Origin: Parvibaculum sedimenti
GTDB taxonomy: Bacteria > Pseudomonadota > Alphaproteobacteria > Parvibaculales > Parvibaculaceae
DNA: 64,000 nt
Direction of reading: 5' to 3'
NCBI RefSeq assembly: GCF_009184905.1
Contig: NZ_WESC01000005.1
Span: 124,001-188,000, forward strand
The translations under genes were made by a program, and so were the position numbers. Shown in pieces: positions 1 through 64,000 of this stretch (position 1 is its first letter; each line of letters begins with the position of its first letter). The notes beneath the pieces are model-generated. The model was given only the letters and a program-made list of their open reading frames with translations, was not told the DNA's origin and ran no database searches.

Positions 1-830
1 GGGAGACGGTGCTGTCGGCCTATCGCGGCTTCACGCCGCAAATGGCCGAGATCGCGCAGCGTTTTTTCGAGAAGGGCTGGATCGACGCGCCGCTCCGCCC
101 CGGCAAGTCGCCCGGCGCCTTCGCTCATCCGACAGTGCCGAGCTCGCATCCCTTCGTGCTGGTGAACTATCAGGGCAAGACCCGCGATGTGATGACGCTG
201 GCACACGAGCTTGGGCATGGCGTCCATCAGGTGCTTGCCGCGCGGCAGGGCGCGTTGATGGCGGACACGCCGCTGACGCTCGCCGAGACCGCGAGCGTGT
301 TCGGCGAAATGCTGACCTTCAAGAAGCTGCTTGCCGATACGACCGACCCGACGCGCCGCAAGGCGATGATCGCGGGCAAGGTTGAGGACATGATCAACAC
401 GGTCGTCCGCCAGACTGCCTTCTACATTTTCGAACGGCGCGTGCACACGGCGCGGCGCGAGGGTGAACTCACGGCGGAAGCCATCGGCAAGATCTGGCTC
501 GATGTGCAGAGCGAAAGCCTTGGGCCGGCCTTCAACTTCGCGCCGGGCTATGAGACCTATTGGTGCTACATCTCGCACTTCATCCACGCGCCGTTCTACG
601 TCTACGCCTATGCTTTCGGCGATTGTCTCGTGAACTCGCTTTATGCCGTTTACGAGCAGGCCTCCGAAGGCTTTGCCGAGCGCTATCTCGATATGCTGTC
701 GGCGGGCGGGACGCTCCGCCACAAGGAGTTGCTAGCGCCTTTCGGTCTCGATGCCAGCAACCCCAAGTTCTGGGACAAGGGGCTTTCGGTCATCAGTGGG
801 CTGATTGATGAACTGGAGCGGAGTGAGTGA
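1..830 (+). CDS. M3-family oligoendopeptidase (PepF-like), 5' end cut off by the window
   Basis: This is the C-terminal part (about 275 residues) of a zinc metallopeptidase that cleaves oligopeptides in the cytoplasm. The reading frame is open from base 3 and runs off the left edge, so the true start is not visible. The catalytic HExGH motif is present as HELGHGVH near residue 67 of the visible part. The downstream Glu that ligates zinc in this family probably lies in the segment reading TLAETASVFGE. The following helical region with an aromatic-rich FNFAPGYETYW stretch is typical of M3B oligoendopeptidase F. The stop codon overlaps the GTG start of the next gene (GTGA), so the two are probably co-translated. 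Confidence 0.9.
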   Translation, partial: ETVLSAYRGFTPQMAEIAQRFFEKGWIDAPLRPGKSPGAFAHPTVPSSHPFVLVNYQGKTRDVMTLAHELGHGVHQVLAARQGALMADTPLTLAETASVFGEMLTFKKLLADTTDPTRRKAMIAGKVEDMINTVVRQTAFYIFERRVHTARREGELTAEAIGKIWLDVQSESLGPAFNFAPGYETYWCYISHFIHAPFYVYAYAFGDCLVNSLYAVYEQASEGFAERYLDMLSAGGTLRHKELLAPFGLDASNPKFWDKGLSVISGLIDELERSE

Positions 831-2188
831 CGAAGAAGCCCGACGACGAGGCTAACCTTCTGCGACGGCGCGTGAAGCGCTATGCGCAGGTCGGTGCAGG
901 CGTTGGCGGGCTTGCGGCGAAGTTCGCCGGCCAGCGTATGCTCGGCCTCGCATCTGACAATAATCGCACAGCGCGCGAATTGAAGGTTGCGCTGGGCGGT
1001 CTCAAGGGGCCGATCATGAAGGTCGCGCAGATGCTCGCGACCATTCCCGATATCGTGCCGCCGGAATTTGCCGCCGAACTTTCGGAGCTGCAATCTTCCG
1101 CACCGCCCATGGGCTGGCCCTTCGTGAAGCGCCGAATGCGCGCCGAACTTGGGCCTGATTGGGAGAGCCGGTTCAAGAGCTTCGAGCATGAGGCTGCGGC
1201 CGCCGCCTCTCTCGGACAAGTGCATCGCGCCCTGGGCCTCGACGGCACCGGGCTTGCGGTGAAGCTTCAATATCCGGACATGCAATCCGCGGTCGATGCC
1301 GACCTCACGCAGCTCGGCGTGATCTTCTCTATCTATCGCCGCATCGATTCCGCCATCGACACGCGCGAGATCTATGCAGAAATCCGCGAGCGCCTGCGCG
1401 AGGAGCTCGACTATGCGCGAGAGGCCGCGCATATGCGCCTCTACGCCGCGATCTTCGCGAAGGACAAGCGCATCGCCGTGCCGGAGGTGATCGAGGATCT
1501 GTCGACCGCGCGTCTTCTTACCATGAGCTGGCTTCAGGGCGCGCCGCTGCTTTCCTTCCGCGAGCACAAGCTCGAAGAGCGCAACAACATAGCCGAGGCG
1601 ATGTTTGCCGCCTGGTGGTATCCGTTCAGCCATTACGGCGTGATTCACGGCGATCCGCATCTTGGCAACTACACGGTGCGGCAAGACCTCGGGATCAACC
1701 TGCTCGATTATGGCTGCATCCGTGTTTTCCCCGCCGCTTTCGTCGAAGGCGTGGTCGAGCTTTATCGCGCGCTGGAAGCGGATGATCGCGACCGCGCGGC
1801 CGCCGCTTATGAGCGCTGGGGCTTCGGCAATCTCTCGAATGAATTGATCGACGTGCTCAACGTCTGGGCGCGCTTCATCTACGCACCCATGCTGGACGAC
1901 CGCGTGCGCTCCATCGCGGATGGGATCAGCGCCGCCGAATATGGCCGCAAGGAAGCTTTCCGCGTCCATCAGGCATTGCGCAAGCTTGGCCCGGTGACGC
2001 CACCGCGCGAATTCGTCTTCATGGATCGCGCCGCCATCGGCCTTGGCGGCGTTTTCCTGCATCTCGGCGCGGAGCTGAACTTCCACCGGCTCTTCAACGA
2101 GACCATCGACAAGTTCGATCCGGCGGTTCTTGATAAGCACCAGCGCACCGCATTAAAGAAGGCTCGCGTTCCGGCGCCGCAACAATGA
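827..2188 (+). CDS. AarF/ABC1/UbiB-family atypical kinase
   Basis: A 453-residue member of the ABC1 (ADCK/UbiB) atypical kinase family, which supports ubiquinone or other isoprenoid-lipid metabolism. Family marks visible in order are a KxGQ-like motif (K65-V-A-Q68, with Ala in place of Gly), an Ala-rich nucleotide loop ending SLGQVHRA, the lysine motif AVKLQYP, the catalytic HGDPHLGNY, and the metal-binding LLDYG. No C-terminal transmembrane pair as in E. coli UbiB is evident, so this is more likely one of the soluble bacterial ABC1 proteins than UbiB itself. The GTG start overlaps the upstream peptidase stop by 4 bp. The specific substrate cannot be told from sequence. Confidence 0.88.
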   Translation: MTKKPDDEANLLRRRVKRYAQVGAGVGGLAAKFAGQRMLGLASDNNRTARELKVALGGLKGPIMKVAQMLATIPDIVPPEFAAELSELQSSAPPMGWPFVKRRMRAELGPDWESRFKSFEHEAAAAASLGQVHRALGLDGTGLAVKLQYPDMQSAVDADLTQLGVIFSIYRRIDSAIDTREIYAEIRERLREELDYAREAAHMRLYAAIFAKDKRIAVPEVIEDLSTARLLTMSWLQGAPLLSFREHKLEERNNIAEAMFAAWWYPFSHYGVIHGDPHLGNYTVRQDLGINLLDYGCIRVFPAAFVEGVVELYRALEADDRDRAAAAYERWGFGNLSNELIDVLNVWARFIYAPMLDDRVRSIADGISAAEYGRKEAFRVHQALRKLGPVTPPREFVFMDRAAIGLGGVFLHLGAELNFHRLFNETIDKFDPAVLDKHQRTALKKARVPAPQQ

Positions 2189-2213
2189 ATCCCCTACCAG
2201 TCGAGTAGCTGAC

Positions 2214-2669
2214 ATGACCGATGATCTCCTTGAAGAATCCGCCTTTCGCCTGCCCGAAGGCTATGAGTCCATGAACTGGGTGCGCGGCTTCGGGCGGCAG
2301 GTCGGTCCGCTTTACGAGCGCATCAATGATGACGGTTCCTATACCCGCGCTTTCCTCGTGCAGGATCATCACACCAATGGCATGGGCAATTGCCATGGTG
2401 GCATGCTGATGGCATTCGCGGACGTGGCCTTCGGCCATGCTGTCAGCATGGCGGAACACCGCTACTGGGTGACGGTGCGGCTGCTGACCGACTTCCTCTC
2501 CTCGGCCAAGGTGGGCGAATGGGTCGAAGGCACGGGCGAGGTGATCGGGCGCGAAGATGATTTCTACACCGTGCAGGGCCGCATATGGTGTGGTGAGCGG
2601 ACGATCATGACGGGCACGGGCGTCTTCAAGACGCTGGGCGAGCGGCCTGCCAAGCCGGAGGCGAAATGA
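2214..2669 (+). CDS. PaaI-type hot-dog thioesterase
   Basis: A 151-residue single hot-dog-fold protein. The segment HTNGMGNCHGGMLMAFAD resembles the HGG-containing helix of PaaI/YdiI-type acyl-CoA thioesterases, where the acidic residue at its end (Asp in AFAD) is a likely catalytic carboxylate. It probably hydrolyses an acyl- or aryl-CoA in the cytoplasm, but the acyl group is unknown. Its stop overlaps the next ATG (ATGA), indicating coupling with an alpha/beta hydrolase. Confidence 0.85.
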   Translation: MTDDLLEESAFRLPEGYESMNWVRGFGRQVGPLYERINDDGSYTRAFLVQDHHTNGMGNCHGGMLMAFADVAFGHAVSMAEHRYWVTVRLLTDFLSSAKVGEWVEGTGEVIGREDDFYTVQGRIWCGERTIMTGTGVFKTLGERPAKPEAK

Positions 2670-3649
2670 ACGAACCTTTCGACCAGGAACCCGATCCCGA
2701 ACTCGGGCCCTTCATCGAGATGGCACCGCTCTGGTTCGAGCGCGCCGTCGCTACGCCCGCCGAGAGCCGCTATGTGACGGTGGAGGGAACTCCGGTTCAC
2801 TATCTCCACTGGGGCGATCCGAAAAAGCCGGGCCTGCTGCTCGTTCACGGCAATGGCGCGCATGCGCGCTGGTGGTCCTTCATCGCGCCCTTTCTCGCGC
2901 GGGAATATTCCGTCGCCGCCATCGACATTTCCGGTATGGGCGATAGCGGCTGGCGCGATCACTACACGCTCGAGACCTTCGCCGCGGAGCAGATCGCCGT
3001 TTGCGAGGATGCGGGCTTCTTCAAGAATGAAGAGCCGCCGATCATTGTTGGACATTCCTTCGGCGGGTTCGTCACCATCGTCACTGGCTCGCTTTATGGC
3101 GACCGGCTCGCTGGCACGATCATCGTCGACAGTCCGGTCAATCCGCCCGACCGCAAGAGCGGTCCTCCCGATCGCCCCTTCCGCCCGCATCGCATCTATC
3201 CGTCGATGGACGTGGCGCTGGAGCGCTTCCGCCTCGCGCCGCCGCAGCCCTGCGCCAACCGCTACATCATGGAGTTCATCGCGCGGCATTCGCTGAAGGA
3301 AGTGCCGAACCCTGACGGCGGGCAGGGCTGGACGTGGAAATTCGATCCGGCGATCTGGCAGCGTTTCGACATTGGCGACATGAGCGCGCGGCTTGCTGCC
3401 ACGCGCTGCCGCATTGCCATCATGCGTGGCGAGTTTTCAGCGCTGTTGCCGCCGGAGATCGGCGACTACATGTTCACGCTGCTTGGCCGCTCGGCGCCCG
3501 TCATCGAAATTCCGTTGGCGCATCATCACGTCATGCTCGACCAGCCGCTGGCATTCATCGCTGCACTTCGGGCGCTGCTCGCCGACTGGGATCACTCCAA
3601 ACCCACGCGCCGCGTCGACCTTATTGCGAAAGCGCCGTTCAAGGTCTGA
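2666..3649 (+). CDS. alpha/beta-fold hydrolase
   Basis: A 327-residue alpha/beta hydrolase. The oxyanion-hole HGNG motif is near residue 57, the nucleophile elbow is GHSFGG near residue 130, and a candidate catalytic His lies in the C-terminal segment LAHHHVML. No signal peptide is seen, so it is cytoplasmic. It overlaps the upstream thioesterase gene by 4 bp, suggesting a joint role in ester or thioester cleavage. The substrate is unknown; esterase or epoxide-hydrolase-like chemistry are both possible. Confidence 0.85.
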   Translation: MNEPFDQEPDPELGPFIEMAPLWFERAVATPAESRYVTVEGTPVHYLHWGDPKKPGLLLVHGNGAHARWWSFIAPFLAREYSVAAIDISGMGDSGWRDHYTLETFAAEQIAVCEDAGFFKNEEPPIIVGHSFGGFVTIVTGSLYGDRLAGTIIVDSPVNPPDRKSGPPDRPFRPHRIYPSMDVALERFRLAPPQPCANRYIMEFIARHSLKEVPNPDGGQGWTWKFDPAIWQRFDIGDMSARLAATRCRIAIMRGEFSALLPPEIGDYMFTLLGRSAPVIEIPLAHHHVMLDQPLAFIAALRALLADWDHSKPTRRVDLIAKAPFKV

Positions 3650-3785
3650 TTGGAGGGCGCTGCTGTACAAAAATGCGCTGCGGAGTTGTGGAACTCTGGA
3701 CCGCGCGGCGCCGTGCCTGTGCTTGCCGTAACGCCGTCCTTTGTTATAGTCCGCGCAAAGTTCACGTTTTCAGGAGGGCAGGCAA

Positions 3786-3935
3786 ATGGCGGAAAATCAG
3801 GCTCAGGCTGGCTGGGGCGCGGAGATGAATGCCGAGGAGCACATCGGCACCTATGATGCGTTCATCAAAGGCTCTAAATGGGGCATCGTCGGCCTCGTCG
3901 TTCTTCTCGTCCTGATGGCCACTTTCCTTCTCTGA
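3786..3935 (+). CDS. aa3-type cytochrome c oxidase subunit IV (small, alphaproteobacterial)
   Basis: A 49-residue protein beginning MAENQAQAGWGAEMNAEEH and ending in a single transmembrane helix (about residues 31-49, rich in Val and Leu). The short acidic, Met/His-containing N-terminus followed by one membrane span matches the small bacterial aa3 oxidase subunit IV family (COX4_pro_2). A strong Shine-Dalgarno AGGAGG sits at 3772-3777, nine bases before ATG. It stands alone, away from ctaCD, as is common in this group. Confidence 0.8.
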   Translation: MAENQAQAGWGAEMNAEEHIGTYDAFIKGSKWGIVGLVVLLVLMATFLL

Positions 3936-3959
3936 AGGTTCGGCCCGGCTGCATCCGGG

Positions 3960-3988
3960 TTGACAGCCGATTTCAGGCCACTTAATTA
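3960..3988 (+). promoter_or_regulatory. Predicted sigma70-type promoter for pntAA-pntAB-pntB
   Basis: TTGACA at 3960-3965 is a perfect -35 hexamer. After 17 bases comes TAATTA (3983-3988) as -10. The -10 lies in a small AT-rich island (3982-4004) with repeated TAATTAG/CTAATTA units, unlike the GC-rich surroundings. The predicted transcript start would be near 3995, giving a leader of about 65 bases. Confidence 0.6.
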
Positions 3989-4034
3989 GACTAATTCTAA
4001 TTAGCATGGATGTCCGGCTGAGCTGGACGTCCTG

Positions 4035-4056
4035 CTTGTCGCCAGGAGCAGACAAG
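4035..4056 (+). promoter_or_regulatory. Leader hairpin presenting the pntAA ribosome-binding site in its loop
   Basis: CTTGTC (4035-4040) and GACAAG (4051-4056) are perfect complements. The loop between them carries AGGAG (4044-4048), the only good Shine-Dalgarno before the pntAA ATG at 4062. A second hairpin just upstream pairs GGATGTCC with GGACGTCC. The 13-base gap from AGGAG to ATG is longer than usual. A regulatory role is inference only. Confidence 0.35.
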
Positions 4057-4061
4057 AACCC

Positions 4062-5192
4062 ATGAAACTCGCGATTCCCAAAGAGCGGCAGGACGGCGAG
4101 ACGCGAGTCGCAGCCTCGCCCGAAACAGTGAAAAAGCTCGTTGGCCTCGGCCTCGAGGTTGTCGTCGAAACTGGCGCCGGCGCTCATGCGAGCTTTTCGG
4201 ACGCGGTCTACCAGGAAGCAGGCGCGAAGATAGCCGCTTCCGAGGCCGAGGCTCTGAAAGACGCCGACATCGTCTTCAAGGTGCGCGGTCCCCTCGACGA
4301 GGAGCTTCCACTCTTCAAGAAGGGCGCCTTCCTTGCCGCGATCCTGAACCCCTATGGCGACCGGCCGCGCATTCAGAAGCTGGCCGATCAGGGCGTCGAT
4401 GCCTTCGCCATGGAATTCATGCCGCGCATCACCCGCGCCCAGTCGATGGACGTGCTCTCCTCGCAGTCGAACCTCGCGGGCTACAAGGCGGTCATCAATG
4501 CGGCGGCGGCGTTCACACGCGCCATGCCGATGATGATGACGGCGGCCGGCACCATCGCGCCCGCCCGCGCCTTCATCATGGGCGTAGGCGTCGCAGGCCT
4601 CCAGGCTATCGCCACGGCGAAGCGCCTCGGTTGCATCGTCTCGGCGACGGACGTGCGCTCGACCACGAAAGAGCAGGTCGAAAGCCTCGGCGGTACCTTC
4701 GTCATGGTCGAGTCCGAGGAATCGGGCGACGCGGCGGGCGGTTACGCCAAGGAGATGAGTGACGATTACAAGCGCCGTCAGGCTGAGCTTGTCGCCGAGC
4801 ATATCAAGAAGCAGGACATCGTCATCACCACCGCGCTTATTCCGGGTCGTCCGGCGCCGGTCCTCGTCACCGAGGAAATGGTGAAGTCGATGAAGCCGGG
4901 CTCGATCATCGTCGATCTCGCCGCCGAGCGCGGCGGCAACTGCCCGCTCACCGAGCCGGGCAAGACGGTGCAGAAGTATGGCGTCACGATCATCGGCGAT
5001 CTCAATGTCGCCGCCCAGCTCGCCGTCGACTCTTCGGCACTCTACGCCAAGAACCTCCTGAACTTCATCACCCCCATGATCGACAAGGAAACGAAGTCCC
5101 TGAAGATCAACTGGGAAGATGAGACCATCACCGGCACCTGTCTCACCAAAGACGGCCAAGTCATTCATCCGTCACTTCGCGAGGGCAACTGA
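4062..5192 (+). CDS. pntAA: Proton-translocating NAD(P) transhydrogenase subunit alpha, part 1 (domain I)
   Basis: A 376-residue NAD(H)-binding domain I of the membrane transhydrogenase, which uses the proton gradient to drive hydride transfer from NADH to NADP+. It starts with the conserved [17 protein letters not shown] and has the dinucleotide-binding segment [19 protein letters not shown] near residue 170. The alpha chain is split: the membrane part is the separate next gene, the usual alphaproteobacterial arrangement. The operon is pntAA-pntAB-pntB with gaps of 1 and 12 bases. It supplies cytoplasmic NADPH. Confidence 0.96.
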
Positions 5193-5193
5193 G

Positions 5194-5511
5194 ATGGAAG
5201 CGGCAGTCATCGATCCCATCGTCTTCCGGCTTGCGATCTTCGTGCTCGCGATTTTCGTCGGCTACTACGTCGTCTGGAGCGTCACACCGGCTCTACACAC
5301 GCCGCTGATGTCGGTCACCAACGCGATCTCGTCGGTCATCATCGTCGGCGCGCTGATCGCCGTCGGCGTCGACATGATCCAGGCGGGCGAGGCAGGCTGG
5401 ATGTCCAAGGGCCTCGGCTTCGTTGCCGTCATCCTCGCATCGGTCAACATCTTCGGCGGCTTCCTCGTCACACAGCGCATGCTTGCCATGTACAAGAAAA
5501 AAGATCGTTGA
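5194..5511 (+). CDS. pntAB: Proton-translocating NAD(P) transhydrogenase subunit alpha, part 2 (membrane)
   Basis: A 105-residue hydrophobic protein with about three to four transmembrane helices. The conserved segment [17 protein letters not shown] carries the alpha-subunit membrane signature. The ATG at 5194 follows the pntAA stop by one base. An in-frame upstream extension to 5119 is open but overlaps pntAA and is rejected. It forms the proton channel together with PntB. Confidence 0.95.
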
Positions 5512-5523
5512 GGGGCCACGCAC

Positions 5524-6933
5524 ATGTCAGCCAATCTTTCGGCCCTGCTTTATCTCGTCTCGGGCGTCCTGTTCATCATGGCGCTGCGCGGGCTTTCCTC
5601 GCCTGAATCCTCCCGTCAGGGCAACCGCTACGGCATGATCGGCATGGCCATCGCCATCGCCACCACGCTCGCGGTGCTTCAGGCGCAGAACCAGACGACC
5701 TGGGCGCTGGTCATTGTTGGCGTCGCCATCGGCGGCGGCGTCGGCGCTGTCGTCGCGCGGCGCATCGCTATGACGGCCATGCCGCAGCTCGTCGCCTTCT
5801 TCCACTCGCTTGTCGGTCTCGCCGCCGTGCTTGTGGCCTGGGCTGCCTTCTTCTCGCCCGCCGCTTACGGCATCGGCGAGCTGGGTGCGATCCATGCGGG
5901 CAATCTGGTCGAGATGTCGATCGGTGTCGCCATCGGCGCGATCACCTTCTCGGGCTCGATCATCGCCTTCGCGAAGCTGAATGGAAACATGTCGGGCGCG
6001 TCGATCATGCTGCCCGGCCGGCACTTCATCAACGCGGTGCTGGCGGCGCTTATTGTCGGCGGCGTTGTCTACATCGTCTCCGACCCGTCGCACCAGTCGA
6101 CCGAACTCTTCCTCGCGATCACGCTGATCTCGTTCGTCTTCGGTTTCCTGATCATCATCCCGATCGGCGGCGCGGACATGCCCGTCGTCGTGTCGATGCT
6201 GAACTCCTATTCGGGTTGGGCTGCTGCCGGCATCGGCTTCACGCTGGGCAACCTCGCGCTCATCATCACGGGTGCGCTGGTCGGCTCCTCGGGCGCGATC
6301 CTCAGCTACATCATGTGCAAGGGCATGAACCGCTCCTTCATCAGCGTCATCCTGGGCGGCTTCGGTGCCGATACCTCGGCGGCGGCTGCGGGCGGCAAGG
6401 TTGAGACGCGCCCCGTGAAGCAGGGCTCGGCGGATGACGCGGCCTTCATCATGAAGAATGCGGGGTCGGTCATCATCGTTCCGGGCTACGGCATGGCGGT
6501 CTCCCAGGCGCAACATGCGCTGAAGGAAATGGCCGACCATCTGAAGAAGGAAGGTGTGAAGGTTTCCTACGCCATCCATCCGGTGGCGGGCCGCATGCCT
6601 GGCCACATGAACGTGCTGCTCGCGGAAGCGAACGTGCCTTACGATGAGGTCTTCGAGCTTGAGGACATCAACAACCAGTTCGCGCAGGCGGACGTTGCTT
6701 TCGTCATCGGCGCGAACGACGTGACCAACCCCTCCGCCAAGACCGATCCGAAGAGCCCCATCTTCGGCATGCCGGTCCTCGACGTGGAGAAGGCGCGCAC
6801 GGTTCTCTTCGTGAAGCGCGGCATGGCGTCCGGTTATGCGGGCGTGGAGAACGAACTCTTCTTCCGCGACAACACCATGATGCTCTTCGGCGACGCCAAG
6901 AAAATGGTTGAGCAGATCATCAAGGCGCTCTGA
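5524..6933 (+). CDS. pntB: NAD(P) transhydrogenase subunit beta
   Basis: A 469-residue subunit. The N-terminal two thirds hold about eight or nine transmembrane helices, and the C-terminal third is the NADP(H)-binding domain III with GYGMAVSQAQHAL near residue 322. The segment IGANDVTNPSAKTDP and the C-terminal KRGMASGYAGVEN are characteristic of PntB. A good Shine-Dalgarno (GAGGGG) lies before the ATG. It is the last gene of the pnt operon. Confidence 0.96.
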   Translation: MSANLSALLYLVSGVLFIMALRGLSSPESSRQGNRYGMIGMAIAIATTLAVLQAQNQTTWALVIVGVAIGGGVGAVVARRIAMTAMPQLVAFFHSLVGLAAVLVAWAAFFSPAAYGIGELGAIHAGNLVEMSIGVAIGAITFSGSIIAFAKLNGNMSGASIMLPGRHFINAVLAALIVGGVVYIVSDPSHQSTELFLAITLISFVFGFLIIIPIGGADMPVVVSMLNSYSGWAAAGIGFTLGNLALIITGALVGSSGAILSYIMCKGMNRSFISVILGGFGADTSAAAAGGKVETRPVKQGSADDAAFIMKNAGSVIIVPGYGMAVSQAQHALKEMADHLKKEGVKVSYAIHPVAGRMPGHMNVLLAEANVPYDEVFELEDINNQFAQADVAFVIGANDVTNPSAKTDPKSPIFGMPVLDVEKARTVLFVKRGMASGYAGVENELFFRDNTMMLFGDAKKMVEQIIKAL

Positions 6934-7006
6934 TCCGCTGACATTGGTTGCATGCGGGCGGCGCTTGGAACGAAGCGCCGCCCGTTTTCTTTTGGGAGAG
7001 ACCGAA

Positions 7007-7357
7007 ATGGACATTTATCACGGCTGGTGCGATCTGAAGCCCGGCGTGCGCGACATGACCTTTGTCGAGGCCTTCTCGCGCTACATGGAGCATCTGAAGC
7101 GCGATGGAAAGGTCGAGAGCTACCGGCTCACGCGCCGCAAGCTCGGGCTTGGACCCGTCCATCTCGGCGAGTTCCATTTCATGATCGAGGTGAAGGATCT
7201 GGCGCAGTTGGACGCTGCCTTTTCCTTCGTGGCGACACGGGCGGCGCCCATTGAGGGCGAGCACCACAGCGTCAACTCACTCGTCCAGAATATCCAGTTT
7301 GCGCTCTACCGCGACTTTCCCGATGCTGTCCGCAAGGAGGGCGAGGAGAGGTTCTGA
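7007..7357 (+). CDS. Small conserved protein of unknown function
   Basis: A 116-residue soluble protein starting MDIYHGWCDLKPGVRD at an ATG preceded by GGGAGAG. It has no transmembrane segment or signal peptide. The size and the layout (short beta strands, an amphipathic helix with the segment YMEHLKRDGK) recall a small alpha/beta-barrel-like fold; I recall a DUF6614-type family but cannot confirm it. It lies 73 bases after pntB and is followed by a strong terminator, so it may be cotranscribed with the pnt operon. Confidence 0.7.
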   Translation: MDIYHGWCDLKPGVRDMTFVEAFSRYMEHLKRDGKVESYRLTRRKLGLGPVHLGEFHFMIEVKDLAQLDAAFSFVATRAAPIEGEHHSVNSLVQNIQFALYRDFPDAVRKEGEERF

Positions 7358-7380
7358 GAGAACGGCCAGCACAAACAAAA

Positions 7381-7403
7381 ACGCCCCCGAAAATCGGGGG
7401 CGT
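7381..7403. terminator. Bidirectional intrinsic terminator between the 7007 gene and rpsU
   Basis: ACGCCCCCGA (7381-7390) pairs perfectly with TCGGGGGCGT (7394-7403) around an AAA loop. It is followed by TCTTCATTT on the plus strand and by a T-rich stretch (complement of ACAAACAAAA) on the minus strand. It can serve both convergent genes. Confidence 0.85.
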
Positions 7404-7427
7404 CTTCATTTCGGCCGTAGCCGAAGA

Positions 7428-7655
7428 TTACATGGCGCGGGGCTTCGCCACGACGCCGCTCTCGCGCTGGGCGCGCTTGCGGGCCAGCTTGCGGGCGCGG
7501 CGGATGGCTTCTGCCTTCTCGCGGGCACGCTTCTCGGAGGGCTTCTCGTAGAAGTTCCGGAGCTTCATTTCGCGGAAAACGCCTTCACGCTGAAGCTTCT
7601 TCTTCAGTGCCTTCATGGCCTGGTCGACGTTATTGTCGCGAACGAGTACCTGCAC
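7428..7655 (-). CDS. rpsU: 30S ribosomal protein S21
   Basis: A 75-residue basic protein beginning [20 protein letters not shown] with the S21 signature [22 protein letters not shown]. It binds the 30S platform and aids initiation. The C-terminal Lys/Arg/Ala-rich tail is longer than in E. coli S21, as is common in alphaproteobacteria. It is convergent with the upstream plus-strand gene across a shared terminator and divergent from def. Confidence 0.95.
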
Positions 7656-7837
7656 GGGCGAAAATCCTGTAGAATCAATGGGTTGGGCGAAACGGGGAAT
7701 CTCCCCTTCCGCGCGAGCCGCTTATCTATCAAAGGCGGGGCGAATTGTCCACCCCGGCGGGGCCATCCAGGCGCGAAACGTCTCAGCGCGGGCCGGACGG
7801 GTTGCCCGGAATGTGGAACGCCATCATATTCCCAAAC

Positions 7838-8416
7838 ATGGCCATTTTGAAGATCGCCCGGATGGGGCACCCCGTTCTTTCCCGCGTTGCGGAGCCCGTG
7901 GAAGACCCCATGGCGCCTGAAGTGCGCGCGCTGGTCGCCAGCATGGTCGAAACAATGATCGACGCCAATGGCGCAGGGCTCGCTGCGCCGCAAGTCTATG
8001 TGCCGAAGCGCGTCGTCATCTTCCAGGCGCCGCCGGAGCGCGCGCCCAAAGACATCGACGAGGCTGAAGCCTTCGACCACACGGTCGCGCTCACCGTGCT
8101 CATCAATCCGGAAATCGAAATTCTCACCACAGAGATGGAGCAGGGCTGGGAAGGCTGCCTGTCCGTACCGGGGCTTCGCGGGCTCGTTCCGCGCTATACC
8201 GACATCGTCTATCGCGGCTACGGGCTCGACGGCCAGCCGATCGAGCGCCGGGCGAGAGGGTTTCACGCCCGCGTCGCCCAGCACGAATGCGACCATCTCG
8301 ACGGGGTTCTCTACCCGCAACGTATGACCGACCTCCGCGACCTCATTTTCGAATCCGAAGCGCGCCATCGTGCCGAAGTCGAGGCCGCGCGGCAGAAGGA
8401 AAAGGCAAATGCCTGA
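7838..8416 (+). CDS. def: Peptide deformylase
   Basis: A 192-residue iron/zinc enzyme that removes the N-formyl group from new proteins. All three family motifs are present: GAGLAAPQV near residue 44, EGCLSVPG near residue 105 with the metal-ligand Cys, and HECDHLDG near residue 148 with the metal His pair and catalytic Glu. I place the start at the ATG giving [14 protein letters not shown], the usual N-terminus. An in-frame ATG at 7811 would add nine residues. No clear Shine-Dalgarno supports either. Confidence 0.92.
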
Positions 8417-9092
8417 TCGCCCCCAAGCGAAGAAGACGCACCCCCGCGCCGATCATGTCGAGATCGCGCGCGAGAAGATCCTCGCCGCCGCTCTTCCCAA
8501 TGTCGCCTTCGACGGCTGGACCACGCGCCTGATGAGCGATGCTGCCAGGGCGGCGGGCGTCGGCCATGGCGAGATGCGGCTCGCCTTTCCTGGTGGCGTT
8601 CTCGATCTCGTCGACTATTTCCTTGCCGACGGAGACAGGCGCATGGAAGAGGCGCTGGCGGGGCGCGAACTGGCGACGCTGAAGATCCGCGAAAGGATAA
8701 CGCTCGCCGTACGTATGCGGATCGAGGTGGATTTCATGCGCCGGGAGGCTGTTCGCCGCGCGGTGACGCTGTTCTCGCTGCCGACCTCCGGCACCCGCGG
8801 GCCGCGCGCGCTCTACCGCACGGTCGATGCCATCTGGCGAGCGGTCGGCGACACGTCGGCGGATTTCAATTTCTATACAAAGCGCGCGACGCTCGCCGCG
8901 GTTTATTCGGCCGTGACGCTTCACTGGTTCGCCGACCATTCGGATGATTACGCCGGCACATGGGCTTTTCTCGACCGGCGTATCGACGATGTGATGCGCA
9001 TCGAGAAGATGAAGGCCAGTGTGAAAAAGGTGGCCAATGCGCTGCCCGATCCGATCGGCCTGCTTGGACGTCTGCGCTACGGGCGCGGCTGA
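8409..9092 (+). CDS. COQ9-family protein
   Basis: A 227-residue protein of the COQ9 family, a TetR-like helical fold that binds isoprenoid lipid and presents ubiquinone intermediates to Coq7-type hydroxylases. Recognisable segments are the N-terminal helix-turn-helix-like region and the [25 protein letters not shown] block followed by [13 protein letters not shown] and the C-terminal [16 protein letters not shown]. The ATG overlaps the def stop by 8 bases. Its C-terminus overlaps the convergent PAS gene by 16 bases. Confidence 0.85.
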
Positions 9093-9694
9093 GAACCGCA
9101 GGGCGTTCCAAAGCCGATATCGATCCATGTGACTTCAGTCACGCCCGCGACGACAGTCGTGCGCGGCCGGTTGGCCTCGAAGGCCAGCGTCAGGGCCGGC
9201 GTATTCATCGCGATGACGCGGGGCTTGCTGCCTGCGGGCGGACGAAGTGGTAGATAAAGACTTTCGACCTGCCCGATGCGTCCCGTCGAATAATTGTTCA
9301 CATAGCGCATGTGAAGACCGCATGGCCGGAGCGCGATTTCCTGGAGTGTGCGCCCCGCTTCTGCGCGGCGTTCCTCCGGCAAGAGGTCTATCAGATTCGA
9401 GCCGGTCGGATTGTGCCCAAGGCGTTCGACCACGGCGGTTCCTGCGAGGCGATAGGTCGCGATGGTGGGCGCGTTCAATTCGAACAGAATGACCTCTGGC
9501 AGCCAACGAACGATCGCGGATGGCGCGAAGTCGCTAGCGTCCGGCATGCCATCGCGAAGGGGCAGACTCGACCAATAATTGAAGAATTCCGTGATGGCAG
9601 TGGACTCGGTCTCCGGTCGTGCTGCGACGCGACCGGGCGCCGGCGCCTGGGCGGCAAAGAATGAGTCGAGTTCGTCTGTCGGTTTGGCGGTCAT
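9077..9694 (-). CDS. PAS_5-domain protein
   Basis: A 205-residue soluble protein containing the alphaproteobacterial PAS_5 domain (PF07310-like): FFNYWSSLPLRDGMPDASDFAP, then WLPEVILFELNAPTIATYRLAGT, then the C-terminal strands ending WIDIGFGTP. No output domain is attached, so its role is unknown. The ATG at 9694 has GAGG about 7 bases upstream and is preferred over an in-frame ATG at 9742 that lacks one. A degraded relative lies immediately upstream at 9785-9886. Confidence 0.75.
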   Translation of the reverse strand: MTAKPTDELDSFFAAQAPAPGRVAARPETESTAITEFFNYWSSLPLRDGMPDASDFAPSAIVRWLPEVILFELNAPTIATYRLAGTAVVERLGHNPTGSNLIDLLPEERRAEAGRTLQEIALRPCGLHMRYVNNYSTGRIGQVESLYLPLRPPAGSKPRVIAMNTPALTLAFEANRPRTTVVAGVTEVTWIDIGFGTPCGSQPRP

Positions 9695-9784
9695 GAAGCC
9701 TCGATCTGTTTCCGGCTCCGCGCCAGCGACATTCGATTGCATGATGGGGTGGAGTGGTTAACGAGCGGTAAGCTGTTGCCGTTT

Positions 9785-9886
9785 TCAAACAGGTGACTGG
9801 GGCGCGGAGGATATGCCGAAGCCGAGGTCGATCCATTCAAAATCGAGAACGCGGGCCGCGGCAACAGTCAGTGGGCTGATGGCCTT
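9785..9886 (-). pseudogene. 3' relic of a second PAS_5-domain gene
   Basis: Translating the minus strand from 9886 to the stop at 9785 gives 33 residues. Positions 13-24 read VLDFEWIDLGFG, closely matching EVTWIDIGFG at the end of the intact PAS_5 protein at 9077-9694, and the preceding PLTVAAA parallels RTTVVAG. An in-frame TAA at 9887-9889 ends the similarity and no start or upstream domain remains. It looks like the surviving C-terminus of a tandem paralogue between purK and the intact copy. Confidence 0.55.
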
Positions 9887-9928
9887 TTATCCCCGATTCC
9901 GAGCGATGAGGAATCTCTCGCAACCGGA

Positions 9929-11035
9929 TTAACGGACTGCATCCGGCGGCAATGTTCCGAGCGGATAGAGGCGGGTGACGTGACCCATCTTGCGGCCGGG
10001 CCGGGCTTCCGCCTTGCCATAGAGATGAATGGCGAGGCCGGGCTCGCCTGCAAGGCTTTGCCAGTCGTTCGCGTCATCGCCGATGAGGTTCGTCATCACG
10101 GCGTCCGAATGGCGTTTTGGATCGCCGAGCGGCCAGCCGCAAACGGCGCGGATATGTTGTTCGAACTGGCTGATGGCGCAGGCATCCTGCGTCCAGTGGC
10201 CGGAGTTGTGGACGCGCGGCGCGACCTCGTTGACAAGGATGCGAGGGCTCGCGCCCTCCGGCAGCAGGAACATCTCGACGCCCATGACGCCCACATAATC
10301 AAGCTCGTCGACGATCTTCGCAGCGATGGCGCGGGCTTCGCCGGCCAGTGCCGACGCGAGCGTCGCGGGCGCGAAGGTGCGGTCGAGGATGTGATGCTTG
10401 TGGACGTTCTCGACGGGATCATAGGCAGCCGTCTTGCCGTCGAGGCCCCGGGCGACGATGACCGAAATCTCGCGCTCGAAGGGCACAAAGCCTTCGAGGA
10501 TGGCAGACTGATGGCCGATGCTCCCGAAAGCGGCGTGGGCCTCGGCGGGGTTCGCAATCTTCGCCTGACCCTTGCCGTCATAGCCGAAGCGGCGTGTCTT
10601 CAGGATGGCGGGCGTGCCGATCCGGGCGACGGCGGCCTCGAGCGACGCTTCGTCGTCGACATCGGCGAAAGGCGCCGTGGGAATGCCATGCGAAGCAAGG
10701 AAATTCTTTTCGACGGAGCGGTCTTGCGCTGTCGCCAGCGCAAGGGCACCGGGGCGCACAGGAGCGTGCTCGCCGAGAATGCGGGCGGTTTCCGCCGGGA
10801 CATTCTCGAACTCATAGGTCACGACATCGACGCTATCGGCGAAGCGCGCCAGCGCCTCGGCATCGTCATAGGCGGCGCGTGTCGCGGCGGCGGCGACATC
10901 GGCGGCGGGCGCCTCCTCGTCGGGGCAATAGATGTGGCAGGACAGGCCGAGTTCGGCAGCCGCGGTCGCGAGCATGCGGCCGAGCTGGCCTCCGCCCAGA
11001 ATGCCGATACGTCCGCCGGGTGCGATGATGGCCAA
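9929..11035 (-). CDS. purK: N5-carboxyaminoimidazole ribonucleotide synthase
   Basis: A 368-residue ATP-grasp enzyme of purine synthesis that makes N5-CAIR from AIR, ATP and bicarbonate for PurE. It has the N-terminal GRIGILGGGQLGRMLA loop, the ATP-grasp segment LKTRRFGYDGKGQ and the C-terminal EVAPRVHNSGHWT signature. The start is uncertain: a TTG at 11033-11035 sits just after the purE stop and gives the normal length. An ATG at 11071 within purE would add 12 residues, and neither has a strong Shine-Dalgarno. It forms an operon with purE. Confidence 0.92.
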   Translation of the reverse strand: MAIIAPGGRIGILGGGQLGRMLATAAAELGLSCHIYCPDEEAPAADVAAAATRAAYDDAEALARFADSVDVVTYEFENVPAETARILGEHAPVRPGALALATAQDRSVEKNFLASHGIPTAPFADVDDEASLEAAVARIGTPAILKTRRFGYDGKGQAKIANPAEAHAAFGSIGHQSAILEGFVPFEREISVIVARGLDGKTAAYDPVENVHKHHILDRTFAPATLASALAGEARAIAAKIVDELDYVGVMGVEMFLLPEGASPRILVNEVAPRVHNSGHWTQDACAISQFEQHIRAVCGWPLGDPKRHSDAVMTNLIGDDANDWQSLAGEPGLAIHLYGKAEARPGRKMGHVTRLYPLGTLPPDAVR

Positions 11036-11039
11036 GGGA

Positions 11040-11531
11040 TTACTCGTCAACGGGCTCTTCGCCGACGGCATCCGTCTGCGCGGCCCGGTAGGCGTCGAGG
11101 CGTCCGGCGAGCGCCGCGTCGGACAGGGCGAGCACGGCGGCAGCGAGGAGCCCCGCATTCTTGGCGCCAGCCTCGCCAATGGCGAGGGTGCCAACCGGAA
11201 TGCCACCCGGCATCTGAACAATTGAAAGGAGGCTATCCTGACCGCTCAGCGCCTTGCTCTGCACAGGTACGCCGAAGACGGGAAGGGGCGTCATGGCGGC
11301 CGTCATGCCCGGCAAATGGGCCGCGCCGCCAGCGCCCGCGATGATGACCTTGAGGCCGCGTCCGCGCGCCTGAGTCGCATATTCAACGAGCCGCTGCGGA
11401 GTACGATGCGCCGAAACGATGCGTGCTTCGAAGGGGATTTCGAGCGCCTCAAGTACCTCCGCGGCATGTTTCATGGTCCGCCAATCGGATTGGCTTCCCA
11501 TAATGATGCCGACCGGGGCCTGAGCTGTCAT
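11040..11531 (-). CDS. purE: 5-(carboxyamino)imidazole ribonucleotide mutase
   Basis: A 163-residue class I PurE that converts N5-CAIR to CAIR. The substrate loop GSQSDW is at residues 12-17, the catalytic-His segment is VSAHRTP near residue 39, and [12 protein letters not shown] is near residue 65. It precedes purK on the minus strand, the usual purEK pair. Confidence 0.95.
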
Positions 11532-11740
11532 TTGCGCCTTCCATCAGGTCCGCCGGATAACCTCCGGCGCGGAAAGCGAGGGAGTATAGGCATGACGTCC
11601 CGCTTGGCAAGGCGGAGTGTCCCGTGACGGAACGTTCAGTGGCGCTTTACGCGAAATAATGGCATAATCATTTTATCAAGGATCGGGACCTGGCGGGGGC
11701 GGGCATCCATGACCATGAGACAATACCAACAGGGTCGGGC

Positions 11741-12463
11741 ATGAAGATCGGCGACGGCAGGTCGCTCCGCAGCGTTGCGGTTTCGTCGGCAGGCGGCGGA
11801 CGCGGAGAAGCGGCAGGTAGATCCGCGGCCGGTGGCGGGCGTGCGATTGCCGATCAGGTGACCTTTATGGGCATCCCCGAGGCCGAACTGACGCCTCGGG
11901 TTCGAGACGCTCTCATGTCGATCATGGCCGAGGTCGAAAGCTTGCGCCGCGAGATGGACGAGGTACGCCTTCGTCTGAGGGATGCCGAAGACCTTGCGGA
12001 CCGCGACCCCCTGATCCCCGTTCTGAATCGCCGCGCCTTCCTGCGCGAACTCTCCCGCGCCATCGCCCATGGGCGGCGCTACAAGGAGTCTGCGGGGCTC
12101 GCTTTTTTCGACATCGACGATTTCAAACGCGTCAACGATACCTATGGACATGCGGCGGGCGACACGGCGCTGCGCCATCTGGTCGAGGTTCTGAGTGAGC
12201 ATGTGCGCGAGTCCGATATTGTCGGCCGGCTCGGCGGCGACGAATTCGGCGTGATCCTTGCCCATACGGACGAGAAGACAGCCCAGACCAAGGCCGAGGC
12301 ACTGGCCAAATTCATTGCCGACAATCCGCTCATTCTCAACGGCACGAAGATCCCCCTGTCGATTTCGGTCGGCGCCATCGCCTTCACGGGCGACGACGAA
12401 CCGCAAAGCGCGCTCAACCGTGCCGACCAGGCCATGTACCGGGTCAAGCATCAGGCGGACTGA
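11741..12463 (+). CDS. Soluble GGDEF diguanylate cyclase
   Basis: A 240-residue cytoplasmic protein that should make cyclic di-GMP from two GTP. The active-site GGDEF is at residues 165-169. RESD at 156-159, five residues before it, is an intact inhibitory I-site (RxxD), so product inhibition is expected. Residues 58-90 form a short coiled coil likely to drive dimerisation. The first 40 residues are low-complexity Gly/Ala/Arg. There is no recognisable sensor domain. It is convergent with a DUF465 gene 7 bases away. Confidence 0.9.
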   Translation: MKIGDGRSLRSVAVSSAGGGRGEAAGRSAAGGGRAIADQVTFMGIPEAELTPRVRDALMSIMAEVESLRREMDEVRLRLRDAEDLADRDPLIPVLNRRAFLRELSRAIAHGRRYKESAGLAFFDIDDFKRVNDTYGHAAGDTALRHLVEVLSEHVRESDIVGRLGGDEFGVILAHTDEKTAQTKAEALAKFIADNPLILNGTKIPLSISVGAIAFTGDDEPQSALNRADQAMYRVKHQAD

Positions 12464-12470
12464 CGTCGCT

Positions 12471-12677
12471 TCAGGCGATGATGTCGGGGAAAAGCTGGTC
12501 GTCGATCTCGCGGATGCGGTCGCGCAAATAGAGTTTGCGCTTCTTCAGCCGCTTGATCTGCAGATGGTCCGGGCTCGGCGTCTGTTCGATGGCGACAATC
12601 GCAGTGTCGAGGTCGCGATGCTCTTCCTTGAGCTGCGCGAGCGCTATCTGCAAATCCTGTTCTTCCTGCTCGGTCAT
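12471..12677 (-). CDS. DUF465 (YdcH-like) small coiled-coil protein
   Basis: A 68-residue helical-hairpin protein starting MTEQEEQDLQIALAQLKEEH. The block QIKRLKKRKLYLRDRI is the DUF465 signature (two helices joined by a turn, with conserved K/R-K-L). Its function is unknown. A related gene lies at 14033-14212 on the other strand. The longer in-frame extension upstream is ignored because the family begins here. Confidence 0.8.
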   Translation of the reverse strand: MTEQEEQDLQIALAQLKEEHRDLDTAIVAIEQTPSPDHLQIKRLKKRKLYLRDRIREIDDQLFPDIIA

Positions 12678-12825
12678 TGTCGTCCGACGATGAGGGGCAT
12701 CGTGCCCCGCCAAGAGAACGCGGCCACGCATCCCCTGCCACTTTTGCTTCCCGTCTTTTATCGCTTCAATGGTGCGCAAGGGCAAGCCGATGATATGACG
12801 CATGAAGCAAAGTGTGGAGAGGCAG

Positions 12826-13311
12826 ATGAGGGCAGGCGCGGAGGGGAAATTCTGGAGCTTTTCGTGCGAGTTCTATGCGCGGCCCGGCGTCGAGGTGACG
12901 CTTCTGGCACTTCAGGACGAGGACGGGCTCGACGTTTCGATTCTGCTCTTCTGCCTCTACGCTGCGGCTCGTGGGGTGGCATTGGACGCAGCGCTTGCCG
13001 CCTCCATGAACGTTGTTGGTGCGGCATGGGGCACCAGCGTCATCGCGCCGCTCCGGGCCGCCCGGCGGGGGCTCAAGGCCGCCGCACCCGAGAGTGCCTT
13101 GAGGGCGGAGGTGAAACGGCTGGAGCTCGATGCTGAGCAGGCCATGCATGCCGCGCTGGAAGGGCTGCTGCCCGAAGGGCAGGGCGAGGGCGGCGAACCA
13201 CGGGCGCTTGCAGAACGCAACCTCGCGGCGTGGCTTGCTTGCCGGAACCTCGCCATGACCGAGCGGCGGCGGTCGCGTTTCGCCGCGTTGATCGCGCAGG
13301 CGTTTCGCTGA
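12826..13311 (+). CDS. TIGR02444-family (DUF2390) protein
   Basis: A 161-residue protein of unknown function. The N-terminal FWSFSCEFYARPGVEVTLLALQDE followed by GLDVSILLFCLYAA is the TIGR02444 signature. The rest is a helical, Ala/Leu/Arg-rich region. The ATG at 12826 has GGAGAGG just upstream and gives the usual short N-terminus. An ATG at 12802 would add eight residues. It ends tail-to-tail with ubiX with no spacer between the stop codons. Confidence 0.78.
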   Translation: MRAGAEGKFWSFSCEFYARPGVEVTLLALQDEDGLDVSILLFCLYAAARGVALDAALAASMNVVGAAWGTSVIAPLRAARRGLKAAAPESALRAEVKRLELDAEQAMHAALEGLLPEGQGEGGEPRALAERNLAAWLACRNLAMTERRRSRFAALIAQAFR

Positions 13312-13923
13312 TTACTTTTTCTTCACGCGGACCGGGCTCCGCCGTCCGCCCTTGACGTCCTCGCCCCAGCGGCGCGTTTCGCCGGCATCGATGTCGAAGA
13401 GGTCGAGCACACGGGCGACGGACTGCGTCACGATGTCGTCGACGGTTGCGGGCTTCGTATAGAAAGCCGGCACTGGCGGCGCGATGATGGCGCCGATTTC
13501 AGATAGATGCGTCATGGTGCGCAGGTGACCGGTATGCAGCGGCGTTTCGCGCACCATCAACACGAGGCGGCGACGCTCCTTCAGCACGACATCGGCGGCG
13601 CGCGTGAGCAAGTTCGACGTTACGCCTGTCGCGATTTCGGACATGCTGCGGATGGAGCATGGCGCGACGATCATGCCAAGCGTCTTGAACGAGCCGCTGG
13701 AGATTGCAGCACCGACATCCGTAATCTGGTAACGCGTGTGCGCGAGCGCGTCGATTTTTGACGCGGCGATATCCATCTCGTAGCCGAGCGTCATCTCTGC
13801 CGCCTTCGTCATCACGAGATGTGTTTCGATATCGAGCGAATTCAGAATTTCAAGCAGGCGAACGCCATAGGCGACGCCGGATGCACCAGAGATTCCAACG
13901 ATGATACGTTTCGTTTCGCTCAT
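13312..13923 (-). CDS. ubiX: UbiX-type flavin prenyltransferase
   Basis: A 203-residue flavoprotein that prenylates FMN to make the cofactor of UbiD decarboxylases, used in ubiquinone synthesis. Visible marks are GISGASGVAYGVRLLEIL at the N-terminus, the Ser-rich SSGSFKTLGMIVAPCS segment, and RRLVLMVRETPLH with the phosphate/prenyl-binding residues. The start chosen (MSETKRIIVG) avoids nine extra residues. No ubiD is in the window. Confidence 0.94.
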   Translation of the reverse strand: MSETKRIIVGISGASGVAYGVRLLEILNSLDIETHLVMTKAAEMTLGYEMDIAASKIDALAHTRYQITDVGAAISSGSFKTLGMIVAPCSIRSMSEIATGVTSNLLTRAADVVLKERRRLVLMVRETPLHTGHLRTMTHLSEIGAIIAPPVPAFYTKPATVDDIVTQSVARVLDLFDIDAGETRRWGEDVKGGRRSPVRVKKK

Positions 13924-14032
13924 GGATCTTGATTTACAATCTCTTTGCACTAATGGCGAGAGGCGTTCGACAAGCCGTCAAAAAAGAGTCATGCTTTTGT
14001 TGTGGTACCGTCTTAACGGAAGGTAGGTAGAC

Positions 14033-14212
14033 ATGGCTTTGGAGTCGCATATTGCCGAGCTTCGCGATCGGCATCGGTCCCTGGAACGGGAAATCCAAAA
14101 CGAAATCCTCCACCCATCGAGTGACAACCTCCGAATAGCACAACTCAAGAAACACAAGCTTCGGCTGAAGGAAGAAATAGAACGTCTGGAAGGCAAAAAG
14201 TCAGCCGCCTGA
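14033..14212 (+). CDS. DUF465 (YdcH-like) small protein
   Basis: A 59-residue protein, MALESHIAELRDRHRSLERE and onward, two helices around an HPSSDN turn and the DUF465 block LRIAQLKKHKLRLKEEI. AGGTAGG lies 5 to 11 bases before the ATG, and the gene is followed by a strong terminator. It is too short for many gene callers. It is a paralogue of the protein at 12471-12677; function unknown. Confidence 0.82.
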   Translation: MALESHIAELRDRHRSLEREIQNEILHPSSDNLRIAQLKKHKLRLKEEIERLEGKKSAA

Positions 14213-14244
14213 CGAATTTCCCCGAACAGGGTCTGAACTGCGAC

Positions 14245-14271
14245 AGCGCCGGGCTGGCAACGCCCGGCGCT
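14245..14271. terminator. Intrinsic terminator after the DUF465 gene
   Basis: AGCGCCGGGC (14245-14254) pairs perfectly with GCCCGGCGCT (14262-14271), followed by TTATTGTTT on the plus strand. It lies between two convergent genes and may also stop the acyl-CoA ligase transcript from the other side, though the T tract favours the plus strand. Confidence 0.82.
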
Positions 14272-14300
14272 TTATTGTTTGAAACATAATTCCACGCGCG

Positions 14301-15929
<1,629 letters not shown>

Positions 15930-15960
15930 GCGTCCCCCGGGAGGCGCATAGGGCGCCCGC

Positions 15961-16908
15961 CTATCTGTCTCGGAGCCTAACCAAGGGGCGCGGGAGGGAC
16001 AAGCTGTTGCCCAATGCGATCCGCACCGAAGGCTGCAGAACGAGGATGAAAAGAACGGCGAGCGAGCCGCCCGCGAGAATGTCGACGAGATAGTGACCGC
16101 CCTGAGTGGGAGTTGACATGATCACAAGGCCGTTGAGGCCGAGGGCCGCATAGCGGACCACCGGCACCCTCCAGAATGCCCAGGTTGTAATCACCGCGAG
16201 CTGCGTGTGAAAGGAGGGGAACGCGACCAGCCCGTTGAGATTGGCGAGATCGATGATGCGGTCTGTGCCGTTCCGGAGGCCGAGCACCTGATCGATATGT
16301 GCGATACCGCCGCTGGGGGCCAGATTTTCATAGAGGTGACGTGCCGGCTGGAAATATTCATAGGCCCCGATGGCCGGTAGCAGCGCCGAGATGGTGATTG
16401 TCGTGACCGTGGTCAGCCAGAACAGCGTCAGGAATTGGGAAAGATGCTCGTGGTGGTTGGTGAAAGCGAGCAGCACGAGGACGCAGGCGACCTGAGGCAT
16501 TGATGACTGATAGGCATAAGCCAGGATCATGCCGAGTCCGGGATGGTCGTTGACCCAGCTCAGCCAGCCCATCCAGTCGAAGCCGAGCGCCCGGTCGGCT
16601 TGCACGAATGTCGCGTCGGCGAGCGGCATGTCGGCGGCTGCGAAGAGATAGCTCATCAGCACGACCGCGATGGAATAGATGGCGAGATATATGATCGCCG
16701 AGGTGCAGACGGCGAGACGATATGTCGATGGCCGCCGCGCATACCAGATGGTAAATCCGGCCAGAAGGGCAAGAAGCACCGCGCTCCGCAGCAGCGTCCA
16801 GTCTGCCTTGACAGAGAAGTTGAGAGTCTCGATCAGCACGACGTCGGTGACGGCGACCGTGAGGCATATCCACCATCCAATGGCGGTCGGTAGCGGGAAC
16901 GAGCGCAT
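15961..16908 (-). CDS. PAP2-superfamily membrane phosphatase/phosphotransferase
   Basis: A 315-residue polytopic membrane protein with about six or seven helices. The C-terminal half has PSFHT near residue 218 and GGHYLVDILAGG near residue 275, the second and third PAP2 phosphatase motifs, with their His and Asp residues intact. This spacing is like the inositolphosphotransferase (Aur1/Ipt1) branch. The second of two nearby ATGs (16908) is used because TGAGG precedes it. The substrate, probably a lipid phosphate, is unknown. It is divergent from propionyl-CoA synthetase. Confidence 0.8.
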   Translation of the reverse strand: MRSFPLPTAIGWWICLTVAVTDVVLIETLNFSVKADWTLLRSAVLLALLAGFTIWYARRPSTYRLAVCTSAIIYLAIYSIAVVLMSYLFAAADMPLADATFVQADRALGFDWMGWLSWVNDHPGLGMILAYAYQSSMPQVACVLVLLAFTNHHEHLSQFLTLFWLTTVTTITISALLPAIGAYEYFQPARHLYENLAPSGGIAHIDQVLGLRNGTDRIIDLANLNGLVAFPSFHTQLAVITTWAFWRVPVVRYAALGLNGLVIMSTPTQGGHYLVDILAGGSLAVLFILVLQPSVRIALGNSLSLPRPLVRLRDR

Positions 16909-17014
16909 GGCGCAGGGCCTCATTAAAATCTAGACTTCGGCTGACCAGACTAAGGGCCGTGGATTTAACAAGCGGTAAGCTTGAATGCGGCCGGAAACCA
17001 AAGAGGAACGAGGG

Positions 17015-18919
17015 ATGGGCCGCTACCGCGAAACATATGACCGTTGGAAACGCGATCCGGAGGGCTTCTGGGCCGAGGCCGCGCGCGAGATCGACTGGTC
17101 GCGGTCCTGGGACACCGTCCTCTCCGAAGAGTCGGGCCTCAGCCGCTGGTTCGCCGGCGCCGAATGCAACACCTGCTGGAACGCGCTGGACCGCCATGTG
17201 GCGACGCGCGGCGATCAGGCGGCGCTCATCTACGACAGCGCCATGACCGGCAAGGTGAAGAGCTTCACCTATCGGGAACTGACGGAGAAGGTCGCGACTT
17301 TTGCGGGCGCGCTTCAGCGCCACGGCGTCGGCAAGGGCGACTGCGTCATCATCTATATGCCCATGGTGCCGCAGGCAGTTGTCGCCATGCTCGCTTGCGC
17401 CCGCCTCGGCGCCATCCATTCCGTCGTCTTTGGTGGTTTTGCCGCGAAGGAGCTCGCGACACGCATCGACGACGCCAGGCCCAAGCTCATCGTCTCGGCC
17501 TCCTGCGGCCTCGAGCCCGGCCGCGTCATCGCCTACAAGCCGCTTCTCGACCATGCGATCGAGCTTTCGGCGCACAAGCCCTCGGCCACCATCATCTTTC
17601 AGCGCGCAGAGGCGCAGGCGGCGCTCGTTCCGGGCCGCGACTTCGACTGGAAGGACGAGATGGACAAGGCCCGCGCCGAAGGCCGCGCGCCTGCCTGCGT
17701 TCCTGTTGCCGCCACCGATCCGCTCTATGTGCTCTATACGTCCGGCACGACGGGCAAGCCCAAGGGTGTGGTCCGTGACAATGGCGGCCACATGGTCGCC
17801 CTCGAATGGACCATGAAGAATGTCTACGGCATGGACCCCGGCGACGTCTTCTGGGCCGCCTCGGATGTCGGCTGGGTGGTAGGCCATTCCTACATCGTTT
17901 ACGGCCCGCTGTTTCATGGCTGCACCACCATCCTTTTCGAAGGCAAGCCGGTGGGCACGCCGGATGCGGGCACTTTCTGGCGCGTCATCGCGGACCATGG
18001 CGTGAAGGCACTCTTCACCGCGCCGACTGCCTTCCGCGCCATCAAGAAGGAAGATCCCAAGGCGGAGCTCGTTAAGGACTACGACCTCTCGACCCTGAAG
18101 ACGCTTTTCCTCGCCGGCGAGCGCGGCGACCCGGACACGATCCAATGGGCGGAGCGCGCGCTGGGCGTGCCCGTCATCGACCATTGGTGGCAGACGGAAA
18201 CGGGCTTCCCCATGGTCGCGAATCCCGTTGGTCTGGAGCTTCTGCCGGTCAAATACGGTTCGCCCTCGGTTCCCATGCCGGGCTACGAAATCCATGTGGT
18301 GGATGAGGCGGCGCATGAGCTGCCTGCGAACACAACCGGCGCCATCGTCGTCAAGCTGCCGCTGCCGCCGGGATGCCTGCCGACGCTCTGGCGCAATGAC
18401 GAGGGCTTCCGTTCCTCCTACCTCGCCGACTATCCGGGCTATTACAAGACGGCCGATGCCGGCTATCTGGATGAAGACGGCTATCTCTATGTGATGAGCC
18501 GCACCGACGACATCATCAATGTGGCCGGTCATCGCCTCTCGACCGGCGGCATGGAGGAAGTGCTGGCCGGTCACCCCGATGTTGCCGAATGCGCCGTTAT
18601 CGGTGTCGCGGACGCGCTGAAGGGGCAGGTGCCGATCGGCTTCCTCGTCATCAACAGAGGCGTCGATCGCCCGGCCTCCGAGATCGAGAAGGAGGCCGTC
18701 GCTCTCATCCGCGAAAAGATCGGCCCCGTTGCGTCCTTCAGGACCGCCATCGTCGTTCCGCGCCTGCCCAAGACGCGTTCCGGCAAGATCCTGCGCGGCA
18801 CCATGCGCAAGATCGCCGACGGCGAAGCCTGGACGTCACCCGCCACCATCGACGACCCGATGATCCTCAACGAGATCGGCGACGCGCTGGGCGGCGTGGG
18901 GTATGGCAAGAAGGAGTGA
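17015..18919 (+). CDS. prpE: Propionyl-CoA synthetase
   Basis: A 634-residue AMP-forming acyl-CoA synthetase of the acetyl/propionyl-CoA synthetase subgroup. The N-terminal domain (YRETYDRWKRDPEGFWAEAA), the motif YTSGTTGKPKGVVRDNGGH near residue 241, HWWQTETG near 390 and PKTRSGKILRGTMRKIA at the C-terminus match PrpE more closely than Acs. The conserved lysine in SGKIL is the acetylation-controlled site in this family. GAGGAACGAGGG precedes the ATG. It would feed propionate into the methylcitrate or methylmalonyl pathway. Confidence 0.9.
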   Translation: MGRYRETYDRWKRDPEGFWAEAAREIDWSRSWDTVLSEESGLSRWFAGAECNTCWNALDRHVATRGDQAALIYDSAMTGKVKSFTYRELTEKVATFAGALQRHGVGKGDCVIIYMPMVPQAVVAMLACARLGAIHSVVFGGFAAKELATRIDDARPKLIVSASCGLEPGRVIAYKPLLDHAIELSAHKPSATIIFQRAEAQAALVPGRDFDWKDEMDKARAEGRAPACVPVAATDPLYVLYTSGTTGKPKGVVRDNGGHMVALEWTMKNVYGMDPGDVFWAASDVGWVVGHSYIVYGPLFHGCTTILFEGKPVGTPDAGTFWRVIADHGVKALFTAPTAFRAIKKEDPKAELVKDYDLSTLKTLFLAGERGDPDTIQWAERALGVPVIDHWWQTETGFPMVANPVGLELLPVKYGSPSVPMPGYEIHVVDEAAHELPANTTGAIVVKLPLPPGCLPTLWRNDEGFRSSYLADYPGYYKTADAGYLDEDGYLYVMSRTDDIINVAGHRLSTGGMEEVLAGHPDVAECAVIGVADALKGQVPIGFLVINRGVDRPASEIEKEAVALIREKIGPVASFRTAIVVPRLPKTRSGKILRGTMRKIADGEAWTSPATIDDPMILNEIGDALGGVGYGKKE

Positions 18920-18942
18920 GCTGCAAAGGGCGCACGAAATGA

Positions 18943-18969
18943 AAATGGCCGGGACTAGCCCGGCCATTT
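18943..18969. terminator. Bidirectional terminator between prpE and trcR
   Basis: An 11-bp perfect stem, AAATGGCCGGG (18943-18953) with CCCGGCCATTT (18959-18969), encloses ACTAG. T-rich sequence follows on both strands. It separates two convergent genes. Confidence 0.82.
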
Positions 18970-18996
18970 GCATTTGTTGGCGATGACGAAGAGTTC

Positions 18997-19722
18997 TTAC
19001 TCCTCGTCGTCCTCCTCGATCTTCACGTCCTTGAGCTTCGCGAAAACGCTGTCGGCGTCGTAGCTCTTGCGTTCCTCGCGCTCCTCTTCGCGCTCGGGAG
19101 CGGCGATGGTCGCATGCACGGGCGCGGTGGTTTCGGCGGCGGGGAGGAGCGTCTCCGTGCCACCGGCTTCCTTCTGCGCCTTGCGGCGTTCGCGATCGAC
19201 CTTCTTGGCGGCTTTCTGCACGGCGGCGTCGAGTTCGATCTGGGTCGAAAGGCCGAGCGTTACCGGATCGACCGGCTTGATGTTCGCCGAGTTCCAGTGG
19301 GTCCGCTCGCGGATCGACTCGATGGTCGGCTTGGTGGTGCCGACGAGCTTGGCGATCTGGGTGTCGGTCAGTTCCGGATGGTTGCGGATGAGCCAGGCGA
19401 TGGCGTCCGGACGGTCCTGACGGCGCGACACGGGCGTGTAGCGCGGGCCCTTGCGGGGCTGGACCGGCGGCACCTTGTACTTGCTCTCGGCGGCCATCAG
19501 GCGCGTCGCCGGGTTCTTCTGGCAGCGCTCGATTTCGGCGCGCGTCAGCTGGCCAGTCGTCACCGGGTCCATGCCCTTGATGCCCTGAGCGACGTCGCCA
19601 TCGGCGATGCCCTTCACTTCGAGCACATGCAGGCCGCAATAATCCGCGATCTGGTCGAAGGTGAGCGACGTGTTTTCGACGAGCCAGACGGCCGTCGCTT
19701 TGGGCATGAGGGGCTGAGTCAT
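18997..19722 (-). CDS. trcR: Cell-cycle transcriptional regulator TrcR (DUF1013)
   Basis: A 241-residue protein beginning MTQPLMPKATAVWLVENTSL, the DUF1013 start. Two helix-turn-helix-like modules are visible, one at SLTFDQIADYCGLHVLEVKGIADGD (residues 19-43) and one at HPELTDTQIAKLVGTTKPTIESIRER (about 115-140). The C-terminal 70 residues are charged and acidic, ending EEDDEE. The family is confined to alphaproteobacteria; in Caulobacter it is described as an RNA-polymerase-associated cell-cycle regulator. It stands as a single gene between two terminators. Confidence 0.88.
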   Translation of the reverse strand: MTQPLMPKATAVWLVENTSLTFDQIADYCGLHVLEVKGIADGDVAQGIKGMDPVTTGQLTRAEIERCQKNPATRLMAAESKYKVPPVQPRKGPRYTPVSRRQDRPDAIAWLIRNHPELTDTQIAKLVGTTKPTIESIRERTHWNSANIKPVDPVTLGLSTQIELDAAVQKAAKKVDRERRKAQKEAGGTETLLPAAETTAPVHATIAAPEREEEREERKSYDADSVFAKLKDVKIEEDDEE

Positions 19723-19811
19723 GTCTGTTCCTCTGATCCACCCGGCGATCGACCGGATGAACCCTTTCCTTGTCCTCGGAATGAGCGGGTAATAGCCGTT
19801 ATATAGGGCGA

Positions 19812-19847
19812 AAAGCCCCCCAATGAAAGGCTGAAGAGGGGGGCTTT
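19812..19847 (-). terminator. Terminator downstream of the quinone oxidoreductase gene
   Basis: AAAGCCCCCC (19812-19821) pairs with GGGGGGCTTT (19838-19847) with a 16-base loop. On the minus strand it is followed by TTCGCC after a CTTTT run. It lies 22 bases after the 19870 stop. Confidence 0.7.
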
Positions 19848-19869
19848 GCCGCTTTTAGAGCATCGCCCC

Positions 19870-20865
19870 TCAGGGGATCAGCACGATCTTCCCGATATGG
19901 GTGCTTTTTTCCATGAGTTCATGGGCCTTGGCGGCATCCGCCAGCGGGAAAGTCGCGTCGATCCGGGGCCGGACCCGGCCAGCTTCGATCAAGGGCCAGA
20001 CGTTTTCGCGCAGCGCCCGGGCGAGCGCGGCTTTTTCCTCGATTCCCCGCGGGCGCAGTGTGGAGCCGGTCAGGGTCAGCCTTTTCAGCATGACCGGCAT
20101 GAAATTGACCTCGGCGGTCGAGCCCTGCAGGAAGGCGATGGAGACGATGCGGCCGTCCGGCGCTGCCGACTGGATGTTCCGGGCGATATAGGACCCTCCC
20201 ACCATGTCGAGAATGACGTCGACTCCGCGTCCGCCGGTGAGTGCCTTGGTTTCCTTCACGAAATCCTGCTCGCGGTAGTTGATGGCGGCTTCCGCCCCCA
20301 GTTGCAGACAGGCCGCGCATTTCTCTGCTGAGCCGGCCGTGGCGAATACCCGGGCGCCGAAGCAATTGGCGAGCTGGATCGCGGTCGTGCCGATGCCGCT
20401 GGTGCCGCCGTGAATGAGGAATGTCTCGCCGGCCTTGAGGGCACCGCGCTCGAAGACATTGGTCCAGACCGTGAAGAAGGTTTCCGGCAGGGCGGCAGCC
20501 TCGACGGCGCTGAAGCCCTTCGGGATGGGCAGCACGTGGGTTTCGTGGGCTGTCGCAAATTCGGCATAGCCACCGCCGCCGAGCAGGGCGCAGACCCGGT
20601 CGCCGGCCTTCCAGAGCGTCACGCCGGGGCCGGTCGCCACCACTTCGCCCGCGACTTCGAGGCCCGGCGTATCAGGCGCGCCGGGCGGCGGCGGATAGAG
20701 CCCCATGCGCTGGATCGTATCGGGACGGTTCACGCCCGCCGCTTCGACCCGGATCAGGATTTCGCCATGGCGAGGCTCAGGCCGCGCGATCTCGCGAAGC
20801 TCCAGCACTTCCGGACCGCCGGGTTTGGTAATGGCGATGGCCTTCATCTGGGCGGGCAGGGACAT
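19870..20865 (-). CDS. NAD(P)H quinone oxidoreductase (PIG3/zeta-crystallin family MDR)
   Basis: A 331-residue medium-chain dehydrogenase/reductase without zinc-binding cysteines. It has the MKAIAITKPGGPEVLELRE N-terminus, AAGVNRPDTIQRMGLYPPPPG near residue 45, typical of the PIG3 group, and the NADPH motif IHGGTSGIGTTAIQLA near residue 147. It is expected to reduce quinones by single-electron or hydride transfer in the cytoplasm. The ATG at 20865 with GAGGAGA upstream is chosen over an in-frame TTG at 20883. It is divergent from the DUF1192 gene. Confidence 0.9.
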   Translation of the reverse strand: MSLPAQMKAIAITKPGGPEVLELREIARPEPRHGEILIRVEAAGVNRPDTIQRMGLYPPPPGAPDTPGLEVAGEVVATGPGVTLWKAGDRVCALLGGGGYAEFATAHETHVLPIPKGFSAVEAAALPETFFTVWTNVFERGALKAGETFLIHGGTSGIGTTAIQLANCFGARVFATAGSAEKCAACLQLGAEAAINYREQDFVKETKALTGGRGVDVILDMVGGSYIARNIQSAAPDGRIVSIAFLQGSTAEVNFMPVMLKRLTLTGSTLRPRGIEEKAALARALRENVWPLIEAGRVRPRIDATFPLADAAKAHELMEKSTHIGKIVLIP

Positions 20866-20974
20866 GATGCGTCTCCTCGACAAATGGGAGGTCTGGGCGA
20901 TCAGAAGGTTGAAGGTCTATCCAAGCGCTTCCAGACTGGCAATAAAGGCGTCTGCAACGGCAGGAGAACGGCAC

Positions 20975-21175
20975 ATGGACACCGACGATCTGGAGCCCCG
21001 GAAGCGGCGGGGAGAGGCGCTGGCGGCGCTGGCTCGCGAAGACCTGACCCTCCTTGGCATCGAGGAGCTTGAAGAGCGAATCAGGTCGCTGGAAGAGGAG
21101 ATTGTGCGTATTCGGACACAGCTTGAAAAAAAGCGTGGGACCCGGACAGCCGCTGAAGCCCTCTTCAAGAAGTAA
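20975..21175 (+). CDS. DUF1192 family protein
   Basis: A 66-residue mostly helical protein, MDTDDLEPRKRRGEALAAL at the start, then the DUF1192 core LTLLGIEELEERIRSLEEEIVRIRTQL, a short coiled coil. The motif DLTLLGIEEL is strongly conserved in alphaproteobacteria. AGGAGA precedes the ATG. Function is unknown; it commonly sits next to rcdA, as here. Confidence 0.85.
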   Translation: MDTDDLEPRKRRGEALAALAREDLTLLGIEELEERIRSLEEEIVRIRTQLEKKRGTRTAAEALFKK

Positions 21176-21299
21176 ATCGCTGCCAACTAACACATTGGAA
21201 CACTGTAATTTTTCTGGGGAAAACAAGTAAAGCCATGTCCATTGTGTGTGCAGGTGCGAAAAGTGCCTGTTTGCGCGGCAGTTTATGGTTTGATAAACA

Positions 21300-21418
21300 G
21301 GAAAGTGCTAGGGTGACCTTGCGTAATCCAGTCCTCTGGATTTTGAGTGGCTCCTATCCACTCTGTTTGACGCCTCCCTGTTAGAACTGAGCCGCGGGCA
21401 TTCCGCGGCTCTTTTTTT
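21300..21418 (+). ncRNA. Candidate small RNA with CCU-rich (anti-Shine-Dalgarno) loops
   Basis: Three consecutive stem-loops end in a T run. Hairpin 1 is AATCCAG/CTGGATT (21325-21331 and 21336-21342) with loop TCCT. Hairpin 2 is GAGTGG/CCACTC (21345-21350 and 21358-21363) with loop CTCCTAT. A single-stranded GCCTCCCTG follows at 21372-21380. The terminator is at 21389-21418. Exposed CCU/CCUCC segments that can pair with Shine-Dalgarno sequences are typical of trans-acting alphaproteobacterial sRNAs. The 5' end is approximate, and the identity with a known family is not established. Confidence 0.5.
21389..21418 (+). terminator. Strong intrinsic terminator (end of the candidate sRNA)
   Basis: GAGCCGCGG (21389-21397) pairs perfectly with CCGCGGCTC (21403-21411) around GCATT and is followed by seven Ts (21412-21418). 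It lies over 200 bases after the DUF1192 stop, which is far for that gene and suggests a separate transcript. Confidence 0.9.
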
Positions 21419-21527
21419 GATCCCGTGCATTAGTCACATGAAGGCCCCGCGAAAGCGTGGCATGAATGTTGATCCTTCCGGCTCGATGCGTGCTGTTTCG
21501 GCACGGGGCAATGAAGGGGGATGGGCG

Positions 21528-22079
21528 ATGAGCGTCGAACGGATAGATCAGGATGTGCAGTTTGCCGGCGGAGCGGTAACGCTCGCCGAATTCATGACGT
21601 CCGGTCTCTTTCAGCGCACCTATCAGGAAGGCATGCAACTCGTCGAGGAGACGTCGGCCTATCTGGATGGTCCGGGGCGCGAAGCCTCGCGCAACCTCTC
21701 CCGCGATGCTTCCCTGGCCTATGCGGGCGAAAGCATGCGTCTCACCACGCGGTTGATGCAGGTTGCGGCGTGGCTTCTCGTCCGTAAGGCCGTGCATGAG
21801 GGTGAAATCACGCCTGAGGAAGCGCAGGCTGAGAAATATCGCCTCGCCACCAAGGAAATTGCGCGTTCGGCGCGGCTCGCGGGCGCCGACAGCCTGCCCG
21901 AGCGCCTTCGCGAGCTCATCGGCCGTTCGGAGCGGCTTTATGCACGGGTAGAGCGCCTCGACTCGCAGCTTCGCGAGCAGCAGGGCCCCGTCGCCGCGCA
22001 CCACCCCATGGCCGAGCAGCTGAGCCGTGTTGAGGCCTTCTACCGCGAGACGCTGGCCCGCAACTTCGGCGAGGCCTGA
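21528..22079 (+). CDS. rcdA: Protease adaptor RcdA (DUF1465)
   Basis: A 183-residue all-helical protein of the DUF1465 family, about the length of Caulobacter RcdA. There RcdA links CpdR-primed ClpXP to substrates such as CtrA during the cell cycle. Conserved blocks are LAEFMTSGLFQRTYQEGMQLVEETSAYLDG, then MRLTTRLMQVAAWLLVRKAV and a C-terminal helix ending YRETLARNFGEA. The ATG at 21528 is chosen because AAGGGGG precedes it; the open extension upstream lies over the sRNA region. With trcR 2 kb away, two cell-cycle genes are close together. Confidence 0.88.
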   Translation: MSVERIDQDVQFAGGAVTLAEFMTSGLFQRTYQEGMQLVEETSAYLDGPGREASRNLSRDASLAYAGESMRLTTRLMQVAAWLLVRKAVHEGEITPEEAQAEKYRLATKEIARSARLAGADSLPERLRELIGRSERLYARVERLDSQLREQQGPVAAHHPMAEQLSRVEAFYRETLARNFGEA

Positions 22080-22108
22080 TCGTCTGGCTTTCTGGCGCCC
22101 CAAAAGAA

Positions 22109-22132
22109 AAAGCCCCGCAAAAGCGGGGCTTT
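22109..22132. terminator. Bidirectional terminator between rcdA and rpmE
   Basis: AAAGCCCCGC (22109-22118), loop AAAA, then GCGGGGCTTT (22123-22132), followed by TGTCGTTTT on the plus strand and by TTTTCTTTTG on the minus strand. It serves both convergent genes. Confidence 0.87.
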
Positions 22133-22156
22133 GTCGTTTTAAAGCTCGACGTTTTC

Positions 22157-22384
22157 TCAGGCCTTGACGCCGAGATTGCCGAACTTCTGCTTGAAGCGGC
22201 TGACGCGACCGGCGCGGTCGACGAGCTGCTGGCCGCCGCCCGTCCAGGCCGGATGCGTGTTCGGGTCGATGTCGAGGGTGAGCGTGTCGCCCTCCTTGCC
22301 ATAGGTCGAACGCGTCTGGAAGGTGGTCCCGTTCGTCATCGCCACAGTGATCATGTGGTAGTCGGGATGAATGTCTTTCTTCAT
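22157..22384 (-). CDS. rpmE: 50S ribosomal protein L31 (Cys-free form)
   Basis: A 75-residue L31 beginning [14 protein letters not shown] and ending [17 protein letters not shown]. The four zinc-ligand cysteines of classical L31 are absent: the positions read TNGTTF and LDIDPNTHP. Loss of zinc binding is usual in alphaproteobacterial L31, so the gene is taken as functional. It is convergent with rcdA and divergent from the ABC exporter. Confidence 0.94.
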
Positions 22385-22661
22385 GGCTCTCGCCTTCTCA
22401 AGCGTCGGAATGGGTCAAAGCGACGGAATGCGCAAAAAACCAGGGCAGCCGGACTCGGGGCGCCACCGGAATGGGGGCTTATAGCGAAGACGGAGGGGGC
22501 TGACAAGGGCATCAAATGGCCCGGTTGCGCGAACGTGCCGCATGCTTCATTTCCCTTGGGGGCCGCCCCGGATTGGCGCAGGCGGCGCGAGGTTGCTATA
22601 TCAACGCCCGAGAAGCTTCTTGCGAGGCAGCCTCAACTACAACCGCAGCGGGCCATCATTC

Positions 22662-24500
22662 ATGAGCGAGTCATCCAACCTCGTCGTCGATGCCATTGAG
22701 CAAGAGGCGCAACGGCGCAAGCCAGCTCGCGGCGTCAGGCCCATCGCCAAGCTGATGCCCTTCATCGGCCGTTACAAGGGCATGGTCGTTCTCGCCTTTA
22801 TCTCTCTCGTTGCCGCGACGCTCGCCACGCTTGCCGTGCCCATCGCCGGGCGACGGCTTCTCGACAATGGCTTTACCAGCGCCAATGCGGATTTCATCGA
22901 CACCTATTTCCTGGCGCTCATCGCCGTCGCGGCGCTGCTCGGGCTTGCCAGCGCCTCGCGCTTCTATCTGGTCAGCTGGATCGGCGAGCGTGTCGTCGCC
23001 GATCTGCGCGAGGCGGTTTATGCGCATGTGCTGAAGCTATCGCCCGCCTTTTTCGAGGTGACGCGCACCGGCGAGGTTCTGTCGCGCCTCACCGCCGACA
23101 CGACACTCATCAAGACGGTGGTGGGTTCGTCGGCTTCCATCGCGCTGCGCAACTGTTTCCTCTTCATCGGCGCGGCGTCGATGATGGTCATTACCAGCGC
23201 ATGGCTCTCGGGCCTCGTCCTGCTCGCCATTCCAATGATCATCCTGCCGCTCATCGTCTTCGGGCGCTGGGTGCGCCGGCTCAGCCGCGCGAGCCAGGAC
23301 CGCCTCGCCGATACGAGCGCCTTCGGCACCGAAAGCCTGAACGCCATCCAGACGGTGCAGGCCTTCACGCATGAAGAGATCGATCGTAAACGCTTCACCG
23401 ATACGGTGGAGAGCTCCTTCGCCACGGCGAAGGCGCGCATCATCGCCCGCGCGGTGCTCACCGCGCTGATCTTCTTCCTCGGCCTTTCGAGTGTCGTCGG
23501 CGTGCTGTGGTTCGGCGCCCATGCAGTGGTCGCCGGCGAGATGACGGGTGGCGCGCTCCTGCAGTTCATCCTTTATTCGGTGTTCGCCGCGACGGCGCTT
23601 GCCGCGCTTTCGGAAGTCTGGGGCGACATGCAGATGGCGGCGGGCGCGACGGAGCGTCTGATCGAACTCATTTCCATCGAGCCGCAGATCCGCGCGCCTG
23701 AAAAGCCCGAACATCTGCCGGCGCCTGCGCGCGGCGAGATTTCATTCGAGAATGTCACCTTCTCCTATCCGACCCGGCCCGACACCTCGGCGCTTCATGG
23801 CCTTTCGCTAAAGGTGCAGCCCGGCGAGACGGTCGCGATCGTCGGTCCTTCCGGCGCGGGCAAGAGCACCGTCTTCCAGCTTCTTCTCCGCTTCTACGAT
23901 CCACAGCAGGGCCGCATTCTTTTCGATGGCGTGGGGATCACGAAGACCGAGCCTGTGGAACTCCGCGGCCGCCTTGCCGTCGTGCCGCAGGAAACGGTCG
24001 TCTTCGGCATGAGCGTCGCGGAAAACATCCGCTATGGCCGACCCGATGCGAGCGAGGAGGATGTGATCGCGGCGGCAAAGGCCGCGCGCATTCACGACTT
24101 CATCGTGACCCTGCCGAATGCCTATGAGACGCAGGTGGGCGAGCGCGGTGTGACGCTTTCGGGCGGCCAGCGCCAGCGCATTGCCATCGCCCGCGCGATC
24201 CTGCGCGACGCACCCGTTCTGCTGCTCGACGAAGCGACCTCGGCGCTCGACGCCGAAAGCGAAACGATGGTGCAGCAGGCGCTCGAAGGCCTGATGCAGG
24301 GCCGCACCACGCTGGTCATCGCGCATCGGCTCGCGACCGTTCTCAAGGCGAACCGCATCATCGTCATGGATCAGGGACGCATCGTCGCCAGCGGTACGCA
24401 TGACGAACTCATTCGTGAGGGCGGGCTCTATAGCCGCCTCGCTCGCCTGCAATTTACCGGCGACATCGTCGGCGACGTGAAAAGCGTCGCGGTCCACTGA
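22662..24500 (+). CDS. ABC exporter, fused permease-ATPase (MsbA/LmrA type)
   Basis: A 612-residue half-transporter. Six transmembrane helices lie in about residues 35-320, followed by a nucleotide-binding domain with Walker [10 protein letters not shown] near residue 402, Q-loop [10 protein letters not shown], signature [14 protein letters not shown] near 505, Walker [13 protein letters not shown] and the H-loop VIAHRL. It should act as a homodimer exporting a lipid or amphipathic compound. The chosen start, [10 protein letters not shown], drops a 40-residue upstream extension of atypical composition. The substrate is unknown. Confidence 0.92.
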
Positions 24501-24546
24501 CAAAATCCGTCATCGGCCAAACGAGCTGACGGAAACAGGAGAAACC

Positions 24547-25635
24547 ATGCCGCGTTCGCTGAAGAACATCATCATCGGGATTGTGATCGTCGTCACTGCG
24601 ATCAGCATACTCGGCTGGCGCTTTCTTTCGGCAGCGGGGTGGTTCACCGGCATCCGGGCCGAAGTGCCTGCCGAATGCCACGACCTCGCCTCTGTGCCCG
24701 GGCCGGAGGATATCGCCATCGATCAGGAGCGCGGACTTGCCTTCGTCTCGGCGCTGGACTGGCGCGCGGTCATGCGCGGCGAGAAGGGCGTTCGCGGCGG
24801 CATCTATGTGATCGACCTCAAGGCGCCGGAAGACAAATGGGCGCTCGCCCCCGTGACGCCGAACGAGCCTGCCGATTTCAAGCCGCATGGGCTCAGCCTC
24901 TATATCGGCGCTGACGGCAAGCGCCGTCTCTTCGTCGTCAATCATGCGGCGAGGGGCAATGCGCTCGAGATTTTCGACGTGGCGGATGGCGGAGCACTCA
25001 CCCATGTGAAGAGCGTCACCAGTCCGCTTCTTGTCTCGCCCAATGATGTTGTCGCCGTCGGTCCGGATTCCTTCTACGCCACGAACGATCACGGCTCGAC
25101 GGGGCTCAGCTCGAAGCTCAGCGACCTGCTGCTGCTGCGCAACGCCGATATCGTCTATTACGATGGCAATTCGATGCGCATTGCGGCGGATATGCTTCTC
25201 TTCCCCAATGGCATCAATATCAGCGCCGACGGCAAGACGCTTTATGTCGCCGAGACGCTGGGCGCTGCGCTGCATGTCTATGCGCGTGACCCCGCGACCG
25301 GGAAACTTACGCCGACCGACTATGCGCGCCTCGGCACAGGTCTCGACAATATCGATGTGGAACCGGATGGCTCGCTCCTGATCGCTGCGCATCCGAACAT
25401 GATCGCCTTCCTGCGACACGCTTCCGATCCGAAGAAGCTGTCGCCAAGCCAGGTCGTCCGCATCGAGCCCGGCAAGGATGGCGGCGGCAAGGCGGGCACG
25501 ATCTATCTCAATCTCGGCAAGCAACTTTCGGGATCGAGCGTCGCCGCCGGTTACGGCGACCTGATGCTCATCGGCAATGTGTTCGAGCCGAAGATCCTCG
25601 TCTGCAAGCAGTCGAAAGAGTTCAAGTCGTTCTGA
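24547..25635 (+). CDS. Paraoxonase/arylesterase-like lactonase
   Basis: A 362-residue six-bladed beta-propeller homologous to serum paraoxonase, anchored by one N-terminal helix (residues 7-25) that faces it to the periplasm. Residues matching the PON1 calcium and catalytic sites are in order: ED in GPEDIAI, His in KPHGLSLYI, His in VVNHAARGN, Asn in SPNDVVAVG, Asn in FPNGINISAD, and DN in GLDNIDVEPDG. It probably hydrolyses lactones or aryl esters; quorum-signal lactones are a possibility, not shown. AGGAG precedes the ATG. Confidence 0.85.
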   Translation: MPRSLKNIIIGIVIVVTAISILGWRFLSAAGWFTGIRAEVPAECHDLASVPGPEDIAIDQERGLAFVSALDWRAVMRGEKGVRGGIYVIDLKAPEDKWALAPVTPNEPADFKPHGLSLYIGADGKRRLFVVNHAARGNALEIFDVADGGALTHVKSVTSPLLVSPNDVVAVGPDSFYATNDHGSTGLSSKLSDLLLLRNADIVYYDGNSMRIAADMLLFPNGINISADGKTLYVAETLGAALHVYARDPATGKLTPTDYARLGTGLDNIDVEPDGSLLIAAHPNMIAFLRHASDPKKLSPSQVVRIEPGKDGGGKAGTIYLNLGKQLSGSSVAAGYGDLMLIGNVFEPKILVCKQSKEFKSF

Positions 25636-25645
25636 GTTCTGTTCT

Positions 25646-26656
25646 TCACCGCTCTGTCAGCTTGAACTCGATACGGCGATTGCGCTTCAGTGCATCAGGC
25701 GTCGAGCCCTTGTCGAGCGGCTGGAATTCACCGAAGCCGGCTGCGACCAGGTGGTTGGGCGCGACGCCTTCCTTCACCATGAAGTCGACGACCGCAATGG
25801 CGCGTGCGCTGGAGAGATACCAGTTGGACGGGAACTGCGGCGTGTGGATCGGGTTGACGTCCGTGTGACCATCGATGCGCAGGACCCACGGAATATCGGA
25901 GGGAATTTCGCCGCCGATCTGTTTCACCGCCTCCGTGATCTTGCGCAATTGCTCGATGCCCGAGGGATTGATCTCGGCGGAACCTGAATCGAAGAGAATT
26001 TCCGACTGGATGACAAAACGGTCGCCGACGATCTCGATGTCGGGCCTGTTGCCGAGAATTTCGCGCAAGCGTCCGAAGAATTCAGAGCGGTATCTGGCAA
26101 GCTCCTGCACCTTCTGGGCGAGCGCCGCATTGAGGCGGCGGCCGAGATCGGCGATCTGTGCCTGGGATTCCTTGTCGCGCTTTTCCGATGCATTGAGCGC
26201 TTCTTCCAGCGCCGCGAGTTGGCGGCGCATCGCCGCAATCTGCTGGTTCAGAAGCTCGACCTGCGCCAGCGCCTGATTGGAAATGTCCTTTTGCTTCGAA
26301 AGCTCGTCCTGAAGCACGGTGACTTGCGCGCCGGTGCCTGCCTGTGCGCCAAGCTTTTCCTTCTCCGCGTTCGCGGCGGCAAGCGACGCTTGCAGGCTCG
26401 AGATGTTCAGTTGCAGATCGGCCTTTTCCTGCTTTACCAGCGCGAGCTGGCTCACCAATTCCGCGATCTGGCTTCTCAGGTTCTCCAGCGCCGTGTCCTT
26501 GCTGGACACAAGTTGCGACAGGAAGAATTGCGTCAGCATGAAGATCGTGAGCAGGAAGATCAGCACCAGCAACAGGCTCGACATGGCGTCGACGAAGCCC
26601 GGCCAGTAATCCGCGCTCGGGGCGCGGCCGCGTATGCGTCTGTTCGCCGGCGCCAT
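25646..26656 (-). CDS. MotB-like/OmpA-domain protein with long coiled coil
   Basis: A 336-residue inner-membrane protein. Residues 15-50 resemble MotB/TolR: DYWPGFVDAMSSLLLVLIFLL has the conserved Asp before a single helix that could carry protons. Residues 53-195 are a long heptad-rich coiled coil. The C-terminal OmpA-like peptidoglycan-binding domain includes FDSGSAEINPSG, GHTDVNP and LSSARAIAVVDFM. The upstream gene encodes the MotA/TolQ-type partner, 12 bases away. Non-flagellar, since no flagellar gene is near. The function of the pair is unknown. Confidence 0.85.
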   Translation of the reverse strand: MAPANRRIRGRAPSADYWPGFVDAMSSLLLVLIFLLTIFMLTQFFLSQLVSSKDTALENLRSQIAELVSQLALVKQEKADLQLNISSLQASLAAANAEKEKLGAQAGTGAQVTVLQDELSKQKDISNQALAQVELLNQQIAAMRRQLAALEEALNASEKRDKESQAQIADLGRRLNAALAQKVQELARYRSEFFGRLREILGNRPDIEIVGDRFVIQSEILFDSGSAEINPSGIEQLRKITEAVKQIGGEIPSDIPWVLRIDGHTDVNPIHTPQFPSNWYLSSARAIAVVDFMVKEGVAPNHLVAAGFGEFQPLDKGSTPDALKRNRRIEFKLTER

Positions 26657-26668
26657 TTGCCGCTCCCG

Positions 26669-27628
26669 CTATTTCTTCACGCCGAGGCTGGCGGCCAGCC
26701 GGTCGAGCACAGGTGCAAGCGCCTCCTGATTTTCTGCCAGCTTGCGGACCATCTGCTGTTCCTGCCGAAGCTGTTCGGTGAGCGCCTGGACCTGTCCGGC
26801 AAGCGCCATGAGCGGCGCGTTGCTGGCGCTGCCGCTGGTGAGCGCCTGTTCGATACGTTCGAGCCGCTTCGCCGTCTCGAGCATGCCGGGGCCGCGCTCC
26901 ATCTCGCCGGAAATATCGGTGACGGTGGAGAGCCATTCCTCAAGCTCGTTGTAGAAGCGGTTCTGCGCCTGGCCCGCCTGAAGGTCGAGGAAGCCGAGGA
27001 TCAGCGAGCCCGCGAGGCCGAAGAGCGAGGAGGAGAACGATGTGCCCATGCCCGACAGCGGTCCTTCGAGACCCGACTTGAGGTTCTGGAACACTGTCGC
27101 AGGGTCCGCACCTTCGACGTTGAGACCGTGGATTGTCGTGCCGACCGAGCTGACCGTCGTCAAAAGACCCCAGAAGGTGCCGAGCAGGCCGAGAAAAATC
27201 AGCAGGCCGATCATGTAGCGAGAGATTTCGCGCTGCTCGTCGAGGCGCGAACCGATCGAGTCCAGCAGCGAGCGCATGGAGAGCGTGTTGAGCATCATGC
27301 GGCCCTTGCGCTCGCCCAGCATGGTCGCCATGGGCGCGAGAAGGCGCGGGGCAGGCGGGATGACGAGGCCGGGATCGGCGCGGCGGAACTGGTTTACCCA
27401 GCTCACTTCCGGGCCGAGCACAAGGATTTGCCGGAAGCCGTAAACGATGCCGAGCGCAAGCACCGAGAGAATGAGCGTGTTGAGTCCCGGATTGGTGAAG
27501 TAGGCGGTCTTCAGCGTCGGCGAAAGAATGGCAAGCAGCAGTCCCACCAGGATCAGGAACATCACCATGCGCACGAGATAGGGCCGCGGTTTGGAGAGCG
27601 CCGCGCCGTCCTTGTAGTCCTTCGCCAT
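26669..27628 (-). CDS. MotA/TolQ/ExbB-type proton channel protein
   Basis: A 319-residue membrane protein with helices near residues 20-40, 50-70, 140-160 and 195-215. The segment YMIGLLIFLGLLGTFWGLLTTVSSVG and the following GMGTSFSSSLFGLAGSLILG form the MotA_ExbB domain. The C-terminal 80 residues are cytoplasmic and coiled-coil-like. It pairs with the MotB/OmpA-like protein downstream to form a likely proton-driven machine on peptidoglycan. AGGGGG lies before the ATG. Confidence 0.85.
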   Translation of the reverse strand: MAKDYKDGAALSKPRPYLVRMVMFLILVGLLLAILSPTLKTAYFTNPGLNTLILSVLALGIVYGFRQILVLGPEVSWVNQFRRADPGLVIPPAPRLLAPMATMLGERKGRMMLNTLSMRSLLDSIGSRLDEQREISRYMIGLLIFLGLLGTFWGLLTTVSSVGTTIHGLNVEGADPATVFQNLKSGLEGPLSGMGTSFSSSLFGLAGSLILGFLDLQAGQAQNRFYNELEEWLSTVTDISGEMERGPGMLETAKRLERIEQALTSGSASNAPLMALAGQVQALTEQLRQEQQMVRKLAENQEALAPVLDRLAASLGVKK

Positions 27629-27681
27629 AGCTTACCCCCTGAATGTCCGTCGCATGGTCGCCTTGGGAAACCGGCTCGCCC

Positions 27682-28251
27682 CTAGCCGCCTGTCCGCACG
27701 ATATCGACGCGGTCGAGCGGGCCTGTGTCGCGCGCGCCGCCCAGAGCACGCACATTGAGCCTCTCCGCCGCGATGCCTTCCGACAGAAGAATTTCGCGCA
27801 CGGCGAGCGCCCGCTTCAGCGAGAGCCGCCGCGCATTGGTGCCGTCGTCGCCTGCCGCGCCCGCATAGGCTTTCAGCGTCACACGCCCGCCATGCTGTTT
27901 GAAATTCGCGGCGAAGGCCTTGACGTCCGCAGCCGCCTGCGGGGTCGGCGTCGCGTCCTGCCGTCCGAAGGCGACGCGCAACAGCGCGGGTTCGGCTGCG
28001 TGGAGCTGTGTAGCGGCGCTCGGCTGCGTCTGCGCCGCTGCCGGAGCGTCAGGCACGGGCATCGCGGGAATGGAGGGAAGAGGGGTAGGCTCGGGCGCTT
28101 CGGGTGTGGTGATGATCCGTGTACCCGGCCGTTCCATCGGAACGGCGTCGACAGGTGCGGCTGAGGCGGCACCTGCCGCGGTCAGCGCCAGCGCCGCGGC
28201 GAGGCCGATGCGGCAGGCGAGGCTCGTCAAATGCTTCGACAGAAAATGCAT
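27682..28251 (-). CDS. Periplasmic OmpA-family protein
   Basis: A 189-residue secreted protein. A signal peptide spans about residues 1-32, ending ASAAP, then a Pro/Ala-rich linker, then an OmpA-like domain (about 90-189) containing VTLKAYAGAAGDDGTNARRLSLKRALAVREILLSEGI, with the LSLxRA block typical of the fold. It is shorter than usual OmpA domains at the C-terminus. It is the first gene of a three-gene minus-strand set with the MotA-like and MotB-like proteins. The ATG at 28251 is preferred over a GTG at 28263. Confidence 0.78.
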   Translation of the reverse strand: MHFLSKHLTSLACRIGLAAALALTAAGAASAAPVDAVPMERPGTRIITTPEAPEPTPLPSIPAMPVPDAPAAAQTQPSAATQLHAAEPALLRVAFGRQDATPTPQAAADVKAFAANFKQHGGRVTLKAYAGAAGDDGTNARRLSLKRALAVREILLSEGIAAERLNVRALGGARDTGPLDRVDIVRTGG

Positions 28252-28280
28252 AGCTTCGCCCACGCCCCGGAGAACTGAAA

Positions 28281-28359
28281 TTCGACCGACAGTCTAGGCA
28301 TCTCCCCGCGCGGGAACAACCGCGCGGACCGAAGTTCGACCGGCGTGAATCTCTAGGCA
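28281..28359. repeat. Duplicated two-part motif upstream of the OmpA/MotA-like genes
   Basis: TTCGACCG occurs at 28281-28288 and 28335-28342, each followed on the plus strand by TCTAGGCA (28293-28300 and 28352-28359). The spacing between the two parts is 4 and 9 bases. They lie 30-108 bases before the 28251 start and could be a regulator-binding pair or a relic of local duplication. Confidence 0.35.
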
Positions 28360-28407
28360 GCGAATTGGGCGGAAGTTGGACGGGCCCCGTTAACCGTAAG
28401 GCTCTCG

Positions 28408-29211
28408 TCAGCCCTTGGCGCGGGCGCGCTTCAGCAAGGTTTCGAGCTGGTTTCGCAGCATGTCATTGCCGGCGATGACGCCGCCCGTGCCGAGCATGTC
28501 TTCGCGACCATTGAGATCGCTGACGAAGCCGCCAGCCTCTCGCACGATGACGATACCTGCCGCCATGTCCCAAGGCTGGAGATTGGCTTCCCAATAGGCG
28601 TCGTAGCGGCCCGCGGCCACATAGGCGAGGTCAAGAGCGGCGGCCCCCATGCGGCGAACACCGGCGACCTCGTTCATGACGCTGCGAAGCTCGGTCAGAT
28701 AGACCTCGTGGCCCGGTCGCCCGATATGCGGCGTGCCGCAGGCGACGACGCCCTGCGTCAGTTCACGACGCGCGGCGACGCGGATGCGCCGGTCGTTGAG
28801 AAAGGCGCCCTGGCCCTTCTCGCCGATGAACATTTCATCCGTGATGGGATTGTAGATGACGCCCGCCACCATCTGCCCGTCGCGCTCGAGGCCGATGGAG
28901 ATGGCGAAATGCGGGATCGAATGCAGGAAGTTCGTCGTGCCGTCGAGCGGGTCGATGATCCAGCGATGCGACTTGTCGTTGCCTTCGACCACGCCGCCTT
29001 CTTCCATCAGGAAGCCATAGCCGGGGCGCGCCTTGGACAGTTCCTCGAAGATCGTCTTCTCTGCCTTCTTGTCGGCTGCGGTGACGAAATTCGCAGGTCC
29101 CTTGAGGGAGACCTGCAGATTTTCGACTTCGCCGAAGTCGCGCTGAAGACCGCGCGCGGCCTTGCGGGCGGCGGCGACCATGACGGCCATGACGGGCGTG
29201 TGACGTGACAT
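28408..29211 (-). CDS. suhB: Inositol-1-monophosphatase family protein (SuhB-like)
   Basis: A 267-residue magnesium-dependent phosphatase. Motif A is IIDPLDGTTNFLHSIP near residue 85 with the metal-binding Asp residues, the Glu ligands are in FLMEEGG near residue 68, and motif B is PWDMAAGIVIVREAGG near residue 213. It hydrolyses inositol-1-phosphate or similar sugar phosphates. In E. coli SuhB also affects transcription antitermination. It is the last gene of the minus-strand efp group. Confidence 0.9.
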   Translation of the reverse strand: MSRHTPVMAVMVAAARKAARGLQRDFGEVENLQVSLKGPANFVTAADKKAEKTIFEELSKARPGYGFLMEEGGVVEGNDKSHRWIIDPLDGTTNFLHSIPHFAISIGLERDGQMVAGVIYNPITDEMFIGEKGQGAFLNDRRIRVAARRELTQGVVACGTPHIGRPGHEVYLTELRSVMNEVAGVRRMGAAALDLAYVAAGRYDAYWEANLQPWDMAAGIVIVREAGGFVSDLNGREDMLGTGGVIAGNDMLRNQLETLLKRARAKG

Positions 29212-29227
29212 CGGCGATCAGCTCCGC

Positions 29228-29794
29228 TTAATCGGCGCGGCGGAGATAGGTGACTTCGTTCGTGTCGATGACGACCTTCTCGCCCGTGGTGATGAAGGGC
29301 GGCACCATGGTCCTGAGGCCATTGGAGAGCAGGGCGGGCTTGTAGGACGAGGCCGCCGTCTGGCCCTTCACGGTGGGTTCCGTCTCGGTCACTTCGAGCA
29401 CGACCTGATCGGGGAGCGAGATGCCGATGGCGCGGCCTTCATGGCTTTCCACCGTCACCTTCATGCCGTCCTGGAGGAAGGCGGCGCGTTCGCCGACCCA
29501 TTCCTTCGACAGCTCGATCTGCTCGTAGTTCTCGTTGTCCATGAAGGTCAGCATCCCGTCATTCTCGTAGAGATACTGATAGTCCTTCTGCTCGAGGCGA
29601 ACGCGCTCGACCGTCTCGGCGGAGCGGAAGCGCTCGTTGAGCTTGCGGTTGTCGATGAGGTTCTTCAGTTCGACCTGCGCGAAGGCGCCGCCCTTGCCGG
29701 GCTTTACATGCTGAACCTTCACGGCGGCCCAGAGGCCACCCTGATGCTCGATGACATAGCCGGGGCGAATTTCGTTACCGTTGATCTTGGGCAT
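29228..29794 (-). CDS. efp: Elongation factor P
   Basis: A 188-residue translation factor that rescues ribosomes stalled at polyproline stretches. The start [20 protein letters not shown] matches the family and removes 34 spurious upstream residues. The loop KPGKGGAF places a lysine at position 34, the site lysylated by EpmA in E. coli. The C-terminal domain has [15 protein letters not shown] and ends [12 protein letters not shown]. It lies between the Sel1-repeat gene and suhB. Confidence 0.95.
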
Positions 29795-29950
29795 AGGCTT
29801 TATCTCGGACTGGGTTTGAGCCGGCTTGCGCGGCTGACAAGCGCGCCATAACCGCGCCGGCGGCGCGGGATCGGCCGACCGGCGCTCTGATAGCATTTGC
29901 AGGGCCGAAGGCCAATGGCTTTCAGGTCGCGGGCTCTGCGGGCCGCTTCC

Positions 29951-31033
29951 TCAGTGGGCGGGTTTCTTCGCCGGTTTGGCTTTGCCCCCGGTGACGCGGG
30001 CAACCTCGGCATCGACCTTTGCCTGCTCTTCGGGGCTCACGAGCGGCTTCAGCGCGTCCCTCAGCGCCTTGTCCTCGATACCGGCCTTTTCGGCCAGAGT
30101 GAGCCAGAAGAGCGCCGCCGAGGGGTCCTTTTTCACGCCTTCGCCGGCGTAAAAGAGCTGAGCGAGGCGGTGCTGCGCATCCGGGACCCCTTGGCTCGCC
30201 GCAAGGCTGAACCACTGGGCAGCAAGCTTGGGGTCCTTCTCGACGCCGGTTCCGGCGTAATAGGCATATCCGAGCGCGGCGGCGGCGCCGGCGGAGCCCG
30301 ATCGGGCCGCCGCCTTGAAGCGGATCGCGGCGACGGAGTCGTTTTTTTCGACGCCCTTGCCCGCCTGAAGCATCAGACCGAGCTGGTAATTCGCATCGGG
30401 CTGCCCCTGATTGCCTGCAAGCTCATAGAGACGGGCTGCCTGCTTCAGATCCTGCGGCACACCCTTGCCTGCGGCATATAGCGCGCCGAGATAGAACTGC
30501 CCGTTGGCGCTGCCCGCCTTTGTGGCCTCGCGCAGCCATTTGACCGCCCGGGCATCATCCTGCGGTCCGCCCGAGCCCGTGGCGTAGCAAAGGCCGAGTT
30601 CCGACTCGCCGCCCGGATGGCCCTGCGCGGCGGCGGCCTCGAAGAGCTTCCGCCCGGCCGCGGCGTTCGGTTTCATGCCGATGCCGTCCCGCGTCATCAG
30701 GCCGAGCGCATATTGCCCGTCCGCATTGCCCTGATTGGCGGCCTTGCGGAGCCATTTCACGGCCTCGGCGGTGTTCCGCTGCGTGCCGACGCCATTGTTG
30801 TAGAGGGTGGCGACGAGAACCTGTGCCTTGGCATTGCCCTTCTCGGCGAGAGGTTTGGCCAGAGCGAAAGCTTTTTCGTAATCCTTCGCCTGGAAAGCCG
30901 CTTCGACCGGGGCGAGATCGCCAGCATCGGCGTTGGCGGCAGCGGCGGGCGTGACGGCCTGTGCGGGGAAGGCGGCGATGCCGGGCGCTGCGATGCTTGC
31001 GGAGAGCGCCAGAGCGGCAACGAGACGCTTCAC
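29951..31033 (-). CDS. Secreted Sel1-repeat protein
   Basis: A 360-residue protein with a signal peptide (about residues 1-25, [20 protein letters not shown]) followed by about seven Sel1-like repeats (A-x-x-x-L-G-x-x-Y/L-x-x-G-x-G pattern, for example [13 protein letters not shown] and [12 protein letters not shown]) and a Lys/Pro-rich tail. Such solenoids mediate protein contacts in the periplasm. The GTG start at 31033 overlaps the thiE stop (GTGA), so the genes are probably translationally coupled. Confidence 0.85.
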
Positions 31034-31704
31034 TTGCTTCTCTTTTCCTCGGACATGATCCGGTTCAATGCGCGGACGGCGGCGGCCGGTCCCTGATCGT
31101 AGGCCCAGACGCCCGAGGATACTGCGAGAAAATCGGCGCCCGCGCGAACCAGCGGCGCTGCATTCTCGACCGTGATCCCGCCAATGGCGACGCAGGGCAC
31201 CACGAAGGTTTCCGTCCACCAGGTCAGGATTTCGGGCTCGGCCCTCGTTTTGGGCACTTTCGTGTCGGTGTCGTAAAAGGCGCCAAAGGCGACGTAATCG
31301 GCGCCATCCTCTCCAGCTACCATGGCAAGGTGGCGGGAATTATGACAGGTGACGCCGACGATGCGGTCCGGCCCGACGATCTTCCTTGCCTGCTTGCAGG
31401 GCATGTCGTCCTGACCGATATGGACGCCATCGGCGTTCAGTTCGGCGGCGAGATCGGCCCGGTCGTTGATAATGAAGGCGACATCGCGGGATTGTGCGAC
31501 GGGCATCAGGATTTCGGTCGCCCGGCGGATCGTGTCGGCGTCGGCCGTTTCCGCAGCCTCGGTCTTGAGGCGGAGCTGCAGCGAGGCGACGTCGCCGGCG
31601 TCGAGCGCGGCCTTCAGCGTGTCGGCGAAGGCGCGCGGCTCGAGCCGCGGCGGCGTGATGAGATAGAGCCGGCAGGGCTCCCGTTCTTCTTCGATGATGC
31701 TCAT
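31030..31704 (-). CDS. thiE: Thiamine phosphate synthase
   Basis: A 224-residue TIM-barrel enzyme that joins HMP-pyrophosphate and thiazole phosphate to thiamine phosphate. It has RLYLITPPR at the N-terminus, [23 protein letters not shown] near residue 79, [31 protein letters not shown] near 115, and the phosphate loop [25 protein letters not shown]. No other thi gene adjoins it; thiD is 31 kb away. No TPP riboswitch was recognised upstream. Confidence 0.93.
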
Positions 31705-31739
31705 GGGAGCGGTTTGTAGCGCGGCTTGGCCCTTTAAGT

Positions 31740-34055
31740 CTATTTCCGCCCGTCGAAGCCCGCCCGCCTGAGGGCATCGGCCAACGCGCCGCCGCCCGGA
31801 GCCTCGGGTTTGCGGTCGGGCCGGTTCTGCGGCTTTCCGGCCGGGCGGCCCTGACGTGGGCCGTCCTTGGCGGGGGCCGCCTCGTCGCTGAGGCGCATGG
31901 TGAGCCCGATGCGCTTCCGCTGGACATCGACCTCAACCACCTTCACGCGCACCACGTCGCCCGGCTTGGCGACATCGCGCGGGTCTTTGACGAAGTTCGT
32001 CGACATGGCCGAGATGTGGACGAGGCCGTCCTGATGGACGCCCACATCGACGAAGGCGCCGAAGGCGGCGACGTTGGTCACGACGCCTTCGAGCACCATG
32101 CCGGGTTCGAGGTCGCTGATCTTCTCGACGCCATCGCGGAAGGTCGCGGTCTTGAAGGCCGGGCGCGGGTCGCGGCCGGGCTTCTCCAGCTCTTTCAGAA
32201 TGTCGCTGACGGTCGGTACGCCGAAGGTCTCGTCGGTGAAGTCCTGAGGGCGCAGCCCGCGCAGCACGGTGGCATTGCCGATCAGGCCTTTCAACTCGTC
32301 GCCGGTCTTTTCGATGATGCGGCGAACGACCGGATAGGCTTCCGGGTGAACGCTCGACGCGTCCAGCGGATCGTCGCCATTGGGAATGCGCAGGAAGCCC
32401 GCGCAAAGCTCGAAGGCCTTCGCGCCGAGGCGCGGCACATCCTTCAGCGCGGCGCGCGTGCGGAAGGGGCCATTGGCGTCGCGGTGGGCGACGATGCTCT
32501 GGGCAAGGCCTTCGCCGATGCCGGAGACGCGCGCGAGCAGCGGCACGGAGGCCGTGTTCGCATCGACGCCGACGCCGTTCACGCAGTCTTCCACCACCGC
32601 GTCGAGCGAGCGCGACAGCTTGTGCTCGCTGATGTCGTGCTGGTACTGGCCGACGCCGATCGACTTCGGATCGATCTTCACGAGTTCGGCCAGCGGGTCC
32701 TGCAGGCGCCGCGCGATGGAAACCGCGCCGCGGATCGAAACGTCGAGATCGGGCAGTTCGGCCGAAGCGTAAGCGGACGCCGAATAGACCGACGCGCCGG
32801 CTTCCGAAACCATCGCCTTGGTGAGCTTGAGGTCGGGGTGGCGCTGCATCAGTTCGGTGGCGAGCTTGTCCGTCTCGCGCGAGGCCGTGCCATTGCCGAT
32901 GGCGACGAGGTCGACATTATGGGCGCGGGCATGGCGGGCGAGGATCGAGATCGCTTCGTCCCAGCGGCGTTGCGGCTCATGCGGATAGATCGTGTCGGTG
33001 GCGACCACCTTGCCGGTCGCATCGACGACGGCGACCTTTACGCCAGTGCGGAATCCCGGATCGAGGCCCATGGTGGCACGCGTTCCGGCGGGGGCGGCAA
33101 GCAGCAGGTCGCGCAGGTTTCCGGCGAAGACCTTCACCGCCTCGTCTTCCGCGATCTGGCGCAGACGCATGCGCAGATCGAGTGAGATGTGGAGCTGTAT
33201 CTTGGTGCGCCAGGCCCAGCGAACCGTATCGAGTAGCCAGCGGTCGGCGGGCCGCCCCTTGTCCGCGATGTTGAAGTGAAGCGCGATGCGGCGCTCGAAG
33301 CTCGAAGGCTGGTTCTCCTGACCGGGCGCCACCTCCTCCGGCACCAAGGTGAGGCCCAGCATCTCTTCCTTCTCGCCGCGGAAAAGGGCGAGGATGCGAT
33401 GCGAGGGGAGCTTGGTCAGCGGCTCGCTGAAGTCGAAATAATCGGCGAATTTCGCGCCCGCCTGTTCCTTGCCTTCCTGCACTTTCGAGACGAGCTTGCC
33501 CTTGGTCCAGACTTCCTCGCGAAGAGCGCCGATGAGTTCGGCAGTTTCCGAGAAACGTTCGATCAGGATCGAGCGCGCACCGTCGAGCGCGGCAGCGGCG
33601 TCAGCGACGCCCTTGTCGGCGCTCACATAGGTTTCTGCGGTCTTGGTGGGGTCGAGCGTCGGGTCGGCGAGGAGCGCGTCGGCCAGACCTTCGAGGCCCG
33701 CCTCGCGGGCGATCTGCGCCTTGGTGCGGCGCTTGGGCTTGTAGGGCAGGTAAATATCTTCAAGACGCGCCTTGCTGTCCGCCGTCGCGATCTGGTGCCT
33801 GAGCGCGTCGTCGAGCTTGCCCTGTTCCTCGACGCTTTTCAGAATTGCGGTGCGGCGCTCTTCAAGTTCGCGCAAGTAGGTGAGGCGCTCTTCCAGCGTA
33901 CGAAGTTGCGCGTCGTCCAGCGTGCCGGTCACTTCCTTGCGGTAACGCGCAATGAAGGGAACCGTTGCGCCGCCGTCGAGAAGTACGACGGCCGCTTCCA
34001 CCTGGCGTTCGAGGACACCGAGCTCTTCCGCAATACGTGCGTTGATCGACTTCAT
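31740..34055 (-). CDS. tex: Tex-family RNA-binding transcription accessory protein
   Basis: A 771-residue Tex protein. Domains in order are the N-terminal helical region beginning [13 protein letters not shown], the YqgF-like RNase H fold near residues 320-440 ([18 protein letters not shown]), tandem helix-hairpin-helix motifs near 485-560 ([28 protein letters not shown]), and an S1 domain near 640-710 ([22 protein letters not shown]). The last 60 residues are a low-complexity Pro/Arg/Lys tail. The first 18 residues of the longer open frame are dropped. Confidence 0.93.
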
Positions 34056-34125
34056 GGGACTCGCGATGTTCGAGGTCAGGGGCCGCGTTTTTACCGCGCC
34101 GCGAGGCATGGTTAAAGCAAAAGAA

Positions 34126-34153
34126 AACGCCCCGCTCTTGCGAGCGGGGCGTT
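34126..34153 (-). terminator. Terminator after the fructose-bisphosphate aldolase gene
   Basis: AACGCCCCGCTC (34126-34137) pairs with GAGCGGGGCGTT (34142-34153) in a perfect 12-bp stem with a 4-base loop. On the minus strand it is followed by TTCTTTTGC after the TT of the stem. It ends the tkt-gap-pgk-fba transcript before tex. Confidence 0.88.
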
Positions 34154-34176
34154 GATCTCACGGGCTTGTGGAAAAC

Positions 34177-35109
34177 TCAGTCTTCCTTGCCAAGGTAGAT
34201 CTTCACCAGCTTGTCGAGCATGGCGAGCGCGTCTTCGCGCTTACGCTGAAAGGTGTTGCGGCCGATGATCGAGCCGTTGCCGCCACCGTCGCGGATGGCG
34301 CGCGCATCTTCGTAAACCGCGTCCGTGCCCTTCGCGGCGCCGCCCGAGAAGACGACGATGCGGCGGCCGTTGAAGAGCGTCTGCACGACATGCTGGACGC
34401 GCTTGGCCTGCGTCGAGATGTCGATCTTCTGCGCTTCGTAGACCTTCTTGGCTTCGGGCTGCTCGATGAAATCGGTCGGCAGCTTCACCTTGATGATGTT
34501 GGCGCCGAGGAGGGCGGCCATGTGCGCCGCATAGGCGCCGATGTCGATGGCGAGCTCGCCTTCCTTGGAGAGGTTGCCGCCGCGCGGATAGGACCAGATG
34601 ACGGTGGCGAGACCGGCGGCCTTCGCTTCCGCCGACATCTCGCGGATCTCTTCCATCATGTCGAACTGCACGTCCGAGCCCGGATAGATCGTGAAGCCGA
34701 TGGCCGAGCAGCCGAGGCGCAGCGCGTCGTCAACCGTCGAGGTGATCGCCTGGTCGGGCGCTTCCTTCGCGCGGGCGAGGCTGTTCGAGCTGTTGACCTT
34801 GAGGATCAGCGGGATCTGGCCGGCGAAGGTGTCGGCGCCCGCTTCGATCATGCCGAGCGGTGCGGCATAGGCGTTGAGCCCGGCGTCGATCGCGAGCTGG
34901 AAGTGGTAGCGCGGATCATAGGCCTCGGGGTTCGGTGCGAAGCTGCGCGCCGGGCCATGCTCGAAGCCCTGGTCGACCGGCAGGATGATCATCTTGCCGG
35001 TGCCGCCGAGCTTGCCCGTCATCAGCATGCGCGCGAGGTTGGCCTTCGTGCCGGGATTGTCGCTCTCATACCAGGAGAGAATGTCGCGTACTTTGCGGGT
35101 GATTTTCAT
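34177..35109 (-). CDS. fbaB: Class I fructose-bisphosphate aldolase (DhnA/FbaB type)
   Basis: A 310-residue Schiff-base aldolase that interconverts fructose 1,6-bisphosphate with two triose phosphates. Recognisable segments are IILPVDQGFEHGPARSFAPNP near residue 41, ATVIWSYPRGG near residue 165, ANIIKVKLPTDF near 196, which carries the candidate catalytic lysine, and IVVFSGGAAKG followed by GNGSIIGRNTFQR in the phosphate-binding region. It is the last gene of the tkt-gap-pgk-fba operon. Confidence 0.92.
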   Translation of the reverse strand: MKITRKVRDILSWYESDNPGTKANLARMLMTGKLGGTGKMIILPVDQGFEHGPARSFAPNPEAYDPRYHFQLAIDAGLNAYAAPLGMIEAGADTFAGQIPLILKVNSSNSLARAKEAPDQAITSTVDDALRLGCSAIGFTIYPGSDVQFDMMEEIREMSAEAKAAGLATVIWSYPRGGNLSKEGELAIDIGAYAAHMAALLGANIIKVKLPTDFIEQPEAKKVYEAQKIDISTQAKRVQHVVQTLFNGRRIVVFSGGAAKGTDAVYEDARAIRDGGGNGSIIGRNTFQRKREDALAMLDKLVKIYLGKED

Positions 35110-35186
35110 CGGAGGTCTCGCAATCTTGAGTGGGTGGGCTCATCGCCCGCAATGAACTGCCCTTTTCAGGGCGATACTGGTCGGGA

Positions 35187-36392
35187 TCAGTGCTCCAGCG
35201 CCGCGACGCCCGGCAACTCGACACCTTCCATCCATTCGAGGAAGGCGCCACCGGCGGCGGACACATAGGTGAAATCCTCGGTCGCGCCCGCTTCGTTGAG
35301 CGCGGCCACCGTGTCGCCGCCGCCCGCCACCGAGATCAGCGTGCCCATCTTGGTGAGCATCGCGACCTGACGTGCCGCAGCCACGGTGCCCTGATCGAAG
35401 GGCGGCGTTTCGAAGGCGCCGAGCGGTCCGTTCCAGACGACGGTCTTCGCCGTTTCGAGGCGGCCTGCGATATAGGCGAGCGTGTCGGTGCCGACATCGA
35501 GGATCATCTTGTCGTCGGGCACGGCGTCGATCGAAACCGTCTGTGCCGCGGCATTGGGCTTGAACTCGGCAGCGACGACCACATCGGTCGGCAGCACGAT
35601 TTCGCAATTGGCCGAACGCGCATTGGCGAGAATGCGGCGCGCCGTGTCGAGGAGGTCATGCTCGCAAAGCGACTTGCCGACCTTCTTGCCCTGAGCGGCG
35701 AGGAAGGTGTTGGCCATGCCACCACCGATGACCAGCGTGTCGACTTTCTTCACGAGATTGCCGAGGAGCGAAATCTTGGTCGAAACCTTGGCGCCGCCGA
35801 CGATGGCGACGACGGGATGCGTCGGATTGCCGAGCGCGGCGTCGAGCGCCCGCAGCTCCTCTTCCATCGCGCGGCCCGCATAGGACGGCAGTTCATGCGC
35901 GATCGCTTCTGTCGAGGCATGGGCGCGGTGGGCGCAGGAGAAGGCGTCGTTCACATAGACGTTGCCGTTCTCGGCCAGCGCTCGGGCGAAACCGGCGTCG
36001 TTCTGTTCTTCGCCCGGATGGAAGCGCGTGTTTTCCAGCACGATGACGCCGCCATTGGGCAGCGCGTCGATTGCCTTTTGCGCCACTTCGCCCACGCAGT
36101 CGGAAGCGAAAGCGGCCTTGCGTCCGATAAAGGGTTCGAGCGCGGCGGCGACGGGAGCGAGGCTGTACTTCGCTTCCGGCGCACCCTTGGGACGGCCGAA
36201 ATGCGAAAGCACGATCACCTTGGCGCCGCGATCGGCGAGTTCGGTGATCGTCGACGCGACGCGCTCGATGCGCGTCGCGTCGGTGATGCGGCCTTCGGCC
36301 ATTGGAACGTTCAGGTCAGCCCGGACAAGAACGCGCAGACCCTTGAGGCCTACGGCTTTGAACAGGTCGTCGAGTGTTTTATGGCCGGCCAT
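35187..36392 (-). CDS. pgk: Phosphoglycerate kinase
   Basis: A 401-residue glycolytic kinase that makes ATP from 1,3-bisphosphoglycerate. [12 protein letters not shown] is near residue 19, the basic-patch segment is [10 protein letters not shown] near residue 58, the ATP-binding glycines are in [17 protein letters not shown] near residue 194, and [15 protein letters not shown] is near the C-terminus. The gene lies 18 bases from gap. Confidence 0.96.
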
Positions 36393-36410
36393 GTCTTCAG
36401 TTATCCGAGA

Positions 36411-37418
36411 TCAGAGAAGCTTGCCCATGGCGACGGCGGTGTCGCCCATGCGGTTCGAGAAGCCCCACTCATTGTCGTACCAGCTGAGCACGCGCACGAG
36501 CTTGCCGTCGATGACCTGCGTCTGGGTGAGATCGAAGGTCGATGAGGCCGGGTTGTGGTTGAAGTCAACCGAGACGAGCTTTTCGTCGGTCGTCGCGAGC
36601 ACGCCCTTCAGCGGGCCCTTCGCGGCGGCAATGATCGCGGCGTTCACTTCCTCGGCGGTCGTCTTCTTCTTGGCGGTGAAGACGAGGTCGATGACGGAGA
36701 CGTTCGCGGTCGGAACGCGGATCGAGGTACCGTCGAGCTTGCCCTTAAGTTCCGGCAGAACGAGGCCCACGGCCTTGGCCGCGCCCGTCGAGGTCGGGAT
36801 CATGGAAAGGGCCGCGGCGCGGGCGCGACGGGCGTCGCTATGCAGCGTGTCGACCGTGTTCTGGTCGCCCGTGTAGGAGTGGATCGTCGTCATGTAGCCC
36901 TGCTCGATGCCAACGGCCTTGTTGAGCACCTGAGCGACCGGTGCGAGGCAGTTCGTCGTGCAGGACGCGTTGGAGACGATCTTGTGGCTCTTCTTCAGAT
37001 CTTTGTGGTTCACGCCATAGACGACGGTGATTTCAGCGCCATCGGCGGGAGCCGAGATCAGGACCTTCTTCGCACCGGCGGTCAGGTGCATCGAGGCCTT
37101 TTCCTTGGAGGTGAAAATGCCCGTGCATTCGAGCGCGATGTCGACGCCGAGGTCACCCCAGGGGAGCTTCGACGGGTCGCGCTCGGCGAGCACCTTGATC
37201 GGGCCGCGGCCGAGATCGAAGGACGACTTCGTTACCTTGATCTTGCCGGGGAAGGGCCCGTGGACCGAGTCCCACTTCAGCAGGTGGGCATTCGCTTCCA
37301 CCGAACCGAGGTCGTTGATCGCCACGACCTCGATGTCCTTGCGGCCAGACTCCGCAATGGCGCGAAGGACGAGACGCCCGATACGACCGAAACCGTTGAT
37401 TGCGACGCGGACAGCCAT
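36411..37418 (-). CDS. gap: Glyceraldehyde-3-phosphate dehydrogenase, type I
   Basis: A 335-residue NAD-dependent dehydrogenase. The N-terminal [16 protein letters not shown] is the NAD fold, and the catalytic Cys is residue 153 in [11 protein letters not shown]. The start [12 protein letters not shown] with CAGGAA upstream is used; the long open extension upstream overlaps tkt. It lies between tkt (22 bases) and pgk. Confidence 0.96.
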
Positions 37419-37440
37419 TTCCTGAGATCTCCTGACGAGG

Positions 37441-39459
37441 TTAGGCCCCGAGGCAAGCCTTCGCGGCGGCCGCCGCGGCTTCCGGGGTAATGTTGAAGTG
37501 CTTGTAAAGGTCCTTGGCGGGGGCGCTGGCGCCGAAGCCGGGCATGCCGATGAAGGCGCCGTTCTCGCCGATATAGCGGTCCCAGCCATACTGGATGGCG
37601 GCTTCGATGGCGACTTTCACCGTGCCTTCGCCGAGCGTCTTCTTCTTGTAGTCTCGCGACTGCGCTTCGAAAAGTTCGACGCAGGGCATGGAGACGACGC
37701 GGGCGCCGATGCCTTCGGCTTCGAGAAGCTTCTGCGCGGCAAGCGCGATCTCGACTTCCGAGCCGGTGGCGATGAGCGTCACCTTGGCGGGCGCGGTGGC
37801 AGGCGAAAGCTCGTAGCCGCCCTTCGCGCAGAGGTTCTCTTCCGTATAGGTGTTGCGCACCGTCGGAAGGTTCTGGCGGGACAGGGCGAGGATCGAGGGC
37901 GTCTTTTCCGCTTCGAGCGCGAGCTGCCAGCATTCCAGCGTTTCGACCGCGTCGGCGGGACGGAACACATAGAGGTTCGGCATGGCGCGGAGCGAGGCGA
38001 GATGCTCGACCGGCTGATGCGTCGGGCCGTCTTCGCCGAGGCCGATCGAGTCATGCGTCATGACATAGATGACGCGCTGCTCCATCAGCGCCGACAGGCG
38101 GATGGCCGGACGGCAGTAATCGGTGAAGACAAGGAAGGTGCCGGAATAGGGAATGAAGCCCTTGTGCAGCGCGATGCCGTTCATGGCAGCAGCCATGCCG
38201 AGCTCGCGAATGCCGTAATGGATGAAGGAACCGGAGAAATCCGTCGCAGTGACCGCCTTCTGGCCCTTGGAGCGCGTGTTGTTCGAGCCAGTGAGGTCGG
38301 CGGAGCCGCCGATCGTCTCGGGGACCACGGCGTTGATGACGTTGAGCGCTTCTTCCGAGGATTTGCGCGTCGCCCAGTTGGGTTTTTCCTCGGTGAGCTT
38401 CTTCTTGTAGTCGCTGATCGCCCTGGCGAAGTCCGAAGGGAGTTTGCCTGAAAGCTGGCGCTCGAACTCGGCGCGGACGACCGCATCGAGCTTCGCAACG
38501 CGCGCTTCCCATTCAGCGCTGGTCTTGGCGTGGGCGGTGCCCGCGGCGCGCCAGGCGCTCAGAATATCGGCGGGGATGACGAAGGGCGCCGCGTCCCAGC
38601 CGAGCGTCTGGCGGGTGAGGGCGATTTCGTCCGGCCCAAGCGGCGAGCCATGCGAGGAGGACTTGCCGTGCTTGTTCGGCGAGCCGTAGCCGATCACCGT
38701 GCGGCAGGCGATGAGCGTCGGCTTGTCCGACTTCCGCGCCTTGGCGATGGCGGCCTCGATGGCGTCGGCGTCGTGGCCGTCGATACGGGTCGCGTTCCAG
38801 CCGGCAGCCTCGAAACGCTTCAGCGCGTCGCCCGACTCCGAAAGGTCGAGCGAGCCGTCGATGGTGATGCCGTTGTCGTCGTAAAGAACGATGAGCTTCG
38901 AAAGGCGCAGATGGCCGGCAAGGCTGATCGCCTCGTGGCTGATGCCTTCCATGAGGTCGCCGTCAGACGCGATGACATAAGTAAAGTGATCGACCACGCC
39001 ATCGAAGCGGGCGGCGGCGAGCCTTTCGGCCATTGCCATGCCGACAGCGGTGGAGATGCCCTGGCCGAGCGGGCCGGTCGTCGTTTCGACGCCCTGAACA
39101 TGGCCATATTCCGGATGGCCCGCCGTGATCGCGCCGAGCTGGCGGAAATTCCTGATCTGCTCGATCGTCATGTCCTCGTAGCCGAGGAGGTAGTTGACGG
39201 CATAAAGCAGCATCGAGCCGTGCCCGGCGGACAGCACGAAACGGTCGCGGTCCGGCCAATGGGGCTTCTTCGGGTCGATCTTGAGGAATTTGGTGAACAA
39301 CACCGTTGCCATGTCGGCGGCACCCATCGGCATGCCGGGATGGCCCGAATTGGCCTGCTGCACGGCGTCCATGGCAAGGGCCCGGATGGCGTTGGCCATG
39401 TCGCGATGTGAAACCGAGGCTTGAGCCCGGGGGGCGGCCGACTGATCGGATGTCGTCAT
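37441..39459 (-). CDS. tkt: Transketolase
   Basis: A 672-residue thiamine-diphosphate enzyme of the pentose phosphate pathway. It has [15 protein letters not shown] near residue 37, the ThDP/metal motif region GDGDLMEG as [13 protein letters not shown] near residue 160, the pyrimidine-domain [23 protein letters not shown] near residue 475, and a C-terminal region starting with [23 protein letters not shown]-like sequence (here [12 protein letters not shown]). It is the first gene of the glycolytic/pentose operon and is divergent from the zapA cluster. Confidence 0.96.
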
Positions 39460-39888
39460 GTCTATACTCTCTGAGCCTCGGAACTTGACCCTCCGCCAAA
39501 CCTCCTGGAGGGTGGAATCCGGGCGCGGAGCCGGGTCTGATCGAAGATCTGGCGCATTCACCGCGCCGTGTCAGGAGCCCATGCTCCGGACCTCAAAATG
39601 GCCCGCGAATGCTGAAACTTGCGGGGCCGAATCCGTCCGTATAGGGGGTCTGGCGAGCGGCGCCACAATGACCACCGAGTTACGCAGAGTCAATGATGGA
39701 TTCATGCAAAACGGCCCGCGTTTCCGCGCCTTCGGACCGGCGTGACGGCTCGTCGCAGCCCTCCCCGCGGTCAATGTTCCGTCTTCGGCGGGACGCGGGC
39801 GCGGCGCCCGATATTGCCTCGCTTTCGGCGCGCGCCTATCTTGAGAAATGAAGGGCCTCGGCCCCCGATTCCGGATATATAGCAGCGT
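39460..39888. other. 429-base divergent gap between tkt and the DUF4164 gene
   Basis: It must hold the tkt promoter on the minus strand and the DUF4164-zapA promoter on the plus strand. No protein is convincing: the open frames on either strand have no start signals or familiar motifs. A small hairpin GGAGC/GCTCC sits at 39574-39588. The sequence just before the plus-strand start contains GGATATATAG (39871-39882), a plausible -10 region. No structured RNA was recognised. Confidence 0.5.
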
Positions 39889-40155
39889 ATGAGCAAACTC
39901 GATTCCGCGACGGAGCGCTTCAAGGCGGCGCTCGACAGGCTTGAAGCCGGCATTCACCGCCAGCTCCTGCGCGCCCAATCGGCTGCGCGGCTCGAAAACG
40001 AGCTCGACGCGCTCAAGCAGGACCGGGCGAAGCTCGCCGAGGAACTCGACCATATGAAATTCGAGGCGCGGCGGCTCAATGAGCTGAACGAGCGGGCGTC
40101 CGAAACGCTGGCGAATGCCATTGAGGGCATCCGCGAAGTGCTGGCGGCGGAATAG
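39889..40155 (+). CDS. DUF4164 family coiled-coil protein
   Basis: An 88-residue helical protein starting MSKLDSATERFKAALDRLEAGIHRQL. Nearly the whole length is one heptad-patterned coiled coil (RLENELDALKQDRAKLAEELDHMK). DUF4164 proteins sit directly before zapA in many alphaproteobacteria and may act with it at the division site; that role is inferred. The gap to zapA is eight bases. Confidence 0.78.
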   Translation: MSKLDSATERFKAALDRLEAGIHRQLLRAQSAARLENELDALKQDRAKLAEELDHMKFEARRLNELNERASETLANAIEGIREVLAAE

Positions 40156-40163
40156 AGGTCACC

Positions 40164-40523
40164 ATGGGACAGGTCACGGTTCACATCAACGATCGCGCCT
40201 ATGTCGTCGCCTGCGGCGATGGCGAAGAGGCGCATCTGAAGGATCTCGCCGCCCACATCAACCTCCATGTCACCGACCTTTCCCGCGAAGTGGGGCAGAT
40301 CGGTGAAACGCGGCTCATGCTCATGGCCTCGCTTCTGGTCGCCGACGAGCTTTCCGACGCGCTGGCCAAGGTGAAGATGCTCGAAGCCGACATCGAGCAA
40401 CTGACACAGACCCGCATTGCGGCACTCGAACGCTCGCGCGAGGCGGAAGACCTGCTCGGCGACGTGCTCGACAGCGCCGCTCGCCGCATCGAGGACATTG
40501 CGCGCCGCATTGAGGCCGCGTGA
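40164..40523 (+). CDS. zapA: Cell division protein ZapA
   Basis: A 119-residue FtsZ-ring bundling protein. The N-terminal globular domain is MGQVTVHINDRAYVVACGDGEEAHLKDLAAHIN, and after ETRLMLMASLLVADEL comes a long C-terminal coiled coil that dimerises. It precedes 6S RNA, the usual alphaproteobacterial order. Confidence 0.92.
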   Translation: MGQVTVHINDRAYVVACGDGEEAHLKDLAAHINLHVTDLSREVGQIGETRLMLMASLLVADELSDALAKVKMLEADIEQLTQTRIAALERSREAEDLLGDVLDSAARRIEDIARRIEAA

Positions 40524-40563
40524 GCCTCATTTGCGGGCTGGAGACGGCCGCGACGCCGCCGCG

Positions 40564-40596
40564 CTTGACCTCGGGGCACTTTAAGGCGGATAGAAT
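40564..40596 (+). promoter_or_regulatory. Probable promoter of 6S RNA
   Basis: CTTGAC at 40564-40569 is a good -35. The -10 is either CGGATA (40587-40592, 17-base spacer) or TAGAAT (40591-40596), both a few bases before the RNA start at about 40601. Which -10 is used cannot be decided by eye. Confidence 0.5.
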
Positions 40597-40600
40597 GAAG

Positions 40601-40761
40601 TTGGGTGCTGCCTGGTGCGTCAGGAACACTTTCTCTCGGGGCCTTACGATCCTTAAGGGAGCTGTCCCTGGGGAGGACCCTGGTCCTCTTCACACGGCGC
40701 CCACCTACTTATGTAGGTCTCCGAGGATCCACGTTCCAACGGCCGAGGTGGCCCCACCCAA
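40601..40761 (+). ncRNA. ssrS: 6S RNA
   Basis: A 161-base RNA gene between zapA and the 5-formyl-THF ligase, the conserved location. The ends TTGGGTG (40601-40607) and CACCCAA (40755-40761) are perfect complements and form the closing stem. Inside is a long imperfect helix with the typical TGCCTGGTGCGT ... CTCTCGGGGCC ... GGGAGCTGTCCC ... CCTGGTCCTCTTCAC pattern around a central bubble. It should bind the housekeeping RNA polymerase by mimicking an open promoter. End positions are good to a few bases. Confidence 0.85.
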
Positions 40762-40779
40762 TCGCCCGGCGGTGCTCTC

Positions 40780-41361
40780 ATGAGCGTTGCCGAGGCCAAG
40801 AACGCGGCGCGCATTGCCGCCCGTGACCGCCGCTCCGCCGCGCAGGCCATTCTGGGCACAGACGCCGCGCCAGCCTTTGCACGCCATGTCTTCGAGGCAA
40901 TCCCGCTCGTCCCCGGCGCGGTCATTGCCGGTTATGCGCCGATTTCCTCGGAAGCCGACCCCATGGCAATCTTGAGGGAAGCCGATGCGCGCGGCTTTCC
41001 TTGCGCTCTTCCCTCGGTCGAGGCCCCGGCGAGCCCGCTCACCTTCAGGCGATGGCGCCCGGACGATCCGCTTATTGACGGCCCGCATGGCACGCGCGCG
41101 CCGGATGTCGGGGCGCCTATCCTGATGCCGCAGGTCGTGATTGTGCCGCTTCTCGCCTTCGACAGAGCGGGGCGCCGTCTCGGCTACGGCGGCGGCTATT
41201 ACGACCGGACGCTGGCTTTTTTGCGAGCCAGAGGCGAAAACACCATTCTCGCAGTCGGCCTCGCCTTCTCGGCGCAGGAGGCCGACGAACTGCCGGAAGA
41301 TTCCGGCGATCAACGTCTCGACTGGATCGTGACGGAACGAGGCGCCTGGCCCGTTGGATAG
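40780..41361 (+). CDS. fthC: 5-formyltetrahydrofolate cyclo-ligase
   Basis: A 193-residue ATP-dependent enzyme that converts 5-formyl-THF to 5,10-methenyl-THF. Signatures are the N-terminal basic helix AEAKNAARIAARDRR, the VIAGYAPISSEADP segment, and the nucleotide loop RRLGYGGGYYDRTLAFLRA near residue 130. There is no good Shine-Dalgarno; it starts 18 bases after the end of 6S RNA, so read-through or processing from the 6S transcript is likely. Confidence 0.93.
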   Translation: MSVAEAKNAARIAARDRRSAAQAILGTDAAPAFARHVFEAIPLVPGAVIAGYAPISSEADPMAILREADARGFPCALPSVEAPASPLTFRRWRPDDPLIDGPHGTRAPDVGAPILMPQVVIVPLLAFDRAGRRLGYGGGYYDRTLAFLRARGENTILAVGLAFSAQEADELPEDSGDQRLDWIVTERGAWPVG

Positions 41362-41394
41362 GGGCCTTCAGGGCGTCGTCGCAGGATGAGTTGA

Positions 41395-42207
41395 ATGAAG
41401 CTGTTGTTTCTGGGCGATATCGTCGGACGGGCGGCTCGCGATGCCATTATTTCCGATCTGCCGGGTCTGCGTGCCGATCTGGACGCCGATTTTGTCGTTG
41501 TGAATGGCGAGAACGCTGCCGGCGGTTTCGGCATCACCGCGCAGATCTGTGAAGAGCTTTTCGACGCGGGCGTCGATGTGGTGACGCTTGGCAATCATGC
41601 ATGGGACCAGCGTGAGGCGCTGGTTCACATCGAACGCGAATCTCGGCTCATTCGTCCTGTGAATTTTCCCAAGGGCACGCCGGGTCGCGGCGCCCATCTT
41701 TTTGAGACGGCAAAGGGCGAGCGCGTTCTCGTCATCAATGCCATGGGCCGCGTTTTCATGGATGCGCTGGACGATCCCTTCGCCGCCATCGAACGCGAAC
41801 TCGATGCCTGCCCGCTGGGCGAGGTGGCCGATGCGATCCTTGTCGATTTCCACGGCGAGGCGACGTCCGAGAAAATGGCGATGGGTCATTTCTGTGATGG
41901 CCGCGCGAGCCTCGTCGTCGGCACGCATAGCCATGTGCCGACTGCCGACGCGCAGGTGCTGCCGGGTGGCACGGCCTATCAGACCGATGCGGGCATGTGC
42001 GGCGATTACAATTCCGTCATTGGAATGGAAAAGGATGAGCCGCTAAACCGCTTCCTCTCAAAGATTCCAAGCGGCCGTTTCCAGCCTGCGCTGGGCCCGG
42101 CGACCCTTTGCGGCGTCTTCGTCGAAACGGATGCGAGGGGCCTTGCCTCGCGCATTGAGCCCGTGCGCATCGGCGGTCGTTTGAAGCGCGCGCTACCAGA
42201 CGTTTGA
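41395..42207 (+). CDS. YmdB/TIGR00282-family metallophosphoesterase
   Basis: A 270-residue di-iron phosphoesterase. The metal and phosphate residues are visible in GDIVG (residues 7-11), VNGENAAGG (about 38-46), LGNHAWDQ (about 66-73), DFHGEATSEK (about 150) and GTHSHVPTADAQ (about 178). The family cleaves 2',3'-cyclic nucleotides, and Bacillus YmdB affects biofilm decisions and RNA turnover. It is cotranscribed with fthC upstream (33-base gap). Confidence 0.9.
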   Translation: MKLLFLGDIVGRAARDAIISDLPGLRADLDADFVVVNGENAAGGFGITAQICEELFDAGVDVVTLGNHAWDQREALVHIERESRLIRPVNFPKGTPGRGAHLFETAKGERVLVINAMGRVFMDALDDPFAAIERELDACPLGEVADAILVDFHGEATSEKMAMGHFCDGRASLVVGTHSHVPTADAQVLPGGTAYQTDAGMCGDYNSVIGMEKDEPLNRFLSKIPSGRFQPALGPATLCGVFVETDARGLASRIEPVRIGGRLKRALPDV

Positions 42208-42229
42208 ACGAGACAGGTTTGGCGCATTC

Positions 42230-43258
42230 ATGAGAATTGCAATCGTCGGAAATTTCAACGAACGCAAGGCTGGCGCGAACTTCTACGCGACTGTCCGGAA
42301 GCTGATGAACGGCTTCATCCGCAACGGCCATTTTGTCATGCCCTTCAGCGACCGCGACGTGGCGCGTGAAGCGGGGCGATTGGGCATCGGCCGTGTCGGC
42401 GATGGCGGCGCAAACCGCCGCCTTGTCCAATTGTGCAGGAGTTTCCGTCCGGATCTCGTTCTGCTGGTCCATGCGGATATCATTTCCAACGATACGCTGC
42501 GCGAGCTGAAGACGCTGAAGCCTGCGCCTGTCCTTGCCGTCGTCAATCTCGATCCGTTGTTCGAGGCTGTGAACCCGCCGCGCGTGCGCCGCTTTGCGGA
42601 AGTCGCCGATATCACATTCATCACGACGGCGGGACAGCCGCTCACGGAGTTTGCGACGCGCAGACATCGCATCGCGTTCATTCCCAATCCAGCCGACCGC
42701 TCGCTCGAAGCGATGGAAGGCTTTGCCCGCACAGATCAGGCCTTCGATCTCCTCTGCAGCATCATCAGCGAGAAGGGAACGCCGCAGCGCGCCGCCTTCA
42801 TGCGGGCGCTTCAGGCGGCAGTGCCGGAAGCGCGTTGCGATTTTTACGGACTCGACAATCATGCGCCGGTCTTCGGCGCGGCCTATTTCGACGCTATCTC
42901 GGGCGCACGAATGGGGCTCAATCTGAGCCGCGGCGACGATCACTATCTCTATTCGTCGGATCGCATCGCGCAATATGTCGGCAACGGACTTCTCGTCTTT
43001 GTCGCCCGCTCTTCGGGCTATGGCGACATTTTTTCCGAGCGCGAACTTGTCTTTTACGACGGGGTGCCCGATCTCGCGGAAAAGTTGCGCTACTTCATCG
43101 CGCATGACGACGAACGCCGTGCGATCGCCGAGGCCGGCCATGCGAAATATCACGCGATCTTCAATGAGCGGCTCGTCGCCCGCTTCATCGAGGAAGCCGC
43201 CTTTGGCCGCAAGCTCAGCCCCGACTATGCCTGGCCGACGACGATCTACGGCGGCTGA
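42230..43258 (+). CDS. CgeB-like glycosyltransferase
   Basis: A 342-residue protein with a GT-B-like architecture: MRIAIVGNFNERKAG at the N-terminus, and a C-terminal block LNLSRGDDHYLYSSDRIAQYVGNGLLVFVARSSGYGDIF then ELVFYDGVPDLAEKLRYFIAHDDERRAIAEAGHAKYH, which matches the Glyco_trans_1_2 (CgeB) family. No membrane segment is seen. The acceptor is unknown; there are no surface-polysaccharide genes nearby. It lies 22 bases after the YmdB-like gene. Confidence 0.75.
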   Translation: MRIAIVGNFNERKAGANFYATVRKLMNGFIRNGHFVMPFSDRDVAREAGRLGIGRVGDGGANRRLVQLCRSFRPDLVLLVHADIISNDTLRELKTLKPAPVLAVVNLDPLFEAVNPPRVRRFAEVADITFITTAGQPLTEFATRRHRIAFIPNPADRSLEAMEGFARTDQAFDLLCSIISEKGTPQRAAFMRALQAAVPEARCDFYGLDNHAPVFGAAYFDAISGARMGLNLSRGDDHYLYSSDRIAQYVGNGLLVFVARSSGYGDIFSERELVFYDGVPDLAEKLRYFIAHDDERRAIAEAGHAKYHAIFNERLVARFIEEAAFGRKLSPDYAWPTTIYGG

Positions 43259-43264
43259 GGCTGG

Positions 43265-43705
43265 CTACCAGCCATATGCCGAATAGGCGATGTCGCTTGA
43301 GATACATGTGAGCGCTTGCCGGACATAAGGAACCAGGTCGTTTGGTAGCGCTGAAATAGGTGCCCAGGTTAGATCGCTATGTTTGTCGGGCTCACCGATT
43401 TTCGGTGTTCCGTCCCATGCGAAAACTTCGAAGAAAAGGCCCAGCCACTCGTCGCCTTCGGTGCGGCAATGAAGCGTATGGGCGAGCCGGATGTTATCCG
43501 GATCGATGCTCACGGACGCCTCTTCAGAGGCTTCGCGGATTACGGCAAGTGCAGCCGGCTCGTCGCCGTCCATGGCTCCTGCGGGCACACTGAACAATCC
43601 GTCGAGCCAGCCGGTGTTCGCCCGGCGGATCAGGAGTACCTGATCCTCCCGCCTCAATACTGCGAAAACCGATACGGAAAGTCGGAATCTCTCACGCTTA
43701 CCCAT
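43265..43705 (-). CDS. Nudix hydrolase
   Basis: A 146-residue pyrophosphohydrolase. The Nudix box is GAMDGDEPAALAVIREASEE (about residues 51-70), matching GX5EX7REUXEE, with the final Gly of the box replaced by Ala-Ser. ADP-ribose, NADH and nucleotide substrates are all possible. The ATG at 43705 has GGAGGG before it; a longer open frame to 43906 crosses hairpin-rich intergenic DNA and is rejected. It is tail-to-tail with the glycosyltransferase. Confidence 0.87.
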   Translation of the reverse strand: MGKRERFRLSVSVFAVLRREDQVLLIRRANTGWLDGLFSVPAGAMDGDEPAALAVIREASEEASVSIDPDNIRLAHTLHCRTEGDEWLGLFFEVFAWDGTPKIGEPDKHSDLTWAPISALPNDLVPYVRQALTCISSDIAYSAYGW

Positions 43706-43785
43706 GAAGCCCTCCACCCGGCGAGAGAACAGCGTGGAGCGCCGGAACGATTCTGGGAAGGCGGGGGGAAGTCTGAAACGCAATA

Positions 43786-43954
43786 CGCCCCGCTCATGGC
43801 TCCGAGGTGGGTGAGGTGCCATGGGCGGGGCGCGTTTGCCGCCGCGTCCTGCGGGGGCAGTCCGTGCCGTGGGTTTGGGCGGGCCACGGCAGCGGACCTG
43901 CTGCAATTCGTTCCGGTTCGGACGGTTGGGCGACCATCGGTGTGAACCGGAACG
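43786..43954. repeat. Three consecutive strong stem-loops (possible structured RNA)
   Basis: Stem 1: 43786-43800 with 43818-43832, 15 bp with one G-T pair. Stem 2: 43860-43872 with 43884-43897, 13 bp with one bulged G at 43892. Stem 3: CGTTCCGGTTC (43909-43919) with GAACCGGAACG (43944-43954), 11 bp perfect. None is followed by a proper T run, so they are not ordinary terminators. Either strand could carry the RNA; the minus strand would be the Nudix leader. Confidence 0.6.
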
Positions 43955-43982
43955 TCCTCACAGTAGTAGTGAATCGTTAAGC

Positions 43983-44027
43983 ACACGTTAAACGAGTATA
44001 TGTTGTTTAACAACACGCATAACGTGT
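43983..44027. promoter_or_regulatory. Nested palindromes, operator-like
   Basis: ACACGTTA (43983-43990) and TAACGTGT (44020-44027) are perfect 8-bp inverted repeats. Between them lies the perfect 15-base palindrome TGTTGTTTAACAACA (44001-44015), which overlaps a third dyad, ACACG/CGTGT (44013-44017 and 44023-44027). The block is strongly AT-rich for this genome. On the minus strand TATACT at 43994-43999 could be a -10. A dimeric regulator of the Nudix gene, yebC, or both is the likely ligand. Confidence 0.5.
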
Positions 44028-44190
44028 ATTCTCTCCCCGGTGAAGCGCAGCCGGGCCGAAGGCCGCAGGCGCACTATGGATTTTGGGAAAGCGGCCCCCT
44101 ATAAAGCCGGGCATCAGGCATTATGAATGCCGCCCCGTGGGCGGCGAAGCAGGCCGCCTCGCGGCGGCGCCGTCAGGAATCGGAGTCGCC

Positions 44191-44937
44191 ATGGCCGGCC
44201 ATTCGCAATTCAAGAACATCATGTACCGCAAGGGCGCGCAGGATAAGAAGCGCTCCAAGCTGTTCTCGAAACTCGCGAAGGAAATCACGGTCGCGGCCAA
44301 GCAGGGTCTCGCCGATCCGGAATACAACCCGCGCCTGCGCGCCGCCATTCAGGCCGCCCGCGCCGAAAACATGCCGCGCGACAACATCGAACGCGCCATC
44401 AAGAAGAGCACCGATCAGGGCGGCGAGAACTACGAAGAGGTCCGCTATGAGGGCTTCGGCATCGGCGGCGTCGGCGTGATCGTCGAAACGCTGACCGACA
44501 ACCGCAACCGCACGGCAAGCTCGGTGCGCTCGATCTTCACCAAGCATGGCGGCAATCTCGGCGAAACGGGCTCCGTCTCCTTCATGTTCTCGCGCCTCGG
44601 CCGCGTCGAATATGCGCCCGAAGTCGCCAGCGCCGACGACATGCTCGAAGCGGCGATCGACGCGGGCGCCGAGGATTGCCAGTCGGGCGAGCAGGGGCAC
44701 GAGATTTTCTGCGCCCCCGAGCAGCTCCACGAGGTCGCCCGCGCCCTCGAGGCGAAGTTCGGCGAGCCCCGCGCCGCCAGCATCGTCTGGAAGCCGCAGA
44801 ATTCGATTCCGCTCGAGGACGACAAGGCCGAGACGCTCCTGAAGATGCTCGACGTGCTGGACGACGACGACGATGTGCAGCAAGTTTATGCGAACTTCGA
44901 AATCTCCGATTCGGCGCTCGCCAAGATGTCGGCCTGA
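44191..44937 (+). CDS. yebC: YebC/PmpR-family protein
   Basis: A 248-residue protein starting [32 protein letters not shown], the family signature, followed by [27 protein letters not shown] and [14 protein letters not shown]. The family includes DNA-binding regulators (PmpR), and recent work ties some members to translation of proline runs. The start at 44191 has GGAG eight bases upstream; the upstream open extension has no family similarity. It precedes ruvC, as in many bacteria. Confidence 0.94.
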
Positions 44938-45013
44938 TCGGGCCGCGTCATGACGCCGGGGCGGAGTAAACCCGCCCGCCGCTGAAGCCAGGGCATGGAG
45001 GCAGCGCCCGCAC

Positions 45014-45541
45014 ATGCCGGCCTCTCAACGATATCTCGGAATCGATCCGGGTCTTCGCGCCACCGGCTGGGGCGTGATCGATGTCGCGGGCGCGCGTCTC
45101 GTTCATGTCGCCAACGGCACGATCACGTCGAACGACAAGCTCGGCGTCGCTGAACGTCTCGTCGAGCTCGAGCGCGGGCTGATTTCCGTGCTCGAAGCCT
45201 ATTCGCCAGACGGCGCCGCGGTCGAACAGGTCTTCGTGGCTCGCGATCCGGTCGCCGCATTGAAGCTCGGTCAGGCGCGCGCCATGGCGCTGCTGGTGCC
45301 CGCGCGGGCGGGGCTTCCGGTTGCCGAATATGCGGCGAACCACATCAAGAAGTCGGTCGTGGGCGCGGGCCATGCCGGAAAGGCGCAGATCAGGATGATG
45401 GTCGAAATGTTGCTCCCGGGCTGCGGTGTTCAGACAGAACACGCGGCTGACGCGCTCGCGATCGCCATTTGCCATGCGCATTCCGGCGGCGCGAATGAAC
45501 GCATCGCGGCGGCACTTCTCAAGGCGGGCGTGGCGCGATGA
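45014..45541 (+). CDS. ruvC: Holliday junction resolvase RuvC
   Basis: A 175-residue endonuclease that cuts Holliday junctions symmetrically. Catalytic acidic residues are visible in [12 protein letters not shown] near residue 10, [10 protein letters not shown] near residue 70 and [13 protein letters not shown] near residue 142. GGAGG lies 14 to 18 bases before the ATG. It overlaps ruvA by 4 bases. Confidence 0.95.
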
Positions 45542-46167
45542 TCGGAAAGCTCAAAGGTCTTGTCGATGAGGTCGGCGCCGACTGGTTGATCGTGGATGTG
45601 AACGGCGTCGGCTATCTCGTCACCTGTTCGCGCCGGACGCTCGACGCGCTGCCGGAGCCGGGCGGCGCGGTGACGCTTTCCATCGAAACAAAGGTGAGCG
45701 AAGACGCGATCCGCCTCGTCGGCTTCACCTCCGATCTCGAACGCGACTGGTTCAGGCTGCTGCTGAGCGTGCAGGGTGTCGGCACGCGCGTTGCGCTGGG
45801 CGTTCTCGGGACGTTGACGCCTGCCGACCTCGCCCGCGCCATCGCGCTGGAAGACAAGAAGGCTGTGTCCGCCGCGCCCGGCGTTGGCCCCAAGGTCGCC
45901 GCCCGCATTGTCGCGGAGCTGAAGGACAAGGCGCCCGCGTCGACCAGTCTCAATGCGGTTCTTGATGTCGGCGCGCCCCTCGGTGTCGAGGAAAGTGCCG
46001 CCCGCAATCATTCGGTCGCCATGCGCGACGCGATTTCGGCGCTGGTCAATCTCGGCTATCCGCAGGTGCAGGCGGCATCGGCCATTTCCGGCGCCGTGAA
46101 GAAGCTTGAGAGTGGCGCCACGGCGGAGCAGCTTATCCGGCAGGGCCTGAAGGAGTTGGCACGGTGA
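45538..46167 (+). CDS. ruvA: Holliday junction DNA helicase subunit RuvA
   Basis: A 209-residue tetrameric junction-binding protein. Domain I starts [26 protein letters not shown], the helix-hairpin-helix pair is at [17 protein letters not shown] and [20 protein letters not shown] (about residues 75-130), and domain III at the C-terminus contacts RuvB. ATG overlaps the ruvC stop and its own stop overlaps the ruvB start. Confidence 0.96.
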
Positions 46168-47207
46168 CGGATCGCCTTATCGGCGCACGCAAGAAGGACG
46201 AGGATGAAGCCGAGCGTTCGCTCCGGCCCTTGGCGCTTGCCGATTTCGTAGGGCAGGCGCGCGCCCGCGAGAATCTCGCCGTCTTCATCGAAGCCGCCCG
46301 CTCGCGCGGCGAAGCACTGGACCATGTGCTTTTCGCAGGCCCCCCCGGCCTCGGCAAGACGACGCTCGCCCAGATCGTCGCCCGCGAATTGGGCGTCAAT
46401 TTCCGCGCGACTTCGGGGCCGGTGATTTCCAAGGCTGGCGATCTTGCCGCGCTGCTGACCAATCTCGAACCGCGCGACGTGCTTTTCATCGATGAAATTC
46501 ATCGGCTGACACCCGCAGTGGAAGAAATCCTCTATCCCGCAATGGAGGATTTCCAGCTCGACCTCATCATCGGCGAAGGCCCCGGCGCGCGCTCTGTGCG
46601 CATCGACCTCGCACCCTTCACGCTGGTCGGCGCGACGACGCGGACAGGCCTTCTGACCACGCCGCTGCGCGACCGTTTCGGCATTCCGGTGCGTCTGCAT
46701 TTCTATGAGGTTGCCGAACTCGAACTCATCGTGCGGCGCGGCGCAAGGCTCCTTGGCATCGAGATGACGGCGGACGGCGCCCATGAGATCGCGCGCCGGG
46801 CGCGCGGTACGCCTCGCGTTGCCGGGCGGCTGCTGCGGCGTGTGCGCGACTTCGCGGCCGTCGATGGCGTGAAAACCATCGATGCCAAAGAGGCTGATCG
46901 CGCCTTGCAGCGGCTGGAGGTCGACGAGCGCGGCCTCGATGCGCTCGACCATCGCTATCTGCGCTGCATCGCCGTCAGCTTCGCGGGCGGACCGGTCGGC
47001 GTTGAAACGGTCGCGGCCGCCCTTTCGGAGCCGCGCGACGCCATCGAGGAGATTATCGAGCCCTATCTCATCCAGCAGGGCTTCGTGAACCGTACCCCGC
47101 GCGGACGTGTGCTCACGGCGGCGGCCTTCGGCCATCTGAGCCTCCCGGTGCCTGCCGGCGGCGTGGCCGGGCAGGGGGCGCTCTTCACAGGCGAGGATGA
47201 GGCATGA
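46164..47207 (+). CDS. ruvB: Holliday junction branch migration ATPase RuvB
   Basis: A 347-residue AAA+ motor. [25 protein letters not shown] is near residue 20, Walker [12 protein letters not shown] is near residue 55, Walker [11 protein letters not shown] is near residue 107, and the winged-helix domain at the C-terminus ends [16 protein letters not shown]. The GTG start at 46164 overlaps the ruvA stop. No LexA box was seen before the operon. Confidence 0.96.
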
Positions 47208-47677
47208 GCGCGCGCGAATGGCCGGACCTTGCAGGCCGAATCGAGGGGCAGACACATATCCTGCCGGTCCGCGTCTATTACGAGGACACGGATTTCTCCG
47301 GCATCGTCTATCACGCCAATTATCTGCGCTTTGCCGAGCGTGGCCGGTCGGACTTCCTCAGGGTCGTGGGCATCAGCCACACCGAACTCTTCGATGGCGA
47401 GGACCCGCTCGCCTTCGCCATCCACCGGATGGAGATCGACTTCGTGAAGCCCGCCCGCATCGACGAGCTGCTTGAGGTCCACACGCGCTACACGCGCGCA
47501 GGCGGCGCGCGACTCGAAGCGGAACAGGCGATCTACCGGCAGGCGGCCGGCGAACTCGATCCGATCTGGCGGGCGAAGGTTTTCGCGGCGGTGATCGACC
47601 TCAAGGGAAGGCCGCGGCGCATGCCTGCCGAGGTGCGCGATGCGTTGAAAACCTATGTCCAACCGGCGGTTCAATGA
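47204..47677 (+). CDS. ybgC: Tol-Pal-associated acyl-CoA thioesterase YbgC
   Basis: A 157-residue hot-dog thioesterase. [30 protein letters not shown] (about residues 24-53) holds the catalytic Asp and the HANYL helix of the 4-hydroxybenzoyl-CoA thioesterase/YbgC family. It overlaps ruvB by 4 bases and precedes tolQ by 220 bases. In other bacteria it acts on short-chain or phospholipid-related acyl-CoA. Confidence 0.92.
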
Positions 47678-47897
47678 GCGGTTGTGCTCGCCAGGCAACA
47701 ACTCGCTTTCTAAGCTCTTGAATCCGTGAGATATCCCACAAAGTGCCACCGTTTCGACATAATTCGTGGACTAACTTCGGCTTCAATTCGGAAGCAGATT
47801 TGTGGGACGAACGCGTGCCGGTGCAGCAAGCCTGGCATGAAAAGTCGGACGCAGAACGCCGCTCCGATAAAGGCCCGTGATTTCGGAGAGGCAAGGA

Positions 47898-48644
47898 ATG
47901 GATCCGACGACCCGTATTGATACCGGCGTGAACACAGCGCAGGTCATCGCCAACCAGACCGTGAATGCGGCGCCGGTGGACTTTTCCATCTTGGGCCTGT
48001 TCATGCATGCCGACCTCATTGTGAAGGTCGTGATGCTGGGCTTGCTCTTCGCCTCCGTCTGGTCCTGGGCGATCATTTTCGACAAGTGGTGGCGCTTCAG
48101 CCGGGTCGAGCGTCTCGCCGACCAGTTCGAGCGCACCTTCTGGTCGGGCCGCTCGCTTGATGACCTCTATCAGGAGATGGGCCACCGCCCCGGCCACCCG
48201 CTCTCGGCGCTTTTCATTGCCGCCATGCGCGAATGGCGCCGCTCGCAGGAAATCGTTACCGACAGCTTCCTTGGCCTCAAGGAGCGTGTCGACAAGGTGA
48301 TGCAGGTGACGATCAACCGCGAGATGCTGGGCCTCGAAGGCCGGCTCCTCTTTCTCGCCACGGTTGGTTCGGTTTCGCCCTTCGTCGGCCTTTTCGGCAC
48401 CGTCTGGGGCATCATGAACAGCTTCCAGTCGATTGCCATCAGCCGCGACACCAATCTGGCCGTCGTTGCACCGGGTATCGCCGAAGCGCTGTTCACCACG
48501 GCGCTCGGTCTTCTCACCGCCATCCCCGCAGTGGTCGCCTATAACCGCTTCTCCAGCCAGGTAGGCCGTTTCGGCACGCGCCTGGAAAGCTTCGCGGACG
48601 AGTTCTCGGCGATCCTGTCCCGTCAGCTCGACGAGCGGGGCTGA
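47898..48644 (+). CDS. tolQ: TolQ
   Basis: A 248-residue inner-membrane proton-channel subunit with three helices, near residues 30-55, 150-175 and 185-210. The C-terminal part contains GSVSPFVGLFGTVWGIMNSFQSIAISRDTNLAVVAPGIAEALFTTALGLLTAIPAVVAYN, diagnostic of TolQ. With TolR it drives TolA for outer-membrane constriction at division. The start MDPTTRIDTG is used. Confidence 0.95.
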   Translation: MDPTTRIDTGVNTAQVIANQTVNAAPVDFSILGLFMHADLIVKVVMLGLLFASVWSWAIIFDKWWRFSRVERLADQFERTFWSGRSLDDLYQEMGHRPGHPLSALFIAAMREWRRSQEIVTDSFLGLKERVDKVMQVTINREMLGLEGRLLFLATVGSVSPFVGLFGTVWGIMNSFQSIAISRDTNLAVVAPGIAEALFTTALGLLTAIPAVVAYNRFSSQVGRFGTRLESFADEFSAILSRQLDERG

Positions 48645-48647
48645 ACC

Positions 48648-49112
48648 ATGGCTTTTTCCGTTAGCGGCGGCAGGGGAGGCGGGCGCAGCAAGTACAAGCG
48701 TGCGCCCATGTCCGAAATCAATGTGACGCCGATGGTCGACGTCATGCTGGTGCTGCTCATCGTTTTCATGGTGGCGGCGCCGCTGCTCACCGTGGGGGTG
48801 CCGGTCGATCTTCCCAAGACGCAAGCCGCCGCGCTGTCCGGAGACAACGAGCCGCTCACCGTCACCATCAATGCCAGCGGCCAGGTCTTCCTGCAGGAAA
48901 CGCCCGTCGAGCCTGATGAGATCGTGGCGCGCCTTCAGGCGATCGCGCAGAACGGATATGAGCAGCGCATCTTTATCCGGGCCGACAGCGGTATCGATTA
49001 CGGCCGCGTGATGGATGTCATGAGCCGCATCAGCTCCGCGGGTTACAGCAAGGTCGGTCTGGTCACGGATTCAGCTACCGGGTCGAAGCCTGCAAAGGGC
49101 AAAGCGAAATAA
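48648..49112 (+). CDS. tolR: TolR
   Basis: A 154-residue ExbD/TolR protein. The single N-terminal helix contains INVTPMVDVMLVLLIVFMVAAPLL, with the proton-path Asp in MVDVMLVLL. The periplasmic domain ends in the YGRVMDVMSRISSAGYSKVGLVT helix-strand unit. It is 3 bases from tolQ. Confidence 0.95.
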   Translation: MAFSVSGGRGGGRSKYKRAPMSEINVTPMVDVMLVLLIVFMVAAPLLTVGVPVDLPKTQAAALSGDNEPLTVTINASGQVFLQETPVEPDEIVARLQAIAQNGYEQRIFIRADSGIDYGRVMDVMSRISSAGYSKVGLVTDSATGSKPAKGKAK

Positions 49113-49120
49113 CCAGTTCG

Positions 49121-49975
49121 ATGATGCGCAACAGGCCGCTTATTTTTTCCGCCGGGCTTCACGCTCTGGTGCTGATAGCGACCGTGGTGGTGCTTCCTTC
49201 GCCGAAGGAGCTGCCGCCTGTGCCCATGCGCGTCCTGCCGGTCGAGTTGCTGACCGTCTCCGATGTGACGAACCTGAAGCGTCAGGCGAAGAAGAAGGTC
49301 GAACAGCCCAAGCCGGTCGAGAAACCGGCCGTGAAGCCCGAGCCCGACAAGCCGAAGCCTGTGCCGCAGCCGGAGCCTGAAAAGGCAGAGCCCAAGCCCG
49401 CTCCGCCGCAGCCGGACCAGAAGGCCGAACCCATTCCGGACAAGAACGCGCCGAAGAAAAAGGAAGAAAAGAAGGAACCTCCGAAGCCGGAGACGAAGAA
49501 GCCCGTCGTCGAAAAGAAGGAAGAGAAGAAGCCGCCGAAAAAGAAGTTCGACCCGAAGAACATTGCGGCGCTTCTGAACAAGATTCCCGACTCAGCGACG
49601 CAGCCCGACGAGGCGAAGGACACGAAGGAAAAGGCCGACGCGGCGGAGACCGACAATCCCGACCTGCCCATGACGGGCAGCGAGATCGACGTCATTCGTC
49701 AGAAGGTGTCGCAGTGCTGGAATGTGAGCGATCTCGCCGGCACGCCGGACGCGAACAAGCTCTATGCGCGCGTCACCTTCTCGCTCAACCTCGATGGGTC
49801 GCTGGCCGGACGGCCTGTCATAGAAGAGTCGGGTGGAGGCAGTATATCGAGGCTCTTCGCCGAGCGGACGGTGCAGGCGATCCTGAAATGCGCGCCTTAT
49901 GATTTTCTGCCGGCGGAGAAATTCAATACGTGGCGAGACATGGATATCAAGTTCTCGCTGCCCGACGCATTGTGA
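49121..49975 (+). CDS. tolA: TolA
   Basis: A 284-residue energy transducer. One helix (about residues 7-25) anchors it in the inner membrane. Residues 48-150 form a very Lys/Pro/Glu-rich linker (repeats of KPEP and EKKE), in place of the long helical domain of E. coli TolA. The C-terminal domain (about 185-284) has the pattern VRQKVSQCWNVSDLAG ... VTFSLNLDGSL ... ILKCAPYDFLPAEKFNTW of the TolA/TonB C-terminal fold. Confidence 0.9.
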   Translation: MMRNRPLIFSAGLHALVLIATVVVLPSPKELPPVPMRVLPVELLTVSDVTNLKRQAKKKVEQPKPVEKPAVKPEPDKPKPVPQPEPEKAEPKPAPPQPDQKAEPIPDKNAPKKKEEKKEPPKPETKKPVVEKKEEKKPPKKKFDPKNIAALLNKIPDSATQPDEAKDTKEKADAAETDNPDLPMTGSEIDVIRQKVSQCWNVSDLAGTPDANKLYARVTFSLNLDGSLAGRPVIEESGGGSISRLFAERTVQAILKCAPYDFLPAEKFNTWRDMDIKFSLPDAL

Positions 49976-50084
49976 TGTGAAGTCGAGTTGGGTGATTTGA
50001 AAGCGAGTTGGCGCGCGCCAGGCGTCCGGTCGTGCGTATGTGTCCTGACGCTGAGCGATTGACCTTTTTGAAGGAGAGACGGCG

Positions 50085-51446
50085 ATGTTTGATTTTCGTG
50101 AGCTCGGCCGCGCGGTTTTCGGCTTGAGACGGGCATTGATGCGGCTTCCTCTCGCGCTTGTTCTGGTCGCGACCGGTCTTTTCGCCGCCCCGGCGCAGGC
50201 GGCGCTGCAGATCGACATCACGCAGGGCAATACCGAGCCGATGCCGATCGCCATTACCGACTTCCTCGGCGCTCCGGGACAGGAAGCCTCGGCCGGCGCG
50301 GATATCTCGACGGTTGTGACCAACGATCTCGAGCGTTCGGGCCTCTTCCGTCCGCTTTCCAAGGCGTCCTTCATCGAGAAGATGACCGACATCAATGTGC
50401 CGCCGCGCTTTGGCGACTGGCGCGTCATCAATTCGCAGGCCCTCGTCACCGGCCAAGTGAAGATGGAGTCCGATGGCAGGCTTCGCGTGGAGTTCCGTCT
50501 CTGGGACGTTTATGGCGAGCAGCAGCTCACGGGCCTTCAGTTCTTCACCACGCCCGACAACTGGCGCCGTGTCGCCCATCTCGTCGCTGACGCGATCTAT
50601 CAGCGGCTCACCGGCGAGCAGGGCTATTTCGATACGCGCATCGTCTACGTGGCTGAGAGCGGACCGAAGAATCGCCGTGTGAAGCGCCTCTCGATCATGG
50701 ATCAGGATGGTTACAACCCGCATAGCCTGACCAATGGTGCCGAACTCGTGCTGACGCCACGCTTCAGCCCGAATTCGCAGGAGGTCACCTATCTCTCCTA
50801 CCACAACAACAATCCGCGCGTTTACCTGCTCGACATCGAGACCGGCCAGCAGGAAGTCGTCGGCGATTTCAAGGGTATGACCTTCGCTCCGCGCTTCTCG
50901 CCCGACGGCCAGAAGGTTGTGATGAGTCTGCAGCGTGGCGGTAACGCGAACATCTACACGATGGATCTTCGCAGCCGGCAGGTGACGCGCCTGACCAGCA
51001 CGGCGGCGATCGATACCGCGCCGAGCTATTCGCCCGACGGCACGAAGATCACCTTCGAATCGGATCGTGGCGGTTCGCAGCAGATCTATGTGATGAACGC
51101 CGATGGTTCGAATCAGCATCGCATCAGCTTCGGCCAGGGCCGCTATGCGACGCCGGTCTGGTCGCCGCGTGGCGACCTTATCGCCTTCACCAAGATGATC
51201 AGCGGCCAGTTCGTCATCGGCGTCATGAAGCCGGATGGCTCGGGCGACCGCGTTCTGACGGAAGGCTTCCATAATGAGGGCCCGACCTGGGCGCCAAATG
51301 GCCGTGTTCTCATGTTCTTCCGCGAAACACGTGGCGCGCAGGGCGGCCCCCACCTTTGGTCGGTCGACCTGACCGGGCGCAACGAAAGGCAGGTGCCGAC
51401 CCCGACTTTCGCTTCCGACCCTGCCTGGTCGCCCCGAATTCAGTAA
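50085..51446 (+). CDS. tolB: TolB
   Basis: A 453-residue periplasmic protein. A signal peptide (about residues 1-39) ends in APAQA. The N-terminal domain is followed by a six-bladed propeller with repeated FSPDG(Q/T)K units (for example [17 protein letters not shown] and [16 protein letters not shown]). It binds Pal and OmpA. GGAGAG lies before the ATG. Confidence 0.95.
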
Positions 51447-51777
51447 CGCGAGAATGGCCGGACACGATCAAAATGGACCGTGTCCGGCAAAAACGATGCA
51501 AAAATATCACGCCGCCCATGCCGAAAAGACGCAGCCATCCCAAGGCCCTTGCGGACATTTGGGGGCACAGCTAATATTTTGTTGCGGTACGGCAACCCCA
51601 GCGTCGGCCAATTTCTGGGCGGCGTGTCATGGTTCGGATGAGCTTCGGGCCACTTTGTAGAGCCTCGACTTCCCGGCAAAGGAGGAATCCTCTTTTGCCA
51701 GGATGTTTGGCATGCAACAGCAAATAAGGGAACGCTGAGGCACCTTTGGCCGCAGAGATTAAAAGGAGAGCACCCGA
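51447..51777. other. 331-base gap between tolB and pal with two stem-loops
   Basis: Stem A: GCCGGACACG (51457-51466) with CGTGTCCGGC (51479-51488), perfect 10 bp, 12-base loop, followed by AAAAACG and so lacking the T run of a terminator. Stem B: 51675-51685 with 51689-51699, 11 bp with one G-T pair and an AAT loop, in the presumed pal leader. No protein is convincing. The pal promoter should lie between them, but no clear consensus pair was found. GGAG is 9 bases before pal. Confidence 0.55.
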
Positions 51778-52278
51778 ATGAAGTCCCCGTATGCAGGCCT
51801 CCGGTTCGCCACCGTGGCCGCAGCCTTTTTGATGGTCGCCGCTTGCAGCTCGACCGACACGGCCAGCAACGCCGGCGGCGCTGGCACCAGCACCTCGACG
51901 GTCCAGCCCGGCACGCAGGCTGACCTGGTTGCCAATGTTGGCGACCGCGTTTTCTTCGACCTCGACAAGTCGACGTTGAAGGACGAAGGCAAGGCCACGC
52001 TCCAGCGTCAGGCCGCCTGGGCGCAGAAGTACCCGAACCTGACCTTCACGATCGAAGGCCATGCCGACGAGCGTGGCACGCGCGAATACAACCTCGCGCT
52101 GGGCGGCCGTCGCGCCACCGCCGCGAAGGACTTCCTCGTCGCCAATGGCGTCGATGGTTCGCGCCTGAAGACGATCTCCTACGGCAAAGAGCGTCCGGTG
52201 TGCCTCGAATCGAACGAGGATTGCTGGGCCCAGAACCGTCGCGCTGTGACGGTTGTTGCCGAAGGCGCCGGCAGCTAA
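51778..52278 (+). CDS. pal: Peptidoglycan-associated lipoprotein Pal
   Basis: A 166-residue outer-membrane lipoprotein. The lipobox is V20-A-A-C23, so the mature protein starts at Cys23. After a Ser/Thr/Gly-rich linker, the OmpA-like domain has VFFDLDKSTLKDEG, TIEGHADERGTREYNLALGGRRA and QNRRAVTVV, which bind diaminopimelate in peptidoglycan. It works with TolB and the TolQRA motor. Confidence 0.95.
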   Translation: MKSPYAGLRFATVAAAFLMVAACSSTDTASNAGGAGTSTSTVQPGTQADLVANVGDRVFFDLDKSTLKDEGKATLQRQAAWAQKYPNLTFTIEGHADERGTREYNLALGGRRATAAKDFLVANGVDGSRLKTISYGKERPVCLESNEDCWAQNRRAVTVVAEGAGS

Positions 52279-52303
52279 TCGCTGACGCAGCCGAATTATC
52301 GGG

Positions 52304-52333
52304 AGCGCTCTTCCGCGATTGCGGGAGGGCGCT
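52304..52333 (+). terminator. Probable terminator after pal
   Basis: AGCGCTCTTCCGC (52304-52316) pairs with GCGGGAGGGCGCT (52321-52333) through 13 bp, including two G-T pairs, with loop GATT. TCTGTGTTT follows. The T tract is weak, so partial read-through into cpoB is likely. Confidence 0.55.
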
Positions 52334-52495
52334 TCTGTGTTTCAGGGGCAAGCCTTCGGCGTGAAACCGGGTCGGGTTCAAACCGGAAGAAGAGGCGCCC
52401 CATTTTGGTCGCAGTTCTCGTTACGATGGCTCGTGGGCAGGTGCTTCGTCAGGAGTCTTGCCTCCCATCGTCCGAAACCTCTTGAGGCGGATCAG

Positions 52496-53419
52496 GTGAC
52501 AAAAGCGAACTTCCTCGTCATGGCGGGTTTTACCGCCCTCGTCGGAATGCCCGTTCTGGTGCCCTTGAGCGCCGCAGCCGATGATTCGGATCTGCGCGCC
52601 ATCAACAATCGCCTCGACAGGCTGGAGCGTTCCGTAAACGACATGCAGGGCGGTGGCTATTCAGGTGATGGCGGGTCGAGCGGCGGCGGTAGCGCGCCCT
52701 CGGCGGATACAACCGTCAGGCTCAACGACATCGAAGACCAGATTCGCACACTCACCGGCCGCGTCGAGGAATTGAGTCACCGGATCGACCAGACGTCGCA
52801 GGACCTTCAGACCTTCAAGGCGGACGTCGATCTGCGCTTCCAGGATATTCATCAGGGTGGCGGCGCTGCTGCTCCCGCCGCCGGGCAGGGTGCGGCGGCA
52901 GCGCCAGCGACCGGCCCCATCATGAATGACGACACCGCTCCCGCAGGCGCGAGTGCGCCGAGGCAGCTGACGCCGCCGGGTGCCGCAGCCCCTGCGCAGC
53001 AGCCTGTTGCTGCGCCAGCCGCCGTCCTCCCCAACGGGACGCCGCAGGTTCAATATGATTTCGCCATCGACCTTCTGAAGCGCGGCCAGTTCCCGCAGGC
53101 CCGCGATGCGCTGAAGCAGTTCCTCGCCGAGCATCCCAAGGACGCGCTGGCGGGTAACGCGCAATATTGGCTTGGCGAAACCTATTACGTGCAGGGTCAG
53201 TACAAGGACGCTGCCGACAGCTTCCTCAAGGGCTACACCACTTATTCAAAGAGCGCGAAAGCGCCCGACAGCCTGTTGAAGCTCGGCATGACGCTGAACC
53301 AGCTCGGCCAGAAGGACGCGGCCTGCGCTACCTTCGGTCAGTTGAAGGAGCAGTTCCCGCAAGCGGCTCCCGCCGTCGTCGCGCGTGCGAAGCAGGAGCG
53401 CCAGAAGTCCGGTTGCTGA
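52496..53419 (+). CDS. cpoB: Cell division coordinator CpoB / Tol-Pal protein YbgF
   Basis: A 307-residue periplasmic protein. A signal peptide (about residues 1-29) ends SAAA. A short trimerising coiled coil follows (DLRAINNRLDRLERSVNDMQ), then a Gly/Ala/Pro-rich linker, and a C-terminal TPR domain (about 180-307) with YDFAIDLLKRGQFPQARDALKQFL and YWLGETYYVQGQYKDAADSFLKGY. The GTG at 52496 with TGAGG upstream puts the signal peptide at the N-terminus; the open frame extends back to 52319 without signals. Confidence 0.9.
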   Translation: MTKANFLVMAGFTALVGMPVLVPLSAAADDSDLRAINNRLDRLERSVNDMQGGGYSGDGGSSGGGSAPSADTTVRLNDIEDQIRTLTGRVEELSHRIDQTSQDLQTFKADVDLRFQDIHQGGGAAAPAAGQGAAAAPATGPIMNDDTAPAGASAPRQLTPPGAAAPAQQPVAAPAAVLPNGTPQVQYDFAIDLLKRGQFPQARDALKQFLAEHPKDALAGNAQYWLGETYYVQGQYKDAADSFLKGYTTYSKSAKAPDSLLKLGMTLNQLGQKDAACATFGQLKEQFPQAAPAVVARAKQERQKSGC

Positions 53420-53462
53420 TCCAGCATTGGCCTTCGGCGCGCACCCGCGCCATGATCGGCGC

Positions 53463-54779
53463 ATGAGCGCATCTCGCATCACTTGCAAAGAGCCCGTGAG
53501 CGCGGCGGAATTCGCCGCGAGCCTCGGCGCGCTTGCGCCATCGCACGGGCTCGCCGTCGCGCTGTCCGGCGGCCCCGATTCGCTGGCGCTGCTTTTTCTC
53601 GCCGCGCGCTGGGCCAAGCGAAAGCCCCGCATGCGGCTCCTCGCCTTCACCGTCGATCATGGATTGCGGCCGGAGTCGGCCAGGGAAGCGCGTCTCGCTG
53701 CCCGCATGGCGAAGTCGCTTGGCGTGGAGCACCGCATCCTCGTCTGGGAGGGAGAGAAGCCCTCGTCCGGCATTCAGGCGGCGGCTCGCGCAGCGCGTTA
53801 TCGACTCCTTGCAGAAGCGGCCCGCGCGGAAGGCGTCGAAGATATTCTTGTCGCGCATCATCAGGACGATCAGGCCGAAACCTTTCTGCTTCGGCTTGCC
53901 CGCGGGAGCGGCGTCGATGGGCTTGCCGCCATGGCACCCCTGCGCGAGATGCCCGGCGCGCCTGGCATTCGTCTGCTGCGCCCGCTGCTCGGCTTTTCCC
54001 GCGCGCGTCTCGCGGCGACGCTTGAGAAGGCAGGCCTCGAAGCGATCCAGGATCCAAGCAACGAGAACACGCGCTTCGATCGTGTGAAGGCGCGGCGCAT
54101 GTTGAAGGAACTCGCAGCTCTCGGCCTTGGTCCCGAACGCCTGGCCGACACGGCGGCGAACATGGCCCGCGTCCGCGCCGCGTTAGAGGCGGAGACGCAT
54201 GCGCTTCTTGCCACCCATGCGCGGCTCGCGCCGGAAGGCTATGTCGAAGCCGACATCTCGGCACTTTTGAAGGCGACCGAGGAAATCGCCCTCCGCGCGC
54301 TGGCTGAAATCCTGAAATGCGTCAGCGGCTCCGATTACCCGCCGCGGCTCGATGCGTTAGCGGCGCTCCACAAGGCATTGGACGCCGGCAAGCTCGGGCG
54401 CACGCTCCATGGCTGCAAGCTCACACGCGACGGCACCAGGCTTCTCGTGGTGCGCGAGGTAGCGTCCGCTGCAAGGGCGCTGCCGCTTCGCCTGAAGCCG
54501 GGAGAGGCCGCCATCTGGGATGGACGCTTCGAAATTACGGTTCGTGCCCTGCCGCGCGGGGGAGCCGGGGCGGAGTGGCGGGCGCTTGGCGCGGAAGGGA
54601 CGACGATCCTGAAAAAGGAGGATCTGCTGCCTGCCGGCGTGCCGAAATCCGCGCTTCCCGGCTTGCCCGCGCTCTGGAAGGGAAAGAGCCTTCTCGCTGT
54701 GCCCCACATCGGGATTGGCATGGCTGGCCTTGAAACAGGCCTGAAGCTCTTCAAAACCGGGCTCTTTCAGGTTCCGTAA
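53463..54779 (+). CDS. tilS: tRNA(Ile)-lysidine synthase
   Basis: A 438-residue enzyme that modifies the wobble cytidine of tRNA-Ile(CAU) to lysidine. The PP-loop SGGPDS is at residues 35-40, and HHQDDQAETFLLRLARGSGVDGLAAM is near residue 135. The C-terminal domain is less conserved. The ATG at 53463 gives an N-terminal length normal for the family; the longer frame from 53385 overlaps cpoB. It directly precedes ftsH, the common order. Confidence 0.93.
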   Translation: MSASRITCKEPVSAAEFAASLGALAPSHGLAVALSGGPDSLALLFLAARWAKRKPRMRLLAFTVDHGLRPESAREARLAARMAKSLGVEHRILVWEGEKPSSGIQAAARAARYRLLAEAARAEGVEDILVAHHQDDQAETFLLRLARGSGVDGLAAMAPLREMPGAPGIRLLRPLLGFSRARLAATLEKAGLEAIQDPSNENTRFDRVKARRMLKELAALGLGPERLADTAANMARVRAALEAETHALLATHARLAPEGYVEADISALLKATEEIALRALAEILKCVSGSDYPPRLDALAALHKALDAGKLGRTLHGCKLTRDGTRLLVVREVASAARALPLRLKPGEAAIWDGRFEITVRALPRGGAGAEWRALGAEGTTILKKEDLLPAGVPKSALPGLPALWKGKSLLAVPHIGIGMAGLETGLKLFKTGLFQVP

Positions 54780-54834
54780 CCCGGCCTTTACGCCCCGATG
54801 CGACATTTGAAGGGGTCGATTGAGGGAAACGGCT

Positions 54835-54864
54835 CTTGGTAAACCTTTGGAAGGTCCCTATCTT
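54835..54864 (+). promoter_or_regulatory. Possible heat-shock (RpoH-type) promoter of ftsH
   Basis: CTTGGTAA (54835-54842) and CCTATCTT (54857-54864) are spaced as TTGGTA, 16 bases, CTATCT. This resembles alphaproteobacterial RpoH promoters (CTTG with CYTATNT), and ftsH is a typical heat-shock gene. The leader would be about 105 bases. Confidence 0.35.
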
Positions 54865-54973
54865 CCAATAGATTAGAAGGCCTCAAGAGCAGGAGCAGCC
54901 AACCGCGCCGACTGGCACGGAGCCTGCTTGAACGCCTTACTCGAATGCCGTCAGGTGACAAAAGGTCAAGCCG

Positions 54974-56890
<1,917 letters not shown>

Positions 56891-56912
56891 GTGCAGGCGT
56901 AAGACAAGATCG

Positions 56913-56936
56913 AAGGGAGGCTTAACGGCCTCCCTT
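56913..56936 (+). terminator. Terminator after ftsH
   Basis: AAGGGAGGC (56913-56921) pairs with GCCTCCCTT (56928-56936), loop TTAACG, followed by TCCTTTT. It lies 22 bases after the ftsH stop. Confidence 0.8.
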
Positions 56937-56954
56937 TCCTTTTGGGGGAGACGC

Positions 56955-57707
56955 ATGCGCGCATTATCCGCACTCACGCTGATTCTCATCCTGCTTGGCG
57001 GGTGTGTTTCCGCGCCGCCGCCGGTAGCCGCGCCCGTCGCGGTGGAAGCGCCGTTCGTCGTGCAGCCGGAACGTATGGCGGCGAAGCGCGTGGCGGCTCT
57101 CGCTGGCCCCGTCGATCTCGTCTTCATCGGCGACTCGATTACGCAGAATTACGACCGCGTTTCTGAAAAGGTCGAAGAGAATTACAAGCCCGTCTGGGAT
57201 GCCTTTTATGGGTCTCGCCACGCGCTCAATCTGGGTTACGGCATGGATACGAGTGCCGCGACGCTCTGGCGTTTCGCACATGGCGAACTCGACGGCATTG
57301 CACCGAAGCTTGCCGTGATCCTCATCGGTACCAACGACACCAATCTCGGCCATAGCGCGCGGGAGACTTTTTCAGACGTCGAGGTGGTTGTGAACGCGGC
57401 TCATGAGCGGATGCCGCACGCAAGGCTTCTGCTCATCGGCATTCTGCCAAGCGACAAGTCGACCGCAAAGAGCAAGGCGGATGCGGAGGTGAATGCGCTT
57501 CTCGCGGCGCGTTATACCGCGAGCGAGTTTGTCACCTTTATCGACATCGCGTCGGTGTTCAGGAAAGAGGGGCAACTCGACCGCTCGCTCTATGTCGAAA
57601 AAGGTCCGCATGAGGCGCTGCATCCCAATGTGAGTGGTCAGGCGGTCATGGCGAGGGCGATAGAGCCGACGGTTGCGCGCCTTCTGGGCGAGCCCTCTCT
57701 CAAATAA
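56955..57707 (+). CDS. SGNH/GDSL-family lipoprotein hydrolase
   Basis: A 250-residue lipoprotein. The lipobox is L14-G-G-C17, so the mature protein is anchored at Cys17. Block I is FIGDSIT near residue 58 with the nucleophilic Ser, the Gly block is NLGYGMDTS, block III is IGTNDTN near residue 123, and the C-terminal ALHPN holds the catalytic His. This matches the PAF-acetylhydrolase-like SGNH group that deacylates glycans or lipids in the envelope. It is bounded by terminators on both sides. Confidence 0.87.
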   Translation: MRALSALTLILILLGGCVSAPPPVAAPVAVEAPFVVQPERMAAKRVAALAGPVDLVFIGDSITQNYDRVSEKVEENYKPVWDAFYGSRHALNLGYGMDTSAATLWRFAHGELDGIAPKLAVILIGTNDTNLGHSARETFSDVEVVVNAAHERMPHARLLLIGILPSDKSTAKSKADAEVNALLAARYTASEFVTFIDIASVFRKEGQLDRSLYVEKGPHEALHPNVSGQAVMARAIEPTVARLLGEPSLK

Positions 57708-57733
57708 AAAGGGAGGCCTCGCGGCCTCCCTTT
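57708..57733. terminator. Bidirectional terminator between the SGNH gene and the ferredoxin gene
   Basis: AAAGGGAGGCC (57708-57718), loop TCGC, GGCCTCCCTTT (57723-57733) form a perfect 11-bp stem. TCTCC follows on the plus strand; TATTTG follows the TTT on the minus strand. The same AAGGGAGGC core is used in the terminator at 56913. Confidence 0.83.
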
Positions 57734-57769
57734 CTCCTCGGCGCCTCCCGATTCAGCGCAAGGTCCGGT

Positions 57770-59375
<1,606 letters not shown>

Positions 59376-59418
59376 GATTTTCCTCCCGGGTTTTCGAGAC
59401 CGGCTCCCGACCGGTTTG

Positions 59419-59440
59419 CTATTGAGTAAAGTATCAATAG
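59419..59440. promoter_or_regulatory. Operator-like 22-bp dyad in the CYP153/tetR gap
   Basis: CTATTGA (59419-59425) and TCAATAG (59434-59440) are perfect inverted repeats with an 8-base spacer. The dyad lies 44 bases before the CYP153 start and 115 before the tetR start. It overlaps the predicted -10 of the CYP153 promoter, so a bound dimer would block transcription. Confidence 0.6.
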
Positions 59441-59459
59441 TAAAAGGCCACGGAGTCAA
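59431..59459 (-). promoter_or_regulatory. Predicted CYP153 promoter
   Basis: On the minus strand TTGACT (59459-59454) is followed after 17 bases by TGATAC (59436-59431). The -10 lies inside the right arm of the 59419-59440 dyad. Confidence 0.5.
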
Positions 59460-59554
59460 CATTTCTGTTGCGGGTATCGGCAGCGCTCCGGCAAATTCGG
59501 CTTTCCGCCTATACTCCGGTCCAGATTCAGTCCTTCGAGCAGAGAGCCGCCCTC

Positions 59555-60178
59555 GTGACGCCAAAATCCGGGAATCCGAAAAACCACCAGAAACAGCGGA
59601 CCCGCCTTCTGCCTGAGGAGCGCCGGGCGCAGCTACTCGCCTGTGCAGTTGCAGCATTCGCCGAGCATGGCGTCGCCCGCGCCACCCATTCCCATGTGGC
59701 GGAGCGGGCCGGCGTTTCCGTCTCGGCGGTTCATTCCTATTTCCGCACCCGCGAGGATCTCGTCGCGGCCGTGCTGGGCGAGGTGGAGGCCTTTCTTGTC
59801 GCGACCACCTCGGGCTCGCTCGTGCCCTCCTTGACGGTCCAGGAAGCGCTGGTGACGCTTGCGCGGCGTTTCGCCAGAGCAGCCACGGAACAGCCGGATA
59901 TGATCAAGGTCTGGCTCGACTGGAGCACGGGTGTTCGCGCCGATGTCTGGCCACATTACATCGAGATACTGGAGCGGCTTCATGACCTGGCGCAGAAGGT
60001 GTTCGCGCGCGGCAAGCGGGAAGGGCTGATGCCCGAAACGCTCAACGTGAAGGCGGCGGCGCGGCTCTATATCGGCGGTGGACACACCGTTGCGCTGATG
60101 CAGTTCGCAGGCGCGGGGCGGCGCGAGCTGGATATCTTCATCGAACAGCTTGTGCGCGGCTTCATGGTGCCGAACTGA
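59555..60178 (+). CDS. TetR/AcrR-family transcriptional regulator
   Basis: A 207-residue repressor. The N-terminal helix-turn-helix (about residues 18-65) includes [51 protein letters not shown]. The C-terminal ligand domain is helical and ends [13 protein letters not shown]. The GTG at 59555 is used: a TATACT (59510-59515) upstream could be its -10, and an in-frame TTG at 59468 would precede that. Divergent from CYP153, so an alkane, alcohol or acyl-CoA is a plausible inducer. Confidence 0.85.
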
Positions 60179-60208
60179 CGAGACTGAACTGACACGCCGT
60201 TCTGTCCC

Positions 60209-61042
60209 ATGATAGAAATGCCCATGCAGAAAAGCCCTGTCCGCATTGTCGGCATCGTCAACATCACGTCGGATTCATTTTCCGACGGGGGGAAGTACCT
60301 TGCGCCGGAAGCCGCTATCGCGCAGGCGCGGAGGCTTGTCGAGGAGGGCGCCGAGATTGTCGATCTGGGGCCTGCCTCCAGCAACCCCGATGCGACACCC
60401 GTTTCGGCCGAGGAGGAAATCCGTCGCCTTGCGCCCGTGCTCGATGCGCTGCTGGCAGACGAAATTGAAATCTCGGTCGACAGCTATCTCCCGCAGACGC
60501 AGGCTTACGCTCTGTCACGAGGTATTCACTGGCTGAACGACATCAAAGGGTTTCCCGATCCTTCGCTCTACCCAACGCTCGCGGAATCGGATGCGAAGCT
60601 CATCGTCATGTATTCGATCCAGCAGGGGCAGGCCGATCGCCGCGAAGCGCCCGAAGGCGACATTGTCGGTCATATATGCCGTTTCTTCGACGAGCGGCTT
60701 TCCGCCCTCGAAGCGGCGGGCGTGAACCGCGCGCGCATTGTCCTCGATCCCGGCATGGGCTTTTTCCTCGGATCGTCGCCGCAAACCTCATTCGACGTGC
60801 TGGCGCGGCTCGGCGAGATCAAGGGCCGTTTCGGCTTGCCACTTCTCGTTGGCGTGTCGCGGAAGTCATTCCTGCGCGCGGTAACGGGCAGGGCGCCCGA
60901 CGAGGTCGGCGCCGCCACGCTCGCGGCCGAACTTGTTGCTGCCATGAAAGGGGCCGATTTCATTCGTACCCATGAGGCCGCGCCTCTCAAGGATGCTCTG
61001 GCCGTTGCAGCTGCGCTGAAAGATTTCGCAAGAAATCGTTAA
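60209..61042 (+). CDS. folP: Dihydropteroate synthase
   Basis: A 277-residue folate-pathway enzyme that condenses pABA with dihydropterin pyrophosphate. VGIVNITSDSFSDGGKYL is near residue 14, EGAEIVDLGPASSNPDATPVSAEEEIRRL is near residue 46 (the Asn/Pro variant of the usual GGESTRPG block), LVGVSRKSFLRAVTG is near residue 214, and the C-terminal segment is FIRTHEAAPLKDALAV. No Shine-Dalgarno is evident and several ATGs compete. It precedes glmM by 105 bases. Confidence 0.88.
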   Translation: MIEMPMQKSPVRIVGIVNITSDSFSDGGKYLAPEAAIAQARRLVEEGAEIVDLGPASSNPDATPVSAEEEIRRLAPVLDALLADEIEISVDSYLPQTQAYALSRGIHWLNDIKGFPDPSLYPTLAESDAKLIVMYSIQQGQADRREAPEGDIVGHICRFFDERLSALEAAGVNRARIVLDPGMGFFLGSSPQTSFDVLARLGEIKGRFGLPLLVGVSRKSFLRAVTGRAPDEVGAATLAAELVAAMKGADFIRTHEAAPLKDALAVAAALKDFARNR

Positions 61043-61147
61043 CTGCGCCAAAACCATAAGGCCCTATATTTGCTGCGCGCCTTGGGAGGGGGAGGCCGCG
61101 CCCGCAAGGTGTGGCCGATTTTGAGACAAACCGGGATTATATCTTTC

Positions 61148-62494
61148 ATGTCGCGTAAATACTTCGGAACCGACGGCATTCGCGGAACTGCAAACCAGGG
61201 CGCGATGACCGCCGAGACAGCGCTCAGGGTCGGCATGGCCGCGGGCCGCGTCTTCCGCCGGGGCGAGCACCAGCATCGCGTCGTGATCGGCAAGGACACG
61301 CGGCTCTCGGGCTATATGCTCGAACCGGCGCTGACGGCTGGTTTCACCTCCATGGGCATGGATGTTTTCCTTTTCGGACCGCTGCCGACGCCCGCCGTGG
61401 CGATGCTCACGCGCTCGCTCCGCGCCGATCTCGGCGTGATGATTTCGGCGTCGCATAATTCCTTCGAAGACAATGGCATCAAGCTTTTCGGGCCCGATGG
61501 CTTCAAGCTCTCCGACGATGTCGAGCTCGAGATTGAGCACTACATGGATAATGGGCTCGCCGACAATCTGGCAGGGCCCCGCGAGCTCGGTCGGGCCAAG
61601 CGCATCGACGATGCGCAGGCGCGCTATATCGAGCACACCAAGCACACATTTCCGAAGGACCTGACGCTGGACGGTCTGCGCATCGTCATCGATTGCGCGA
61701 ACGGCGCCGCCTACAAGGTCGCGCCCGCCGTTCTCTGGGAACTCGGCGCCGATGTCGTCGCTATCGGAACGGAGCCCAACGGCTTCAACATCAATGACGA
61801 GTGCGGCTCCACCTCGCCGGAGCGCATGTGCGCCACGGTGCGCGAGCGCCGCGCCGATATCGGCATTGCGCTGGATGGCGATGCCGACCGCGTCATCATC
61901 TGCGATGAGAACGGCCACATCATCGACGGCGACCAGATCATGGGCCTCGTGGCGCGCTCCTGGAAGGAAGCCGAAAAGCTCTCCGCGCCGGGTATCGTTG
62001 CGACAGTCATGTCCAATCTCGGTCTTGAGCGCTATCTCGCCTCGCTGGGCCTCGGCCTCGCGCGTACGCAGGTTGGCGATCGCTACGTCGTCGATTACAT
62101 GCGCCAGAATGGCTACAATGTGGGCGGCGAGCAGTCTGGCCATATCGTGCTGAAGGATTTCTCGACCACTGGCGACGGCCTCATCGCCGCGCTTCAGGTT
62201 CTCGCCGTTCTCAAGACCGGCAATGCGCCTGTCTCCAGGCTCTGCCACCTCTTCGATCCGCTGCCGCAGCTTCTGAAGAATGTGCGCTTCAAGCGCGGCG
62301 AACCTCTGGACGAGAAGGAGGTCGTGGAGGCGATCCGCGAAGGTGAGGCGCGTCTCGGCCAGAAGGGCCGTCTTGTCATTCGCAAGTCAGGCACCGAGCC
62401 TCTCATCCGCGTCATGGCCGAGGGCGACGACGCTTCGCTCGTCAAAGCCGTTGTCAATGACATCGTCTCCGTCATCGAAAGCCACGCAGCATGA
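61148..62494 (+). CDS. glmM: Phosphoglucosamine mutase
   Basis: A 448-residue enzyme that makes glucosamine-1-phosphate for UDP-GlcNAc, and thus for peptidoglycan and [16 protein letters not shown] is at the N-terminus, the phosphorylated active Ser is residue 102 in [12 protein letters not shown], the metal loop is DGDADRVI near residue 243, and the phosphate loop [12 protein letters not shown] is near residue 410. The stop overlaps the thiD start by 4 bases. Confidence 0.96.
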
Positions 62495-63321
62495 GCGGCG
62501 AAGACCAGGGCCGCGTCTTCATTGTGGCGGGTTCGGATTCAGGCGGTGGCGCAGGCATTCAGGCCGACATCAAGACCGTGACGGCGTTGGGCGGCTTTGC
62601 CGCGACGGCGATCACGGCGGTCACCGTTCAGGACACTCTCGGTGTCCACGCCATCCATGAAGTGCCGCTCGACATCGTGCGGGGCCAGATCCGCGTCGTG
62701 CTCGACGATATCGGCGCTGATGCGATCAAGACCGGCATGCTGCATTCCGCCGAGATCATCGAGATGGTGGCCGACGAGATCGGCCTTCGCGCGCCGGACG
62801 CCGCGCTCATCGTCGATCCGGTGATGATCGCAAAGGGCGGCGCATCGCTGCTTCAGGCCGATGCCGTCGTTGCGCTGAAGCGGGCGCTCATCCCACTCGC
62901 GACCCTCGTCACGCCCAATGCGCCGGAGGCCGCAGCGCTGACGGGGCGGCGCATCGAAACGCTGGAAGATCAGAAGGCCGCCGCCGATGCGCTGATCGGC
63001 CTTGGCTGCGAAGCCGTGCTCATCAAGGGCGGGCATATTCCCGGCGACACGATCTTTGACGTGCTGGCGATGGAAGAGACGATCGAGGTCATGTCCTCGC
63101 CGCGCATCGACACGCCGCACACGCATGGTACGGGTTGCACACTTGCTTCCGCCATCGCGGCTTTCCTTGCCCAGGGTGCCGATCTTCGCGAGGCGGTCGA
63201 GGCGGCGCGCGACTATGTGCATATGGCCATCCTCACGGCGCCCGGCTTTGGCAAGGGCCACGGGCCGCTCAACCATGCCTGGACGGTTCAGTCGCTCGAA
63301 GAGGACGAATACGAGCAATGA
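62491..63321 (+). CDS. thiD: Hydroxymethylpyrimidine/phosphomethylpyrimidine kinase
   Basis: A 276-residue ribokinase-fold enzyme that phosphorylates HMP twice for thiamine synthesis. It has [19 protein letters not shown] near residue 12, [15 protein letters not shown] near residue 109, [13 protein letters not shown] near residue 143, and the anion hole [20 protein letters not shown] near residue 210. ATG overlaps the glmM stop (ATGA). Confidence 0.94.
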
Positions 63322-63327
63322 GCGGCT

Positions 63328-63807
63328 CTAGAACCGCAGCTCCATAAGCGGCAGCTTTCGTCCGGCAATCGATCCGGAAGGAACATGGCCGCGCTGCCTG
63401 AATCCTTCGCGCTCGTAAAAACCGGCCGCGTTCGGGTCCGCCTCGACATGCACGAGGCGGATGCCGTGCCGTCGCGCATGTTCGAGAAGATCGGACATCA
63501 ACCTGTGCCCTACGCCGAGATGCGCGAAATCGGGATTGACGACGAGGTGCTGCAGAAGCGCTCTGGCTTCGCGTACCCTCACACATGAGAAGCCCGCGAC
63601 TTTCTGCCCGCACTGCGCGACGCGAAAATGCTCCGAGCCTATGTGCCAGGGCGTCACGGTAAGTTCGGCTTGGCATCGCGCCATGAAATCTTCGTCATAA
63701 CCCCATTGTGCCTTGGCTTTCATCGCCAGCGCGGACAAGGCGGGGCCTTCGTCGGGCCATGCCGGACGAAGCAAGAGGGCGGGCATTCGCCGATGCGTTG
63801 ATCCCAT
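63328..63807 (-). CDS. GNAT-family N-acetyltransferase
   Basis: A 159-residue acetyltransferase. The acetyl-CoA loop is HLGVGHRLMSDLLEHARRHG (about residues 96-115), preceded by the strand LLQHLVVNPDF and followed by NAAGFYEREGFRQRG, the usual beta5-alpha4 region. TGGAGG lies before the ATG. The substrate is unknown. It is convergent with thiD, six bases apart. Confidence 0.85.
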   Translation of the reverse strand: MGSTHRRMPALLLRPAWPDEGPALSALAMKAKAQWGYDEDFMARCQAELTVTPWHIGSEHFRVAQCGQKVAGFSCVRVREARALLQHLVVNPDFAHLGVGHRLMSDLLEHARRHGIRLVHVEADPNAAGFYEREGFRQRGHVPSGSIAGRKLPLMELRF

Positions 63808-63850
63808 GATCTTGTCCTCCAGCCGTTAGGTTAGCACGCAGCCGGAAAAC

Positions 63851-63859
63851 TTATCCACA
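63851..63859 (+). promoter_or_regulatory. Single perfect DnaA box
   Basis: TTATCCACA occurs once, in the gap between the GNAT gene and the partial gene at the right end. No cluster or AT-rich unwinding region accompanies it, so at most it would affect a local promoter. Confidence 0.3.
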
Positions 63860-63921
63860 GGAGTCTCGCGCTTGTCGTGATACGTGATTTATCGGTGAAC
63901 GGAGTATTTCAGTCTGGCGCG

Positions 63922-64000
63922 TCAGGCTAGCGATGCAAGCTCGGCGGGCGCGCTGTCGAGGAGCGAGGCGATGATGGAGAGTCCGTGGCGCAGGGCTTCG
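63922..64000 (-). CDS. C-terminus of an unidentified gene cut by the window edge
   Basis: The minus strand is open from base 64000 to a TGA at 63922, giving 25 residues, EALRHGLSIIASLLDSAPAE and five more. The helical, Leu/Ala-rich tail is of the kind that closes many aminotransferases and regulators, but this is too little to identify it. Codon use looks like neighbouring genes. Confidence 0.5.
   Translation of the reverse strand, partial: EALRHGLSIIASLLDSAPAELASLA

Follow-up and report, generated by a model that had tools for sequence, protein, structure and literature searches.

The window, i.e., the whole 64,000-nt stretch of Parvibaculum sedimenti DNA analyzed here, contains a gap of 352 bases between the stop of a DUF1192 gene (21175) and the start (21528) of a gene whose product belongs to PF07323, named DUF1465 in Pfam, which we take to be RcdA; a PF07323 match is also present in Caulobacter vibrioides. 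An earlier sequence-only reading held this gap to be without a protein, and a 49-residue open frame that crosses it has no Pfam match at 0.001. The two perfect hairpins with loops TCCT and CTCCTAT, the unpaired CCTCCC, and the seven-T terminator described in that reading are all present in the gap (Table 1). The next gene but one, rpmE, is a common neighbor, located near the sRNA in 77 of 144 loci by tblastn (49 + 28).

Table 1. Features of the DUF1192–rcdA region, in window coordinates.
Feature	Position	Strand	Remarks
Upstream gene, DUF1192 protein, 66 aa	20975..21175	+	PF06698, 1.7e-20
CtrA-type box	21282..21296	+	TTTATGGTTTGATAA in the window, a degenerate form with 2 mismatches from TTAA-N7-TTAA
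Putative -10 element TAGGGT	21309..21314	+	Near the conserved -10 position
sRNA gene, BjrC1505 family	21321..21418	+	~98 nt; start estimated from homologues
Hairpin 1, AATCCAG-TCCT-CTGGATT, loop UCCU	21325..21342	+	Stem covaries, loop not conserved
Hairpin 2, GAGTGG-CTCCTAT-CCACTC, loop CUCCUAU	21345..21363	+	Stem covaries, loop partly conserved
Seed UUUGACGCCUCCCUGUUA, nearly invariant; candidate site of base pairing	21366..21383	+	Column counts in homologues
Unpaired CCTCCC	21373..21378	+	Read in the sequence
Intrinsic terminator	21389..21418	+	Stem 21389-21411, seven Ts 21412-21418
Downstream gene rcdA (PF07323/DUF1465)	21528..22079	+	PF07323, 1.7e-56
rpmE (ribosomal protein L31), common next neighbor	22157..22384	-	PF01197

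The comparison with Rfam (release 15) that had been proposed from the sequence alone returned RF02356 (BjrC1505, "Alphaproteobacterial sRNA"), which matches 21275-21418 over its full model (positions 1-140) and, at 81.4 bits, exceeds its cut-off of 50; given a match above the cut-off, this is not a new family. A covariance model built here from homologues, R1, matches 21321-21418 (G000:C37:145321-145418) with 94.1 bits, a score that is not independent, since the window copy (L001) is among the 33 source sequences of the model. We regard 21321-21418 as almost certainly a real sRNA of the BjrC1505 family. The fold of 21300-21418 has a z-score of -3.56 (1 of 200 shuffles equally good), and that of 21321-21418, with the start taken from homologues, has a z-score of -4.75 (0 of 200), while the terminator by itself is unremarkable (1 in the sequence vs. 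1.3 expected in shuffles). The left end at 21300 that the sequence-only reading had set does not hold up: positions 21300-21320 lie upstream of the conserved RNA, and as judged from R1, which starts at 21321, the RNA probably begins near that position. Because the Rfam model starts at 21275, 46 nt earlier and over the CtrA-type box, the transcript as annotated may extend further 5′, possibly with the box inside it. The family itself is already known, and is reportedly described by Madhugiri et al. in 2012. In the parts of the literature searched, BjrC1505 is named in a table entry (PMC6337395), and nothing was found on a function of the family, on its control by CtrA, or on a link to rcdA; the linkage to rcdA and the candidate CtrA-type promoter would be the additions made here.

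Among 385 genomes of the class, the RF02356 model has matches in 40 at E ≤ 0.001, with 17 above the cut-off, and in none of 14 control genomes, Caulobacter vibrioides among them; R1, used for the genome search, reaches weak matches (E about 1e-3). A seed-and-terminator pattern adds at least 118 stretches in named genomes (L031-L148), including Bradyrhizobium, Rhodopseudomonas, Afipia, Mesorhizobium, Phyllobacterium, Bosea, Stappia, Roseibium, Devosia, Sneathiella, and a Parvibaculum MAG (L141). Nearest to the window copy over the RNA, among the loci listed, are L006 from the same genus (95%) and L141 (94%). The seed-and-terminator filter dropped L010, L024, L030, and L124 from loci L001-L148, leaving 145 places in 144 loci. 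Extra copies occur in G210 and G001, and L025 (G378) has two tandem copies ~200 nt apart with a perfect box on each.

Because a sample chosen by the sRNA would be circular, a further sample was chosen by rcdA. The gene is present in 92 of the 101 genomes in the order of G361, and its upstream DNA was taken from 30 loci and 62 regions (G419 has two matches, of which the better was used). R1, to which some of these genomes had also contributed sequences, finds the sRNA upstream of rcdA in 87 of the 92 with E below 2e-6 and gives marginal matches in two more (L269 and L270, E 0.05-0.06); no sRNA was found by R1 upstream of rcdA in L279, L293, and L298. All 89 sRNAs are on the rcdA strand, at a distance of 158-1224 nt upstream of the rcdA domain match. 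Counted by genome, the sRNA is present in 88 of 92 with rcdA (in one, at another site of the genome) vs. 2 of 9 without it (G399 and G429), for which a Fisher test gives 6e-7, a value that is only a guide because related genomes are not independent. In L084, a Bradyrhizobium MAG, the sRNA is inverted relative to both DUF1192 and rcdA, through either an inversion or an assembly error.

Base pairing is conserved in both samples. In alignment A1 (33 of 40 dissimilar sequences; seven were omitted, some with the 3′ end cut wrongly), two-sided changes occur in 14 of 21 pairs and in 65 cells vs. 20.6 in shuffles, with a covariation score of 0.291 vs. 0.136 shuffled, and most of this signal disappears when the partners are shifted. 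For A2, which comprises the 89 rcdA-linked sequences (87 distinct) and is fitted to the model, the corresponding values are 20 of 21 pairs, 231 cells vs. 55, and 0.394 vs. 0.154. Two-sided changes are found in 7/7 pairs of hairpin 1 in either alignment, in 6/6 (A2) and 3/6 (A1) pairs of hairpin 2, and in 7/8 pairs of the terminator stem (A2), which is kept in 96.8% of cells. Compensatory changes, the absence of which in relatives had been named as grounds for giving up the sRNA, are therefore present. No claim is made for a further small stem that would close off the seed, because its columns barely vary and 13 of 89 sequences carry an unpairable base at one column. The sequence-only reading had further proposed anti-Shine-Dalgarno loops and had noted the single-stranded CCTCCC, and of these only the unpaired stretch is near-universal here. 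An anti-Shine-Dalgarno-like 4-mer occurs in loop 1 of 3/89 homologues and loop 2 of 51/89, whereas the unpaired CCTCC after hairpin 2 is present in 87/89 (with exact GACGCCTCCCTGT in the seed of 74/89); the conserved anti-Shine-Dalgarno element is this stretch, not the hairpin loops. Two AT-rich homologues (L288 and L292, GC 0.29-0.30) also have the CCTCCCT core.

CtrA is the master cell-cycle regulator in many Alphaproteobacteria. Most of the first 30 homologues, inspected by eye, carry TTAA-N7-TTAA or a near variant upstream of the RNA, and TTAA-N7-TTAA is given as the full CtrA motif in Caulobacter (PMC4287350). The count was made at 141 places (L036, L062, L116, and L138 were too close to the locus edge): a box with at most one mismatch lies 76-90 nt upstream of the seed in 134 and is perfect in 61, compared with means of 3.0 and 0.2 in shuffles, and with 0-4 and 0-1 in ten other intervals of the upstream DNA. 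Both half-sites are conserved, and in the spacer the first base carries 1.0 bit (mostly C) and the other six less than 0.5 bit. In a box-anchored profile, AT-rich -10-like columns lie 26-32 nt from the start of the box, and the RNA would therefore start near the foot of hairpin 1, with the box centered at about -31. A simple sigma-70 scan of the window copy predicts no promoter at the putative -10 element.

The rcdA-chosen sample behaves in the same manner. The box was tested in 85 of the 89 copies (L244 and L278 are cut at a contig end, and L269 and L270 are the marginal matches), and it is present with at most one mismatch in 76 and perfect in 35, vs. about 3.5 and 0.3 of 87 loci in shuffles (the 85 plus two marginal); 9 of 85 have no such box at the expected place. 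The genomes that carry the 87 sRNAs represent 43 families, and in 39 of these one or more copies have a box with no more than one mismatch. With a slightly wider range of positions, the seven-base spacer gives 37 perfect boxes and 79 with at most one mismatch among 85, and spacers of 3-6 and 8-11 give only 0-3 and 5-24, respectively; only the seven-base spacer is enriched. Most CtrA-activated promoters are described as having a single site at -35 (PMC11264516), and across the family a TTAA-N7-TTAA is found in the -35 region. On the basis of these sequence patterns, CtrA very probably controls the sRNA across the family, which would make it a broadly conserved post-transcriptional branch of the CtrA circuit, given that the box is kept in 39 of the 43 families sampled. 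L288 and L292 have a perfect box ~50 nt upstream of where the model begins, which is beyond the strict range of positions. G113 (L016) has a perfect box, yet no CtrA at 1e-60 and no GcrA match.

The window copy itself is a less certain case because its box is degenerate. Two mismatches are reached by about 21 of 87 shuffles, i.e., roughly a quarter, so that the box of the window is not significant alone; the related L141 box also has two mismatches, and that of L006 has one. The genome encodes GcrA as well as CtrA (1.9e-125, 83% identity to a Caulobacter CtrA query sequence). CtrA control of this particular copy is best put as an even chance, and the case for it would be one of descent rather than of its own sequence. 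Elsewhere in the window, a perfect TTAA-N7-TTAA occurs at 43977-43991 (+), between a NUDIX gene (-) and yebC and ruvC (+), and may be due to chance (one match vs. 1.5 expected in shuffles at ≤1 mismatch).

The box could alternatively be the rcdA promoter, in which case the hairpins and terminator would be a cis-acting leader or attenuator of rcdA. The extreme synteny (87/92) fits such an arrangement, as do the placement of a terminator before rcdA, the tendency of the two genes to be absent together (88/92 vs. 2/9), and the description of rcdA as a CtrA target in Caulobacter (PMC4433202, PMC4287350). The spacing of the box, however, is fixed to the sRNA and not to rcdA: across 111 loci, the standard deviation is 3 nt from box to seed and 90 nt from box to rcdA. 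Moreover, in genomes that lack rcdA or carry it far away, the box is still found at the sRNA. In G399, which has no RcdA match, an sRNA with a perfect box adjoins rpmE, and there is a second copy that also has a perfect box (L300, L303); in G391 (L301), the sRNA lies away from rcdA and the box is perfect, and in G041 (L008), rcdA is 41 kb from the sRNA and the box is again perfect, as in all of L007-L009. A weaker case is G429 (L302), with a one-mismatch box at an odd distance. Some rcdA genes also have a second box, between the sRNA terminator and rcdA: among 87, it is perfect in 7 and has no more than one mismatch in 23 (0.4 and 6.4 expected), and in the other set of 111 the counts are 25 and 39 (0.1 and 3.5 expected). 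We consider the leader or attenuator unlikely; the simplest reading of these sequences is that the box and the sRNA form one unit and, since the box persists on the sRNA where rcdA is missing or far away, that the box probably drives the sRNA.

A second alternative, that the sRNA is processed from the 3′ UTR of the DUF1192 mRNA, appears very unlikely, in agreement with the sequence-only reading, which had preferred an independent sRNA. DUF1192 is the commonest upstream gene found (67 of 144 loci by tblastn, a count limited by detection because the protein is short), and SorX, which derives from a 3′ UTR, resembles the RNA in its 3′ half, as does SorY. For both SorX (RF02784) and SorY (RF02651), CUCCCUGUU and the terminator align in this half, with scores below the cut-offs (25.4 vs. 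46.6 and 27.7 vs. 111, respectively). Against processing, the distance to DUF1192 is variable, reaching 2.4 kb in L098, and a conserved box and -10-like element directly precede the RNA. In addition, the upstream segment is without a common fold: 0 common RNA pairs are predicted in the 50 nt around the box (alignment A5, 32 of the 33 sequences of A1; L079, whose box has 3 mismatches, was left out). The compensatory changes, the box at a fixed distance, and the unstructured upstream segment together argue for an independent sRNA.

Assignment of the box to the sRNA bears on earlier work. Conserved CtrA control of rcdA has been predicted (PMC2877005), and a CtrA motif has been mapped before rcdA in Sinorhizobium meliloti (PMC3616915), in which CtrA is reported to bind the rcdA promoter region while rcdA is unresponsive to CtrA depletion (PMC4433202). 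A box that drives the sRNA could explain this binding without an effect on rcdA; the sRNA may be the missing CtrA target at this locus, the alternative there being a separate rcdA box, and the sRNA promoter offers a testable answer to the puzzle posed by that study. We lean slightly toward the broader proposition that the CtrA site assigned to rcdA is mainly the sRNA promoter, in Rhizobiales and in relatives of the window, and that a CtrA-made anti-Shine-Dalgarno RNA reshapes translation. If true, the CtrA sites that previous surveys attributed to rcdA would belong to a broadly conserved riboregulator of the cell cycle, made by CtrA at a single locus next to the gene for the adaptor through which CtrA itself is targeted for degradation. 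In Caulobacter, some non-coding RNAs behind CtrA motifs are known: six are listed in PMC4287350, and CcnA is another (PMC8959179).

The mechanism that we propose begins with a ~98-nt RNA that would be independently transcribed from 21321 and Rho-independently terminated at 21418. We infer that, across the family, CtrA binds the box over the -35 region and activates transcription, most likely switching the sRNA with the cell cycle. The unpaired CCUCCC of the seed would then most likely pair in trans with G-rich ribosome-binding sites and lower their translation. The last step is drawn by analogy, because the seed resembles the anti-Shine-Dalgarno core of alphaR8 RNAs, for which repression by pairing upstream of the start codon has been demonstrated with compensatory mutations (PMC12559287). 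Repression in trans through the seed is likely on this analogy, and the proposal as a whole, a CtrA-switched BjrC1505 sRNA that represses in trans via its seed, seems moderately probable from the sequence evidence. That the RNA is instead a competitor of other anti-Shine-Dalgarno sRNAs sharing its seed is highly improbable: there is overlap between its seed CCUCCCUGUU and the alphaR8 core UUUCCUCCCU, the element bound by the sponge CrfA in Caulobacter (PMC12559287), but a sponge for alphaR8 RNAs would carry the complement rather than the same sequence, and the sRNA could compete only for shared targets or for the sponge.

Candidate targets of seed-based repression were sought at the start regions of selected genes and by pattern. 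Seed pairing fell within the best 5% of 265 background starts for 0 of 23 ctrA and 0 of 21 gcrA starts, several of which are uncertain, and for 4 of 89 rcdA starts, which is ordinary against background. The pattern AACAGGGAGG-N3-9-ATG, containing the complement of ten seed bases, was searched in 101 genomes and gave 122 loci (30 + 92 regions; three sites complementary to the sRNA gene and a few overlapping matches were omitted), 102 of which contain an open frame 50 or more codons long. Sites differing from the pattern by a single base, AAAAGGGAGG and AACAAGGAGG, served as controls; 30 loci were taken for either one, and an open frame is present in 24 and 22 of them, respectively. Solute-binding transporter proteins were considered as a target class and rejected: among the Pfam families listed, which overlap, solute-binding matches number about 33 for the 102 proteins and about 11 for the 46 controls (by eye, about 15 of 46 controls). 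Because the control sites are likewise rich in these proteins, we propose no specific class of targets. The pattern ACAGGGAGG-N3-10-RTG occurs at four sites in the genome of the window, three of them with a frame of 50 or more codons, and none points to a function.

Comparison with characterized RNAs places the window copy closest to BjrC1505 (RF02356), which it matches over the whole model, in structure and seed. The alphaR8 RNAs (SisA-D of Caulobacter; MmgR, RF00519) similarly have an unpaired CCUCCCU core placed between a hairpin and the terminator (PMC12559287), but RF00519 scores 23.6 bits on the window RNA vs. a cut-off of 41, and the window RNA has the longer seed GACGCCUCCCUGUU and a different locus. 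CcnA of Caulobacter is a cell-cycle non-coding RNA tied to CtrA (PMC8959179); as described there, it differs in lying at the replication origin and in acting on ctrA and gcrA through CCCC in loop A. EcpR1 (SmelC291), a Rhizobiales sRNA tied to the cell cycle, is reported to lie between divK-pleD and rpmG and to have the GC-rich loop motif UCCGCCGCAUCU (PMC4414408), and represents a different family. It was our first guess for the window RNA, and was rejected for the wrong locus (the neighbors here being DUF1192 and rcdA) and the wrong seed, with UCCGCCGCAUCU absent by eye. AbcR1/2 (alphar15) share anti-Shine-Dalgarno motifs in unpaired regions (PMC7143759), and differ in locus and in being absent among the Rfam matches of the window RNA. 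Another non-coding RNA is encoded at 40602-40758 (+) of the window, where 6S RNA (RF00013) matches with 70.2 bits vs. a cut-off of 46.4.
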